From contig JABDPF010000079.1 of assembly GCA_013042915.1 (NCBI GenBank), forward strand, positions 1 to 55,928: a stretch of 55,928 nucleotides of DNA. Reading direction: 5' to 3'. The DNA comes from Lysobacterales bacterium. Its GTDB lineage: Bacteria; Pseudomonadota; Gammaproteobacteria; Xanthomonadales; SZUA-36. This document shows, piece after piece, positions 1 to 55,928 of the stretch. A program made the position numbers and the translations under genes. The notes under the pieces were generated by a model, which was not told the DNA's origin, did no database searches, and saw only the letters and a list, made by a program, of their open reading frames with translations. The first letter of the stretch is position 1, and every line of letters starts with the position of its first letter.

Positions 1-1
1 C

Positions 2-997
2 ATTACTGTGATCAGCGGCGACGGCATCGGCCCCGAGATCATGAAGGCCAGTCTTCGCGTTCTCGACGCGCTCGATTGTGGCCTCGAATACGAATTCATG
101 GATGCGGGCCTGGGCGCCCTCGAGGCCCAGGGCAACCTGTTGCCCGAAACTACCCTGGAGTCCATTCGGCGCAACGAAATCGCCCTCAAGGGTCCGCTGA
201 CGACGCCTGTCGGCAAGGGCTTCCGTTCCGTCAACGTCACGCTGAGGGAGATCTTCGAGCTCTACGCGAACGTCCGCCCTGTCGTTTCGATGCCGGGAAC
301 CCGGGCACGCTACCAGGACGTCGATATCATCACGGTGCGTGAGAACACCGAGGGCGCCTACCTCGCAGCGGAGGCCAAGACCAGCGAGTGCGGCACCTCG
401 GCCGAATCCAAGATCGTGATCACCCGGAAAGGCAGCGAGCGCGTGGCACGCTACGCCTTTGAACTGGCGCGTAACGCCGGGCGAAGCAAGGTGACGCTGG
501 TGCATAAAGCCAACATCCTGAAAACCGTTTCCGGTCTGTTCCTGGACGTCGCGCGCGAGGTGGCGGCCGACTACCCCGACATTCGCTGCGAGGAAATGAT
601 CGTGGACGCGACCTGCATGAAACTGGTGATGGACCCGCATCAATTCGACGTGATCGTGACGACCAACCTGTTTGGCGACATCATTTCCGACCTTTGCGCC
701 GGCCTGGTTGGCGGTCTCGGACTGGCCCCGGGCGCCAACATCGGCAAGGAGGCAGCCATCTTCGAGGCGGTTCATGGCTCCGCCCCCGACATTGCCGGCC
801 AGAACATTGCCAATCCCTGTGCGCTATTGCTCGCGGCGGCCCAGATGCTGACCCACCTTGGCCTGACCGAAAAGGCCGAGCGCTTGCGCGGCGCGATCAC
901 CGCGACCGTGGCCGCGGGGGAGGGCACCACGCCGGATCTCGGAGGCACCGGGACCACCGATGTTTTCGCGGACGCGATTATCGCCCACTGTCGTTGA
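2..997 (+). CDS. Isocitrate dehydrogenase, NAD-type (5' end cut by window)
   Basis: Member of the isocitrate/isopropylmalate dehydrogenase family; most likely oxidises isocitrate to 2-oxoglutarate with NAD+ in the TCA cycle. The frame is open from base 2 and begins [13 protein letters not shown], the family N-terminus, so only a few residues are missing. Visible family features are the isocitrate-binding arginine region ([10 protein letters not shown]), the RENTEGAY segment, the metal-binding Asp block ([19 protein letters not shown]) and the cofactor loop [12 protein letters not shown]. About 331 residues fits the short NAD-IDH subgroup rather than the 415-residue NADP enzyme of E. coli. Isopropylmalate or homoisocitrate dehydrogenase cannot be excluded, but RENTEGAY together with the absence of leu genes favours isocitrate. 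No terminator with a U-tract follows. Confidence 0.88.
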
Positions 998-1182
998 GAG
1001 GAAGGCCGCCGGGGAGCCGTGTTGCATTAAAGCAACGGCTCGCCCGGAACCCGCAACCCCACGGGCGCCTGCCTGAACCTCTCACCAACGAGGCGTGAAG
1101 ATCGCGGCGCCTTCAAAAACAAATACTTAAGTAAGAGGCCGCGGGCTGGCTGGAAGCAGGTCTCGTTGAGCCTGCTTTCTGA

Positions 1183-1211
1183 TTGACACCGTGTTGCATT
1201 CCTGCCATATT
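1183..1211 (+). promoter_or_regulatory. Sigma-70-type promoter for the outer-membrane protein gene
   Basis: A perfect -35 box TTGACA (1183-1188) is followed after 17 bases by CATATT (1206-1211, 4/6 to TATAAT). It lies in the 257-bp gap after the isocitrate dehydrogenase gene and about 44 bases before the chosen start of the next gene. The rest of this gap (998-1182) shows only an imperfect hairpin at about 1011-1043 with no U-tract. Confidence 0.55.
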
Positions 1212-1254
1212 TCACCTTGTATCGATCCATCCGTGTGTGGGAAACAGGTTGATT

Positions 1255-2445
1255 TTGAGACAGAAATTCGTCCAAGCCGCAATTGCTGTATTGGGACTGG
1301 CGCCAGGCCTGGCCAGCGCCCACGGCATCGGTTTGCCTGTCGCCGGATTCGCAGCGGGTGGAACGGGCCTCACTTCCTTCTACGTGATCGGCTTCGAACT
1401 CGGCCCCTGGCAGGAATACCTGGCCCAGGAGTTGACGCCCGATTACCTGCTCGCCGAGGACGCCGAACCGGTGCGCGTCACCTGGCTGCCCGGTGACGGA
1501 GTGTTGCTGCTGCCGGACTTCGCGTCCGACATGGAGTCCGCAACACCGCAGACCTGGCTCAAGCTGCATCTCGATTTCGAGGCCAGCAGTGAATTCAACT
1601 GGCAGGGCGTACAGCCCGAGCCGGTGCTCCAGGGAACCACGTTCGAGAGGCAGTATTTCGCGCCGGGCCTGCAACACCAGTACGCCGACAATGGCATTCT
1701 CGGCGTTTCGGCCATCGTCGCCTACCAACGCTACAGCGCGGCCAGCATGGGCCTGTTCTCGGCCAGTTCGCTTGGCCAGGACGTCGGCCTCTATTCCGGC
1801 TATCAGCCGTACCAGGAATCGGGGTATGGCACGGGTGTTCGCCTGGCCGTCCACCAGGAAGTTACCGGCGGTATCGCGTTTGACGCGGGCTTCCAGTCGC
1901 GGATCGACATGGAAGAATTCGCGGCCTACCGGGGCGTCTATTCCAACCCGGCCGACCTCGACATCCCGGCCCGGGCCAGCGTAGGGCTCTCCTTCCAGGC
2001 GAGTGAACGTTCCTGGCTCAACGTCGCGGTGGAACGCGTTTTGTACAGCGACATCAGCGCCTTCCCCAGCCGCCATCTGCCGAACCGCTTCCTCTCCCTG
2101 CTGGGCGATTCCACCAGTCCCAATTTCGACTGGGAAGACCTTACCGTTTATAGCGTCGGCTATACCTGGACCGATGGAAAGGTGCAGGAATGGCACATCG
2201 ACTTCAGCACGCGTACACAGCCGTCGCCCACCTCCAGGCTGCTTGACCAAGCCATCTCCGGTGACCTCGCTGAGAGCGCCATGGTGCTCGGTTACTCACG
2301 CCGCACCGGCGATCGCAGCCGGCTGAACCTCAACGCCGCTTACGCACCCTCCGAATACGCGTTTGGCGGCAGCGTGCTGGGCGTGACCACCGAGGAACTC
2401 GATCAGCAATTCGAATTGGAAGCCATGTGGACCCTGAGCTTCTAG
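1255..2445 (+). CDS. FadL-like outer-membrane beta-barrel protein
   Basis: Predicted outer-membrane protein of about 396 residues. It has a hydrophobic N-terminus (QAAIAVLGLAPGLASA, then H) that reads as a signal peptide cut after ASA. The body is rich in alternating polar/aromatic strands and the chain ends in Phe (WTLSF), the usual signature of a BAM-inserted barrel. The segment after the signal (GLPVAGFAAGGTGLTS) and the dioxygenase-like strand pattern recall the FadL/hydrocarbon-porin group, but identity is too weak to name a substrate. There is no ATG in frame before the signal. TTG at 1255 is chosen because CAGG at 1245-1248 sits at a suitable distance; TTG 1249 is an alternative. A consensus promoter lies just upstream. 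It is monocistronic or weakly coupled to the permease that follows 28 bases later. Confidence 0.65.
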   Translation: MRQKFVQAAIAVLGLAPGLASAHGIGLPVAGFAAGGTGLTSFYVIGFELGPWQEYLAQELTPDYLLAEDAEPVRVTWLPGDGVLLLPDFASDMESATPQTWLKLHLDFEASSEFNWQGVQPEPVLQGTTFERQYFAPGLQHQYADNGILGVSAIVAYQRYSAASMGLFSASSLGQDVGLYSGYQPYQESGYGTGVRLAVHQEVTGGIAFDAGFQSRIDMEEFAAYRGVYSNPADLDIPARASVGLSFQASERSWLNVAVERVLYSDISAFPSRHLPNRFLSLLGDSTSPNFDWEDLTVYSVGYTWTDGKVQEWHIDFSTRTQPSPTSRLLDQAISGDLAESAMVLGYSRRTGDRSRLNLNAAYAPSEYAFGGSVLGVTTEELDQQFELEAMWTLSF

Positions 2446-2473
2446 CTCGGCAATCCCACACGACGAATCCGCC

Positions 2474-3559
2474 ATGGAACTGCTGAGGGACTGGTTCAGA
2501 CGCTCATTCTCCGACCCGCAGGTCGTCATTCTTGGCGTTTTCCTGGTGGTGTTCTTCGCGGTTGTCGTGGGACTGGGCGCGTGGCTCGCCCCGATGTTCG
2601 CCAGCATCGTGATTGCCTACCTGCTGGAAGCCATGGTGGTGCGCCTCACACGACTGGGCATGCCGCGCATGCTGGCCGTCGTTATCGTGTTCATTCTGTT
2701 CCTGACCCTGTTGGTGTTTTTGTTGTTCGGGCTGATCCCCCTGGTGTCGAGGCAGCTGTCCCAGCTGGTGCAACAGTTTCCCAACTACATTTCACAGGGG
2801 CAGGTGCTGCTCAAGCAATTGCCGCAGGCGTACCCTGAACTCATTTCGGTCGAACAGGCCGAGGCGATCGTGGCGCAGCTGGGCCAGGAGGCGGCCAACC
2901 TGGGCCAGCAAATTCTGGGATGGTCGCTGGAGTCCGTTGCCAGCATCATCGGTCTGGTGGTGTACGTCATCCTGGTACCGGTGCTGGTGTTCTTCTTTTT
3001 GAAGGACAAGGACATGATGATCGGCTGGATCACGGACCGCATGCCCAAAGACCGCACGCTGGTAAACCGCGTGTGGGTTGAATCCGAGGCCCAGATCGCA
3101 AATTACGTGCGGGGCAAAGTCGTCGAAATCATCATCGTTGGCGCCGTCACCTACGTTACGTTCATGATTCTCGGCCTGCAGTATGCGGCCCTGCTGGCAA
3201 CGCTGGTCGGATTTTCCGTGCTGGTTCCCTACGTTGGCGCGGCCGTCGTGACGATTCCTATCGGCCTGCTCGCCTATTTCCAGTTCGGCTGGGGTTGGGA
3301 GTTCGGACAGGTCATGATCGCCTACGCGATCATCCAGGCGCTGGACGGCAACCTGCTGGTGCCCTTGCTGTTTTCAGAAGTCGTCAACCTTCACCCGGTC
3401 GCCATCATTCTCGCAATCCTGGTGTTCGGTGGGGTGTGGGGATTCTGGGGCATCTTTTTCGCCATCCCACTGGCCACCTTCGTCAAGGCCGTGATCAACG
3501 CCTGGCCCCGTAGCGAGAAACCCGAGGCCGGCGCCGGGACGGAAGAACCCTCGTCCTGA
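2474..3559 (+). CDS. AI-2E family transporter (PerM-like permease)
   Basis: Inner-membrane permease of about 361 residues in the AI-2E transporter (formerly UPF0118/PerM) family, whose members export small solutes or cations; the substrate here is unknown. Two N-terminal membrane segments (about residues 20-55), a third at about 65-90, a long soluble loop (95-150), and then a C-terminal bundle are visible. The bundle includes the VLVPVLVFFFLKDKD motif (about 165-180) and the conserved VPYVGAAVVTIP stretch (about 255). The C-terminus is a short charged tail. In Pseudomonas and Xanthomonas a perM gene often sits near bcp and bamC, as here. It converges with the PhoH gene across 59 bases in which I see only short stems. 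Confidence 0.85.
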   Translation: MELLRDWFRRSFSDPQVVILGVFLVVFFAVVVGLGAWLAPMFASIVIAYLLEAMVVRLTRLGMPRMLAVVIVFILFLTLLVFLLFGLIPLVSRQLSQLVQQFPNYISQGQVLLKQLPQAYPELISVEQAEAIVAQLGQEAANLGQQILGWSLESVASIIGLVVYVILVPVLVFFFLKDKDMMIGWITDRMPKDRTLVNRVWVESEAQIANYVRGKVVEIIIVGAVTYVTFMILGLQYAALLATLVGFSVLVPYVGAAVVTIPIGLLAYFQFGWGWEFGQVMIAYAIIQALDGNLLVPLLFSEVVNLHPVAIILAILVFGGVWGFWGIFFAIPLATFVKAVINAWPRSEKPEAGAGTEEPSS

Positions 3560-3618
3560 GCCCCGTTGGTCGTCCCGACCGGATTCGAGAAGAAAAAACT
3601 GTCGGCCGTAAAGGCCTC

Positions 3619-5013
3619 CTAAAGCGCGTCCGAGGCGTAATCGGCAAGGCGGGAGCGCTCGCCGCGACGCAGCGTGATGTGGCCGCTGTAGGTCCAGTCC
3701 TTGAAGCGGTCGACGGCGAAGGTCAGGCCGGAAGTCGTTTCGGTCAGGTAGGGCGTGTCGATCTGTTCGACGTTGCCCAGGCAAACCATCTTCGTGCCCG
3801 GGCCGGCGCGCGTCAGCAGAGCCTTCATCTGCTTGGGCGTGATGTTCTGTGCCTCGTCGATGATCACGTAGCGATTCAGGAAGGTGCGGCCGCGCATGAA
3901 GTTCAGGGCGCGGACCTTTACCCGGCTTGCCAGCAGGTCGTTGGTGGCCGCACGACCCCAATCGCCGCCCTCGGCCGGTTGGGTGAGTACTTCGAGATTG
4001 TCCGTAAGCGCGCCCATCCACGGTGTCATCTTTTCTTCCTCGGTGCCCGGCAGGAAGCCGATGTCCTCACCGATCGAGACGGTGGCGCGGGTGATGATGA
4101 TCTCGGAGTAACGCTTCTCGTCCATGGTCTGAGACAGCCCGGCGGCCAGGGCGAGCAGGGTCTTGCCGGTGCCTGCGGTACCCATGAGGGTGACGAAATC
4201 GATTTCCGGGTCCATCAGCAAGTTCAGGGCGAAATTTTGCTCGCGATTGCGCGCATGGATGCCCCAGACGTTCTTGTGGCCGTCGTAAAAGTCGTCTACC
4301 AACTGCAGGTGGACATGGCTTTCGCTGACTTCCTTGACCAGCGCCTCGACGCCACCGGTATCCTCGCCGATGGCCACGCACTGGTTGGGGTGCCAGCCGT
4401 TTTCACTGCCGATCGGAATACGGTAGTGGGTCAGATGGCCCTCGTTCCAGGACTCGATCTGGGGATTGGCCTCCCAGAAGCTCTCGTCGTGGATGCGCAG
4501 GCCGCGGTAAAGCAGGCTCAGATCGTCCAGCGCCCGGTCGTTGTAGTAGTCCTCTGCCTGCACCCCGAGGATGGCGGCCTTGATGCGCAGGTTGATGTCC
4601 TTGGAAACAAGCACGATGGCGCGCTTGGGATGCGCGTCGCGCAGGGCCAGGGCGGTGCTGAGAATTTCGTTGTCGGCAAACGACCCGTCACGCAGCAGGC
4701 TCGAATGGATATCCGGCATGCTGGTCTGGAAGTAGAGCCGGCCGGTGCCGACGTCGAGTTCCAGGCCCTCGGGTTCTCTCAGTTCCAGGCCCTCGTCGAG
4801 ATCGTCGACATCCTGCTGCTGCATCATCTCACCGATGAAGCGGCTGACCTGGCGGACGTTCCGTGAGACCTCGGACAGCCCCTTCTTGGCCGCATCCAGT
4901 TCTTCCAGCACCATCATCGGCAGGAGAACGTCGTGCTCTTCGAAGCGGAAAATCGCGCTGGGATCGTGCATCAACACGTTGGTGTCGAGGATATAGAGGC
5001 GTTTCTCACCCAT
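3619..5013 (-). CDS. PhoH family ATPase with N-terminal PIN domain
   Basis: PhoH2-type protein: an N-terminal PIN (RNase-like) domain fused to a PhoH ATPase/helicase, 464 residues, cytoplasmic. The PIN domain opens with YILDTNVLMHDP and has the acidic EELD and ADNEIL positions (residues about 6-150). The ATPase half has a Walker A GTAGTGKT at about 276 and a Walker B-like YVIIDEAQN near 390. The family is reported to unwind and cleave RNA and is often toxin-like in actinobacteria; in gammaproteobacteria its role is not settled. It lies 36 bases downstream of bcp on the same strand, so the two may be co-transcribed. ATG at 5013 is the only in-frame start preceding the PIN motif. Confidence 0.88.
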   Translation of the reverse strand: MGEKRLYILDTNVLMHDPSAIFRFEEHDVLLPMMVLEELDAAKKGLSEVSRNVRQVSRFIGEMMQQQDVDDLDEGLELREPEGLELDVGTGRLYFQTSMPDIHSSLLRDGSFADNEILSTALALRDAHPKRAIVLVSKDINLRIKAAILGVQAEDYYNDRALDDLSLLYRGLRIHDESFWEANPQIESWNEGHLTHYRIPIGSENGWHPNQCVAIGEDTGGVEALVKEVSESHVHLQLVDDFYDGHKNVWGIHARNREQNFALNLLMDPEIDFVTLMGTAGTGKTLLALAAGLSQTMDEKRYSEIIITRATVSIGEDIGFLPGTEEEKMTPWMGALTDNLEVLTQPAEGGDWGRAATNDLLASRVKVRALNFMRGRTFLNRYVIIDEAQNITPKQMKALLTRAGPGTKMVCLGNVEQIDTPYLTETTSGLTFAVDRFKDWTYSGHITLRRGERSRLADYASDAL

Positions 5014-5049
5014 CCTTGGTTTACTCCATCGGCATCGTCTAAAAAGTCA

Positions 5050-5511
5050 TTACAGGGATTTGGCGGCTTCCAGCACGCTCTCGGCATGGCCCTTCACGCG
5101 CACCTTGCGCCATTCCTCCCGCAGCACACCGTCGCCATCGATCAGGAAGGTGCTGCGCACCACGCCCATCACCTTGCGACCGTACATGTTCTTTTCGTGG
5201 ATCACGTCGAACTGCTTGCACAGCGCCTCGTCCTCGTCGGCCAGCAGGTCGAACGGGAAAGCCTGTTTTTCCTTGAAGCGCTCATGGCTTTTGACACTGT
5301 CGCGTGAAACGCCAAGGATTTCCGTATTGGCCTGGCCGAATTCGGAATGAAGATCGCGGAAATTCTGCCCTTCGAGGGTGCAGCCGGGGGTGCTGTCCTT
5401 GGGGTAGAAATAAATGACGAGGTTCTTGTTGCGGAAGTCGTTCAGGGAAAGGGTTTTATCGCCGGTGGCCGGAACCGAAAATTCCGCCACCTTTTCGCCG
5501 ATGGTGACCAT
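5050..5511 (-). CDS. bcp: Thioredoxin-dependent thiol peroxidase (Bcp/PrxQ)
   Basis: Peroxiredoxin of the Bcp/PrxQ group, reducing hydrogen peroxide and alkyl hydroperoxides with electrons from thioredoxin; cytoplasmic. The peroxidatic motif PKDSTPGCTLEG places the active Cys at residue 44. No Cys occurs five residues later (E. coli Bcp has one there), and the only other Cys is the family-typical LCKQF near 98, so a 1-Cys mechanism or a non-standard resolving Cys is likely. The start at 5511 is chosen over an upstream one because GGAG lies a few bases before it and translation there gives the standard MVTIGEKVAEF N-terminus of 153 residues. Divergent from the bamC-like gene. Confidence 0.9.
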   Translation of the reverse strand: MVTIGEKVAEFSVPATGDKTLSLNDFRNKNLVIYFYPKDSTPGCTLEGQNFRDLHSEFGQANTEILGVSRDSVKSHERFKEKQAFPFDLLADEDEALCKQFDVIHEKNMYGRKVMGVVRSTFLIDGDGVLREEWRKVRVKGHAESVLEAAKSL

Positions 5512-5717
5512 CAACACTCCAGGTTTTTCAGGTTTGTCGGTGAATTCAGCATACTTGCCAGCATGGGGTACCGCAAGTACCATGACGCCCTTCTTCCGGC
5601 ATCACTCACACGCAGCGTGAATACTGTAAAATGAGCGGTTTCCGGAACGGCCGAAGCGACGCCGGAACCCGATCCGACGGGGCAGGGCGCAGCCCGGCCC
5701 GGACCGACAGGACAGCA

Positions 5718-6338
5718 ATGACACGACGCATCAACCACACCGTTACCCTCCTGATCCTGGCCCCGGCTCTGCTGGCCCTGGCCGCCTGTGGCGGTGGTCA
5801 GAAGAAACCAGAGTATTACGACGCCCAGGAGGCCGAGACCCTCTCGATACCGGAGGGTTTGTCGCGACCCGACCACAGCCAGGCGCTGATCATCAACACG
5901 CCCTACATGTCGCCGCCGGCCCTCGCCATGGAGACCAAGCCGCCGCGGGTTTCCAGCACCACTTCGGGGATCGATCGAAATTCCCGTTTAAATTGGTCGG
6001 CCCAGGGCCTGTACCTGATCATCGAAGACACGGCCGACAGCGCCGATCGCCGGCTGGGCTACGTGTTGGAAAATTCCGGCATGAAACGTATCCGCAAGGA
6101 TGACGAGGGGGTTTACCGCTTCGATTACTACCAGACCTTCCAGGACACGGGCGGATTCTGGAAAAGCCTGGCCTTCTGGAGCCGCGACAAGCGCGAGGAT
6201 TACAGCGGCGCCTACCAGGCCTACGTGCAGCCCGACGGTGAAAACGCGAGGGTGTACCTGAAGTACGCCGACGGCACGGCCTGCGAGCCCGATGCCGCCG
6301 AGCACCTGCTGAACGTGGTGCGGACTCGCCTGGGCTAG
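5718..6338 (+). CDS. bamC: BamC-like outer-membrane assembly lipoprotein (short form)
   Basis: Lipoprotein resembling NlpB/BamC, a non-essential accessory of the BAM complex that inserts barrels into the outer membrane. Start ATG 5718 has AGGA seven bases upstream and gives a lipoprotein signal ending LLALAAC (lipobox Cys about residue 23). The post-Cys segment LSIPEGLSRPDHSQALIIN matches the BamC N-terminal region that binds BamD. A single helix-grip-like domain follows (about 90-200). E. coli BamC is 344 residues with two such domains; this one is 206, so the second is absent. dapA, the usual upstream partner, is not here. It ends four bases from fdxA on the other strand. Confidence 0.72.
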   Translation: MTRRINHTVTLLILAPALLALAACGGGQKKPEYYDAQEAETLSIPEGLSRPDHSQALIINTPYMSPPALAMETKPPRVSSTTSGIDRNSRLNWSAQGLYLIIEDTADSADRRLGYVLENSGMKRIRKDDEGVYRFDYYQTFQDTGGFWKSLAFWSRDKREDYSGAYQAYVQPDGENARVYLKYADGTACEPDAAEHLLNVVRTRLG

Positions 6339-6342
6339 CAGG

Positions 6343-6666
6343 CTAGCGTTCCAGCAACTCCAGTTTCCCCTTTTTGCCGTCCCATTCTTCGGCGTCGAAC
6401 GGCGGATCTTTCTGCTCTGTGATAACGGGCCACTCCCTCGACAACTCGGCGTTCAGCTCGATGTAAACCTCCATGCCGTCGGGCAGGTCGTCTTCGGGGT
6501 AAATAGCTTCGGCCGGGCATTCCGGTTCGCACAGCGTGCAGTCGATGCATTCTTCAGGGTCGATCACGAGAAAGTTGGGACCCTCGTGGAAGCAGTCCAC
6601 GGGGCAGACTTCCACGCAGTCGGTGTATTTGCACTTGATGCAGTTTTCTACGACGACGAAGGTCAT
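6343..6666 (-). CDS. fdxA: Seven-iron ferredoxin FdxA
   Basis: Small soluble electron carrier of 107 residues carrying one [3Fe-4S] and one [4Fe-4S] cluster. The first motif [19 protein letters not shown] and the second [13 protein letters not shown] are both intact, and the acidic C-terminal extension typical of the Azotobacter/Pseudomonas FdxA type is present. The start at 6666 is chosen because GAGG precedes it and the [15 protein letters not shown]-terminus is the family standard; an upstream start would add an unrelated stretch. It is transcribed divergently from the asparaginase gene, sharing the 6667-6799 gap. Confidence 0.93.
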
Positions 6667-6799
6667 GGGTACCTCGGTGTGCGGTTGGTGTTTAACTCCG
6701 AATTCTAGTGCATCCGCTGCCTCGAAAAAACCAACCCAGGTCATTAAAACGCGATCTCATCGCAGGCTGCCGCAAGGGCATTCGGGTTAGGATAGGTGC

Positions 6800-7822
6800 A
6801 TGCCTAAAACCGATTCGACCGGCCCCCTTGCCGGAACGCCCCGCCTTGCCGTCATCGGCCTGGGTGGCACCATCGCGATGACCGCATCGGACAGCGCGGG
6901 TGCTGTACCGGGCCTGACTGCCGAGGATCTGCTGCAGACCTTGCCTTCGACGGCAGTCCGGCTGGTACAACACGTCGAAAACTTCAGGCGCTTGCCCGGG
7001 GCCCACCTCGGGCTCGGTGACCTCGTTTCCCTGGCCAGTCGCGTTCGTGCTCTGTCGGAGCAGGGCGAAATCGACGGCGCCGTGGTGGTGCAGGGCACGG
7101 ACACGATCGAGGAAACCGTGTTTGCCCTTGAAATACTGCTGAACGTTGATTTGCCGGTGGTAGTAACCGGAGCGATGCGCCACGCGGGCCAGGTCAGTGC
7201 AGACGGCGCAGCAAACCTGGCTGGCGCCCTTTACACCGCAGCGTCAAATGAGGCCCGGGGGCAGGGAGCCCTGGTCTGTTTCAACGACGAGGTGCACGCG
7301 GCCTGGGCCGCGCAGAAAACCGCGTCCACCAACCTCGCGGCCTTTTCCTCGCCCGGCTTCGGCCCTGTTGCGCACGTTATCGAGGGTAAGGCGCGGTTCC
7401 TGTGCCGCGCCAGGCGGTGCCCGACGGTCTGCGACGACCCTGCAAACGTGGCGCCGGCGCGGGTGGCACTGCTTACTGCCAGCCTCGGTGAGGGCCCCGA
7501 ACTGCTAGAAGCGGTTTTTCGTGCTGACTACGCCGGGCTGGTCGTTGCCGCCACGGGTGCGGGGCACCTGCCCGAATCATGGCCCGAGCCACTGGCCGAG
7601 TTGGCGGGCAAAATCCCCGTCATTCTCGCCACCCGCGTATCCCGCGGGCCGATACTCAGCGAAACGTACGGTTTTGCCGGTTCAGAATCGGACCTTTTGT
7701 CGAAAGGGCTGCTGTCCGCGGGTTTCCTGTGCGCAAGCAAGGCCCGGATACTGCTGAGTATGGCGCTGGGAAGCAACCAGGGCCGCACTGACATCGGGGA
7801 GTCGTTGCGGGCTTTCCGCTAG
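6800..7822 (+). CDS. Asparaginase/glutaminase family amidohydrolase
   Basis: Cytoplasmic asparaginase, hydrolysing L-asparagine to aspartate and ammonia; 340 residues and no signal peptide. The two catalytic threonine motifs are present: LGGTIAMT (nucleophile Thr24) and VVVQGTDTIEE (Thr100-Asp101). TGAMR and the NDEVH segment with a downstream Lys complete the site. It is not the periplasmic high-affinity type II enzyme, which would carry a signal. A TAGGAT box at 6788-6793 sits only seven bases before the ATG and no Shine-Dalgarno sequence is seen, so the message may be leaderless. Glutaminase side activity is possible and cannot be judged here. Confidence 0.88.
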   Translation: MPKTDSTGPLAGTPRLAVIGLGGTIAMTASDSAGAVPGLTAEDLLQTLPSTAVRLVQHVENFRRLPGAHLGLGDLVSLASRVRALSEQGEIDGAVVVQGTDTIEETVFALEILLNVDLPVVVTGAMRHAGQVSADGAANLAGALYTAASNEARGQGALVCFNDEVHAAWAAQKTASTNLAAFSSPGFGPVAHVIEGKARFLCRARRCPTVCDDPANVAPARVALLTASLGEGPELLEAVFRADYAGLVVAATGAGHLPESWPEPLAELAGKIPVILATRVSRGPILSETYGFAGSESDLLSKGLLSAGFLCASKARILLSMALGSNQGRTDIGESLRAFR

Positions 7823-7853
7823 GTTGGCAGACGGCTGCTGAGGAGAAAAAGTC

Positions 7854-8576
7854 ATGAGCGAGTTTGCCACCATGCTCCTTCTCACGACGCTGGCGGGCGG
7901 TTGTATTCTGGTCGGCGGACTGGGCGCGCGGATTGAACGCATTCGTCCCGATTGGCTGGAGAATGAGTTCCGGCACGGCATCATCGCGTTCGGCGGTGGC
8001 GCATTGATCTCGGCCGTTGCCCTGGTGCTCGTGCCCGAGGGAGTTCGCCTGGTTCCTTCAGCCTGGGGCGCCAGCTTTCTCCTTTTGCTCGGAGGGATTA
8101 CGTTCTTTGCTCTCGATCGATTCCTGGGTACACGCCAGAGAGAAGCGCCGCAATTTGTCGCGATGCTGGCGGATTACCTGCCCGAGTCTCTGGCCCTGGG
8201 CGGCATGTTCGCAATCGGCGCGCCCACCGCACCGATCCTGGCGGTGCTAGTTGGATTGCAGAATCTGCCAGAAGGTTTCAATGCCTACCGGGAATTGAAC
8301 TCGCGTCCCGGCGCCCGGACCGGGAGGACGTTGTGGCTGATGTGCGCCCTGATACCGCTGGGGCCGCTGGTCGGCACCCTCGGCTGGCTGTACGCGGCGG
8401 AGCACACCCTCTTCCTGGGTGGGATCATGCTTTTCGCATCAGGCGGCATCCTGTACCTGCTGTTCCAGGACATCGCGCCGCAGTCCCACCTGCAACGCCA
8501 ATGGGCGCCGGCACTGGGCGCGGTCCTGGGATTCGGGGTCGGGATGTTTGGACAGTTGCTGGTCGCGGGTGGCTAG
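7854..8576 (+). CDS. ZIP-like integral membrane protein
   Basis: Integral membrane protein of 240 residues with about eight hydrophobic segments, arranged like the ZIP divalent-cation transporters. Two ZIP signature regions are recognisable: LADYLPESLALGG (about 103-115) in the TM4 position and GLQNLPEGFNAY (about 131-142) in the TM5 position. In metal-transporting ZIPs these read HN.PEG and HE.PEG; here the histidines are replaced (Asp-Tyr, Gln-Asn), so metal binding is altered or lost. GGAG-like AGGAG lies at a good distance before ATG 7854. It follows the asparaginase gene by 31 bases and may be co-transcribed. Substrate unknown. Confidence 0.62.
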   Translation: MSEFATMLLLTTLAGGCILVGGLGARIERIRPDWLENEFRHGIIAFGGGALISAVALVLVPEGVRLVPSAWGASFLLLLGGITFFALDRFLGTRQREAPQFVAMLADYLPESLALGGMFAIGAPTAPILAVLVGLQNLPEGFNAYRELNSRPGARTGRTLWLMCALIPLGPLVGTLGWLYAAEHTLFLGGIMLFASGGILYLLFQDIAPQSHLQRQWAPALGAVLGFGVGMFGQLLVAGG

Positions 8577-8763
8577 GAGATTATCGATGCTGATGATTGG
8601 GGCCGGATCCAGATTTCAGGTATAAAAAGCCTCCCCCCCGACCCGCCCGCTTCCGTTCGGTCGGGTTATACTCATCGGCTGGAATTGACCCTAGCCGGAC
8701 CCGTCCTGCCCAGCAGCCAATGCCAGGCACGGGACGATCGAGAGCGAACATGGCCGTCAAGCA

Positions 8764-9507
8764 GTGAGCAGACAAGACCCGCTTACCGGAGTGGAGAAAT
8801 CGGGGCACTTTTACCACCGAGGTAAAGACACGACAAGGCTCGAGGCCTTTGTCGATGCGGCCTTCGCGTTTGCATTGACGTTGCTGGTTGTCTCCTTCGA
8901 CGCAGTACCACAGAGTTTTGACGAACTCATGATCGCATTGCGCGCTGTCCCCGCGTTTCTGTTCGCCTTTTGCATCCTGGCAATGTTCTGGATCGCCCAT
9001 CGCAACTGGTCGATACGTTTCGGGCTGGACACGACATTTTCCACGCTCATCAGCCTGGCGTTGATTTTTGTCTTGCTCGTCTATGTTTACCCGCTGCGCG
9101 CCATGGCGACGGCGGCGATGAGCGCTTTGACCAATGGCTGGCTGCCCAGCGAGTTCTACATCGACACCGTCAGCAAGGTCAGGGGTCTGTTCGCGATCTA
9201 TGGTATTGGCTTTTTCGTGTCTTGCCTTTGCCTGGTATCCCTGAATTGGCACGCTTTGCGGCGGGCCAGCAGTCTGGCGCTGACGCCCCAGGAACGACTT
9301 CTGACCATATACGAAGTCCTCGCCTGGTCAATTGTCGGTAGCTTCGGACTGGTCTCATTGATACTCGCGATGACGCTGCCGGATCGGCTTGTCGGCCTCG
9401 CCGGATGGAGTTACATGGCGATGGCTGTCGTGATGCCGACGTTCGGCCTGGTCACGGCGCGGCAGTTTTCGGCTCGGTTCCCTGACACCAGTCCCGGTCG
9501 GAATTAA
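8764..9507 (+). CDS. TMEM175/DUF1211-like membrane protein
   Basis: Predicted integral membrane protein of 247 residues. The segment RLEAFVDAAFAFALTLLVV (about 26-45) resembles the R..AFSDAV.A....L.. signature of the TMEM175 (DUF1211) family, whose bacterial members form potassium-permeable channels. FWIAHRN later in the domain also fits. Further hydrophobic helices lie at about 60-80, 95-115, 140-165, 185-205 and 210-230. GTG 8764 is chosen as the first start; GTG 8791 is the alternative, and neither has a strong Shine-Dalgarno sequence. A five-codon ORF starting ATG 8750 overlaps GTG 8764 as GTGA, possibly chance. The gap 8577-8763 has a TATACT-like box near 8666 and a small CGGCT/AGCCG hairpin. 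Confidence 0.62.
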   Translation: MSRQDPLTGVEKSGHFYHRGKDTTRLEAFVDAAFAFALTLLVVSFDAVPQSFDELMIALRAVPAFLFAFCILAMFWIAHRNWSIRFGLDTTFSTLISLALIFVLLVYVYPLRAMATAAMSALTNGWLPSEFYIDTVSKVRGLFAIYGIGFFVSCLCLVSLNWHALRRASSLALTPQERLLTIYEVLAWSIVGSFGLVSLILAMTLPDRLVGLAGWSYMAMAVVMPTFGLVTARQFSARFPDTSPGRN

Positions 9508-9606
9508 AGGTCCGCCATACGCCGCTGTGTGAGCTGAGCGGCTGAAGTAATTTAGCGTTGACTGGCTGCAAGATAGGCCGCGTCATTGCTGCAATGGAGG
9601 GTTACC

Positions 9607-9816
9607 ATGGGGATCAAATCGTACTGCGTTGTTTCAGGTTTCTTTTTTTCACTGGTTGCCCTGGCGCATTTGCTGAGGGTCATTTTCGGGATGTCCATTC
9701 AGGTCGACGACTTCGAAGTGCCGATGTTCGTTTCAGTGATGGCATTTGTCATTTCAACGGGATTGGCCCTCTGGGCACTTCGTACTGGCAGCAGACTGGA
9801 TAGACCCAAGATCTAG
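9607..9816 (+). CDS. Small two-helix membrane protein, function unknown
   Basis: Short ORF of 69 residues with a very good ribosome site (GGAGGG six bases before ATG 9607). It has two hydrophobic helices (about 5-28 and 40-60) separated by the acidic loop SIQVDDFEVP, and a basic C-terminus (RTGSRLDRPKI), suggesting both ends in the cytoplasm. I do not recognise a family. It stands alone between the TMEM175-like gene and the tRNA. A 10-bp palindrome AACAATTGTT followed by T-runs lies just downstream but does not form a convincing terminator. Confidence 0.6.
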   Translation: MGIKSYCVVSGFFFSLVALAHLLRVIFGMSIQVDDFEVPMFVSVMAFVISTGLALWALRTGSRLDRPKI

Positions 9817-9918
9817 CGTAAACAATTGTTAAATGTTTTTTGGTTCAACAGACCGACAATATCCGCATCGATGGCATCATACAGTTAAGAAATCATCGTG
9901 AAATCAGTGCTTTGAGAA

Positions 9919-9993
9919 TGGCGCTCCCTAGGGGAATCGAACCCCTGTTTGAGCCTTGAGAGGGCCCCGTCCTGACCGCTAGACGAAGGGAGC
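9919..9993 (-). tRNA. tRNA-Glu (anticodon CTC)
   Basis: 75-base cloverleaf on the minus strand, CCA encoded. The acceptor pairs GCTCCCT with AGGGAGC, with discriminator G. The D-arm starts GTCTAGCGG. The anticodon stem GGGCC/GGCTC closes the loop CTCTCAA with anticodon CTC (reads GAG), and the T-arm is AGGGG-TTCGATT-CCCCT. The flanks closely match E. coli tRNA-Glu apart from the anticodon, so this is the CTC isoacceptor used for the common high-GC codon GAG. It is transcribed away from pcnB. Confidence 0.96.
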
Positions 9994-10093
9994 GTCGTAT
10001 ATTGCCTAATTGACCCGAAATGAGTGCGTTTCGGGACGCACATGTTAAACTACCGCGTCTGCTACATTCAACCTGCAAGAAGCGTATAAAACC

Positions 10094-11362
10094 ATAAACG
10101 ATTACCTCACCATTCCCCGGTCCCAACACGGGATCAGGCTGAAAGAACTCTGTCCGCACGCCTCCGAAGTCGTCAAGGATCTGCAGGACGCCGGCTTCGA
10201 GGCATATATCGTGGGTGGAAGCGTTCGCGATCTGCTGCTGGGCAAGGCGCCCAAGGATTTCGACGTGGCCACCAGCGCCACGCCCGAGGAAGTGCAGGAC
10301 GTCTTTCCGCGCTGCCGCCTGATCGGGCGACGGTTCCGCCTGGCCCACGTACGCAAGGCAGGCCACCTGATCGAAGTCGCCACGTTTCGTGGGCAGGCCA
10401 CGCCCGGAGGCGATGACGACCACGAGTTGGATAACGGCCGCATCCTGCGCGACAACGTGTTCGGCTCGCTTGAAGAGGACGCCCTGCGTCGCGATTTCAC
10501 CATCAATGCGCTGTTCCTGGACCCGGTGAGTGGCGAGATACGCGACTACGTGGGGGGCTACCAGGATCTCGCTGATCGCAGCCTCCGGCTTATCGGTGAC
10601 CCTGAAGTGCGTTACCGCGAGGACCCGGTGCGGTTGCTGCGCGCCGCGCGTTTCGAGGCCAAGCTCGGTGTCGAACCTGAGGAGAAAACGGGAGCAGCGA
10701 TTCCAAAACTGGCCGGCTTGCTGAAAGACGTTCCGCCAGCGCGCCTGTTCGAAGAGGTCAACAAGCTGTTTCTGACGGGTCACGGCATGCGCAGCATGGA
10801 GGCGCTGCAACGGTTTGGGCTCAGCCAGGATCTTTTTCCAGCCCTGCCCAAGGGCTCCGGCAAGGGCAAGGTACGGATCGGGATTTTGCTGCGCAAGACG
10901 CTCGAGAATACTGACAAACGTGTGCGGGAAAGCCTACCTGTGACGCCTGCCTTCCTGTTTGCCGCGCTGCTGTGGGAACCGGTGCGTGACCGGGCCGGGG
11001 AATTGGAGAAATCGGGCGAGTCCCCCTACATGGCCATCATGGCCGCTTCGGAGGAAGCCATCGCCTCACAGGTGAAGCGAACGGCCATTCCGCGCCGTTA
11101 CAGCGCGGTCACCCGCCAGATCTGGCTGATGCAGGCCAGGTTCGGCAAAACGCGCGGTAAACGCTGGAAACGGCTCTTGTACGAGCAACGGTTCCGCGCC
11201 GGGTACGATTTCCTGCTGCTACGCGCCGAGGAAGACCCCGAACTGGAACCTCTCTGCGAATTCTGGACCGAAGCGCAAAAGGGTGTGCAACTTCCGCGCC
11301 CCGGTGATCGGAACCGAAACCGTAACGACCGCCGCCGTCCCCGCAAACGCCGGCGCGCTTGA
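10094..11362 (+). CDS. pcnB: Poly(A) polymerase I (start codon non-canonical)
   Basis: Class II nucleotidyltransferase adding 3' poly(A) tails that target RNA for decay. The catalytic core IVGGSVRDLLLGKAPKDFDV has the GG and D-x-D motifs. The C-terminus is a basic RNA-binding tail (RNRNRNDRRRPRKRRRA) typical of PcnB rather than of CCA-adding enzymes. The segment IPRSQHGIRLKEL before the core matches the conserved IPREQH block of E. coli PcnB, so translation must begin before the first canonical codon in frame, GTG 10211, which lies inside the core. The frame opens after TAA 10046-10048 and offers only CTG 10073, ATA 10094, ATT 10112 and CTG 10139. 10094 is a compromise boundary. E. coli pcnB is known to start at AUU. 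Length about 420 residues. Confidence 0.85.
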   Translation: MNDYLTIPRSQHGIRLKELCPHASEVVKDLQDAGFEAYIVGGSVRDLLLGKAPKDFDVATSATPEEVQDVFPRCRLIGRRFRLAHVRKAGHLIEVATFRGQATPGGDDDHELDNGRILRDNVFGSLEEDALRRDFTINALFLDPVSGEIRDYVGGYQDLADRSLRLIGDPEVRYREDPVRLLRAARFEAKLGVEPEEKTGAAIPKLAGLLKDVPPARLFEEVNKLFLTGHGMRSMEALQRFGLSQDLFPALPKGSGKGKVRIGILLRKTLENTDKRVRESLPVTPAFLFAALLWEPVRDRAGELEKSGESPYMAIMAASEEAIASQVKRTAIPRRYSAVTRQIWLMQARFGKTRGKRWKRLLYEQRFRAGYDFLLLRAEEDPELEPLCEFWTEAQKGVQLPRPGDRNRNRNDRRRPRKRRRA

Positions 11363-11455
11363 AATAGTGTAAAAGCAGGCGACCGGGCAATCTGCGCGTG
11401 CGGGAGCAAAATCAACGGACTGTAAGGGCACTGGCCCCTGAAAAGTCTTAATCTG

Positions 11456-11483
11456 TTGCATTAATCCAATTTAGTGGTATTAT
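11456..11483 (+). promoter_or_regulatory. Promoter-like boxes before candidate small RNA
   Basis: TTGCAT (11456-11461) is followed 16 bases later by TATTAT (11478-11483, 5/6 to the -10 consensus), in an AT-rich patch about 95 bases after pcnB. The predicted start near 11490 coincides with the base of a hairpin, as expected for a small RNA gene. The -35 box matches only in TTG. Confidence 0.4.
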
Positions 11484-11489
11484 TACAAC

Positions 11490-11596
11490 CAACCTCTAGT
11501 GAATCGTCATGATTCATTGAGGGCGCAGGGCGCGAAAGACGGGTACATCACTCCAAAAGTCTGCCTCTCCTCCTAACCGAGGAGAGGTTTTTTTTT
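11490..11596 (+). ncRNA. Candidate intergenic small RNA (about 107 nt)
   Basis: No long ORF. A 5' hairpin pairs CCTC (11493-11496) plus TGAATC (11500-11505) with GATTCA (11511-11516) plus GAGG (11519-11522). A linker with a possible AGAC/GTCT pairing follows, and then a strong intrinsic terminator (11564-11596). Promoter-like boxes lie at the right distance upstream. The layout (promoter, 5' stem, single-stranded middle, terminator) is that of a trans-acting sRNA. I do not recognise an Rfam family. The alternative is simply a long pcnB 3' UTR ending at the terminator. Confidence 0.42.
11564..11596 (+). terminator. Strong rho-independent terminator
   Basis: Nine-base perfect stem CCTCTCCTC / GAGGAGAGG with loop CTAACC, followed by nine T. 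It ends either the pcnB transcript (200 bases downstream of its stop) or the candidate sRNA. Confidence 0.92.
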
Positions 11597-11835
11597 GAGC
11601 AGAATAATTCCGATAAAAAATCAAATTAAATCTTTACGATCAGTTAGTTAAAAGGATTTTATATTAATCCACAAGAGCCGGGCCCATCGCTGGGGAGTTG
11701 CCTGGGCCGACGTAAACCGACTGATTCCCGGGTCGATTCAGAGCAATTGCCCCGGCCCCCTTAATTTGTGTCAAAAAGACCACAAATGCGGATTTTTGCC
11801 TCGCCAGGTTTGCAACTGTTGCAAAAACGCAACAC
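11597..11835. other. Gene-free block: AT-rich island then GC-rich structured stretch
   Basis: 11597-11670 is strikingly AT-rich for this chromosome and includes a GGATT/AATCC hairpin (11654-11670). 11671-11760 is GC-rich with possible stems: CGGGCCCA near 11678 with TGGGCCG near 11703, and CCGGG near 11728 with CCCGG near 11752. 11764-11787 forms an ATTTGTG/CACAAAT hairpin, and 11809-11825 is the palindrome TTTGCAACTGTTGCAAA. No ORF, clear promoter or repeat family was recognised. Confidence 0.4.
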
Positions 11836-13320
11836 TCAACTTTTCCTGATCACACCCAGGATGCCGCGCATGATTTCCCTGCCCAGGGTGGTGCTGGCGC
11901 TGCGGAGGAAGCTCTTTACCGCTGCCTCGGTGGGGCTTTGCCGTCTGCTGCTGGGCTTCTTTTGTTTCTTCTCGACGACCTTCTTTGTCTTTGCCTCAGC
12001 GCTCTCCCTTTCCGCCTTTTCAAGTTCCTCGGCTTTTTTGGCCGCGCGCTCCTGCAGGATTTCGGCGGCGGATTCGCGGTCAAGCGGCGCGTCGTAACGC
12101 GCCCCCACCGGGCTTCGCGTGCGGACCGCAGCGCGCTCTCCGGCACTGATCGGGCCAATGCGCGAGGTCGGCGGACGAATCAGTACCTGGTCAACGATGC
12201 TGGGAACGCCCTTGTCCTCGAGCGTCGAGACCAGCGCCTCGCCCACGCCCATCTGCATGAACGCCGTTTCGATGTCGAGGCCAGGGTTTGCCCGAAACGT
12301 TTGCGAAGCCACGCGGATGGCTTTCTTTTCTTTCGGTGTGTAGGCGCGCATGGCGTGCTGCAGGCGGTTACCCAACTGCCCAAGCACCGACTCGGGGACG
12401 TCGGCCGGGTTTTGCGTGACAAAAAACACGCCCACGCCCTTGGAGCGAATCAGGCGCACGACCTGTTCGACTTTGCGCAGCAGTGCTCGCGGGGCCTGGT
12501 CAAACAATAAGTGCGATTCGTCAAAGAAGAAGACCAGCCGCGGCTTGTCCGGATCGCCGACTTCCGGCAATTCCTCGAACAATTCGGAGAGCAGCCAGAG
12601 CAAAAAGGTGGCATACAGCCGCGGCTTCTGAATCAGCTTGTCTGCGGCCAGCACGTTGATAACACCGCGTCCCGAAAGGTCGACGCGCTGGATGTCAGGC
12701 AATTCCAGCGCCGGCTCGCCGAAGAAATGCTCGGCGCCCTGGTCTTCGAGCACCAACAGGCGGCGCTGGATAGCGGCAACCGAAGCCGGGCTGATGTTGC
12801 CGTATTCCTGCGAAAACAGCTTGGCGTTCTTACCGACGAATCGCAGCAGTTCGCGCAGGTCTTCGAGGTCCAGGAGCAAAAGGCCTTGTTCGTCGGCCAC
12901 CCGAAAGGCGACATTGAGCACCCCTTCCTGGGTGTCGTTGAGTTCCAGCAGGCTGGCCAACAACAACGGCCCCATTTCCGAAATGGTCGTTCGCACCGGA
13001 TGCCCGCTCTGCCCGAACAGGTCCCAGAAAACCACGGGCCAGCCGCTGGCGGTAAAGTCGTCGATTCCGATTTTCTCGAGGCGCTCATCGATCTTGGGAT
13101 GCGGCGAGATCGGCTGGCTGAGGCCGGCAAGGTCGCCCTTTACATCCGCCAGGAACACCGGCACGCCGATGCGCGAAAAGCCCTCGGCCAAGACTTGTAG
13201 CGTGACCGTCTTGCCGGTACCCGTGGCGCCCGTAACCAAGCCGTGCCGATTGGCGTAGGCGGGCTGCAGATACCGTTTAATTTCACCTTTTCCTATCAGG
13301 ATGGGAGCAACTTCGCTCAT
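11836..13320 (-). CDS. yjgR: YjgR family HerA-like ATPase (DUF853)
   Basis: Cytoplasmic P-loop ATPase of 494 residues in the HerA/FtsK superfamily, DUF853 branch; precise function not established. The Walker A GATGTGKT is at 31-38, immediately after the usual N-terminal [18 protein letters not shown]. Walker B is [13 protein letters not shown] (about 265-277), followed by [12 protein letters not shown]. After residue about 415 the chain becomes a Lys/Glu-rich, probably coiled linker and ends in a short helix ([19 protein letters not shown]), as in E. coli YjgR. Divergent from leuS, sharing a 77-base gap. Confidence 0.88.
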
Positions 13321-13397
13321 GGGTGGGCTTTCCTCTGTCGGGGGTGTCGGTTAAGCTTCTCGTCTTGATTACTGCGAGACTCCTGGACGCTCAGTAT

Positions 13398-16007
13398 ATG
13401 GCAAAAACGCCCTACAATCCGGCCGAAATCGAGGTTCGGATACAGCAGCAATGGGACGCGGAGAACGCGTTCGAAGTCAGGGAAGATTCGTCCCGCGACA
13501 AATTCTACTGCCTCTCCATGCTGCCTTACCCGTCAGGCGCCCTGCACATGGGGCACGTGCGAAACTACACCATTGGTGACGTGATCAGCCGCTATCATCG
13601 AATGTGCGGACGGAACGTGCTGCAGCCGATGGGCTGGGACGCCTTCGGCCTGCCGGCTGAAAACGCGGCGATCAAGAACAACACGGCGCCTGCCCGATGG
13701 ACTTACGAGAACATCGATCACATGCGCGGCCAGCTCAAGCGGCTCGGCTTCGCCTACGACTGGACCCGTGAATTCGCGACCTGCTCCCCCGACTACTACC
13801 GTTGGGAGCAGCTGATGTTCACGCGCTTGATGAAAAAGGGAATGGCGTATCGGAAGGACGCCGAGGTCAACTGGGACCCGGTGGACCAGACGGTGCTGGC
13901 AAACGAGCAGGTGGTGGACGGCCGCGGCTGGCGGTCGGGCGCGATCGTGCAACGCAAGTCCATCACCCAGTGGTTCCTGAAAATCACCGATTACGCGGAG
14001 GAACTGCTGCAGGGCCTGGACACCCTGGAGGGCTGGCCGGATGCGGTAAAGACCATGCAGCGCAACTGGATAGGCCGCTCTGAGGGCTGCGAATTCGAGA
14101 TGAAGGTGTGCGATGCGGACGGCAGGATCGATCCGCAGGGACGGGGTGTGAGCGTCTTTACGACCCGGCCGGACACGTCTTTCGGCATGACCTACGCGGT
14201 CCTGGCACCAGAGCATCCACTGGTGCCGGAGATCACGTCGCCCTACCAGTCCGAGGAAGTGGAAGCCTTCGTCGAGCAGGTCAAGGAATCGTCCGAGGAA
14301 GACCGACTCTCGTCCGAGGGCGGGCTGGAGAAGCGTGGCGTCTACACCGGCGCCTACCTGATGAACCCGTTCACCGAGCGACCCGTTCCGCTGTACCTGG
14401 CCGACTATGTGCTGACGGGGTACGGCACCGGCGCGATCATGGCCGTGCCCGGTCAGGATCAGCGCGATTGGGACTTCGCCAAGGTCCACGACCTGCCCAT
14501 TATCCGAACGGTTCAACCGCCGGACGACTGGCAAGGCGAGGCCTGGATGGAGGACGGTCCGGCGATCAACAGCGACTGGCTGAACGGCATGGAGGTGGTC
14601 GAGGCCAAGCAGCGGGCCACCGAATGGTTGGAAAACAAGGGAATGGGTAAGCGCAAGGTAAATTACCGCCTGCGCGACTGGGGCGTCAGCCGGCAGCGCT
14701 ACTGGGGTTGCCCGATCCCGGTTATTGATTGCGAATCCTGCGGCCCGGTTCCGGTGCCGGAGAGTGATTTGCCGGTCGTACTGCCCGAGGACGTCGAGTT
14801 CATGGGCATGCAATCGCCGATCAAGGCCGACCCCGAGTGGCGCAAGACGACCTGCCCCGATTGCGGCGGTCCTGCCGAGCGCGAGACGGACACTTTCGAC
14901 ACTTTCATGGAGTCGTCCTGGTACTACGCGCGCTATTGCAGCCCGGGCGCCGACTCGATGGTGGATGACCGGGCGAAATACTGGACACCCATCGACCAGT
15001 ACATCGGCGGTATCGAACACGCCATCCTGCACTTGATGTATTTCCGGTTCTTTCACAAGCTGATGCGCGACGAGGGTCTGCTGGATTCCGACGAGCCCGC
15101 AACGCGCCTGCTCTGCCAGGGCATGGTGGTGGCGGACACTTATTATCGTGAAGGGGCGGACGGGTCGACGACCTGGTACAACCCGGCCGACGTGGATGTA
15201 GAACGCGACGCCAAGGGCAAACCGCTGGGGGCCACGCTGCGCGCGGACGGCCAGCCGGTGATGATCGGCGGCGTTGAAAAGATGTCGAAGTCCAAGAACA
15301 ACGGCGTGGACCCCCAGGGCATGGTGGACCGGTACGGCGCCGACACGGTGCGGTTGTTTTCGGTGTCGGATTCCCCGGCCAACCAGTCGCTCGAATGGTC
15401 GGATTCCGGCGTGGAAGGGGCGTTTCGATTTCTCAAGCGCGTCTGGTCGCAGGTGATTGACCACGTCGAGGAAGGCCCCTGCGAGCCCCTGGACCCCACT
15501 GTGCTGAACGGCGACCAGAAGGAAATGCGCCGCCGCGTGCACGACACGATTGCCAAGGTCAGCGACGACATCGCGCGGCGCTACACCTTCAACACGGCGA
15601 TCGCCGCGGTCATGGAGCTGAGCAACCACCTGGCCCGGTTCAATGCCGACGATGCGGTCTCGCGGGCGGTGGTGCAGGAGGCCTGGATGGCGATCGTCCG
15701 GCTGCTGGCGCCAATCGCGCCGCACGTGACCGAAGAACTGTGGACCGCCCTTGGTGGTGAAGGCCCGGTTTACCGCGCCTCCTGGCCCGAGGTCGATGAG
15801 CAGGCCCGGGTTCGCGAGATGGTCACGCTGGTCGTGCAGATCAACGGCAAGCTGCGCGCCAAGCTCGAGATGGCGCCGGGCGCCAGCCAGCAAGAGACGG
15901 TCGAGGCCGCGATGGCGGTCGAGAACGTCCAGCGCCACACCCAGGGCAAGCAGTTGCGCAAGGTCATCCACGTGCCGGACCGCCTGCTGAACCTCGTGGT
16001 GGGCTGA
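13398..16007 (+). CDS. leuS: Leucyl-tRNA synthetase
   Basis: Charges tRNA-Leu with leucine; 869 residues, class Ia, cytoplasmic. HIGH motif is HMGH at 50-53 and the second signature KMSKS is at about 628-632. Between them lie the CP1 editing domain with the GTGAIMAVPGQDQRDW block (about 350) and a zinc-type Cys pair region (CPDCGG, about 490). The C-terminal anticodon-binding and LeuS-specific domains are complete. Start ATG 13398 gives the standard MAKTPYNPAEIE; the longer in-frame extension has no similarity. No good Shine-Dalgarno sequence is seen. First gene of a long collinear run: lptE begins four bases after its stop. Confidence 0.97.
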   Translation: MAKTPYNPAEIEVRIQQQWDAENAFEVREDSSRDKFYCLSMLPYPSGALHMGHVRNYTIGDVISRYHRMCGRNVLQPMGWDAFGLPAENAAIKNNTAPARWTYENIDHMRGQLKRLGFAYDWTREFATCSPDYYRWEQLMFTRLMKKGMAYRKDAEVNWDPVDQTVLANEQVVDGRGWRSGAIVQRKSITQWFLKITDYAEELLQGLDTLEGWPDAVKTMQRNWIGRSEGCEFEMKVCDADGRIDPQGRGVSVFTTRPDTSFGMTYAVLAPEHPLVPEITSPYQSEEVEAFVEQVKESSEEDRLSSEGGLEKRGVYTGAYLMNPFTERPVPLYLADYVLTGYGTGAIMAVPGQDQRDWDFAKVHDLPIIRTVQPPDDWQGEAWMEDGPAINSDWLNGMEVVEAKQRATEWLENKGMGKRKVNYRLRDWGVSRQRYWGCPIPVIDCESCGPVPVPESDLPVVLPEDVEFMGMQSPIKADPEWRKTTCPDCGGPAERETDTFDTFMESSWYYARYCSPGADSMVDDRAKYWTPIDQYIGGIEHAILHLMYFRFFHKLMRDEGLLDSDEPATRLLCQGMVVADTYYREGADGSTTWYNPADVDVERDAKGKPLGATLRADGQPVMIGGVEKMSKSKNNGVDPQGMVDRYGADTVRLFSVSDSPANQSLEWSDSGVEGAFRFLKRVWSQVIDHVEEGPCEPLDPTVLNGDQKEMRRRVHDTIAKVSDDIARRYTFNTAIAAVMELSNHLARFNADDAVSRAVVQEAWMAIVRLLAPIAPHVTEELWTALGGEGPVYRASWPEVDEQARVREMVTLVVQINGKLRAKLEMAPGASQQETVEAAMAVENVQRHTQGKQLRKVIHVPDRLLNLVVG

Positions 16008-16011
16008 GCCG

Positions 16012-16512
16012 GTGCGTTCCCTTCTCACGGTCTTGGGGCTCTCTGCGGCACTGCTGCTCACCGGCTGCGGATTCCAATTGCGGGAAACGGCAGACCTGCC
16101 TGCGGTCATGGCGCAAACCCAGATGGTCGTGGACGATCCTTACAGCCCGCTGGCGCGGCGGGTACGCACGCTGCTCGAACAGAACGGCGTCACCTTCGTC
16201 AGCGGTTCTCAGGCCACCGCGATTCTCGAGATTCCTGTCGACGAGGTGGTCACCTCGGTGTTGACCATTGCCGACAACGCGCGCGTTCGGGAATACCGGG
16301 TCAGCCACACCGTGCAGTTTCGTGTCGTGGATGCGGGCGGGCAGGAAATGTTGAGCTTGCAGACGCTGCGCCAGAGCCGCGAGATCAGCTTCGACGAGCA
16401 AAAAATCCTGGCTTCTTCGCGCGAGCAGGAATACCTCAAAGAGGACCTGGCAAACAATCTCGCGCGGCTGCTGGTGAGCCGCCTGGGCTCGATGTCGGCG
16501 GAGCCGGGCTGA
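16012..16512 (+). CDS. lptE: LPS-assembly lipoprotein LptE
   Basis: Outer-membrane lipoprotein that plugs the LptD barrel during lipopolysaccharide export to the cell surface. The lipoprotein signal LLTVLGLSAALLLTGC has its lipobox Cys at residue 19, followed by GFQLRE, the characteristic LptE start (GCGF.LR). 166 residues, the usual length. GTG 16012 is the only start giving the complete signal peptide. Position between leuS and holA is the conserved gammaproteobacterial context and supports the assignment of an otherwise fast-evolving protein. Confidence 0.92.
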   Translation: MRSLLTVLGLSAALLLTGCGFQLRETADLPAVMAQTQMVVDDPYSPLARRVRTLLEQNGVTFVSGSQATAILEIPVDEVVTSVLTIADNARVREYRVSHTVQFRVVDAGGQEMLSLQTLRQSREISFDEQKILASSREQEYLKEDLANNLARLLVSRLGSMSAEPG

Positions 16513-16518
16513 GTTCGC

Positions 16519-17541
16519 GTGGCGCTGCGCCCCGAGCAACTCCCCTCAGCGCTCGAGCGGGACCTGTCGCCCGTTTACCTGCTGGCGGGTGCGGAACCGC
16601 TGTTACTCCAGGAGTGTCGTGACGCGGTCATTCGCGCGGCCCAGGAACGGGGCTACGCCGAGCGTTCGGTACACGAGGTGAGCGGCAAGTTCGATTGGAA
16701 CCAATTGGCGGAGGAATCAAGCGTGCCTTCGCTGTTTTCCTCGCAGAAAATCCTCGACATTCGTTTGCCAACAGGCAAACCCGGCGCCGACGGCGCCAAG
16801 GTGCTGACGGCCATGGCGGAAAACCCCGATCCCGACCTGCTGCTTTTGGTCTCGAGCGGCGAGTGGAGCCGGGCGATGCGCAGGCTCAAGTGGACCGGCA
16901 AGCTGGCGCAGGCCGGGGTCCTGGTCGAGATCTGGCCGGTGCGACCCCAGGAATTACCGGGCTGGATTCGAACCCGCATGCAGCGCGCCGGTCTCAAGCC
17001 CGACCGGGAAGCAGTTGCGCTGCTGGCCGAACTCGTCGAAGGCAACCTGCTGGCCGCCCAGCAGGAAATCGACAAGCTCTTGATGGCCGATCGCGACCCC
17101 AGGGTCACGGTCGACGACATCACCCGCAGCGTCGCCAACAGTGCACGATTTGATGCGTTCCGGCTGGTCGAATGCGCACTGAACGGAAAACTCGACGAGT
17201 GCCTCCGAGTGGCTTCGGGGCTGCAGCGCACCGGCGTCGCGATCCAGCCCGTTTACGCGGCCCTTTACCGCGAGTTGATGGTGGCTGCGGACGTGTCATC
17301 GGCTGCGTCCTCGGGCGAGGGCGAGGCAGCTGCATTCAAGCGCTGGCGCGTGTGGCCGGCACGCCAGGGCGCCATTCGCCAGATCATGCGGCGGTTGCCG
17401 GCCGAAGGCTTCGGAACCGTGTTCCGCACGCTTTCGCTGATCGACCGGCAAAGCAAGGGGCGCGCGCAGGGTGACGCCTGGCAGACGCTCGATCGCCTGC
17501 TGTGGTTCATCTGCCGGCCCGGCGAAGTGGTCCTGCCGTGA
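16519..17541 (+). CDS. holA: DNA polymerase III delta subunit
   Basis: Clamp-loader delta subunit, which opens the beta sliding clamp at primed DNA. 340 residues with the N-terminal AAA-like module (PVYLLAGAEPLLLQECRDAVI) lacking a functional P-loop, as in all HolA. The middle segment VEGNLLAAQQEIDKL and the C-terminal collar domain follow. Start GTG 16519 lies seven bases after lptE; the stop overlaps the nadD start (GTGA), indicating translational coupling. Confidence 0.95.
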   Translation: MALRPEQLPSALERDLSPVYLLAGAEPLLLQECRDAVIRAAQERGYAERSVHEVSGKFDWNQLAEESSVPSLFSSQKILDIRLPTGKPGADGAKVLTAMAENPDPDLLLLVSSGEWSRAMRRLKWTGKLAQAGVLVEIWPVRPQELPGWIRTRMQRAGLKPDREAVALLAELVEGNLLAAQQEIDKLLMADRDPRVTVDDITRSVANSARFDAFRLVECALNGKLDECLRVASGLQRTGVAIQPVYAALYRELMVAADVSSAASSGEGEAAAFKRWRVWPARQGAIRQIMRRLPAEGFGTVFRTLSLIDRQSKGRAQGDAWQTLDRLLWFICRPGEVVLP

Positions 17542-18200
17542 ATCGCGCAGCGGGTCCGGCCATCGGCGTGTTCGGCGGCACCTTCGATCCGGTTCACTTC
17601 GGCCACCTCAGGCCGGCCCTGGAGGCGGGGGAGGCGCTTGCGCTGCATCAGGTCCGGATGTTGCCCTCGGCGCAGCCGCCCCATCGCGGCAGGCCGTCCG
17701 CCGACGCGGTACATCGGTTGGCGATGCTGGAAAGGGCGGTCGCCGGGCAATCCCTGTTGTGCGCCGACGACTGCGAACTGCGGCGCGAGGGGCCTTCCTA
17801 CATGGTCGATACCCTGCACCATTTCCGCGCGTCACACCCCGAATCGCCGCTGATCCTGATCGTCGGGCAGGACGCCGCGAACGGGCTCGACACCTGGCAC
17901 CGTTGGGCCGACCTGTTCGACCTCGCGCATCTCGTGGTCATGGGGCGGCCGGGCCCGGATGCCGACTACGGCGATGCACTGGGCCGGATGATCGCCCGGC
18001 GGGCGGCGCGATCCGCCGAGGAATTACACCACCAGCCCGCAGGCCTGACCTTCTCCTTGCCGGTCAGCCAACTCGACATTTCGGCCACCTCGATCCGCAA
18101 CCAGGTGCGTGCGGGCCGCTCGATCGCCTACCTGACACCCCCTGCCGTGGCAGACTATATCGCCGACCACGGGCTGTACGCCGACCGGCCGTGCGCATGA
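17538..18200 (+). CDS. nadD: Nicotinate-nucleotide adenylyltransferase
   Basis: Transfers AMP from ATP to nicotinate mononucleotide, making deamido-NAD in the NAD pathway. 220 residues; the nucleotidyltransferase signature GGTFDPVHFGH is at 13-23 and the SATSIRNQ (ISxTxxR-type) motif near the C-terminus. GTG 17538 overlaps the holA stop and is preferred to an upstream in-frame start inside holA because it gives the usual short N-terminus before VFGGTFDP. Confidence 0.95.
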   Translation: MNRAAGPAIGVFGGTFDPVHFGHLRPALEAGEALALHQVRMLPSAQPPHRGRPSADAVHRLAMLERAVAGQSLLCADDCELRREGPSYMVDTLHHFRASHPESPLILIVGQDAANGLDTWHRWADLFDLAHLVVMGRPGPDADYGDALGRMIARRAARSAEELHHQPAGLTFSLPVSQLDISATSIRNQVRAGRSIAYLTPPAVADYIADHGLYADRPCA

Positions 18201-18234
18201 TAGAATTCCGACATCGAAAAACAGGTAGTTTCAT

Positions 18235-18621
18235 TTGACGAATCAAGAACGCCCCAGCGAGGGACTCTCCTTCGACCAACTCAGGGACCTGGTGATCACC
18301 GCCCTGGACGATTTCAAAGCCATCGACATCCAGCAAATCGACGTGACCGGTCAAAATCCCTTGACGGACATGTTCGTGATCGCGTCCGGAAACTCTGTTC
18401 GGCACGTGAAGTCGATGGCCGAGAACCTGGTCATCAAGGCCAAGGCAGCCGGCGTGCCGCCGCTGGGTATCGAGGGCAACAGCCAGGCTGAGTGGGTGCT
18501 GGTCGATCTCAACGACATCATCGTGCACCTGATGCTTCCCCAGGCGCGCGCTTTCTACAACCTCGAAAAGCTGTGGGAAGCCAGCAGCCAGCAGCGCAGC
18601 GAGCGCAGCCAGCCTGCCTGA
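18235..18621 (+). CDS. rsfS: Ribosomal silencing factor RsfS
   Basis: Binds ribosomal protein L14 (uL14) and blocks joining of 30S and 50S subunits when nutrients are scarce. 128 residues with the family core DMFVIASGNSVRHVKSMAENL and WVLVDLNDIIVHLM. The start is TTG 18235 with AGG a dozen bases upstream; there is no ATG or GTG in frame nearer the core. It follows nadD by 34 bases and precedes rlmH by six, the usual order. Confidence 0.95.
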   Translation: MTNQERPSEGLSFDQLRDLVITALDDFKAIDIQQIDVTGQNPLTDMFVIASGNSVRHVKSMAENLVIKAKAAGVPPLGIEGNSQAEWVLVDLNDIIVHLMLPQARAFYNLEKLWEASSQQRSERSQPA

Positions 18622-18627
18622 GCCATC

Positions 18628-19098
18628 ATGGACCTGACGGTTATCGCGGTCGGCACACGGATGTCGCCGTGGGTGCAGGAGGGCTGGACGGAGTACGCGC
18701 GTCGGTTTTCCCGCGGGCTCGCGCTTCGATTGAAAGAAATTCCCATGGCTCGCCGGGCTCGCAACGCTGACGTGGCGGCACTCCAGAAAACGGAATGCAA
18801 CGCGCTCGAAAGTGCTGTGCCCGCAGGCCACCGCGTGATCGCGCTGGACGAGCGTGGAACGCAGTGGTCGACCGAGGAATTGGCCGGGCAGCTGGAACGC
18901 TGGATGCGCGACGAGCATGGTGTGAGTTTTTTGGTTGGGGGGCCAGACGGCTTGACGGACGATTGCCGCAAGGCGGCTGACAACGTCTGGGCCCTGGGCC
19001 GCCTGGTCCTGCCGCATCCCCTGGTGCGCGTGATCCTGGCCGAACAGCTGTACCGGGCCTGGACCATCACCCAGAACCACCCCTACCACCGCAAGTGA
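18628..19098 (+). CDS. rlmH: 23S rRNA pseudouridine-1915 N3-methyltransferase
   Basis: SPOUT methyltransferase that methylates pseudouridine 1915 in helix 69 of 23S rRNA in assembled 70S ribosomes. 156 residues, complete: the SAM-binding knot contains FLVGGPDGL, and the C-terminus LYRAWTITQNHPYHRK is the invariant RlmH tail that reaches the active site. Six bases after rsfS. Confidence 0.97.
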   Translation: MDLTVIAVGTRMSPWVQEGWTEYARRFSRGLALRLKEIPMARRARNADVAALQKTECNALESAVPAGHRVIALDERGTQWSTEELAGQLERWMRDEHGVSFLVGGPDGLTDDCRKAADNVWALGRLVLPHPLVRVILAEQLYRAWTITQNHPYHRK

Positions 19099-19105
19099 GG
19101 TACGG

Positions 19106-19723
19106 ATGATCCTCGACCCCCAAGTGACTGAACACGACGACCTGGTGCTGGCATCGGCCTCACCGCGCCGGCGGGAACTGCTCAGGCAGATCGGAATGCG
19201 GTTTCGGGTGGCGCCGGCGGAAGTCGACGAAACCGTCAAGGACGGTGAAGAGCCCGGCGAATACGTGCTGCGCCTGGCCAGGGAAAAGGCCCTGTCGATT
19301 CTGCGGCGCGATCAGGCCCTGCTGCCCGTTCTGGGTGCCGACACCTCGGTGATTTTGTCCGGGGAAATCCTCGGCAAGCCCGCCGACCGCGCCGAAGCGG
19401 CTGACATGCTTGGCCGCCTGTCGGGCAATACCCACCAGGTTTACTCCGCCGTTGCCGTGGCCCTGCCCGGCGAAGAGCGCGTATTCGACAGGCTCAACAT
19501 CACCCGGGTCACCTTTGCCCCACTCGAGCCCGAATGGATTCAGGCCTATATCGACACGGGCGACCCGATGGACAAGGCAGGGGCCTATGGCGTCCAGGGG
19601 CATGCTGCAGAGCGAATCAGCCGCATCGAAGGCAGCTTTTCGGGCGTGATGGGGTTGCCATTGTATGAAACTGCTCAATTGCTCGAAACGGCCCGGTGTT
19701 ACCCTAGGGCCTGTTCACACTAA
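19106..19723 (+). CDS. yhdE: Maf-type nucleotide pyrophosphatase (YhdE-like)
   Basis: House-cleaning pyrophosphatase of the Maf family that hydrolyses dTTP/UTP and related nucleotides. 205 residues; SASPRRRELL, the GADTSV segment and GDPMDKAGAYGVQG are the family motifs. YhdE is favoured over the YceF paralogue because it directly precedes rng, as in E. coli, and because of the DKAGAYGIQG-type motif. Seven bases after rlmH. Confidence 0.93.
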   Translation: MILDPQVTEHDDLVLASASPRRRELLRQIGMRFRVAPAEVDETVKDGEEPGEYVLRLAREKALSILRRDQALLPVLGADTSVILSGEILGKPADRAEAADMLGRLSGNTHQVYSAVAVALPGEERVFDRLNITRVTFAPLEPEWIQAYIDTGDPMDKAGAYGVQGHAAERISRIEGSFSGVMGLPLYETAQLLETARCYPRACSH

Positions 19724-19743
19724 CGAAAATCGGTGCCGCCCGC

Positions 19744-21213
19744 GTGAGTGAAGACATCCTGATCAATTCGACCCCGTCGGAGTCCCGAGTGGCCCTCGTC
19801 GAGAACGGCATGCTGCAGGAAGTGTGGATGGAACGCACGGGCCGTAACGGCTACATCGGGAATATTTACCAGGGGTCCGTGTCCCGGGTGCTTCCCGGCC
19901 TGCAGGCGGCTTTTATCGAAATCGGCCTCGGTCGCACGGCGTTTCTCCACGCCCGCGATATGGTGCGCCAGGACCCGGCCGACGGGCTGTCCGAGCCGCC
20001 CCCCGAGCCCTCGATTTCCGACCTCTTGCGACCTGGCGATCAGTTGATCGTGCAGGTGATCAAGGACCCCCTGGGCACCAAGGGCGCCCGCCTAACCACC
20101 AATATCAGTATCCCGTCACGGTTCCTCGTCCTGCTGCCCAATTGCGAGGTGGTCGGTGTCTCGGTGAGAATCGAGGAAGAGGAAGAGCGGAACCGGCTCA
20201 AGGACCTGGTGAATCGCCTGCGCGACGAGGAGCAGGGCCACGGCTATATCGTCAGAACCAACGCGGAAGGCGTCAACGACTTCGCCCTGTCGGCCGACAT
20301 GTCCTACCTCGTGAAGGTCTGGGCCGCCATTCTGGAGCGGGCCGAGTCGGCGCCGCCCAGCAGCTGCGTTTACGAGGACCTCTCGCTGCCGCTGCGTGCG
20401 CTGCGGGACATGATGCACGAGCAGGTAGAGCGGGTCCGTATCGATTCGCCCGAGACCCTGCTCCAGGCTCGCGAATTCGCCGGCCGATTCCTGCCCGACT
20501 GGCTGCATCGCATCGAGGAATACACGGCGGAGCGGCCGATTTTCGACCTGTTCGGGGTCGAGGACGAGATCGAAAACGCCCTGCGCCCCTCGGTGCCGCT
20601 CAAGTCCGGCGGTTACCTGGTATTCGACCAGACCGAGGCGATGACGACGATCGACGTGAATACCGGTGGGTTCGTCGGGCACCGCAACGTAGAGGAGACC
20701 ATTTACAAGACCAACCTGGAAGCCGTGCAGGCTCTGACGCGCCAGCTGCGATTGCGGAACCTCGGGGGCATCATCATCATCGATTTCATCGATATGCAGG
20801 ACGAGGAACACCGCCGACAACTGCTGCGCGCGCTCGAACGCGCGCTCGAGCGCGACCCGGTCAAGACATCCCTGACCGAGATTTCCTCCCTGGGCCTGGT
20901 TGAAATGACCCGCAAGCGCACGACGGAAAGCCTCGAACGACGGCTCTGCATCACCTGCCCGCAGTGTGACGGCCGCGGCACCATCAAGAGCAGTGAAACC
21001 GTGTGCCTGGAAATCTTTCGGGAAATCATGCGTTCCAGCCGCCAGTTCGAGGCACAGACCCTGATGGTGGTGGCGTCCTCGCAGGTCGTCGAAAGGATCC
21101 TGGACGAACAATCCGCCACGGTCGCGGAGCTGGAAGAGCTGATCGGCAAGTCAATTCGCTTCCGGCGCGAGGACCAGTACGCGCAGGAACAGTACGACGT
21201 CGTACTTCTCTGA
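19744..21213 (+). CDS. rng: Ribonuclease G
   Basis: Endoribonuclease of the RNase E/G family that matures the 5' end of 16S rRNA and decays some mRNAs. 489 residues, the RNase G length without the RNase E scaffold tail. The S1 domain is at about 38-125 (GYIGNIYQGSVSRVLPGLQA). DVNTGGFVG and IIIDFIDM carry the catalytic, magnesium-binding Asp residues, and CPQCDGRG (about 406) is the zinc-link. Start GTG 19744. Confidence 0.96.
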   Translation: MSEDILINSTPSESRVALVENGMLQEVWMERTGRNGYIGNIYQGSVSRVLPGLQAAFIEIGLGRTAFLHARDMVRQDPADGLSEPPPEPSISDLLRPGDQLIVQVIKDPLGTKGARLTTNISIPSRFLVLLPNCEVVGVSVRIEEEEERNRLKDLVNRLRDEEQGHGYIVRTNAEGVNDFALSADMSYLVKVWAAILERAESAPPSSCVYEDLSLPLRALRDMMHEQVERVRIDSPETLLQAREFAGRFLPDWLHRIEEYTAERPIFDLFGVEDEIENALRPSVPLKSGGYLVFDQTEAMTTIDVNTGGFVGHRNVEETIYKTNLEAVQALTRQLRLRNLGGIIIIDFIDMQDEEHRRQLLRALERALERDPVKTSLTEISSLGLVEMTRKRTTESLERRLCITCPQCDGRGTIKSSETVCLEIFREIMRSSRQFEAQTLMVVASSQVVERILDEQSATVAELEELIGKSIRFRREDQYAQEQYDVVLL

Positions 21214-21216
21214 TTC

Positions 21217-24200
21217 ATGTTTACGATGAAGCGCATCTTGCGGCGGGCGCGAACGCTCTTGTGGACAGCATTCTCGATCATCGTCGTCGGTCTCGCCATC
21301 GGCGCGGGGCTGGGCAAGCTGTTGATGCCGTACAGCGTGCACTACCAGCCCGAGCTGGAGCAGTGGCTCTCGCGCGAATTCGGCCAACCGGTATCGATCG
21401 AGAGTTTCGAGGGCGAGTGGACGGCGTTTGGTCCGCGTTTGACCCTCAAGGGCCTTGCCCTGCTTGATCCCTCGGATGGCGCGGACGAGGCGCCTGCCGG
21501 CATGGTGATCGAGTCGGCCGCGCTCGATATCCGGCCTCTCAGCCATTTGCTGGCCAACCGCCCGCTCTACAATTTCCGGGTCATCGGGGCCGATTTTGAA
21601 CTCGTGCGGGACAAGGACGGTCACTTCCACCTGTCCGGCTTCGGGGTCAGCAACCGGGAGGGTGATTCGGCCATCACCCAGCTCGTGCGGGTGGGTGAGG
21701 TGGTGCTGGAGGACTCCAGCCTGCAGTTCATCGACGACGTGTTGGGCATCCGCCTGGGGCTGTCCGGTATCAACGGCCGGCTGAACCTCGACGACGACGT
21801 CCTCGCCAGCAAGGTGCAGGCCACCCTGCACGACACTCGCAGCGGGCTCGATTATGGCCGCCTGAACGCCACGGCGGTTCTGAGCCTGTCCGACGAGCGC
21901 CTGCAGGGCGCCCAATGGCGCTTGAGCGCGCGCAAACTGATGCTGGCGTCGTTCCAGGGCAAGGTGCCGTCAAATCCATTTCTCCCGCTGACCGGCTGGC
22001 TGGAGGCCGAAGCCTGGGGTGACTGGTCGGACGGTGGCGGCCATCGCATCAATGGCACGGTCGACCTGCAGGATGCACTGCTGGTGAACGACTTCCAGGA
22101 CATGCACGTCGAGCGTGCAGAGTCCCGTTTTCGCTGGCGTTACGCGAGCGGTGGTCAATGGAACCTCCATCTGGCCGATTTCATGCTCAACCGCGGCGAC
22201 GCGTCCTGGCGATCGCCGCGCCTGAGCGTTGCCCGCGACCTCTCCAACGACGTCGGTTTATGGATCAGCGCAGACCAGTTGCCGTTGGGTGCGCCGCTCA
22301 ACCTGACACGGGAAATCATGTCGATTTACGGGCACGATTGGCCCGAAAACGCGCCGGTCGAAGTGGATGGCCAGGTTCGCGAACTGGATCTCGTGCTGTC
22401 AGCCACGTGGCGCCTGGCTTTAGCCCGTGGGCAATTCAGCGAGGCGGACCTGGCCGCCTGGGGCAGCTGGCCACAGCTGACCGGCTTGTCGGGTTCGGTC
22501 GAGCTGCAGGATGGTTCAGGAGAAATCACGCTGGCGGGACAGAATGTCGGCGTCGACTGGCCCCGAATGTTCGGGCAGCCGCTCGCTTTCGAACTGCCCA
22601 CCTGCCGGATCGAAGTTTCCTGGATCGGCCGGCCGTCGGCCGGTTTCGAGCGATGCGGGTTGAGCAACGACGACCTGGCGGTGGGGGGCGATCTCTCTCT
22701 TACGGCGAACAGCGGGCGTCCTTCCATCGATGCAAACCTTGCGGTCGAACGGGCTGAACTCGATCGCCTGGATGGCTACTGGCCGCAGGGCGCCATGTCC
22801 GAAAGGGTAGTCGCCTGGCTGCGTCGTGGATTGCGCGACGGGCGGTTGGATTTCGCCCGCGCGCAGATCCACGGTGACCTCGATAACTGGCCTTTCCGCG
22901 AGGGTAAGGGCCGCTTCGAGGCCGTGGCCTGGATCGACACCCCGGTCATTCGCTACCGGGAGGACTGGCCCGACGTGACCGGCGGAAGCGACGTGGTTGC
23001 GCGTTTCCAGGGACCAGGCATGGAAGTGCGCGGGTCGATTGCCGATACCGGTGGCGTACCGGTCGAAGAGGTGTTCGCCGGCATTTCCGATTTCTCCCGC
23101 CCGCTGCTGAAGATCGAATACCAGGCCGATAGCGATTTGCCGGGACTGCTCGGATTCGTGCGGCAGACGCCGTTGCTGGACCGGGCCGGCGTCGACCTGA
23201 CGCCGTTCGAATTCTCGGGTCAGGCCACGGTCAGCGGCGCGATCGACGTGCCGCTGGGACGCACGCCAGGCCGACTCGGCGTGGACGGCCTGGTGTTGCT
23301 CGACGAAGCCGCGTTCCGGGCGCCCGACCAGCAAGTCGATATCACCGCTATTCGGGGTGAGGTCGGCTACGATGAGACGGGATTCCTGGCGACGGATCTG
23401 GAGGGCCGGGCTCTCGAGGAACCGGTCCGCCTCGACATCGCGGTGAATTCGCAGGCAGAAGAGTCTTTCCGCGCCGAGCTCCGGGGTGTTTTCGACGTCC
23501 GTGATCTTCTCGTCTACGGCGGGGTGCGGCCCCTGCTGGAGGAGCACCTGGGCGGTCGCAGTGATTGGACGATAGGCCTCAGCGCGGGTCGTCAACCGCT
23601 CACCCTGGATGTCCAATCCTCGCTCGAGGGCGTGGCCCTGGACTTGCCTTCACCCTTTTACAAGCCATCCGCCGAGCGCTTGCCATTCGCCCTCAGCCTG
23701 CCGCTGGGCCGGGACAGCGACGGGCCGTTGCGAATCAACCTGGCGCAGCGTGGCGCACTGGCGATCGACCTGGCCGAGGAGGGCGGCGGTGTGGAGGCCA
23801 TCCTCCTGGACCTGGGTTCTTCGCGGTCAGCGGCACCGGCACAGGGTGCGTTCCGAATCCAGGGAACCACCCCCACGCTGGACCTGGACGGCTGGATCGA
23901 ACTCGCGCTAAACCAGGCAGGTCAGGGCGCAAGCATGGCCGAACTGGCGCTGGAGGCCGATGACATACGGGCCGGTGAAGTACGGTTCCTCGACCGTCTC
24001 TTCTCGAACGTCGCGCTGGGTGTGGAACAAGACAGCGGCGAGCTGACCATCGCCTTCGAGTCTGCCGACATCGACGGCAAGGTGCGCTATTCGGGCGGCG
24101 AGGACGCAGCCGGCAGCCTGTTCGCTGAATTCGAGCGGCTGGTGCTGGGGGCGCCGGACTCGGACGGCATGTCGATGGAGACCGACCCCAAGGACCTTCC

Positions 24201-25011
24201 GGTTCTGCACTTGTACGTGAGTTCTTTTTCCTATCTCGGGCTCGAACTGGGCGAAACCCGGATCGAGGCCTACCCCACGCCGTCGGGCCTGCATTTCGAA
24301 AAAGTGGACGCCACTTCCGATGCGCTCTCGCTGCAGGCCAGCGGAGACTGGTCATTGACGCAGAGCGGTCACCGATCGGACTTCCGTATCAGCATGGCGT
24401 CCGAGTCGCTGGGCGATTTCCTCAACTCGATGGATATTTCCTCGTCCGTGCTGGGCGGGCAGACCCTGGTCAGCTTCAATGCCCAGTGGGCGGGCTCCCC
24501 GGCCGGGTTCGCGCTTTCGCGGCTGAACGGGGAGGTTGAATTCAGCGTGGTCGACGGCAATATCACAGGGGCGAGTGCCGGCTCCGGAAGATTGCTCGGG
24601 TTGGTCAGTTTCACGGCCTTGCCCAAGCGCCTGGCGCTGGATTTTCGAGATGTGTTCGAGTCCGGTTTTTCGTTCGACCAGGCCAATGGGACGTTCACGC
24701 TGCGCGACGGCGTGGCCTTTACCAACGACCTGTTGCTGGAGTCCAGCTCCGCCAGCATCGCTGTCAGCGGGGAGACCGACCTCGTCGATCAACGTTACGA
24801 CCAGGTGATCACCATTCGGCCGGGAGTGGGCAACACTTTGCCCATCATCGGCGCGCTGGCAGCGGGACCGGGCGGAGCGGCGGCCGGCCTGGCTTTGCAG
24901 GGGCTTCTTCACGACTCGCTGGCCGAAGCGACCCAGGTGCGGTACACGATCACCGGCAGCTGGGACGAACCCGTAATCGAACCCGTCGACGTCGAGCGGG
25001 CAGGAGGATGA
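21217..25011 (+). CDS. yhdP: YhdP family envelope lipid-transport protein
   Basis: Very large (1264 residues) AsmA-like protein of the YhdP family, anchored in the inner membrane by one N-terminal helix ([19 protein letters not shown], about 13-31) with the rest periplasmic. Family members span the periplasm as a beta-groove bridge and support phospholipid transport to the outer membrane. The region after the helix ([16 protein letters not shown]) is the typical chorein-like N-terminus, and the C-terminal AsmA-type block ([19 protein letters not shown], then [16 protein letters not shown]) is complete. Start ATG 21217, three bases after the rng stop; ATG 21226 is an alternative. Confidence 0.93.
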
Positions 25012-25015
25012 ACGA

Positions 25016-26458
25016 ATGACGGACGCCTTACAAAGGGCTGAGCGGCAACTGCTGGAACCCGGCGGCCTGGACCAGGCGGGCCTGGAGCGCGCGCTGTCGG
25101 AATTGATGGGTCCCGCGGTTGACGCAGGCGATCTTTATTTCCAGGCCACCGCGCACGAGAGCTGGGTGCTCGAGGACGGGCTGGTTCGAACCGGCACGCA
25201 CTCGGTGGAGCAGGGCGTGGGCGTGCGCGCCATCTCGGGCGAAAAAACCGGCTTTGCCTACGCCGACGAGATCGTGATGCCCTCGCTGCTGCGCGCTTCC
25301 GGGGCGGCGAGGGCGATCGCCCGCCAGGGCGCGCAGGGGTCGGTGCAGGCCTGGCATCGCCAGCAGCCCCCGGCCCTTTACGGCGCTGAGGACCCCATCC
25401 GTTCGTTGGAAGCGGCTGCCAAGGTCGATCTGCTGCGACAGGTCGATGCCTACGCCCGCTCACGGGATCCAAGAGTCCAGCAAGTCGTGGTCACCCTGGC
25501 CGCCACGCACGAAACGATTCTGGTGGCATCGAGCGACGGAACGCTGGCCGCCGATGTTCGGCCACTGGTGCGTCTCAACGTCAGCGTGATCGCCGAGCAG
25601 GAGGGGCGGCGCGAGCAGGGCAGCGATGGCGGAGGCGGCCGCTTCGGATACACCGAGTTGCTGCGCGACGGGGCCTGGCGCCAGATGGCCGATGAAGCGG
25701 TTCGCCAGGCCTTGCTCAACCTCGACGCGGTGGCTGCGCCTGCCGGCACGATGACGGTGGTCCTCGGCCCCGGCTGGCCGGGCGTTTTGCTGCACGAGGC
25801 CGTGGGGCATGGCCTGGAAGGCGATTTCAATCGCAAGGGGACCTCTGCATTCAGCGGGCGGCTGGGTGAGAAGGTCGCCGCGAACTGCGTGACCGTGGTT
25901 GACGACGGCACGCTGGAGCGCCGCCGGGGCTCGCTGACCATCGACGACGAGGGCCTGCCCACCCGAAGGAACGTGTTGATCGAGAACGGCGTGCTCAGGG
26001 CTTACATGCAGGACAAGCTCAATGCCGGCCTGATGGGTGTCGAACCTACGGGCAACGGCCGCCGGGAGTCCTTCGCCCACCTGCCCATGCCGCGCATGAC
26101 CAACACTTTCATGCTGCCCGGCGAGCACGACCCCGGCGCAATCATCGCGTCGGTAGACCGCGGCCTCTACGCCGTCAATTTCGCCGGCGGGCAGGTCGAC
26201 ATCACCTCGGGACGGTTCGTGTTCTCGGCAAGCGAGGCCTACCTGATCGAGAACGGCAAGGTAACCCGGCCCGTGAAGGGAGCGACGCTGATTGGAAATG
26301 GCCCCGAAGTGATGACGCGCGTGTCCATGGTGGGCAACGACCTGGCACTGGACGCGGGCGTCGGTGTCTGCGGCAAGGAAGGTCAGAGCGTGCCGGTGGG
26401 CGTGGGTCAGCCGACGCTGCGCATCGACGGACTCACCGTTGGCGGAACCGAGGGCTGA
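25016..26458 (+). CDS. tldD: Metalloprotease subunit TldD
   Basis: Catalytic subunit of the TldD/TldE (PmbA) protease, which trims unfolded peptides such as CcdA antitoxin and microcin B17 precursors. 480 residues. The zinc motif [12 protein letters not shown] has His260 and His264 (HExxxH), and the distal metal ligand region follows in the C-terminal domain. Its partner pmbA is 600 bases downstream on the same strand, separated by darP on the other strand. Follows yhdP by four bases, as in E. coli. Confidence 0.96.
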
Positions 26459-26485
26459 ACGTGGGGAGCCGGCAGATGGCCCGGG

Positions 26486-27031
26486 CTAAGGGCTCGAAGA
26501 CGGAGGCAGCGGACCGGACTCGTCGAGTTCACGCAGAAGCCGAAAAAGAGCGCGTGCGGCCGTCGGCGCCTGGTCGTGGCCCGCTTCGCGGCGCGCGTTT
26601 CGCACCAGTTGGCGGATGGCCTGGGGATCCGCGTCGCGGCGTTGTTCGAACAGCCGCCCGATGGCCGTGTCTCCCTCGTCAATCAGCACGTCGCGCCATG
26701 CTTCGCAACGATGTTGCCGCGCGGTGATTTGTTTCGCTTCCGCGTCGAACGACGCCAAAGCGTCTTCGATCGGCCCGGGGTCGTCCCGACGCATCAGCTT
26801 GGCCACGTATTGCATCTGGCGTTTGCGCGCCCCGTTCGAGCGGATGGCCCGGGCCCGGTCGATTTCTGCGCGCAGGGTCGTGTCCATCGGCACCTGGTCC
26901 AGGCGGGCCGGGCTCAACGCCAGCAGGCGTTTCGCGAGGGACTGTATCTCCCGGGCTTCACGCTTGCGCTGGCTCTTGCTGGCCGGCTCCTGTTCGATGC
27001 CGTTTGCGTTTCTTTCCCGTTCCTTTTCCAC
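26486..27031 (-). CDS. darP: Ribosome-associated protein DarP (YjgA, DUF615)
   Basis: Small basic/acidic helical protein that binds the 50S precursor late in assembly. About 181 residues; the SKSQRKREAREIQ...L..L N-terminal helix, RRQ..YVAKLMRR and the C-terminal ARALFRLLREL match YjgA. Start: GTG 27031 has AAGGA at a proper distance; GTG 27046 is an alternative without one. It is divergent from pmbA with only 14-29 bases between start codons, so each promoter must lie inside the other gene or in that gap. The yjgA-pmbA divergent pair is also found in E. coli. Confidence 0.9.
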   Translation of the reverse strand: MEKERERNANGIEQEPASKSQRKREAREIQSLAKRLLALSPARLDQVPMDTTLRAEIDRARAIRSNGARKRQMQYVAKLMRRDDPGPIEDALASFDAEAKQITARQHRCEAWRDVLIDEGDTAIGRLFEQRRDADPQAIRQLVRNARREAGHDQAPTAARALFRLLRELDESGPLPPSSSP

Positions 27032-27060
27032 GACCCGTTCCTTCACCGAGGGGCTAACAC

Positions 27061-28422
27061 ATGAATGAATCCTCCATGGTAGCGCAGCCGGCCCTGGACC
27101 GCGAAGCCGAACTCGACCGCCTGGAGGGCCTCGTGCGGGACGCCCTGCGGCAGGCCCGTGACCTGGGCGCCAGCGATGCCGAGGTGCACGCCAGTAGCAG
27201 CCAGGGGCTGTCGGTGGGGGTCCGTCTCGGCGAGGTCGAAACCCTGGAGCACATGCAGGACAGGGGTGTCACGGTCACCGTCTACATCGGTCGCCGCAAG
27301 GGCCAGGCCAGCAGCGCCGACCTCAGCACGTCCTCGATTGCCGCTTGCGTTGGCCACGCGATGGACATCGCCCGCTTTACGCAGGAGGACCCGTGCAACG
27401 GGCTGGCGAACCCCGATCTGTTGGCAACCGAGCAGCGAAATCTCGACCTCTGGCATCCCTCTGCCGTTGACGCATCCTTTGCCATCGAACGGGCGCTGGC
27501 CTGCGAGGCGGCCGGCCGGGAAGACCCGCGAATCAGCAATTCGGAGGGCGCCGCCTTCAATGCCGGGCTGGGGCTGACGGTGTACGGTAATTCGAACGGG
27601 TTCGTCGGCCGCCGGGCCGGCACGCGTTACAGCCAGTCCTGTGTTTTGCTGGCCGGCAGTGGGGACGGCATGCAGCGCGATTACGGTTACGATAGCCGCC
27701 GTTGCCTCGACGACCTGGAAGACGTGCGCCGTACGGGCGAAGAAGCGGCCCGGCGAACGACGCAACGACTCGGTGCCGGTCAGTTACCCACGGCCGAGAT
27801 GCCAATCCTGTTCGACCCGCGCGTCGCCACCGGGCTGATCGGTCACCTGGTGGGGGCCGTGACGGGATCGGCGCTGTACCGAAACGCCACGTTTCTGAAA
27901 GGGCGCGCAGGCGACCGGCTGTTCCCGGAATGGCTGATGCTGGAAGAGCGTCCCTGGCTGAAGCGCGGCGCCTCGAGTGCCTGGTTCGACGCCGAGGGCG
28001 TGGCCACGCGGAAACGCCGATTGGTGGATGCCGGGGTTTTGGACGGATATGTGCTGTCTTCCTATTCCGGGCGCCGGCTGGGGCTCGAGACCACGGCCAA
28101 CGCGGGGGGTGTGCGGAACCTGCTGCTGCCCGCGGGCGGGGAACGGCAGGGCAACCTGCTCTCCTCGCTGGACGAGGGCTTTTACGTGACCGAGGTGATG
28201 GGACAGGGCGTGAACCTGGTGACCGGTGACTACTCCAGGGGGGCGTCCGGTTTTCTCGTGAAGAAGGGAAACACCGTCCAACCGATCGAGGAAGTGACCA
28301 TCGCCGGAAACCTGGAGACCATGTTCGCCGACATCGTGGCTGCCGGTGACGACATCGACACCCGTGGAAACGTGCATTGCGGCTCGCTGCTGCTGCGAAA
28401 GATGATGGTCGCGGGGTCTTGA
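27061..28422 (+). CDS. pmbA: Metalloprotease partner PmbA/TldE
   Basis: Non-zinc partner of TldD; 453 residues. Family landmarks are the N-terminal GASDAEVHASSSQGLSV..R domain, the FDPRVATGLIGHLVGAVTGSALYR segment at the place where TldD has its HExxxH (absent here, as expected), and the C-terminal MGQGVNLVTGDYSRGASGF motif. GAGGGG precedes ATG 27061. The TGA stop overlaps TTG 28419 of the next gene. Confidence 0.96.
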   Translation: MNESSMVAQPALDREAELDRLEGLVRDALRQARDLGASDAEVHASSSQGLSVGVRLGEVETLEHMQDRGVTVTVYIGRRKGQASSADLSTSSIAACVGHAMDIARFTQEDPCNGLANPDLLATEQRNLDLWHPSAVDASFAIERALACEAAGREDPRISNSEGAAFNAGLGLTVYGNSNGFVGRRAGTRYSQSCVLLAGSGDGMQRDYGYDSRRCLDDLEDVRRTGEEAARRTTQRLGAGQLPTAEMPILFDPRVATGLIGHLVGAVTGSALYRNATFLKGRAGDRLFPEWLMLEERPWLKRGASSAWFDAEGVATRKRRLVDAGVLDGYVLSSYSGRRLGLETTANAGGVRNLLLPAGGERQGNLLSSLDEGFYVTEVMGQGVNLVTGDYSRGASGFLVKKGNTVQPIEEVTIAGNLETMFADIVAAGDDIDTRGNVHCGSLLLRKMMVAGS

Positions 28423-29207
28423 GCGTTTTCAAACTCATGCGGATCGTGGTGCTGCTCAGCATCCTGTTCGTGATCGTGGTCGGTACCTGGATGACGGAGA
28501 GGCGCATGGCATCGTGGGAGCGGCCGATCCTCGTGACGGTCTATCCCATTATCGCCGACCAGGAGCCGGCCACCGAGGGCTTTGTCAACGGCCTGGAAAT
28601 GGGGGAGTTTGACGTGGTCAACCGGTTTCTCGAACGGGAGGCCCGTGCTTACGGCCTGACCGTGACCCCCGCGTTCCGCTTTCAACTGGCGCCGGTCAGT
28701 CGCGAACTCCCGCCAACCGTGCCCGGCCAGTTCGACACCGTTCACATCGCATGGTGGAGCCTCAAGATGCGCTGGTGGTCCTGGAGGCAGAGTTTCGCGC
28801 ACGACCTCGTCAATGCCGACATCCAGATGTTCGTGCTGTATCACACGCTCAACGACAACGAGGAAGTCGGCATCTCCGTGGGTATGCGCAAGGGCCGCTA
28901 CGGGATCGTTCGGGCTTACGCCCGTCAGCGCTACCAGGCGACCAACCACGTGGTTTTCGCGCATGAACTGCTGCACGTATTGGGTGCCACCGACAAGTAC
29001 GTGCTGAGTACCGGGGAGCCGATCCATCCGGACGGCTTTGCCGAGCCCGATCGCATACCGCTCTATCCGCAGCGCTTCGCCGAGATCATGGGCGGCCGCT
29101 TGCCGCTGGGGCTCGGGCGCTCGGCCATCCCCTCGTCGCTCGACCAGTGCCGCATCGGGCGCACGACCGCGCGGGAAATCGGGCTCTACGAGTTGCTCAC
29201 GCCGTGA
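28419..29207 (+). CDS. Membrane-anchored metzincin-like protein, function unknown
   Basis: Not a family I can name. 262 residues from TTG 28419 (overlapping the pmbA stop as TTGA); ATG 28437 is an alternative. One N-terminal membrane helix (VVLLSILFVIVVGTW, about 8-24) is followed by a probably periplasmic domain. It contains HELLHVLGATD (His182, Glu183, His186, Asp192), i.e. HExxHxxGxxD, and a candidate Met-turn EIMGG with Met224. That pattern is the metzincin zinc protease motif with Asp as third ligand, as in snapalysin. A Trp-rich region (AWWSLKMRWWSWRQ, about 109-122) precedes it. Coupling to pmbA suggests co-expression with the TldD/PmbA protease. Confidence 0.6.
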   Translation: MSVFKLMRIVVLLSILFVIVVGTWMTERRMASWERPILVTVYPIIADQEPATEGFVNGLEMGEFDVVNRFLEREARAYGLTVTPAFRFQLAPVSRELPPTVPGQFDTVHIAWWSLKMRWWSWRQSFAHDLVNADIQMFVLYHTLNDNEEVGISVGMRKGRYGIVRAYARQRYQATNHVVFAHELLHVLGATDKYVLSTGEPIHPDGFAEPDRIPLYPQRFAEIMGGRLPLGLGRSAIPSSLDQCRIGRTTAREIGLYELLTP

Positions 29208-29221
29208 GGCGGGGTCCTCCC

Positions 29222-29250
29222 TTGAGTATTTGGCGGGCCGCCGGTATTCT
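29222..29250 (+). promoter_or_regulatory. Promoter of tpiA-secG
   Basis: TTGAGT (29222-29227, 4/6) and TATTCT (29245-29250, 4/6) with a 17-base spacer, in the 79-base gap before tpiA. The predicted start near 29257 leaves a 30-base leader containing AAGGA. Confidence 0.5.
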
Positions 29251-29286
29251 ACGGCGCCTTCAGACACTACCCGCAAGGACATGACG

Positions 29287-30039
29287 ATGCGCAAGATCCT
29301 GGTTGCCGGCAACTGGAAAATGAATGGCTCGAAGGCCATGGTGAACTCATTGCTCGACGGGCTGCTCGAGGGCAGCCGGGACGAGAGGAACGTCGACATG
29401 GCGGTATTCCCTCCGTTCCCGTACCTGGCAGAGGTTCAGAAAAAACTCGAAGGCAGCGAGATCGCCTGGGGCGGCCAGACGGTGAACCCGCAGGAGAAAG
29501 GCGCGCACACCGGCGAGGTCGCGGCCTCCATGCTGCTCGACTTCGCTTGCCGTTACGTGCTGGTCGGACATTCCGAGCGGCGTTCCATTTACGGCGAATC
29601 CGACGAAGACGTCGCCAAGCGCTTCGCCGCGGCGCTGGAAGCCGGCCTCGAGCCGGTTCTGTGCGTTGGAGAGACCCTCGAAGAACGCGAGGGCGGTATT
29701 ACAGAATCCGTCGTGGGCCGGCAGCTCGACGCCGTCCTCGAACGCTCGGGTGTCAAGTCGTTTGAAAACGCCATCGTGGCCTACGAGCCCGTCTGGGCGA
29801 TCGGTACGGGTAAAACCGCCAGCCCGGAACAGGCCCAGGCGGTTCACGCATTCATCCGTGACAAATTTGCCGCGTTGGATGCTATAATTGCGGGTCAACT
29901 ACGAATTTTGTACGGCGGCAGTGTGAACGGTTCCAATGCCGCCGATTTATTTGCCCGGGAAGACATTGACGGCGGCCTCGTCGGAGGCGCTTCGTTGAAA
30001 GCCGAGGATTTCCTCGCGATTCGCAACGCCGTCGACTGA
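29287..30039 (+). CDS. tpiA: Triosephosphate isomerase
   Basis: Interconverts dihydroxyacetone phosphate and glyceraldehyde 3-phosphate in glycolysis. 250 residues; AGNWKMNG carries the substrate-binding Asn/Lys, VGHSERR the catalytic His, and AYEPVWAIGTGKTAS the catalytic Glu and flexible lid; GGSVN and GGLVGGASL close the phosphate site. ATG 29287 is preferred to ATG 29281 because AAGGA at 29275-29279 is then seven bases away. Confidence 0.97.
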   Translation: MRKILVAGNWKMNGSKAMVNSLLDGLLEGSRDERNVDMAVFPPFPYLAEVQKKLEGSEIAWGGQTVNPQEKGAHTGEVAASMLLDFACRYVLVGHSERRSIYGESDEDVAKRFAAALEAGLEPVLCVGETLEEREGGITESVVGRQLDAVLERSGVKSFENAIVAYEPVWAIGTGKTASPEQAQAVHAFIRDKFAALDAIIAGQLRILYGGSVNGSNAADLFAREDIDGGLVGGASLKAEDFLAIRNAVD

Positions 30040-30073
30040 TTTTCCGGACGAAGTACAACTTAACGGATTCACT

Positions 30074-30562
30074 ATGCAGCTTTTGAACATTTTTCACGTG
30101 CTGATCGCGATCGCCCTGGTCGTCTTTGTCCTGATTCAGAAAGGGCAGGGGGCGACGGCGGGCGCAGCATTCGGCAGCGGCGCGTCGGGCACGGTTTTCG
30201 GATCGCGCGGCGCCGGTAATTTCCTCAGCCGCACCACGTGGGTGTTGGCCGCGTTGTTCTGCACGATCAGTCTGACCATGGCCATCCTGGTGTCGCGGAT
30301 GATGGACGCCCCCGAGACTGGCCTTGGCGTCATTGCCGACAGCCAGCCCGAGGCCGCCGTGGTCGAGACATTGCCGACTGCCGAGGATGACACCGGCGAT
30401 TCCCTGTTCAACGCCGATGAGTCCGCGCCGGATATTCCGGCCTTCGAGCCGGTGACGGACGGGATGCCCGCCGTGGACAGCGCCACCGGGGAAACCTCGG
30501 TCGATGATCTTCCGCCCGTCGAGAGCGGCGAGGGTCGTGACGGCACGACCGGCAACGGTTGA
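30074..30562 (+). CDS. secG: Protein translocase subunit SecG
   Basis: Accessory subunit of the SecYEG translocon in the inner membrane. 162 residues with two helices (about 3-20 and 53-74) and between them the conserved cytoplasmic loop IQKGQGATAGAAFGSGASGTVFGSRGAGNFL. Beyond about residue 80 there is a long acidic, Pro/Asp/Glu-rich tail that E. coli SecG (110 residues) lacks, probably disordered. Conserved position after tpiA and before a tRNA-Leu gene. Confidence 0.95.
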   Translation: MQLLNIFHVLIAIALVVFVLIQKGQGATAGAAFGSGASGTVFGSRGAGNFLSRTTWVLAALFCTISLTMAILVSRMMDAPETGLGVIADSQPEAAVVETLPTAEDDTGDSLFNADESAPDIPAFEPVTDGMPAVDSATGETSVDDLPPVESGEGRDGTTGNG

Positions 30563-30582
30563 CGAACGGATCGGTTGATCAG

Positions 30583-30667
30583 GCCCAAGTGGTGGAATTG
30601 GTAGACACGCTATCTTGAGGGGGTAGTGGCGAAAGCCGTGCCGGTTCGAGTCCGGCCTTGGGCACCA
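30583..30667 (+). tRNA. tRNA-Leu (anticodon GAG)
   Basis: 85-base class II tRNA with CCA encoded. Acceptor GCCCAAG pairs with CTTGGGC; the anticodon stem CTATC/GGTAG holds loop TTGAGGG (anticodon GAG); a short variable arm (GGCGAAAGCC) and T-arm GCCGG-TTCGAGT-CCGGC complete the cloverleaf. It lies 20 bases after secG and is probably cut out of the tpiA-secG transcript. Confidence 0.97.
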
Positions 30668-30679
30668 TCAAAAACGAGA

Positions 30680-30709
30680 CCCCGCATGCGTCAAGCTGCG
30701 GGGTTTTTT
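30680..30709 (+). terminator. Rho-independent terminator after tRNA-Leu (bidirectional)
   Basis: Stem CCCCGCA (30680-30686) / TGCGGGG (30697-30703) followed by six T. An A-run on the other side (30670-30674) would give a U-tract for the convergent gene, so it probably serves both directions. Confidence 0.9.
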
Positions 30710-30710
30710 G

Positions 30711-31172
30711 TTACCTGCGCGGCGAAACGTACATCGTGATCCCGGCATCGAATACCAAAGCGCCCTCGGCGTCGGTCACCTCGACCCGCACCGGGCAGTC
30801 GGCGGACTCGCCTGGCCCGGGAAACGGCGATTCGGGAATAGCAACGGCGCGCAGGTCCGTTGTGGCTTTGAGCAGGTAGCGCACGGTCATGCCCCTGGGT
30901 ATCCAGCGATGGGTCGCGGGAACACTGACATCGGTCATGGTTCCGCCCGCCAGCTCGGCCATGTTGCACATGGCGATCGCGTGGACCGTGCCGATGTGAT
31001 TGAACACGGCCCGGCGCTTTTTAATCGTCACTTCCGCGCGCCCGGGACAAAGGTCCACGAACGTTGGCCGGATGCTGGAGAAATAGGGCGCCTTCAGGCA
31101 GACCATGCGCGAAAAAAGCCATTTGCCGCCCGGCCTGGTCGCGAGGCGATTCCATGTATCGAGGGTGCTCAT
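30711..31172 (-). CDS. Hotdog-fold thioesterase-like protein (DUF4442)
   Basis: 153 residues. The segment FNHIGTVHAIAMCNMAELAGGTMTD, with a central helix after N-H-x-G-T-x-H, is the hallmark of DUF4442/PaaI-like hotdog acyl-CoA thioesterases; substrate unknown. GGAGAG lies about six bases before ATG 31172, and the start gives MSTLDTWNRL. The gene is convergent with tRNA-Leu, shares its terminator, and is divergent from nuoA. It sits inside an otherwise collinear tpiA-to-nuo block. Confidence 0.8.
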   Translation of the reverse strand: MSTLDTWNRLATRPGGKWLFSRMVCLKAPYFSSIRPTFVDLCPGRAEVTIKKRRAVFNHIGTVHAIAMCNMAELAGGTMTDVSVPATHRWIPRGMTVRYLLKATTDLRAVAIPESPFPGPGESADCPVRVEVTDAEGALVFDAGITMYVSPRR

Positions 31173-31307
31173 ACATCTCTCCAGCGTTAAACAGGACGAG
31201 GCCATTGAGCCCGGCGTTACCCGGCTATATGACGCCGAACCTTGTATCACGAAAAATTAATTTACTTGCGCTCGGTCAATTGATGCCATTTTAAGCCTGT
31301 TTTCAGG

Positions 31308-31336
31308 TTCACATCGTGACGGGCTGCCTGTAAAAT
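31308..31336 (+). promoter_or_regulatory. Sigma-70 promoter of the nuo operon
   Basis: TTCACA (31308-31313, 5/6) and TAAAAT (31331-31336, 5/6) with a 17-base spacer, the best-matching promoter in the window. The predicted start near 31343 leaves a leader of about 49 bases before nuoA. Confidence 0.7.
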
Positions 31337-31391
31337 TGCCCGAATCATTCGCCCACCGCGAATCCTTGGCTCCATCCTGAGAGAAACGAGC

Positions 31392-31760
31392 ATGCTCGCA
31401 GAATATTTTCCTGTTCTGATTTTCATCGTCATATCACTCGTGCTCGGCGCCGTGCTGCTGCTGACCGGTGGCATCCTGGGCAAACTGCTCGGGCATTCAC
31501 AGCCCGACGACGAGAAGGCGTCTCCCTACGAATGCGGCTTCGAAGCCTTCGAGGACACCCGTTCGAAATTTGACGTGCGCTATTACCTGGTGGCCATTCT
31601 GTTCATCATTTTCGATCTGGAAATCGCGTTTTTTATCCCCTGGGCGCTGGTTCTGGATGAACTCGGCACTGTCGGTCTGGTGGCCATGTTCATATTTGTC
31701 ATCGAACTCGTGATCGGGTTCATCTGGTTGTGGAAGAAAGGAGCCCTGGAATGGGAATAA
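31392..31760 (+). CDS. nuoA: NADH-quinone oxidoreductase subunit A
   Basis: Small membrane subunit of complex I that joins the peripheral and membrane arms. 122 residues with three helices (about 6-28, 62-84, 90-112) and the conserved loop [21 protein letters not shown] with its Cys. First gene of the 14-gene operon; its last codons overlap the nuoB start (ATG inside GAATGGGAATAA). Confidence 0.97.
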
Positions 31761-32284
31761 ACAATCCCGTACCGCTGGCGGAAGTCGACGACATCCTCCG
31801 GCCCAGCGCCGATGCCAATCCGCTGATGGATCGCGGCTTTGCCGTCACCAGCATTGACGCGCTGCTCAACTGGGCGCGCAGTGGGTCCATGTGGCCGATG
31901 ACCTTCGGTCTCGCCTGTTGCGCGGTCGAGATGATGCAGGCCGGCGCCGCCCGCTATGACCTCGACCGCTTCGGTGTCATTTTCCGGCCCAGCCCACGCC
32001 AGTCCGACGTGATGATCGTGGCCGGCACGCTGACCAACAAGATGGCTCCCGCGTTTCGCAAAGTCTACGACCAGATGTCCAACCCGAAGTGGGTCATCTC
32101 CATGGGCTCCTGCGCCAATGGCGGCGGTTACTACCACTACGCCTACTCGGTCACCCGGGGCTGCGACCGAGTCGTACCGGTCGACGTGTACGTGCCGGGC
32201 TGTCCGCCGAACGCCGAAGCGCTGATCTACGGCATCCTCCAATTGCAGGCGAAAATCCGCCGCGAATCCACCATCGCCAGGTAA
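31751..32284 (+). CDS. nuoB: NADH-quinone oxidoreductase subunit B
   Basis: Peripheral-arm subunit that binds cluster N2, the last iron-sulfur centre before quinone. 177 residues; ligands are in [18 protein letters not shown] and [13 protein letters not shown] stands seven bases before ATG 31751, which lies within the nuoA coding end. Confidence 0.97.
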
Positions 32285-32288
32285 GGGC

Positions 32289-33050
32289 ATGAACGAGACA
32301 GCCAAAGCGATTTCTGACCGGTTCACCGAGCGATTCGGTGACCACGTCACCGTCGGAGCCACGCTGGCCGGCATCACCACGCTGGACGTCGGCGTCGATG
32401 ACTGGCAGGAAGTCTGCCGCGCACTGCGCGACGACGACGATTTCTGCTTCGATCAACTCACCGATCTTTGCGGCGTCGATTATCTCGGATACGGTTTATC
32501 CGAATGGGAAACCGATGACGCTTCCCAGGAAGGGTTCAGCCGCGGCGTGGAAGCCCTCGGCCCGGGGCGTTTCAAATGGTCCGAGCGACCCGAGGCCGGA
32601 AATGTCCAGCAACGGTTCGCCGTGGTCGCCCACCTGCTGTCCTATCGACACAACCAGCGATTGCGCCTGCGGTGTTTTGCGCCGGACGAGGGCCTGCCGG
32701 TCGTGCCTACGCTGGTGGATATCTGGAGCTCCGCCAACTGGTACGAACGCGAAGCATTCGACATGTTCGGCATCGTGTTCGAAGGGCATCCCGACCTGCG
32801 CCGGATCCTAACCGATTACGGTTTCACCGGTCACCCCTTCCGCAAGGACTTCCCGCTGATCGGCAACGTCGAGGTCCGCTACGACGAGCAGAAAGGTCGC
32901 GTCGTTTACGAGCCGGTATCCATCGAGCCCCGTGTGACCGTGCCGCGCGTACTTCGAGAGGATTCGCGCTACAAGACCGACGACGTAGACCTTGCCGCCG
33001 ACGCACAGGCCGAAGAGGCCGCTGCGCAGGGAGCAGATGACAATGGCTGA
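32289..33050 (+). CDS. nuoC: NADH-quinone oxidoreductase subunit C
   Basis: 30-kDa peripheral subunit, 253 residues, separate from nuoD (in E. coli the two are fused). The signature [24 protein letters not shown] and the [12 protein letters not shown] stretch are intact. The C-terminal 30 residues are acidic and Ala-rich. The 3' end overlaps nuoD by eight bases. Confidence 0.97.
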
Positions 33051-34296
33051 GATCCAAAACTACACAATGAATTTCGGCCCGCAGCACCCCGCGGCACACG
33101 GTGTGCTGCGCCTGGTGCTGGAAATGGACGGCGAAACCGTGGTGCGCGCTGATCCGCACATCGGCCTGCTGCACCGTGCTACCGAGAAACTGGCCGAATC
33201 CAAGCCGTTCAATCACAGCATCGGTTACCTCGACCGTCTCGATTACATGTCGATGATGTGCAACGAGCACGCCTACGTGCGCGCCATCGAGCAACTGCTG
33301 GGCATCGAGCCGCCGCCGCGCGCCCAGTACATCCGCACGATGTTCGACGAACTCACCCGGTTTTCGAACCATCTGCTGTGGATCGCCGCCTGTGGTATCG
33401 ACCTCGGTGCGATGACGGTGTTCCTGTACTGCTTCCGTGAACGCGAAATGGTCATGGACATGTACGAGGCGGTGTCCGGCGCCCGCATGCATGCGGCCTA
33501 CTACCGCCCCGGCGGCGTGTACCGCGACTTGCCGGAATCCGTGCCGCTGTACAAGGAAACGCGCTGGACCAAGGGTAAGGACCTCAAGCGTCGCAACGAA
33601 TGGCGCGAAGGCAGCTTGCTGGATTTCATCGAGGCATTCGCCCGCGACGTGCCGAGCAAGATCGACGAGTACGAAACACTCCTGACCGACAACCGCATCT
33701 GGAAACAGCGCACCGTGGGCATCGGTGTCGTGTCCCCCGACAAGGCCGTGCAGATGGGCTACACGGGCGTGATGTTGCGTGGTTCCGGCGTGGAGTGGGA
33801 CCTGCGCAAAAAACAGCCCTACGCGATGTATGACCAGGTTGATTTCGACGTGCCGGTAGGCGTTAGCGGCGACTGCTATGACCGATACCTGTGTCGCGTC
33901 GAGGAATTGCGGCAGTCGGCCAAGATCATCCTGCAGTGCGTGGACTGGCTGAAAAAAAACCCGGGTCACGTGATGTTGAAGAATTTCAAGGTCATCCCGC
34001 CAACCCGCGAGGAAATGAAGGACGACATGGAAGCCATGATCCATCACTTCAAGCTCTTTACCGAGGGCTACGCGGTACCCGAGGGCGAAACGTATGCCGC
34101 GGTCGAGGCGCCCAAGGGCGAATTCGGTTGTTACATGGTTTCCGATGGCGCGAACAAACCGTTTCGAGCCCACTTCCGGGCGCCCGGTTTTGCGCATCTG
34201 TCCAGTATGAACGAACTGGCATCGGGCCACATGCTGGCGGATGCCGTGGCCATCATCAGCACCATGGACCTGGTATTCGGCGAGGTGGATCGCTAA
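33043..34296 (+). CDS. nuoD: NADH-quinone oxidoreductase subunit D
   Basis: 49-kDa subunit that forms the quinone site with NuoB. 417 residues beginning [20 protein letters not shown], the standard start. His and Tyr of the quinone pocket lie in GPQHPAAHG and [10 protein letters not shown], and the C-terminus ends VFGEVDR. ATG 33037 is a possible start two codons upstream. Confidence 0.97.
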
Positions 34297-34799
34297 TGAA
34301 CGAAACGACGAACGGTGCCGCGATGCTGACCGAACAGACCCGGAAAATGATCGACCACTGGGTGTCGAAATTCCCGGAAGACAAGAAACGCTCCGCGTTG
34401 GTCCAGTCGCTGATGGCGGCGCAGGACCAGAATGGCGGATGGATCACCAGCGAACTGACCGAGGCGGTGGCCGAGTACCTCGACCTGCCGGCGGTCTGGG
34501 CGCACGAGGTGGTTTCTTTCTATTCCATGTTCTTCACCGAGCCGGTGGGTCGCCACAAAGTACACATCTGCACCAACATTTCCTGCTGGCTGAACGGGGC
34601 GGACGAGTTGGTGGCGCATGCCGAGAAAAAACTGGGCGTGGAGCTGGGTGGCACGACCGATGACGGTCGCGTCACCCTGGTGCGGGAAGAAGAGTGCCTG
34701 GCCGGATGCTGTGGCGCACCGATGGCGGTGGTCAACGGCCATTACCGCGAACACCTGGACACCGAAAAGCTCGATGTCCTCCTGGACGGGCTGGAGTAA
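34296..34799 (+). CDS. nuoE: NADH-quinone oxidoreductase subunit E
   Basis: 24-kDa subunit with the [2Fe-2S] cluster N1a; 167 residues. Its four Cys ligands are in VHICTNISCWLNG and EECLAGCCGAPM. ATG 34296 overlaps the nuoD stop (TAATG), so translation is coupled. Confidence 0.97.
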   Translation: MNETTNGAAMLTEQTRKMIDHWVSKFPEDKKRSALVQSLMAAQDQNGGWITSELTEAVAEYLDLPAVWAHEVVSFYSMFFTEPVGRHKVHICTNISCWLNGADELVAHAEKKLGVELGGTTDDGRVTLVREEECLAGCCGAPMAVVNGHYREHLDTEKLDVLLDGLE

Positions 34800-34802
34800 G
34801 CC

Positions 34803-36098
34803 ATGGCTGAACACAACGTCGTATTCAACACGCTTGACCAAGAGCAGCCCTGGACGCTCAACACCTACCTCGCTGCGGACGGATACCAGGCCTGGAAAAA
34901 GATCCTGGCGGAGAAGACCCCGCAGGAGGACATCATCGACACGGTCAAGGAATCGGCCCTTCGGGGACGGGGCGGCGCCGGTTTTCCGACCGGCCTGAAA
35001 TGGAGTTTCATGCCGCGCTCGGCGCCGATGCAGAAGTACATCCTGTGCAACTCGGACGAGTCCGAGCCGGGCACCTGTCATGACCGCGACATCCTGCGAT
35101 ACAACCCGCACGCGGTCATCGAAGGCATGGCCATCGCCGGTTACGCGATGGGCGCCACGGTGGGTTACAACTACCTTCGCGGCGAATTCCACCACGAGCC
35201 GTTCGAGCGGTTCGAAGCGGCGCTCGTGGAAGCTTACGAGGCCGGGCTGTTGGGCAAAGACGTGCAGGGTTCGGGTATCGACATGGACATCTACACGGCT
35301 CTGGGCGCCGGTGCGTACATCTGCGGTGAAGAGACCGCACTGATGGAATCGCTCGAAGGCAAGAAGGGGCAGCCGCGCTTCAAACCGCCGTTCCCGGCCA
35401 ATTTCGGTCTTTACGGCGCGCCCAGCACGATCAACAACACGGAGACCCTGGCTTCCGTGCCGGCGATCATGCGCAACGGTGCCAGGTGGTTCCTGGAAGT
35501 CGGCAAACCCAACAACGGCGGTCCAAAGTGCTTTTCCGTCTCGGGCCATGTCAAGCGGCCCGCCAATTACGAGGTACCGCTGGGCACGCCTTTCGCCGAT
35601 TTGCTGGAAATGGCAGGCGGCATGCGCGATGGCGCCACCCTGAAAGGCGTGATTCCGGGCGGATCCTCGATGCCGGTTTTGCCGGCCGAGATCATCATGG
35701 ACTGCACCATGGATTTCGATTCGCTGAGCAAGGTCGGCTCCGGCCTGGGTTCCGGAGCGGTCATTGTGATGGACGACAGCACCTGCATGGTCAAGGCCTG
35801 TACCCGTATCGCGCAGTTCTACCACATGGAGTCCTGCGGCCAGTGCACGCCCTGCCGAGAGGGTACCGGCTGGATGCACCGCATGCTGATGCGCATCGTG
35901 GCGGGCGAGGGACGCGAGGGCGATCTCGAGTTGCTGCGCTCGGCGGCCGGCCAGATCGAGGGACACACCATCTGCGCCTTTGGCGAAGCAGCCGCCTGGC
36001 CGGTGCAGGGCTTCCTGCGCCATTACTGGGATGAATTCGAGTACTACATCAAACACGGCCGCTCCATGGTCGAAGATCAGCAGGGGCAGGCCGCATGA
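34803..36098 (+). CDS. nuoF: NADH-quinone oxidoreductase subunit F
   Basis: 51-kDa subunit that binds NADH and FMN and carries cluster N3; 431 residues. The Gly-rich nucleotide loop is [15 protein letters not shown], the FMN region [11 protein letters not shown], and the N3 ligands [11 protein letters not shown] with a distal Cys in [10 protein letters not shown]. Its end overlaps the nuoG start by four bases (ATGA). Confidence 0.98.
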
Positions 36099-38473
36099 GC
36101 ACAGAAATGGAAACAGCCGCCATCGAAACGGTCAGCATCGAGGTCGACGGCGTCGCCCTGGAAGCGCCAAAGGGCGCAATGATCATCGAGGTGACGGACA
36201 AGGCCGGCATCGAGATACCGCGTTTTTGCTATCACCCGAAACTGAGCATTGCCGCCAATTGCCGCATGTGCCTGGTCGACGTCGAGAAGATGCCCAAGCC
36301 GGTGCCTGCCTGCGCCACGCCGGTGATGGACGGAATGAAGGTTTACACCACCTCGCGCCGTGCCATCGACGCGCAGCATGGCGTGATGGAGTTCCTGCTG
36401 ATCAACCACCCGCTGGATTGCCCGATCTGCGACCAGGGCGGTGAGTGCGAGCTGCAGGACCAGGCCATGGGCTACGGGCGTTCGGTGTCGCGCTTCGTCG
36501 AGCGCAAGCGCGTGGTCAAGGACAAGAACGTAGGGCCGCTGATACAGACCGAGATGACACGGTGCATTCACTGCACACGTTGCGTCCGTTTCCTGGACGA
36601 GATCGCCGGCACGAACGAACTGGGCGGTGTCGGGCGTGGCGATCGCCTCGAAATCAGCACCTGCGTCGAGAACAGCATCGATTCCGAGCTGTCGGGCAAC
36701 GTGATCGACCTGTGTCCGGTCGGCGCGCTGACCAACAAGCCGTTCCGCTTCCAGGCGCGCGCCTGGGAACTGATGGCGCGGCCGTCGATCGCGCTGCACG
36801 ACGGGGTGGGCAGTCACCTGTATCACCACACCCGGCGCGGTAAAGTTCTGCGCACGGTTCCCCGTGAAAACAATACGCTGAACGAAACCTGGCTAACCGA
36901 CCGCGACCGCTGGAGCCCGGAGGGCCTGTGCTCGGACGACCGGGTGCTCGAGCCGCAGGTCAAGAAGGACGGCGTCTGGAAAACCGTCTCCTGGGACGAG
37001 GCTGTCGAGACGGTCGTTTCGATTCTCAAGGAGGCCGGTGAGGACGTGGGTATGTTGATGTCGCCGTCTTCCGCAAACGAGGAGTTGTTTCTCGGCCAGG
37101 CACTGATGCGCGGCCTGGGAAGCGGAAATATCGACCACCGCCTGCGCCAGTCCGATTTCTCGGATGACGCGATGTCCCCGGTGGTGCCGCAATTTGAAAT
37201 GCCCGTTGCCGAGCTCGACCGCGTGAACGCCGTCCTGCTGGTCGGCTGCAACCCACGCCACGAGGCCCCTATCGTGGGCCACCGGGTTCGCCAGGCATGG
37301 CGGAACGGGGCTGCCGTCGCGGCCTACAACCCGGTGGACTGGGACTTTCATTTCGATACCGGCCTCGATGCGATCTGCGCACCGCAGGACCAGGTCTCCA
37401 GTCTCGCGGCGCTGGCCGCAGCCGTCGCCAAGCTGAGCGGCAAGGAACCCCCCGAATCCGTGCAGGGCATCGTCAACGAGGCACGACCGGGCGAAGACCA
37501 GGACACGCTGGCCCGACGCCTGGCCGAGGCCGAAAACGCACTCGTCCTGTTCGGTCAGTCCGCACAGGCGCACGGCCAGGCCGCCATGCTGAGAGCGCTT
37601 TCGCGCTTCATTGCCAGCGCCTCTTCCAGCGCCTTCAACGAACTCGCAGCGGGCGGAAATGCTCGCGGCGCATGGCTCTCGGGCGCAGTGCCGCACCGCG
37701 GCCCCGCGGGTTCCGCAGCCACGGCTGGTAAGAACGCGCAGCAGATGCTGGAACAACCCTTGAATGCTTACGTCCTGTGGGGCATCGAGCCGGGCTTCGA
37801 CATCGCCAACCCGGCCCGGGCCGTGCAGGCCCTGCGCTCGGCGGCCAAGGTGGTCGTTGTCGCGTCCCACGCCGCCAGCGGCCTGTACGAGATGGGGGAC
37901 GTGATTCTCCCGCTCGCGCCGCAACCGGAATCCGAGGGCAGCATGATCAACGTCGACGGCGCCGTGCTTTCATGGGCCGCCGCGGCCACGCCACAAGGCC
38001 AGGCGCGATCCGGGTGGAAAATCCTGCGTCGCCTGGGCGGCGAACTCGGACTGGATGACTTCAGGCAGGCGAGCCTGGCTGAGCTGCAATCGGACATGCA
38101 GGTCGCGGTCGCGCAACAACCCATGGAGCCCTCCCGGGTCTCACTGTCGGTCGATTCATCCGCCGGCGGCGGGCTGTACCGTATCGGTGACGTGCCGATA
38201 TACGCCGTGGACGCGCTGTGCCGACGCGCTGAGCCGCTCCAGAAAACGGTCCACGCGGCCAACGACTGGCTCGGCCTCAACGCGGTCGACGCGGAACGCC
38301 TGGGCCTGAATGAGGGTGCGCGAGCGAGCGTCTCGCAGGGCGGTGAAAGTGCAGAATTCGAAGTGCGAATCAGCGAGAGGGTGCCGCAAGGGGGGGCATG
38401 GTTGCGCAGCGCGACCTGCACCACCCGCAAACTCGGCCCCGCTTTTGGCCCCATCGAAGTGGAGGTGGCCTGA
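36095..38473 (+). CDS. nuoG: NADH-quinone oxidoreductase subunit G
   Basis: 75-kDa subunit, 792 residues. The N-terminal ferredoxin-like part holds a [2Fe-2S] site ([16 protein letters not shown]...CATP), a HxxxCxxC-type site near [10 protein letters not shown] and a further [4Fe-4S] site (CIHCTRC...CPVGAL). The C-terminal two thirds is a molybdopterin-oxidoreductase-like domain with no cofactor in complex I; it is looser in sequence, as usual. The stop overlaps the nuoH start (TGATG). Confidence 0.97.
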
Positions 38474-39510
38474 TGCCCGAGACCTATCTTGACCAGGCGA
38501 TCTACCTGGCCCTTATCCTCGCCAAGATCTTCGCGGTGGTGGTGCCCCTGATTCTCGCCGTCGCGTATTACACCTACGCAGAGCGCAAGGTCATCGGCTA
38601 CATGCAGATCCGGCGCGGTCCCAACCGAATCGGGCCACTGGGCCTGTTCCAACCGTTCGCGGACGTCACCAAGCTGCTGCTGAAGGAAATCATCCTGCCC
38701 GAGAACGCGAACAAGTTCCTGTTCTTGCTTGCGCCCGTGCTGTCGCTGGCCCCGGCCTTTGCCGCCTGGGCCGTGGTGCCGTTCGATGACTGGGCCGTGA
38801 TTGCCAACGTCAATGCGGGCCTGCTGTATATCCTGGCCATGTCGTCGCTGGGTGTGTACGGCCTGATCATCGCCGGTTGGGCCTCCAACTCGCAGTACGC
38901 CTTCCTCGGCGCGCTGCGATCTACCGCTCAAATGGTGTCGTACGAGATCGCGATGGGTTTTGCCCTGGTCGGGGTGTTGATCCTCGCGGGCAGCCTCAAC
39001 CTGGTCGAGATCGTCGAGGCTCAGCAGGGCGGGTTGTTCGACTGGTACTGGCTGCCGCTGCTGCCGCTGTTCGTCATCTACTTTATTTCCGGCGTCGCGG
39101 AGACCAACCGCGCGCCGTTTGACGTGGCGGAGGGTGAATCGGAAATCGTGGCCGGCTTCCACGTCGAATACGCGGGTTCCGGCTTTGCCGTCTTCTTCCT
39201 GGCCGAGTACGCCAACATGATCCTGATTTCCGGCCTGACCGCCTTGCTGTTCTGCGGCGGCTGGTTATCGCCGTTCGAGGGAGTCCCGTTCTTGGGCGAT
39301 ACCTTCCTTGGCGCGGGCAGCATTTTCTGGTTCCTGGCCAAGACCGTGTTCTTCATGTACCTGTTCCTGTGGTGGCGGGCGACGTTCCCGCGCTACCGCT
39401 ACGACCAGATCATGCGGCTGGGCTGGAAAGTGCTGGTGCCGATCACGCTCGTGTGGGTCATGGTTGCCGCGCTGATTTCCGTGTCTGGCATCGTCGTGAG
39501 GGGTAGCTGA
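38473..39510 (+). CDS. nuoH: NADH-quinone oxidoreductase subunit H
   Basis: Membrane subunit at the quinone-entry joint; 345 residues and about eight helices. Conserved cytoplasmic loops include [21 protein letters not shown] near the N-terminus and [20 protein letters not shown], the acidic loop facing the quinone channel. ATG 38473 overlaps the nuoG stop. Confidence 0.97.
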
Positions 39511-39512
39511 AC

Positions 39513-40001
39513 ATGAATGCCGTTAGCCGATACTTCAAGAGCCTGCTTCTGCTCGAACTATGGCAGGGGCTGGGCGTCACCCTGCGCTATTTCTTCCGGC
39601 CGAAGTTCACGATCAACTACCCGGAAGAGAAAACCCCGAAGTCACCCCGATTTCGCGGGCTGCATGCCCTGCGCCGCTACCCTAACGGCGAAGAGCGCTG
39701 CATCGCCTGCAAATTGTGCGAGGCCGTGTGCCCGGCGCTGGCGATCACGATCGATTCGACCCAGCGTGAGGACGGCACCCGCCGCACGACGCGTTACGAC
39801 ATCGACCTCTTCAAGTGCATCTACTGCGGCTTTTGTGAAGAGTCCTGCCCGGTGGACTCCATCGTGTTGACGGACGTTCACGAGTTTCACTTCGAAGAAC
39901 GCGAAGAAAGCGTCGTCAACAAGGCGCAATTGCTGGCGCTGGGCGACCGATACGAGGAACAGATTGCCTCCAACCGCAGACAGGACGCGGCATACCGCTG
40001 A
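39513..40001 (+). CDS. nuoI: NADH-quinone oxidoreductase subunit I
   Basis: Peripheral subunit with clusters N6a and N6b; 162 residues. Two ferredoxin motifs, [16 protein letters not shown] and [16 protein letters not shown], are both complete (CxxCxxCxxxCP). Begins two bases after nuoH. Confidence 0.98.
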
Positions 40002-40015
40002 TGGGAGCCTGAACG

Positions 40016-40630
40016 ATGCCGATTTATGAAATAGTCTTCTATACCTTCTCCCTGGTCATGCTCGCATCGGCGGTAGCCGTGATATCGGTTCGCAACCCCG
40101 TATACGCGGCGCTCTTCCTGGTGTTGACCTTCTTTAGTGCTTCCGCCATCTGGATGCTGCTGGAGGTCGAATTCCTCGCGATCATCCTGATCCTGGTCTA
40201 CGTGGGTGCGGTGATGGTGTTGTTCCTGTTCGTTGTGATGATGCTGGACATCAACGTCGAGCCATTGCGCGAGGGCTTCATCCGCTACCTGCCCGTGGGT
40301 CTCGTTGTGGCGGGGCTGATGGCGGCGGAATTCCTGCTGGTGATCTGGACCAAGAGCCGCTTCGGACCCGAAGCGTTCCCGTCGCCCCCTCCGCATCCCG
40401 AGGGCTACAGCAACACGCAGGCCGTGGGCGAGGTGCTCTACACCAATTACCTGCTGCCGTTCGAGGTGGCGGGCATCATCCTGCTGGTGGCGATCATTGC
40501 CGCCGTCACGCTCACGCTGCGGCACCGCAGCGGTGCGCACCGGCAGAACCCGTCCAGGCAGGTCCAGGTGCAGCGTGATGAGCGCGTGCGGCTGGTCAAG
40601 ATGAAACCCGAACCCAGGCAGGAGGGCTGA
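40016..40630 (+). CDS. nuoJ: NADH-quinone oxidoreductase subunit J
   Basis: Membrane subunit, 204 residues with five helices; conserved [13 protein letters not shown] and the [18 protein letters not shown] helix with its pi-bulge glycine are present. The last 35 residues form a basic tail with repeated Arg/Gln, longer than a minimal NuoJ. Confidence 0.96.
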
Positions 40631-40635
40631 ACGAC

Positions 40636-40941
40636 ATGCTGACACTCGCACATTTCCTGACCCTGGGCGCCCTGTTGTTCTGCCTCAGTGCCGCGGGCAT
40701 CTTCCTGAATCGCAAGAACGTGATCATCCTGTTGATGTGCATCGAGCTGATGCTGCTCGCGGTGAACATGAATTTCGTGGCTTTCTCTCGTTTCCTCGGA
40801 AACCTCGACGGCCAGGTGTTCGTCTTTTTCATTCTGACCGTCGCCGCGGCCGAAGCGGCGATTGGCCTCGCGATACTGGTGGTGGTGTTCCGCAACCGCC
40901 AGACCATCAACGTGGCCGAACTCGACGACCTCAAGGGTTGA
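40636..40941 (+). CDS. nuoK: NADH-quinone oxidoreductase subunit K
   Basis: Small membrane subunit of 101 residues with three helices. It contains the two buried glutamates of the proton path (in [12 protein letters not shown] and [12 protein letters not shown]). Five bases after nuoJ. Confidence 0.97.
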
Positions 40942-40948
40942 CGCTGAC

Positions 40949-42940
40949 ATGTCCCTCAAAACCATTCTGATATTGATTCCTTTGCTTCCCTTGCTGGCAG
41001 CTGCCGTTGCGGGGCTGTTGCGCAACCAGGTCGGGCGAGCCGGGTCGCACTGGGTGACCATCCTCGGTGTGGCCATTTCGTTCGCACTGTCGGTCTACGT
41101 GCTCTATTTGCAGATGTACCAAGGGCTGGGCACGCAGAACATCAGTGTTTACACGTGGATGGTAGCCGACGGAATCAAATTCGAAATCGGATTCCTGATA
41201 GACCACCTGTCCTCCCTGATGATGGTCGTGGTGTCGTTCATTTCCTTCATGGTCCACATCTACACCATCGGCTACATGGCGGACGATCCGGGTTACCAGC
41301 GTTTCTTCAGCTACATCGCGCTGTTCACTTTCTCGATGCTGATGCTAGTGATGTCCAACAACTTCCTGCAGCTGTTTTTCGGCTGGGAGGCGGTGGGCCT
41401 CGTTTCCTATCTCCTGATCGGTTTCTGGTTCGATCGCGAGTCGGCGGTTTACGCCGGTCTCAAGGCGTTCCTGGTCAACCGCGTGGGCGACTTCGGCTTC
41501 CTGCTCGGCATCGCTGCCGTGCTGTACTGCTTCGGCAGCATGGATTACTTCGAAGTATTCGCCGCAGCGCCCGGTATCGAGGGTCAGAGCGTGAGCATCA
41601 TTCCCGGCGTGGAATGGCAATGGATCACCGTGATCTGCATCTGCCTGTTCATCGGCGCCATGGGCAAATCGGCGCAGGCGCCGCTGCACGTGTGGCTGCC
41701 TGATTCAATGGAAGGCCCGACCCCGATTTCCGCATTGATCCATGCGGCCACGATGGTGACCGCCGGTATCTTCATGGTGGCGCGCATGTCGCCGCTTTTC
41801 GAACTCAGCGAAGCCGCGCTCAGCTTCGTCATGTTGATCGGTGCGCTGACCGCCTTCTTCATGGGCCTGGTCGGCATTGTCCAAAACGACATCAAGCGGG
41901 TAATCGCGTATTCCACCCTGTCGCAACTGGGCTACATGACCGTCGCGCTGGGCGTGTCCGCGTACTCAGCGGCGATCTTTCACCTCGGCACGCACGCCTT
42001 CTTCAAGGCGCTTTTATTCCTGGGCGCCGGTTCGGTGATTATCGCGCTGCATCATCAGCAGGACATGCGCTACATGGGCGGGCTGCGCAAGCAGATGCCG
42101 ATTACCTGGATTACTGCGTGGGTAGGCACCCTGGCCTTGATCGGTTTCCCGTTCTTTGCCGGTTTCTATTCCAAGGACGCGATCATCGAGGCGGTACATG
42201 CTTCGTCTCGCTGGGGCGCCGGCGTGGCTTACTGGGCGGTCCTGCTGGGTGTGATCGTGACCTCGTTCTACAGCTTCAGACTGCTGTACCTGACCTTCCA
42301 CGGCAAGCCGCGTTACACGGTGGACGTCGGGGCAGGGCACCATCCGCCGGACGGTGTCCTCCAGCACGCGCCGAAGGAATCGCCACTGGTCGTGACCGTG
42401 CCGCTGATCCTGTTGGCCATCCCGTCGATTGTCATCGGTTACCTGACCATCGACCCCGTGTTGTTCACCGGGTGGTTGAGTGACTCGATCACGGTGCTGC
42501 CGCAGAACGATGTGCTGGCCGCGGTCGGTGAACATTTCCACGGCCCCACGGCAATGGCCCAGCACGCCTTACAGACCGCACCGTTCTGGCTGATGCTGGG
42601 CGGCTTCGTACTGGCCACCCTGGTCTACATGGTGCGGCCGGCCCTGGCGGGCACGCTGGCGCAGCGATTCCCGCGCCTGCACGCACTGCTGGAAAACAAA
42701 TTCTACGTGGACGAGCTGTACCAGAAACTGTTTATCGGTAACACGCTGCGCATCGGCAACGGGCTGTGGAAGAAGGCCGATGCCGGCCTGATCGACGGCT
42801 GGTTGGTCAATGGTTCGGCCAAGCTGGTGGGCAGCCTGTCGGCGCGCGTACGAACCTGGCAAAGCGGATTCCTGTTCCAGTATGCCTTCGCGATGATCAT
42901 CGGCCTGATTGGCATCCTGGCCATCTGGGTCATGCTGTAA
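40949..42940 (+). CDS. nuoL: NADH-quinone oxidoreductase subunit L
   Basis: Distal antiporter-like proton pump of complex I; 663 residues. The core has GWEAVGLVSYLLIGFW, the Lys-bearing GKSAQAPLHVWLPDSMEGPTPISALIHAATM spanned in that order, and the C-terminal horizontal helix plus final transmembrane anchor (residues about 520-663). Start ATG 40949, seven bases after nuoK. Confidence 0.97.
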   Translation: MSLKTILILIPLLPLLAAAVAGLLRNQVGRAGSHWVTILGVAISFALSVYVLYLQMYQGLGTQNISVYTWMVADGIKFEIGFLIDHLSSLMMVVVSFISFMVHIYTIGYMADDPGYQRFFSYIALFTFSMLMLVMSNNFLQLFFGWEAVGLVSYLLIGFWFDRESAVYAGLKAFLVNRVGDFGFLLGIAAVLYCFGSMDYFEVFAAAPGIEGQSVSIIPGVEWQWITVICICLFIGAMGKSAQAPLHVWLPDSMEGPTPISALIHAATMVTAGIFMVARMSPLFELSEAALSFVMLIGALTAFFMGLVGIVQNDIKRVIAYSTLSQLGYMTVALGVSAYSAAIFHLGTHAFFKALLFLGAGSVIIALHHQQDMRYMGGLRKQMPITWITAWVGTLALIGFPFFAGFYSKDAIIEAVHASSRWGAGVAYWAVLLGVIVTSFYSFRLLYLTFHGKPRYTVDVGAGHHPPDGVLQHAPKESPLVVTVPLILLAIPSIVIGYLTIDPVLFTGWLSDSITVLPQNDVLAAVGEHFHGPTAMAQHALQTAPFWLMLGGFVLATLVYMVRPALAGTLAQRFPRLHALLENKFYVDELYQKLFIGNTLRIGNGLWKKADAGLIDGWLVNGSAKLVGSLSARVRTWQSGFLFQYAFAMIIGLIGILAIWVML

Positions 42941-42961
42941 GCAGAGGGGCGAAAAATAACC

Positions 42962-44494
42962 ATGACATCCAACTGGCCCATCCTCAGTACCCTGATCTGG
43001 CTGCCGATCTTCGGCGCCGTGGTCGTCCTTGCCGCCGGTGAACACCGCGCCGCGCTGTCGCGCGTGCTCGCCCTGATCGTCGCCGGGTTGACGTTCCTGC
43101 TGAGCATTTCGTTGTTTACCGGTTTCGACACGTCGACCGCGGCCATGCAATTCAGTGAACTCAAGCCCTGGATCGAGACCTTCCACATCAACTACGCGCT
43201 CGGTGTGGACGGCTTCTCGGTGCCGCTGATCCTGCTGACCACGTTTTTCGGCGTGCTGGTGGTGATCGCCGGCTGGGAAGTCATTACCGATAAGGTCCAT
43301 CAGTACATGGCCTGCTTCCTGTTGATGGAAGGCCTGATGGTGGGCGTCTTCGCCGCGCTGGATGCAATGCTGTTCTACGCGTTTTTCGAGGCGATGCTGA
43401 TTCCGATGTTCCTGGTGATCGGTATCTGGGGCGGGCCGAACAAGGTCTATGCAACGATCAAGTTCTTTCTCTATACCTTCCTCGGGTCGGTCTTCATGCT
43501 GATCAGCCTGATCTACCTGTACCTGCAGTCAGGCACCTGGTCGATCCTGGAGTGGCACCAGTTCCCGCTGGCGCTGAACGTTCAGAAGTGGCTGTTCCTG
43601 GGTTTCCTGGCGGCTTTTTCGGTGAAAATACCAATGTGGCCGGTACACACCTGGTTGCCGGACGCGCACGTCGAGGCGCCGACCGGAGGCTCGGTGATCC
43701 TGGCGGCCATCATGCTGAAGATCGGCGGATACGGTTTCATCCGGTTCAGCCTGCCGGTCACCCCCGACGCCGCGGCGGCGCTCGATTGGCTCATCATCGC
43801 TTTGTCGCTGATCGCCGTCGTTTATATCGGTTTCGTGGCGCTCGTGCAGGAGGATATGAAGAAGCTGATCGCGTATTCCTCGATCTCGCACATGGGCTTC
43901 GTCACGCTCGGCATGTTCATCGCCTTTGGCGTTTTCCAGAACACCGACAGCGGGCGCGGCGCCGCGCTCGGCGTCGAGGGCGCGATGGTACAGATGATCT
44001 CCCATGGCTTTATCTCCGGTGCACTGTTCCTGTGCGTTGGGGTGCTGTACGACCGGGTGCACAGCCGCATGATCAAGGACTACGGCGGCGTGGCCCACAA
44101 AATGCCCTGGTTCGCGGCGCTGGCGGTTCTGTTTTTCATGGCCAACTCCGGCTTGCCCGGCACCAGCGGATTCGTCGGAGAATTCATGGTGATACTGGCA
44201 GCGTTCCAGGCAAACTTCTGGTATGCCTTCCTGGCGGCCCTGACGCTCATCCTTGGTGCGGCCTACAGCCTGTGGCTGGTCAAGCGGGTGATTTTCGGCA
44301 AAGTCGCCAACAACGATGTCGCGATGCTCGAGGACATCAACGCCCGCGAGGCGCTGGTGCTGGGTGTGCTCGCCGTTGCGGTGCTGCTGGTCGGCCTGTG
44401 GCCGGCGCCACTGGTGGACCTGATGCACGCGTCCGTCGATTCGTTGCTGCAGCATATTCAGCAACCGAAGACCGTCCTGCTGGGGGGGCAATGA
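42962..44494 (+). CDS. nuoM: NADH-quinone oxidoreductase subunit M
   Basis: Antiporter-like proton-pumping subunit; 510 residues, about 14 helices. LGVDGFSVPLILLTTF, the catalytic Glu helix (FFEAMLIPMFLVIGIWGG) and KIPMWPVHTWLPDAHVEAP with the pump Lys/His are intact. The stop is one base before nuoN. Confidence 0.97.
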   Translation: MTSNWPILSTLIWLPIFGAVVVLAAGEHRAALSRVLALIVAGLTFLLSISLFTGFDTSTAAMQFSELKPWIETFHINYALGVDGFSVPLILLTTFFGVLVVIAGWEVITDKVHQYMACFLLMEGLMVGVFAALDAMLFYAFFEAMLIPMFLVIGIWGGPNKVYATIKFFLYTFLGSVFMLISLIYLYLQSGTWSILEWHQFPLALNVQKWLFLGFLAAFSVKIPMWPVHTWLPDAHVEAPTGGSVILAAIMLKIGGYGFIRFSLPVTPDAAAALDWLIIALSLIAVVYIGFVALVQEDMKKLIAYSSISHMGFVTLGMFIAFGVFQNTDSGRGAALGVEGAMVQMISHGFISGALFLCVGVLYDRVHSRMIKDYGGVAHKMPWFAALAVLFFMANSGLPGTSGFVGEFMVILAAFQANFWYAFLAALTLILGAAYSLWLVKRVIFGKVANNDVAMLEDINAREALVLGVLAVAVLLVGLWPAPLVDLMHASVDSLLQHIQQPKTVLLGGQ

Positions 44495-44495
44495 T

Positions 44496-45941
44496 ATGAC
44501 TCGCATGGATTTCTTACTCATCGCCCCCGAACTGTGGGTCGTCACCATGACCTGCGTGATTCTTTTCGTGGACCTGTTCCTGAAAGAGGAGCGCCGCGCC
44601 ATCGTTTACCTGCTCGCCATGGTGACGTTGGTTTTCGCGGCAATCATCACGCTTCGTTTTGACTACGGCGGCGACCCGACGGCGTCGGCATTCGCTTTCA
44701 ACGGGTCTTTCGTGCGCGACCAAATGGGCGACATGCTGAAGTTGTTCAGCTACTTCGTGCTGGCCATGGTGTTTATTTACGCCAAGTTTTTCCTGCGCCA
44801 GTCGCGCATGTTCCGTGCGGATTTTTACACGCTGTCGCTGGAAGCGTTGCTCGGCATCATGCTGCTGATCTCCGCCAACAACCTCGTGATGGTGTACCTC
44901 GGACTGGAACTGCTGGCATTGGCCTCGTACACGCTGGTGGCCTATGACCGCGACTCCGCCAAGGGTTCCGAGGCGGCGATGAAATATTTCGTGCTGGGGT
45001 CGATGGCATCCGGCATCCTGCTTTACGGCATGTCGATGATTTACGGCGCCACCGGCACGCTGGACCTCGTCGCGATTTCCGAGGCGGTCAGGGTTAGCGG
45101 CAGCGACGACATCATGCTGGTGTTCGGCCTGGTGTTCCTGGTCGTGGGCCTGGCGTTCAAATTCGGCGCGGTGCCGTTTCACATGTGGGTTCCGGATGTC
45201 TACGAGGGTGCTCCGGTATCGACCACCCTGTTCATCTCCTCGGTGCCCAAGATGGCCGCATTTGCGATGGCGTTTCGGCTGCTGCAGACCGGCCTGGGCG
45301 ACCTGCAGAGCGATTGGATGCAGATGCTCAGCCTGTTGGCCGTGCTGTCGATCGTGTTCGGCAATCTCGCGGCGATCGCTCAGACCAACATCAAGCGGAT
45401 GCTGGCCTATTCGACCATCGGCCACATGGGTTTCGTGTTGATGGGCCTGCTGCCCGGCACGGCTGAGAGCTACGGCGCGGGTATGTTCTACGTGATCGTC
45501 TACGCGCTGATGTCCGCGGCGGCGTTCGGCATGGTGATCATGCTGTCCGCGCGTGGCGTGGAGGCCGAAAATCTCGACGATTTCAAGGGACTCAATCGAC
45601 GAAATTCCTGGTACGCCGCCATCATGGCCATGGTGATGTTCTCCATGGCGGGGGTGCCGGTTTTCGTCGGCTTCTTCGCCAAGTGGTTAGTGATCCAGGC
45701 GGCTCTGAATGCCGGTCTCGTATGGCTGGCCATCATTGCCGTGGTCTTCTCCGTGATCGGGGCGTTCTACTACATCCGCGTGGTGAAACTGATGTATTTC
45801 GACGAGCCGATCACGGAAGCACCGATCGATGCGCCGGTGGATTTCCGTGCGGCCATTTCGCTCAATGGCGTGATCATGCTCGGGCTGGGTATTTTTTCCG
45901 GTTCGCTGATCCAGATCTGCATGAGTTCGTTCGGCGCCTGA
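44496..45941 (+). CDS. nuoN: NADH-quinone oxidoreductase subunit N
   Basis: Third antiporter-like subunit; 481 residues, about 14 helices. GLELLALASYTLVAYDRDS and KFGAVPFHMWVPDVYEGAP, with conserved pump residues, are present. A G-run just before ATG 44496 serves as ribosome site; ATG 44505 is also possible. Last gene of the operon. Confidence 0.97.
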   Translation: MTRMDFLLIAPELWVVTMTCVILFVDLFLKEERRAIVYLLAMVTLVFAAIITLRFDYGGDPTASAFAFNGSFVRDQMGDMLKLFSYFVLAMVFIYAKFFLRQSRMFRADFYTLSLEALLGIMLLISANNLVMVYLGLELLALASYTLVAYDRDSAKGSEAAMKYFVLGSMASGILLYGMSMIYGATGTLDLVAISEAVRVSGSDDIMLVFGLVFLVVGLAFKFGAVPFHMWVPDVYEGAPVSTTLFISSVPKMAAFAMAFRLLQTGLGDLQSDWMQMLSLLAVLSIVFGNLAAIAQTNIKRMLAYSTIGHMGFVLMGLLPGTAESYGAGMFYVIVYALMSAAAFGMVIMLSARGVEAENLDDFKGLNRRNSWYAAIMAMVMFSMAGVPVFVGFFAKWLVIQAALNAGLVWLAIIAVVFSVIGAFYYIRVVKLMYFDEPITEAPIDAPVDFRAAISLNGVIMLGLGIFSGSLIQICMSSFGA

Positions 45942-45983
45942 CGGCGCTGGAAAGCGACAGAATAAGCGAAAGCCTGGGGACCG

Positions 45984-46025
45984 GAGTCGAAATTCCGGGG
46001 AAATTCGACTCTCGCCCCGATTTTA
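45984..46025 (+). terminator. Probable terminator of the nuo operon
   Basis: Perfect 8-bp stem GAGTCGAA (45984-45991) / TTCGACTC (46004-46011), flanked by an outer GGGG/CCCC pairing and followed by GATTTTAAA. The U-tract is short, so termination may be partial. Confidence 0.5.
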
Positions 46026-46039
46026 AACGCTGCCGGCTC

Positions 46040-46068
46040 TTGAAAAGGGTGGTCAGAATCTTTAGACT
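46040..46068 (+). promoter_or_regulatory. Promoter of tRNA-fMet/rimP-nusA operon
   Basis: TTGAAA (46040-46045, 5/6) and TAGACT (46063-46068, 4/6) with a 17-base spacer. The start near 46075 lies eight bases before the tRNA, as expected for a tRNA promoter. Confidence 0.6.
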
Positions 46069-46082
46069 TCCGTTCTTGCTGA

Positions 46083-46159
46083 TGCGGGGTGGAGCAGTCT
46101 GGCAGCTCGTCGGGCTCATAACCCGAAGGTCGCAGGTTCGAATCCTGCCCCCGCTACCA
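46083..46159 (+). tRNA. metY: Initiator tRNA-Met (fMet, anticodon CAT)
   Basis: 77-base initiator tRNA with CCA encoded. The three G-C pairs at the base of the anticodon stem (GGG-CTCATAA-CCC) and the mismatch at position 1:72 identify an initiator. The mismatch is T1 (46083) against T72 (46155), not the usual C1-A72. The D-arm GAGCAGTCTGGCAGCTC and T-arm GCAGG-TTCGAAT-CCTGC are regular. Placement before rimP-nusA-infB matches metY of E. coli. Confidence 0.96.
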
Positions 46160-46170
46160 AGGTTTTGTAG

Positions 46171-46199
46171 TTAAGGCCCCGGCAGGGGCCTTAATTTGT
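46171..46199 (+). terminator. Hairpin/terminator after tRNA-fMet
   Basis: Stem TTAAGGCCCC / GGGGCCTTAA (46171-46180 with 46185-46194) with a four-base loop, followed by TTTGTT. It is strong in the stem and weak in the U-tract, so some transcription into rimP-nusA is likely. Confidence 0.7.
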
Positions 46200-46257
46200 T
46201 CTGGGGGGCCAGCGAGCCCTTTTTTTACGCCCGTAATTCATGACGAAGAATGCGGTC

Positions 46258-46319
46258 AGAGTGAAAATTCCGTTTTTTTGAGGCAGGTTCCTGCAGAATT
46301 TTTTCGAAATTTTTACTCT
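46258..46319 (+). promoter_or_regulatory. Nested hairpin in the rimP leader (possible attenuator)
   Basis: An outer 15-bp arm, AGAGTGAAAATTCCG (46258-46272) with CGAAATTTTTACTCT (46305-46319), pairs with one mismatch and one G-U. Inside it GCAGG (46283-46287) and CCTGC (46290-46294) form a second hairpin followed by AGAATTTTTT, which has terminator form. Outer and inner structures could be alternative states controlling entry into rimP-nusA, an operon known in E. coli to be autoregulated by NusA. Confidence 0.55.
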
Positions 46320-46340
46320 GGTCGGGAGACGGAGACTGAA

Positions 46341-46826
46341 TTGAGTTCAGCCAAGCTGACACCGTTGCTGCAGCCGCTGGTCGAGGACCTCGGCTACGAG
46401 TTTGTTGGTATCGACTACCAGAGCAACCCGAAAAACCCGGTGGTGGTCCTGTACATCGACCGCCCGGAAGGCATCGCGATCGAGGATTGCGAGCGCGTTT
46501 CGCGGGAGGTCGCGGCGCTGCTGGACGTGGAAGACCCGATATCCGGTCGCTACAACCTGGAAGTGTCTTCACCCGGTCTGGACCGGCCGCTGTTCAACGC
46601 CGAGCAGTTCGCACGCTTCGCAGGTGAGAAGGCGGCCGTCACGTTGTTCGCACCGCTGGACGGGCGCAGGAAATTCAAGGGTGAAATCCTGGGCGCCGAG
46701 GGTGACGCGGTCACTTTGGAACAGGACGGCGCCGAAGTGGTGCTAGAAATGGGAAATATCGCAAAGGCCCGGCTGGTGCCGGATTACGAGGCAATCCTGG
46801 CCGCGAGCCGGGATAAAAACAACTGA
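46341..46826 (+). CDS. rimP: Ribosome maturation factor RimP
   Basis: Needed for 30S subunit assembly. 161 residues; LVEDLGYEFVGIDY, the IEDCERVSREVAALLDVEDP helix and YNLEVSSPGLDRPL are the family landmarks. The start is TTG 46341, with GGAG six bases upstream; no ATG exists in frame and TTG 46278 would lie inside the leader hairpin. Confidence 0.95.
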   Translation: MSSAKLTPLLQPLVEDLGYEFVGIDYQSNPKNPVVVLYIDRPEGIAIEDCERVSREVAALLDVEDPISGRYNLEVSSPGLDRPLFNAEQFARFAGEKAAVTLFAPLDGRRKFKGEILGAEGDAVTLEQDGAEVVLEMGNIAKARLVPDYEAILAASRDKNN

Positions 46827-46847
46827 TATGAAAGAGAGAACGACGCG

Positions 46848-48341
46848 ATGAGCAAAGAAATCCTGCTGGTTGTGGACGCCGTTTCCAACGAGAAAGGCGT
46901 CAGCAAAGAGGTCATATTCGAGGCGCTCGAGGCGGCCCTGGCTTCCGCCGCACGAAAGCTCAGCGAGGATGAGCGCGGCGTGCGCGTGTCAATCGACCGT
47001 GAAACGGGTGAATACGATACATTTCGCCGCTGGGAAGTCATCGACGATGACGAAGAAATGGAAAACGAGGACGCTCAGCTGTTTCTCTCCGACGCCACGA
47101 AGATCGACGCGGACGTTGAGCTCGGTGGTTTCATCGAGGAGGACATGGAAAACGCGGAATTCGGCCGTATCGCGGCCCAGACCGCGAAGCAGGTCATCGT
47201 GCAGCGGGTGCGCGAAGCGGAGCGCGCCCAGGTTGTCGAAGAATTCAAAGACCGAGCGGGTGAACTCGTGAACGGCATCGTCAAGCGCGTCGAGCGCGGC
47301 AATGTCTATCTCGACCTGGGTGGGAATGCCGAGGCATTCATATCCCAGCGCAACATGATTCCGGGCGAATCGGTTCGTCCTGGTGACCGGCTGCGCGCCT
47401 ACCTTTACGAAGTGAAATCGGAACTACGCGGACCGCAGTTGTTCGCCAGCCGGACCATCGTCGAGTTCCTGGTGGCCCTGTTCGAGCTCGAGGTGCCGGA
47501 AATCGGCCAGGAGCTGCTGTCGATCATGGGTGGCGCGCGCGACCCGGGGCGGCGCGCCAAGATCGCCGTTCGCTCGAACGACCGCCGTACCGACCCGATC
47601 GGCGCCTGCGTGGGCATGCGAGGATCGCGGGTCCAGGCGGTTTCCAACGAGCTGGCCGGCGAGCGCATCGACATCATCTTGTGGGACGACAACCCGGCCC
47701 AGTTCGTGATCAACGCGATGGCGCCGGCAGAGGTCGGTGCTATCGTCGTCGACGAGGAGAATCGTTCGATGGACATCGCGGTCGAGGAGTCGAACCTGTC
47801 ACAGGCCATCGGCCGTGGCGGCCAGAACGTGCGCCTGGCCAGCGAATTGAGCGGCTGGGAGCTGAACGTCCTGACCATCGAGCAGGCCGAGCAGAAAAGC
47901 GAGGAAGAGAGCACGGCAACCCTGGAGCGCTTCATGAAGCGTCTCGACGTGGGCGAGGACGTGGCCTCTATCCTGGTGCACGAGGGCTTCAGCAATATCG
48001 AGGAAGTCGCCTACGTGCCCGAATCGGAGCTGCTCGACATCGAGGAGTTCGACGAGGAAATCGTCACCGAAATTCGCCGGCGCGCCCGCGATGCGCTACT
48101 GACCCAGCTGATCGCGCGCGAAGAAGTACTCGATGAGAATGCGCCCGAACAGGACCTGCTGGATCTGGAAGGCATGAACGAACGACTCGCCTATCGCCTT
48201 GCAGAAAATGGCGTGCGCAGCCAGGAAGATCTGGCTGAACTGTCGGTCGATGAACTGAAAGAATTTGATGAGATGAGTGACGAGGAAGCAGCGGCGCTGA
48301 TCATGGCCGCGCGCGCCCCCTGGTTCGCCGAAGAGCAGTAA
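46848..48341 (+). CDS. nusA: Transcription termination/antitermination factor NusA
   Basis: RNA polymerase-binding elongation factor controlling pausing, termination and antitermination. 497 residues: N-terminal polymerase-binding domain (1-about 125), S1 domain (GIVKRVERGNVYLDLGG, from about 140), KH1 and KH2 (GACVGMRGSRVQAV and LSQAIGRGGQNVRLA), then two C-terminal acidic repeats (from about 360), the gammaproteobacterial form. Confidence 0.97.
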   Translation: MSKEILLVVDAVSNEKGVSKEVIFEALEAALASAARKLSEDERGVRVSIDRETGEYDTFRRWEVIDDDEEMENEDAQLFLSDATKIDADVELGGFIEEDMENAEFGRIAAQTAKQVIVQRVREAERAQVVEEFKDRAGELVNGIVKRVERGNVYLDLGGNAEAFISQRNMIPGESVRPGDRLRAYLYEVKSELRGPQLFASRTIVEFLVALFELEVPEIGQELLSIMGGARDPGRRAKIAVRSNDRRTDPIGACVGMRGSRVQAVSNELAGERIDIILWDDNPAQFVINAMAPAEVGAIVVDEENRSMDIAVEESNLSQAIGRGGQNVRLASELSGWELNVLTIEQAEQKSEEESTATLERFMKRLDVGEDVASILVHEGFSNIEEVAYVPESELLDIEEFDEEIVTEIRRRARDALLTQLIAREEVLDENAPEQDLLDLEGMNERLAYRLAENGVRSQEDLAELSVDELKEFDEMSDEEAAALIMAARAPWFAEEQ

Positions 48342-48399
48342 GTTCGAACGCGAAGAACACGGACGAACAGGCAAACCGGAAGCACTCAAGGAGTAACGT

Positions 48400-50970
48400 A
48401 TGTCAAAAGTAACCGTATCCCAGTTGGCGGATGTGTTGGGCGTCGAAACGGACAAGCTGCTTGCCCAGCTGAACGATGCCGGCATCGAGGCCGGCGATCC
48501 GGATGACGCGGTTTCCAACGACGACAAGAAAACGCTGCTGGCTCATCTGCGCGCAAGCCACGGTAAGCGCGACAGCGACGCGACCGCGCCGCGCAAGGTC
48601 ACGCTCAAGCGCAAGTCCGTGAGTGAACTGCGGGTCTCGGGCTCGGGACCGCGCGCAGCCACTCGCACGGTCAACGTGGAGGTTCGCAAAAAGCGGACTT
48701 ACGTCAAACGCGAGGTTGTCCAGGAGCAGATCGGTACCGAGGACCGGGACCGCGAGGAAGCACGCCGTATTCTCGAGGAATCGCGGACGCAGCGCGAAGC
48801 CGAGGAGCGGGCCAAGCAGGAAGCGTCCGATGCGGCTCGCGTCAAGCGCGAGGAAGAGGAACGCAAGGTTGCCGAGGAGACCGCGCGCAAGGCGGCGGAA
48901 GAGGCCGAGCGCAAAGCAGTGGAAGAGCGCGTCCAGGCGGAAGAGCAAGAGCGGCTCAAGGCCGAGGAAAGTGCCCGCAAAGCCGAGGAAGAGCGAAACC
49001 GCAAGCTGGCGGAGGATGCCCAGGCTCGCCGGCGCGAGCGCGAAAAAGAAAAAGAAGCGCGCAAGGCGAAAAAAGGAAAAACCACCCGTTACGGCCGCAA
49101 GGAACTGCACGTGGCCGGCGGGGCCGCCTCGCGTAGGCGCAAGCCCGGGGTGCGCGGACGGCCGTCCGGCGGACGCCCCTCGGAGCACGGATTTTCCCGT
49201 CCCACCGCGCCGGTCATGCGCGAAGTGGCGGTGCCAGAGGCGATCACGGTCGCCGACCTGGCAAAGGGAATGGCGGTCAAAGCCGGCGAGGTCATCAAGG
49301 TGCTGATGCAGATGGGCATGATGGTGACTATCAACCAGAGCCTGGACCAGGATACGGCCATCCTCGTGGTCGAGGAAATGGGTCACTCCGCCAAGCGTGC
49401 CGAGGAAAAGGACATCGAGAGCGAACTGATCGCCGCGGAAACCGTGGAAGAGGGCGAGGGCGCTCCGCGTCCCCCGGTCGTGACCGTCATGGGTCACGTC
49501 GATCACGGCAAGACGTCCCTGCTCGATTACATTCGTCATTCGCATATCGCCGAAGGCGAGGCGGGCGGCATCACGCAGCACATCGGTGCCTACCACGTGA
49601 AAACCGATCGCGGCATCGTAACCTTCCTGGATACCCCGGGCCACGCGGCTTTCACCGCGATGCGTGCGCGTGGCGCCCAGGCAACCGATATCGTCATACT
49701 CGTCGTCGCGGCTGACGATGGCGTCATGCCACAGACCAAGGAAGCTATTCAGCATTCACGTGCAGCGGGCACGCCCATCATCGTGGCGGTCAACAAGATC
49801 GACCGTCCCGAGGCGGACCTCGACCGGGTGCGTACCGAGCTGTCCAAGGAAGAGGTCATTCCCGAGGACTGGGGCGGTGAAGATATCTTTGTCAACGTGT
49901 CTGCGAAGACCGGCGAAGGCGTCGACGCCCTGCTCGAAGCGGTGCTGCTGCAGGCCGAAGTGATGGAATTGACGGCCGTGCCCGACATGAAAGCGCGTGG
50001 CGTTGTGGTCGAGTCCAGTCTGGACAAAGGGCGTGGCCCGATCGCAACGTTGCTGATCCAACAGGGTACGCTCAAGCGCGGCGACATGATCCTTGCCGGT
50101 CAGGAATTTGGCCGAGTTCGGGCAATGTTCGACGAAAGCGGCGATCCCATCGAAGCGGCCGGTCCGTCGATGCCGGCCGTGGTGCAGGGGCTGTCCGGGG
50201 TGCCGGCGGCCGGCGACGAGGTGCTGGCCGTGGCCAACGAGCGCAAGGCCCGTGAAGCGTCCGCCACCCGCCAGGAAAAGGAACGCGAAACGCGCCTGGC
50301 CCGTCAGCAGGCAGCCAAGCTGCAGAACCTGTTCGACAGCATGGGCAAGGAAGAGCAGACCAGCGTCAATCTTCTGATCCGCGCGGACGTGCAGGGCAGT
50401 GTCGAGGCGTTGCGCGACGCGTTGACCCGACTGAGCAATGACGATGTGGCCGTCAACGTGGTGGCCTCCGGCGTGGGCGCGATTACCGAGAACGATGCGT
50501 CGCTGGCGCAGGCGTCCAACGCGATCATCATCGGCTTCAACGTTCGAGCCGATGCCACCGCGCGTAAGGTTATCCAGGAACATGAGCTCGACCTGCACTA
50601 CTACAGCGTGATCTACGACGCGATCGATGAGGTCAAGAAGGCCATCACGGGCCTGCTCGGTACCGAAGTCAGGGAACAGATCGTCGGCCTGGCCGAGGTG
50701 AAAGACGTGTTCCGTTCGTCCAGGCTGGGCGCCATCGCCGGTTGCATCGTGGTCGAGGGCGTCGTGCGCCGTCACAACCCGATCCGCGTTCTGCGCGACA
50801 ACGTGGTCGTGTTCGAGGGTGAGCTCGAGTCCCTGCGCCGTTTCAAGGACGACGTCAACGAGGTCCAGTCCGGCACCGAGTGCGGTATCGGGGTGAAGAT
50901 GTACAACGACGTCAAGCCTGGCGACCAGATCGAGTGCTTCGAGCGTATCGAAGTTGCCCGCACGCTGTAG
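48400..50970 (+). CDS. infB: Translation initiation factor IF-2
   Basis: GTPase that delivers fMet-tRNA to the 30S subunit. 856 residues. An N-terminal IF2_N module (1-50) is followed by a highly charged Glu/Arg/Lys coiled linker (about 110-230) and a second IF2_N-like helix bundle. The G domain starts at about 360 with GHVDHGKT (365-372), DTPGHAAF and NKID, then the domains that bind initiator tRNA. AAGGAG stands before ATG 48400. Internal start sites (IF-2 beta forms) were not resolved. Confidence 0.97.
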
Positions 50971-50979
50971 GACTACGAC

Positions 50980-51393
50980 ATGCCTCGTGAGTTTAAGCGA
51001 TCTGAGCGTGTCGCCGGATCCCTGCGAAGAGAACTGGCCAGCATCATCCACAAAGAGGTGAAGGACCCCGGTGTCGGTTTCATCAGTATCTCCGACGTCG
51101 AGGTGTCCCGCGACCTGGCCCATGCCAAGGTGTTCGTCACCGTGTTCGAGCCGGACAAGGCCGATTCGAGCATCAAGGCGCTCAACCAGGCATCGGGCTA
51201 TCTGCGCACGCAGTTGGGTCAGGCGATGCGCATTCGCTCGGTACCGGAACTTCATTTCCACCACGACGCGTCGGTGGAAACCGGCCGTCACATGGACGAG
51301 CTGATCGAGTCGGCCATATCGTCGGATCGCCACGCGGACGACCACGAGGCGAAAATCGGCGATAAAGGCGCGAAAGACGACGCCGAAAACTGA
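50980..51393 (+). CDS. rbfA: Ribosome-binding factor A
   Basis: 30S maturation factor acting at the 16S 5' helix; 137 residues. KH-like core with KDPGVGFISISDVEVSRDL and the HDASVETGRHMDELI helix; the C-terminal 25 residues are charged and probably disordered. The stop overlaps the truB start (TGATG). Confidence 0.95.
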   Translation: MPREFKRSERVAGSLRRELASIIHKEVKDPGVGFISISDVEVSRDLAHAKVFVTVFEPDKADSSIKALNQASGYLRTQLGQAMRIRSVPELHFHHDASVETGRHMDELIESAISSDRHADDHEAKIGDKGAKDDAEN

Positions 51394-52304
51394 TGGGGCG
51401 GCGCCGCAATGGGCGTGACGTCCACGGCGTTCTGCTGCTGGACAAGCCGGCCGGGCTGTCGTCAAACCAGGCGGTGCAGAAAATCCGGTGGTTGTTCCAG
51501 GCCCGCAAGGCCGGGCACACCGGCACGCTCGACCCCTTCGCCACCGGCCTGCTTCCCGTCTGCCTCGGCGAGGCCAGCAAGACCGCCGCGTTCATGCTGG
51601 ACGCCGACAAGACTTACCAAGCCCGTGCGCGCCTGGGCATCGCCACCGAGACCGGCGATATCGAGGGCGCCGTGGTCCTCGAGAACGAGAACCCGCCACT
51701 CGATCGCGATTCCATCGATTCCGCCATGGAGGCCTTTCGCGGCACGATCGAGCAGGTCCCGCCGATGTATTCCGCCCTCAAGCACGAGGGCAAGCCGCTG
51801 TACAAGCTGGCGCGCGAAGGCAAAGAGGTAGCGCGAGCGCCACGCAGCATCACGATACACCGCCTCGAGGTTCTGTCCTGGCATGCGCCGGACCTGGAAT
51901 TCCGTGTTCGATGTTCGAAAGGTACCTACGTGCGCACCCTGGCCGAGGACCTGGCCGCGAGCCTTGGAACCTGCGCCCATCTCCGCGAACTTCGGCGCAC
52001 GGCCTCGGGTTGTTTCGACAGCGGCATGGTTTCGCTCGAAACCGTCGTGGCGACGGTGGAGCAGGGCAAGGGCGACGACCTGTTGCTACCGCCGGACGCC
52101 GGCCTCACGGACTGGCCCCGCATTGACCTGGTGGCACCCGCCGCGATCCGATTTTCCCACGGCAATCCCGTCGATGCCGGCACCGCCGACCCGGGTATGA
52201 TTCGTGTCTACGGCCCCGAAAACCACCTGCTCGGACTCGGCGAAGTCACCGGCCAGGCCTTAAAGCCCAGGCGCGTGATGAATCTGCAGCCGGCAAATAA
52301 TTAA
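51393..52304 (+). CDS. truB: tRNA pseudouridine-55 synthase
   Basis: Converts U55 in the T-loop of tRNAs to pseudouridine. 303 residues; catalytic Asp47 lies in GHTGTLDPFATG, and the C-terminal PUA-like region (VAPAAIRFSHGNPVDAG, GLGEVTGQALKPRRVMN) is present. Translationally coupled to rbfA. Confidence 0.96.
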   Translation: MGRRRNGRDVHGVLLLDKPAGLSSNQAVQKIRWLFQARKAGHTGTLDPFATGLLPVCLGEASKTAAFMLDADKTYQARARLGIATETGDIEGAVVLENENPPLDRDSIDSAMEAFRGTIEQVPPMYSALKHEGKPLYKLAREGKEVARAPRSITIHRLEVLSWHAPDLEFRVRCSKGTYVRTLAEDLAASLGTCAHLRELRRTASGCFDSGMVSLETVVATVEQGKGDDLLLPPDAGLTDWPRIDLVAPAAIRFSHGNPVDAGTADPGMIRVYGPENHLLGLGEVTGQALKPRRVMNLQPANN

Positions 52305-52580
52305 GCGGTAATTTGTCTTGGCTCGATTATTTTTCCGAAGTGCGGGAAAGGCGTGATTCAAACGTGCTCGGTCCTTCGAAACCGCCCCAAGGCCTGGAGA
52401 TTGTTCCAGGTCCGAAGGCCTCCTCGACTGGCTTGGTCGAGGCCGTGGTGTGCTCTATCCCTTTCCAGGGGCTTCGGGTGTCGGGAACGCCCGAAGAGTG
52501 CCCAAGGAAGGCTCGAACGTCCCCTGGAAAGGGATAGAGCACACCGCGGCCGGGTTAATAACTATCCGTTGCACCGTTCA
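52305..52580 (+). repeat. Structured truB-rpsO spacer with a large inverted repeat
   Basis: Gene-free. Two small hairpins, CCTGGA/TCCAGG (52393-52410) and CCTCGAC/GTCGAGG (52422-52442), precede a large palindrome. Its 31-base arms at 52441-52471 and 52521-52551 are complementary except for one T-G pair, with 49 bases between, and contain a further CTTCGGG/CCCGAAG stem. It may be an RNase III-type processing or transcription-halting structure, or a palindromic mobile-element remnant. Short ORFs crossing it are artefacts of the symmetry. Confidence 0.8.
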
Positions 52581-52609
52581 TTGCACCAACAGTCGTGAAG
52601 CCTTATACT
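52581..52609 (+). promoter_or_regulatory. Promoter of rpsO-pnp
   Basis: TTGCAC (52581-52586) and TATACT (52604-52609, 5/6) with a 17-base spacer. The start near 52616 leaves a leader of about 114 bases with a GCGCG (52653-52657)/CGCGC (52682-52686) stem, a possible S15 autoregulatory site by analogy with E. coli. Confidence 0.5.
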
Positions 52610-52729
52610 GCTCTGCTTGTTTAAACCCATGGGCTCCGGAGTCTGTACTCAAGCGCGCTGGCTCGAAAATTCGTTCGGCACCGCGCGTTTCACTACCGGC
52701 TTCGTTGCTCTAGATATGGAGAAGGAACC

Positions 52730-52999
52730 ATGTCTTTTGATGCAGATACAAAAGCGAAAATCGTCAAAGAGTATGCCCGTTCGGATAGCGACACGGGTTC
52801 ACCTGAAGTACAGATCGCCCTGTTGACCGGGCGCATCCAGTACCTCACCGACCATTTCAAGTCACACAAGGGCGACCACCATTCGCGCCGCGGTTTGCTG
52901 CGCATGGTCAATCAGCGCCGCAGTTTGCTCGACTATCTTAAGAACAAGGATATCGAGCGCTATCGCGACCTGATCAAGCGCCTCGGTCTGCGCCGCTGA
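52730..52999 (+). CDS. rpsO: 30S ribosomal protein S15
   Basis: Primary 16S rRNA-binding protein of the 30S platform; 89 residues, full length. [41 protein letters not shown] and the [21 protein letters not shown] end are all intact. AGAAGGA precedes ATG 52730. It has its own promoter and a structured leader. Confidence 0.98.
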
Positions 53000-53094
53000 C
53001 TGCGCGGCAGCCCGTCTCGCTCATGGCGAAACCGGCTGTCAACGTGGCTCGACCGGCATCGGCTTTTGACAAGCCTGCATCACGACACGGCATC

Positions 53095-53125
53095 CGCTCT
53101 GGCAGATCCTGAATCTGCCGGAGCG
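53095..53125 (+). promoter_or_regulatory. Long hairpin in the pnp leader
   Basis: 13-bp stem CGCTCTGGCAGAT (53095-53107) with ATCTGCCGGAGCG (53113-53125), one T-G pair and a five-base loop. There is no U-tract after it, so it is not a terminator. The position matches the E. coli pnp leader stem that RNase III cleaves to start PNPase autorepression. Confidence 0.6.
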
Positions 53126-53173
53126 CTTGCGTAGATGAATTTCAATGAAGGACTAAAACAGGAAAAGAGCAAC

Positions 53174-55267
53174 GTGAAAAAGCTGACAAAGACGTTTCAG
53201 TATGGCGATCACACCGTAACGCTGGAAACGGGCCAGGTCGCCCGCCAGGCCGGCGGCGCGGTAAAGGTCGTGATGGACGATACCGTGGTACTGGTAACGG
53301 TCGTGGGTAGGAAAGAGGCCGATCCCGGTCGCCCGTTTTTCCCTCTGACCGTCAATTACCAGGAAAAATTTTACGCCGCGGGCCGTATCCCCGGTGGTTT
53401 CTTCAAGCGCGAAGGGCGTCCGACCGAGAAGGAAGTGCTTACCTGCCGCCTGATCGACCGGCCCATCCGCCCACTGTTCCCGAAAGGCTTCATGAACGAA
53501 GTGCAGGTCATCGCTACGCTGATGTCCTCGAATACCGAGGTCGACGGTGACATTCCCGCGCTGATCGGCACATCGGCCGCGCTCGCGCTGTCCGGCATTC
53601 CTTTCGCCGGCCCGATCGGCGCAGCCCGCGTGGGCTACATCGACGGCAGCTACGTCCTTAACCCGACCGCCAGCCAACTGGAAAAATCCGCCCTGGACCT
53701 GGTCGTGGCCGGAACCGAGAACGCGGTACTGATGGTCGAATCCGAGGCCAACCTGCTGTCCGAAGACGTGATGCTGGGCGCCGTGACTTTCGGGCACGAA
53801 GCCCTTAAGGCGGTTGTCCAGGCCGTGCGCGAACTGGCCAACGAAGCCGGTGCCGAGGCCTGGGAATGGGCGGCGCCCGAAGAAGACAAGGATCTGGCCG
53901 CCAAGGTCGAGTCCGCAGCCAAGGACGGTCTCGTGACCGCCTACGGCATCGCCGACAAAATGCAGCGCCGAGCCGCGATCGACGAGGTCAAGAAAGGCCT
54001 GATCGAGGCGATGTGCAATGAGGAAGACGAGAACGCTCCCGCCAAGGACGCGGTCTCCGGCGCCTTCTCCAAGCTGGAGAAATCACTGGTTCGCGAGCAC
54101 ATCCTGTCCGGCAATCCTCGCATCGACGGTCGTGACCTGAGCACGGTCCGGCCGATCAGCGTGGAGTGCGGGACCTTGCCTCGCGCCCACGGGTCCGCCC
54201 TGTTCACGCGTGGTGAGACCCAGGCCATCGTGGCCACCACTCTGGGCACGGGCCGTGACGCGCAGATCATCGATGCGGTCACGGGTGAGTACAAAGACCC
54301 GTTCATGTTGCACTACAACTTCCCGCCGTTCTGCGTGGGCGAAACCGGCTTTATGAGCGGCCCCAAGCGCCGCGAAATCGGGCACGGCCGCCTGGCGCGC
54401 CGCGGCGTGGCCGCCGTGCTGCCCAAACTCGAGGACTTCCCCTACGTGATTCGCGTGGTCTCTGAGATCACCGAGTCGAACGGTTCGTCCTCCATGGCGT
54501 CGGTATGCGGAACCTCGTTGGCCCTGATGGATGCCGGCGTGCCGGTCAAGGCGCCGGTAGCGGGTATCGCGATGGGCCTGATCAAGGAAGGCGACCGGTT
54601 TGCAGTGCTGTCCGACATCCTGGGTGACGAGGACCATCTCGGTGACATGGATTTCAAGGTGGCCGGCACCGAGCAGGGCATCACCGCTTTGCAGATGGAC
54701 ATCAAGATCGAGGGTATCAACGAGGAGATCATGCGCATCGCGCTGGAGCAGGCCAAAGACGGCCGTAACTTCATCCTCGGCGAGATGAACAAGGTTATCC
54801 ATGAGCCACGTTCCGAGATGTCCGAGTATGCGCCGCGATTGATGACCATCAAGGTTCATCCGGACAAGATCCGCGACGTGATCGGCAAGGGTGGTGTCAC
54901 CATCCGTTCCATCACCGAGGAAACCGGTTGCACCATCGACATCGCCGACGACGGCACCGTGACCATCGCCTCGGTCGACAAGGCGGCGGCCGACGACGCG
55001 CGCAAGCGCATCGAGCAGATCACCGCCGACATCGAGCCGGGCCAGGTGTTCGAAGGCAAGGTCATCAAGATCATGAACTTCGGCGCCTTCGTCACGCTGA
55101 CCCCGGGCCGCGACGGCCTGGTGCACATCTCCCAGCTCTCCGACGAGCGCGTGGAGAACGTCACCGACGTGGTCACCGAGGGCGAAGTGGTCAAGGTCAA
55201 GGTCCTGGAGGTCGACAAGCAGGGCCGTATCCGGCTGAGCATGAAGGCCGTTACCGAAGACGACTGA
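53174..55267 (+). CDS. pnp: Polynucleotide phosphorylase
   Basis: Phosphorolytic 3'-5' exoribonuclease of the RNA degradosome; 697 residues. Two RNase PH cores (about 10-230 and 315-545) flank a helical linker; the second has the active-site block around [19 protein letters not shown]. The KH domain ([20 protein letters not shown], about 565) and S1 domain ([17 protein letters not shown], from about 620) end the chain. GTG 53174 is preferred to ATG 53135 because it gives the usual short N-terminus before [13 protein letters not shown] and has GAG close upstream. Confidence 0.96.
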
Positions 55268-55313
55268 CCAAACGCTAAAGCAATGTAGAAGCGACGTCAG
55301 TCGCGAATCGAAA

Positions 55314-55339
55314 GGCCGGGCAATCGCCCGGCCTTTTTT
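55314..55339 (+). terminator. Rho-independent terminator after pnp
   Basis: Perfect 8-bp stem GGCCGGGC / GCCCGGCC with loop AATC, followed by six T. It ends the rpsO-pnp transcription unit. Confidence 0.95.
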
Positions 55340-55434
55340 CGTCCGGTACCGCGGCCCAGGCCTGCCCCAAGCCGATAACCGTCCATACCCCCAGCCCTTT
55401 ATCGCGGCCCACGCCGCTCCTACAATGGGTCACG

Positions 55435-55848
55435 ATGATTCGTATCGATGACACGCTGTCGCTGGCGGACGACGAAGTCTGCCTGACCTTTGTGCGCTCA
55501 CAGGGCGCCGGCGGGCAGAATGTCAACAAGGTGGCCACCGCGGTGCAGTTGAGGTTTGACGTACGGTCCTCCTCGTTGCCGGAACCCGTCAAGGCGCGCC
55601 TGCTGGCCAGCCAGGACCGGCGCGTGACCTCGGAAGGCGAAGTCGTGATCAAGGCGCAAAACCACCGCACCCAGGACAGGAACCGCGCCGAGGCGATCGA
55701 GCGCCTCTGTGACATGATCCGGGAGGCCGCCCGAGTGCCGCGCAAGCGCATTCCGACCCGGCCGGGCAGGGCGGCCAAAAAGCGTCGCGTGGACGACAAG
55801 AAAAAGCGCGGCGCGCTCAAAAAACTGAGGTCCGGTCCCCTTGAGTGA
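55435..55848 (+). CDS. arfB: Ribosome-rescue peptidyl-tRNA hydrolase ArfB
   Basis: Release-factor-like protein that frees stalled non-stop ribosomes by hydrolysing the peptidyl-tRNA. 137 residues. The catalytic GGQ is at 26-28 (SQGAGGQNVNK), and the basic tail (KKRRVDDKKKRGALKKLR) is the part that inserts into the empty mRNA channel. TACAAT at 55421-55426 is eight bases before ATG 55435, so transcription may start almost at the start codon. Its last codons overlap the next gene. Confidence 0.93.
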   Translation: MIRIDDTLSLADDEVCLTFVRSQGAGGQNVNKVATAVQLRFDVRSSSLPEPVKARLLASQDRRVTSEGEVVIKAQNHRTQDRNRAEAIERLCDMIREAARVPRKRIPTRPGRAAKKRRVDDKKKRGALKKLRSGPLE

Positions 55849-55928
55849 ATCGCCGAGCCACCGCTCCAACCGCTTCTTGCTGGTCATGGTGGGCCTGGTC
55901 ATCCTGTGCGCGTTTCTCGCCTCCCGAA
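55841..55928 (+). CDS. Start of a membrane protein gene (cut by window end)
   Basis: From TTG 55841, overlapping the arfB stop, the frame is open to the window edge. It encodes a short polar, basic start (SESPSHRSNR) and then a hydrophobic helix (FLLVMVGLVILCAFLAS). Only 29 residues are visible, so no family can be given. The other frames here give no membrane-like sequence. Confidence 0.45.
   Translation, partial: MSESPSHRSNRFLLVMVGLVILCAFLASR

Follow-up and report, generated by a model that had tools for sequence, protein, structure and literature searches.

Where does translation of pcnB, the gene for poly(A) polymerase I (PAP I), an enzyme whose tails mark RNA for degradation, begin when its reading frame holds none of the three canonical start codons ahead of the catalytic core? 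The question is raised by a locus in the window, by which we mean the whole stretch of 55,928 nucleotides of a Lysobacterales bacterium genome that was analysed. A sequence-only reading of this stretch had pointed to the missing start and had proposed that a rare initiation codon, of the kind used by E. coli pcnB, may be conserved in a distant relative. Here we compare the locus with pcnB genes of the same family, of the class and of named relatives, and with the control genes infC, panC and hisS.

The pcnB frame and its missing canonical start

The frame opens after TAA 10046-10048 (TTASATFNLQEAYKTINDYLTIPRSQHGI...) on the forward strand and contains no ATG, GTG or TTG until GTG 10211, which sits within IVGGSVRD in the catalytic core. 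In this the sequence-only reading was accurate, as it was in the positions it gave for the four in-frame candidates CTG 10073, ATA 10094, ATT 10112 (the I of IPRSQHGI) and CTG 10139, and for an out-of-frame ATG at 10042. By its profile score and domain content the gene is that of poly(A) polymerase I: the protein matches the NCBIfam family TIGR01942 at 460.4 bits, above the curated cut-off of 305.65, and carries all three Pfam domains of PcnB, namely the head PolyA_pol (PF01743), PolyA_pol_RNAbd (PF12627) and the arginine-rich C-terminal PolyA_pol_arg_C (PF12626). A second TIGR01942 match in the same genome reaches 91.7 bits and is presumably a tRNA nucleotidyltransferase. The nearest named record to the window gene is from a metagenome-assembled ‘Chromatiales bacterium’ (L204), at 66% identity.

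The PolyA_pol match begins at residue 52 of the open frame, while the first canonical start comes only at residue 55. Such an arrangement is uncommon in the window, where, of 43 long frames, 37 reach a canonical start no more than 27 codons after the upstream stop. When eight frames of the window, including five of the six with late starts, were scanned against Pfam, five had matches, and pcnB was the only one in which the match began before the first canonical start.

The start codon across the family

The family sample comprised 39 genomes including that of the window. Three of them (G002, G015 and G027) gave only a weaker, paralogous match and one locus (L008) is truncated where its contig ends, leaving 35 genes, which were aligned without gaps and numbered in codons from the V of VGG in VGGSVRD. 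At codon -39, which in the window is ATA 10094-10096, 31 of the 35 genes have ATT, ATC or ATA (ATH in DNA, AUH in RNA), in 17 cases ATC, in 13 ATT and in one, the window itself, ATA; ATG, GTG and TTG occur there in none. The sequence-only reading had named relatives with a clear ATG at this place as a finding that would speak against a non-canonical start, and the alignment, with 0/35, bears the non-canonical start out. Among the four exceptions, ATA stands at -38 in L065 and L066, one codon after the usual place; the arrangement of L013 is shifted, with ATG at -40, and L067 is without a clear AUH start, neither of these last two having ATH at or beside the site. No ATG, GTG or TTG occurs upstream of codon -30 in 21 of the 35 members, the window included, for which the upstream frame is complete. 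In L009, L011, L031 and L032 an in-frame stop at -42 or -41 leaves one or two codons before -39, so that hardly any upstream codon is usable as a start in these relatives.

The pattern of substitution places the onset of coding at the same point. In a maximum-likelihood phylogeny of 28 full-length family genes (L008, L013 and six short loci were left out), codons -50 to -41 show 9.9, 9.9 and 10.6 changes per codon at the first, second and third position, which is a non-coding pattern, while codons -38 to -34 (5.6, 5.0 and 9.4) and -33 to -24 (3.3, 1.9 and 10.0) show a coding pattern. Codon -39 itself has no change at its first and second positions and at least nine at its third. Since the coding pattern sets in at about -39, the invariant codon there is best read as the start, and translation of the window gene very probably begins at ATA 10094-10096, giving a coding sequence at 10094-11362 (forward strand) of 422 codons followed by TGA.

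At the third base of codon -39 the 28 genes have C in 15 cases, T in 12, A in one and G in none. The encoded protein cannot explain this avoidance of G, since the initiator tRNA would bring methionine whatever the third base. G is missing from none of the 28 fourfold-degenerate columns with at least seven changes, and from two of 56 such columns upstream, making its absence at -39 unusual; with the base composition of the leader, ten draws without G have a probability of 0.09. Avoidance of AUG is thus supported, rather than proven, by the family data taken by themselves. A fixed AT followed by a base other than G is also seen at the true isoleucine column -33, and such a pattern fits an internal isoleucine codon too.

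That last reading, in which codon -39 would encode an internal isoleucine and each species would begin translation further upstream, draws on the window frame being open for 15 more codons upstream of ATA 10094. It is disfavoured by the missing coding pattern upstream of -39 and by the in-frame stops that lie one or two codons before the site in the four relatives named above, and we regard it as highly improbable. Somewhat less improbable, though still an outside chance, is initiation at one of the other non-canonical codons, CTG 10073, ATT 10112 or CTG 10139, all of which are in frame in a gene with no Shine-Dalgarno sequence before ATA 10094; CTG is a known weak start codon. The DNA around CTG 10073 shows no coding pattern and CTG 10139 falls within a conserved block; neither of these two candidates of the sequence-only reading behaves as a conserved start. 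ATT 10112-10114 follows the onset of the coding pattern (codons -38 to -33), a Shine-Dalgarno duplex energy of -4 or better precedes its column in 0/35 genes, and it reads as the internal isoleucine codon of the IPRSQHGI block; of the four candidates, the family comparison leaves ATA 10094. An assembly or sequencing indel that conceals an in-frame ATG, a possibility the sequence-only reading had raised, might be suspected in a draft of 105 contigs, but 20 further family members from separate assemblies are without a canonical start too, making an error of this kind a negligible prospect.

The leader and the divergent tRNA gene

A Shine-Dalgarno sequence accompanies codon -39 in much of the family. 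Duplex energies of -3.3 or better were found before it in 23 of 35 genes, and of -4 or better in 19 (54%). The latter level was reached by 17% of 1372 internal ATH codons and, for every codon from -48 to -41, by 3-6% of genes; the value is necessarily still high at -38, a shift of only 3 nt. The window is different. The leader right before its start (10072-10093, forward strand) has no Shine-Dalgarno sequence and little structure, with a duplex energy of -0.2, and energies of 0 to -0.2 were obtained in all eight of L003-L007 and L009-L011. Two further genes, L012 and L068, group with these on the tree yet have a Shine-Dalgarno sequence. Since the window and the seven relatives closest to it in this respect (L004-L007 and L009-L011) are without one, the start of the window gene is assigned by homology. 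Initiation in this subclade may be weaker still, doubly weak as it were, because the Shine-Dalgarno sequence is missing along with the canonical codon.

Two ways in which the leader might otherwise act were considered. Region 10056-10140 folds no better than shuffled sequences (z -0.36), which speaks against a structure hiding the start, and a leaderless start from TATAAA 10085-10090 in the subclade without Shine-Dalgarno sequences was set aside because the gap to ATA was judged too short. The members of this subclade (L003-L007 and L009-L011) have in common TTCAACCTG, and mostly GCGTA as well, some 10-30 nt before the AUH codon.

Upstream of pcnB and divergent from it lies a gene for tRNA-Glu (CTC) on the reverse strand (9919-9993), which adjoins pcnB in 27 of 35 family loci. 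Between the two, on the forward strand, a block of TTAAACTA, 14 nt and TTCAA adjoins ATG 10042; read on the reverse strand, this is TTGAA (10071-10067), 14 nt and TAGTTTAA (10052-10045) ahead of the tRNA gene. Both boxes with a spacing of exactly 14 nt are present in 23 of 35 family loci, at distances of 49 to 127 nt from the pcnB start. Because the box spacing is constant and tRNA-Glu lies beside pcnB in so many loci, we take the element (10045-10071, reverse strand) to be, probably, the promoter of tRNA-Glu; a scan for the sigma-70 consensus near the pcnB start and the element called no site, so conservation is what suggests this assignment. On the other strand of the element, the window reads TGTTAAACT within 10042-10071, which resembles an extended -10, and this might act for pcnB as well.

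The sequence-only reading had also suggested that the ORF of 15 codons opened by ATG 10042 (MLNYRVCYIQPARSV, 10042-10089, forward strand, out of frame with pcnB) could act as an upstream peptide. This ATG recurs in 25 of 34 relatives. In 17 of them it opens only MLN or MVN followed by a stop, and in the other eight it opens frames of 5 to 29 residues. These eight longer ORFs share MxNY, and often VQP or IQ, with the window, while their lengths and ends differ, and the MxNY likeness can be put down to the conserved promoter-like DNA beneath it. From this comparison we judge that the ORF is unlikely to be a functional peptide.

Distribution of AUH starts and their likely role

The control genes speak against a loosening of start codons throughout these genomes. 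In the family, panC has a canonical start in 23/23 parsed genes of 24 examined (ATG in 22, GTG only in one), and in 30 genomes of the class hisS has one in 26/27 parsed genes (29 examined, two not parsed), the remaining gene being a wrong match. AUH is thus not a general feature of these genomes. In 14 of the 27 parsed hisS genes (from L370-L398), GTG or TTG without any ATG precedes the conserved core. The third control, infC, starts with AUH as pcnB does: in the family the start is ATC GCN in 20/20 parsed genes (27 matches in 26/30 genomes, 24 examined, four not parsed), and in the window's genome (L289, G000:C7:14169-14672) it is ATC behind GGAGGA, as against ATT in E. coli. Across the 30 class genomes, an ATH codon after a Shine-Dalgarno sequence was counted by eye in 23 of 26 parsed infC genes, the other three not being interpretable (28 loci).

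The AUH start of pcnB extends beyond the family. The order of G257 was sampled with 20 genomes of one family (19 pcnB loci, 18 of them parsed). ATT or ATC at -39 or -38 is preceded there by a Shine-Dalgarno energy of -3.9 or better in 18/18 genes, a canonical start before -30 is absent from 15 of these, and four have a stop at -41 or -42. The order of G201 is that of E. coli, its N termini resembling those of E. coli and Shewanella, and its 30 pcnB genes (29 and that of E. coli K-12) use a different site. Here an ATH codon with an energy of -5.8 or better is found in 18/30 genes; it precedes VGG by 58-69 codons in 17 of these and by 86 in one, though a TTG is a further candidate in L357 and several genes have ATG elsewhere. 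ATG occurs in 12/30 and all three canonical codons are absent in 2/30; in the 18 genes without ATG, a Shine-Dalgarno sequence precedes 11 of 20 ATH codons at this long site, compared with 23 of 241 other codons (p 3e-6). Three genes of the order of G239 are mixed: L449 has ATH and no canonical start, L447 has both ATH and ATG, and L448 has no ATH at the site.

A sample of the class pointed the same way. It held 124 of 209 matching genomes, 30 given and 94 picked down the ranking, and is biased to high scores; several loci at contig ends, with stops in the frame or from near relatives were left out. Before codon -30, 65 of the 124 genes have an ATG, 59 have none, and 14 have none of ATG, GTG and TTG. 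In the 59 ATG-less genes, a Shine-Dalgarno sequence accompanies 19/30 ATH codons at -41 to -37, compared with 32/258 other codons (p 3e-9), and at -70 to -54 the figures are 14/38 and 55/402 (p 7e-4), the p values being approximate since neighbouring codons share sequence, with L118 and L148 belonging to the order of G257 as well. Among named relatives (79 pcnB genes from 80 loci, one being cut), the same comparison gave 5/9 against 12/139 at the short site (p 0.001) and 4/17 against 36/382 at the long one (p 0.08). Five of the 79 are without a canonical start; a Methylomonas is one of them and Sedimenticola selenatireducens another (L211, with AAGGAA ahead of its ATA at -39). These comparisons of sequence establish the place of the start, its AUH class, its conservation, the exclusion of AUG at that codon over the family, and the recurrence of AUH starts elsewhere in the class at two protein sites. 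That a rare start is kept among relatives, as the sequence-only reading had supposed, thus holds over a far wider range than could be seen from the window.

An AUH start is not obligatory for pcnB, since ATG occurs at a plausible position in many relatives. It is found in 48 of the 79 named genes, including those of Pseudomonas, Halomonas and many Betaproteobacteria, so in these the AUH start would seem to have been lost or never to have arisen. In other families of the window's own order, ATG lies upstream of -30 in 23 of 40 genes and all canonical starts are absent in only two. In these other families, pcnB of L069 and L070 (codon -40) and of L210 (codon -58; Xanthomonas by resemblance) may start at a weak TTG, and the N termini of several pcnB genes of the order resemble those of Stenotrophomonas and Xanthomonas.

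The start of E. coli pcnB is given as AUU in three papers (PMC9764084, PMC9410913, PMC4245954), of which PMC9410913 counts two starts of this kind in the E. coli genome, that of pcnB included. In E. coli this AUU lies 64 codons before VGG behind GAGGTG, and the one RefSeq record examined places the start at the AUU position. The likeness drawn by the sequence-only reading therefore stands for the codon class and not for the site, as the AUA of the window is 39 codons before VGG. The gene is the same in both, and so is the AUH class of its initiation codon, against which IF3 discriminates; E. coli has AUU with a Shine-Dalgarno sequence and an N-terminal extension, whereas the window has AUA, no Shine-Dalgarno sequence and no such extension. 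E. coli also has in-frame TTG at -71 and GTG at -53, -36 and -34, so that the absence of all canonical codons in the window is the stricter case. The AUU start of E. coli pcnB was reportedly described by Binns and Masters in 2002. Our search of the literature, mostly outside subscription papers, found no AUH start of pcnB beyond E. coli and Shigella, and earlier notice is possible, for instance in that 2002 paper. The gene and its AUH class were thus known from E. coli, and what appears to be new is the different start site and, in the window, an AUA without a Shine-Dalgarno sequence.

Judged from these comparisons, the window gene would work like the AUH-initiated, IF3-restrained class that contains infC and E. 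coli pcnB. An AUU, AUC or AUA codon at the homologous start, with AUG excluded, is found at family scale (31/35), while the Shine-Dalgarno sequence at start-like spacing, also a feature of the class, is missing from the window and its seven relatives. Like pcnB of the window, infC has an AUH start, one kept across the class sample; unlike it, infC has a strong Shine-Dalgarno sequence and controls itself (PMC9410913), while pcnB would be no more than an external target. In Staphylococcus, AUU or AUA starts of cvfC1, ccpN and citZ lower protein yield, and the AUU of cvfC1 with its strong Shine-Dalgarno sequence is stated to be conserved among staphylococci (PMC13009471). These share the non-canonical AUH codon with the window, and differ in being other genes, with an extended Shine-Dalgarno sequence, in another phylum.

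The reading we favour as a whole, and hold with good confidence, is that conserved AUH initiation, probably discriminated by IF3, keeps PAP I low. The initiator tRNA would read AUA 10094-10096 to give a poly(A) polymerase I of 422 residues, and the family keeps the AUH class and excludes AUG, GUG and UUG at the start codon. From the precedents of infC and pcnB in E. coli, IF3 may reject AUH in the ribosomal P site and so make initiation rare, and rare initiation may in turn keep PAP I low and avoid the unscheduled tailing of RNA. That low PAP I is itself the selected outcome we consider probable, with more reserve. The AUH start could instead be real without being selected for its weakness, tolerated by descent with transcription making up for it. 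The many relatives that use ATG would fit this, as would the modest improbability of ten draws without G given the leader composition. Against it stand the third base of -39, which changes at least nine times in the family and never to G, and the AUH starts of the E. coli order, which lie elsewhere in the protein, so that the class outlives the difference in start site; tolerance of this kind is, in our view, unlikely.

Selection for a weak start has consequences beyond the window. With the same AUH class in distant Gammaproteobacteria, AUG excluded in the family though it is one base away, and the start site differing between lineages, the pattern would point to selection, over long times, for a low level of PAP I. 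Start callers confined to ATG, GTG and TTG would shorten PcnB, here to GTG 10211 within the catalytic core. As one tentative reading, AUH initiation of pcnB may be an old and actively maintained feature of Gammaproteobacteria, with pcnB and infC forming a small regulon set by IF3. The start site differs by about 25 codons between lineages, yet the codon is again AUU, AUC or AUA and not AUG. If the reading were true, the amount of free IF3 relative to 30S ribosomes would set how much poly(A) polymerase is present, tying RNA decay to translation capacity. A connection of this kind, from IF3 and translation capacity to the decay of RNA, becomes testable.
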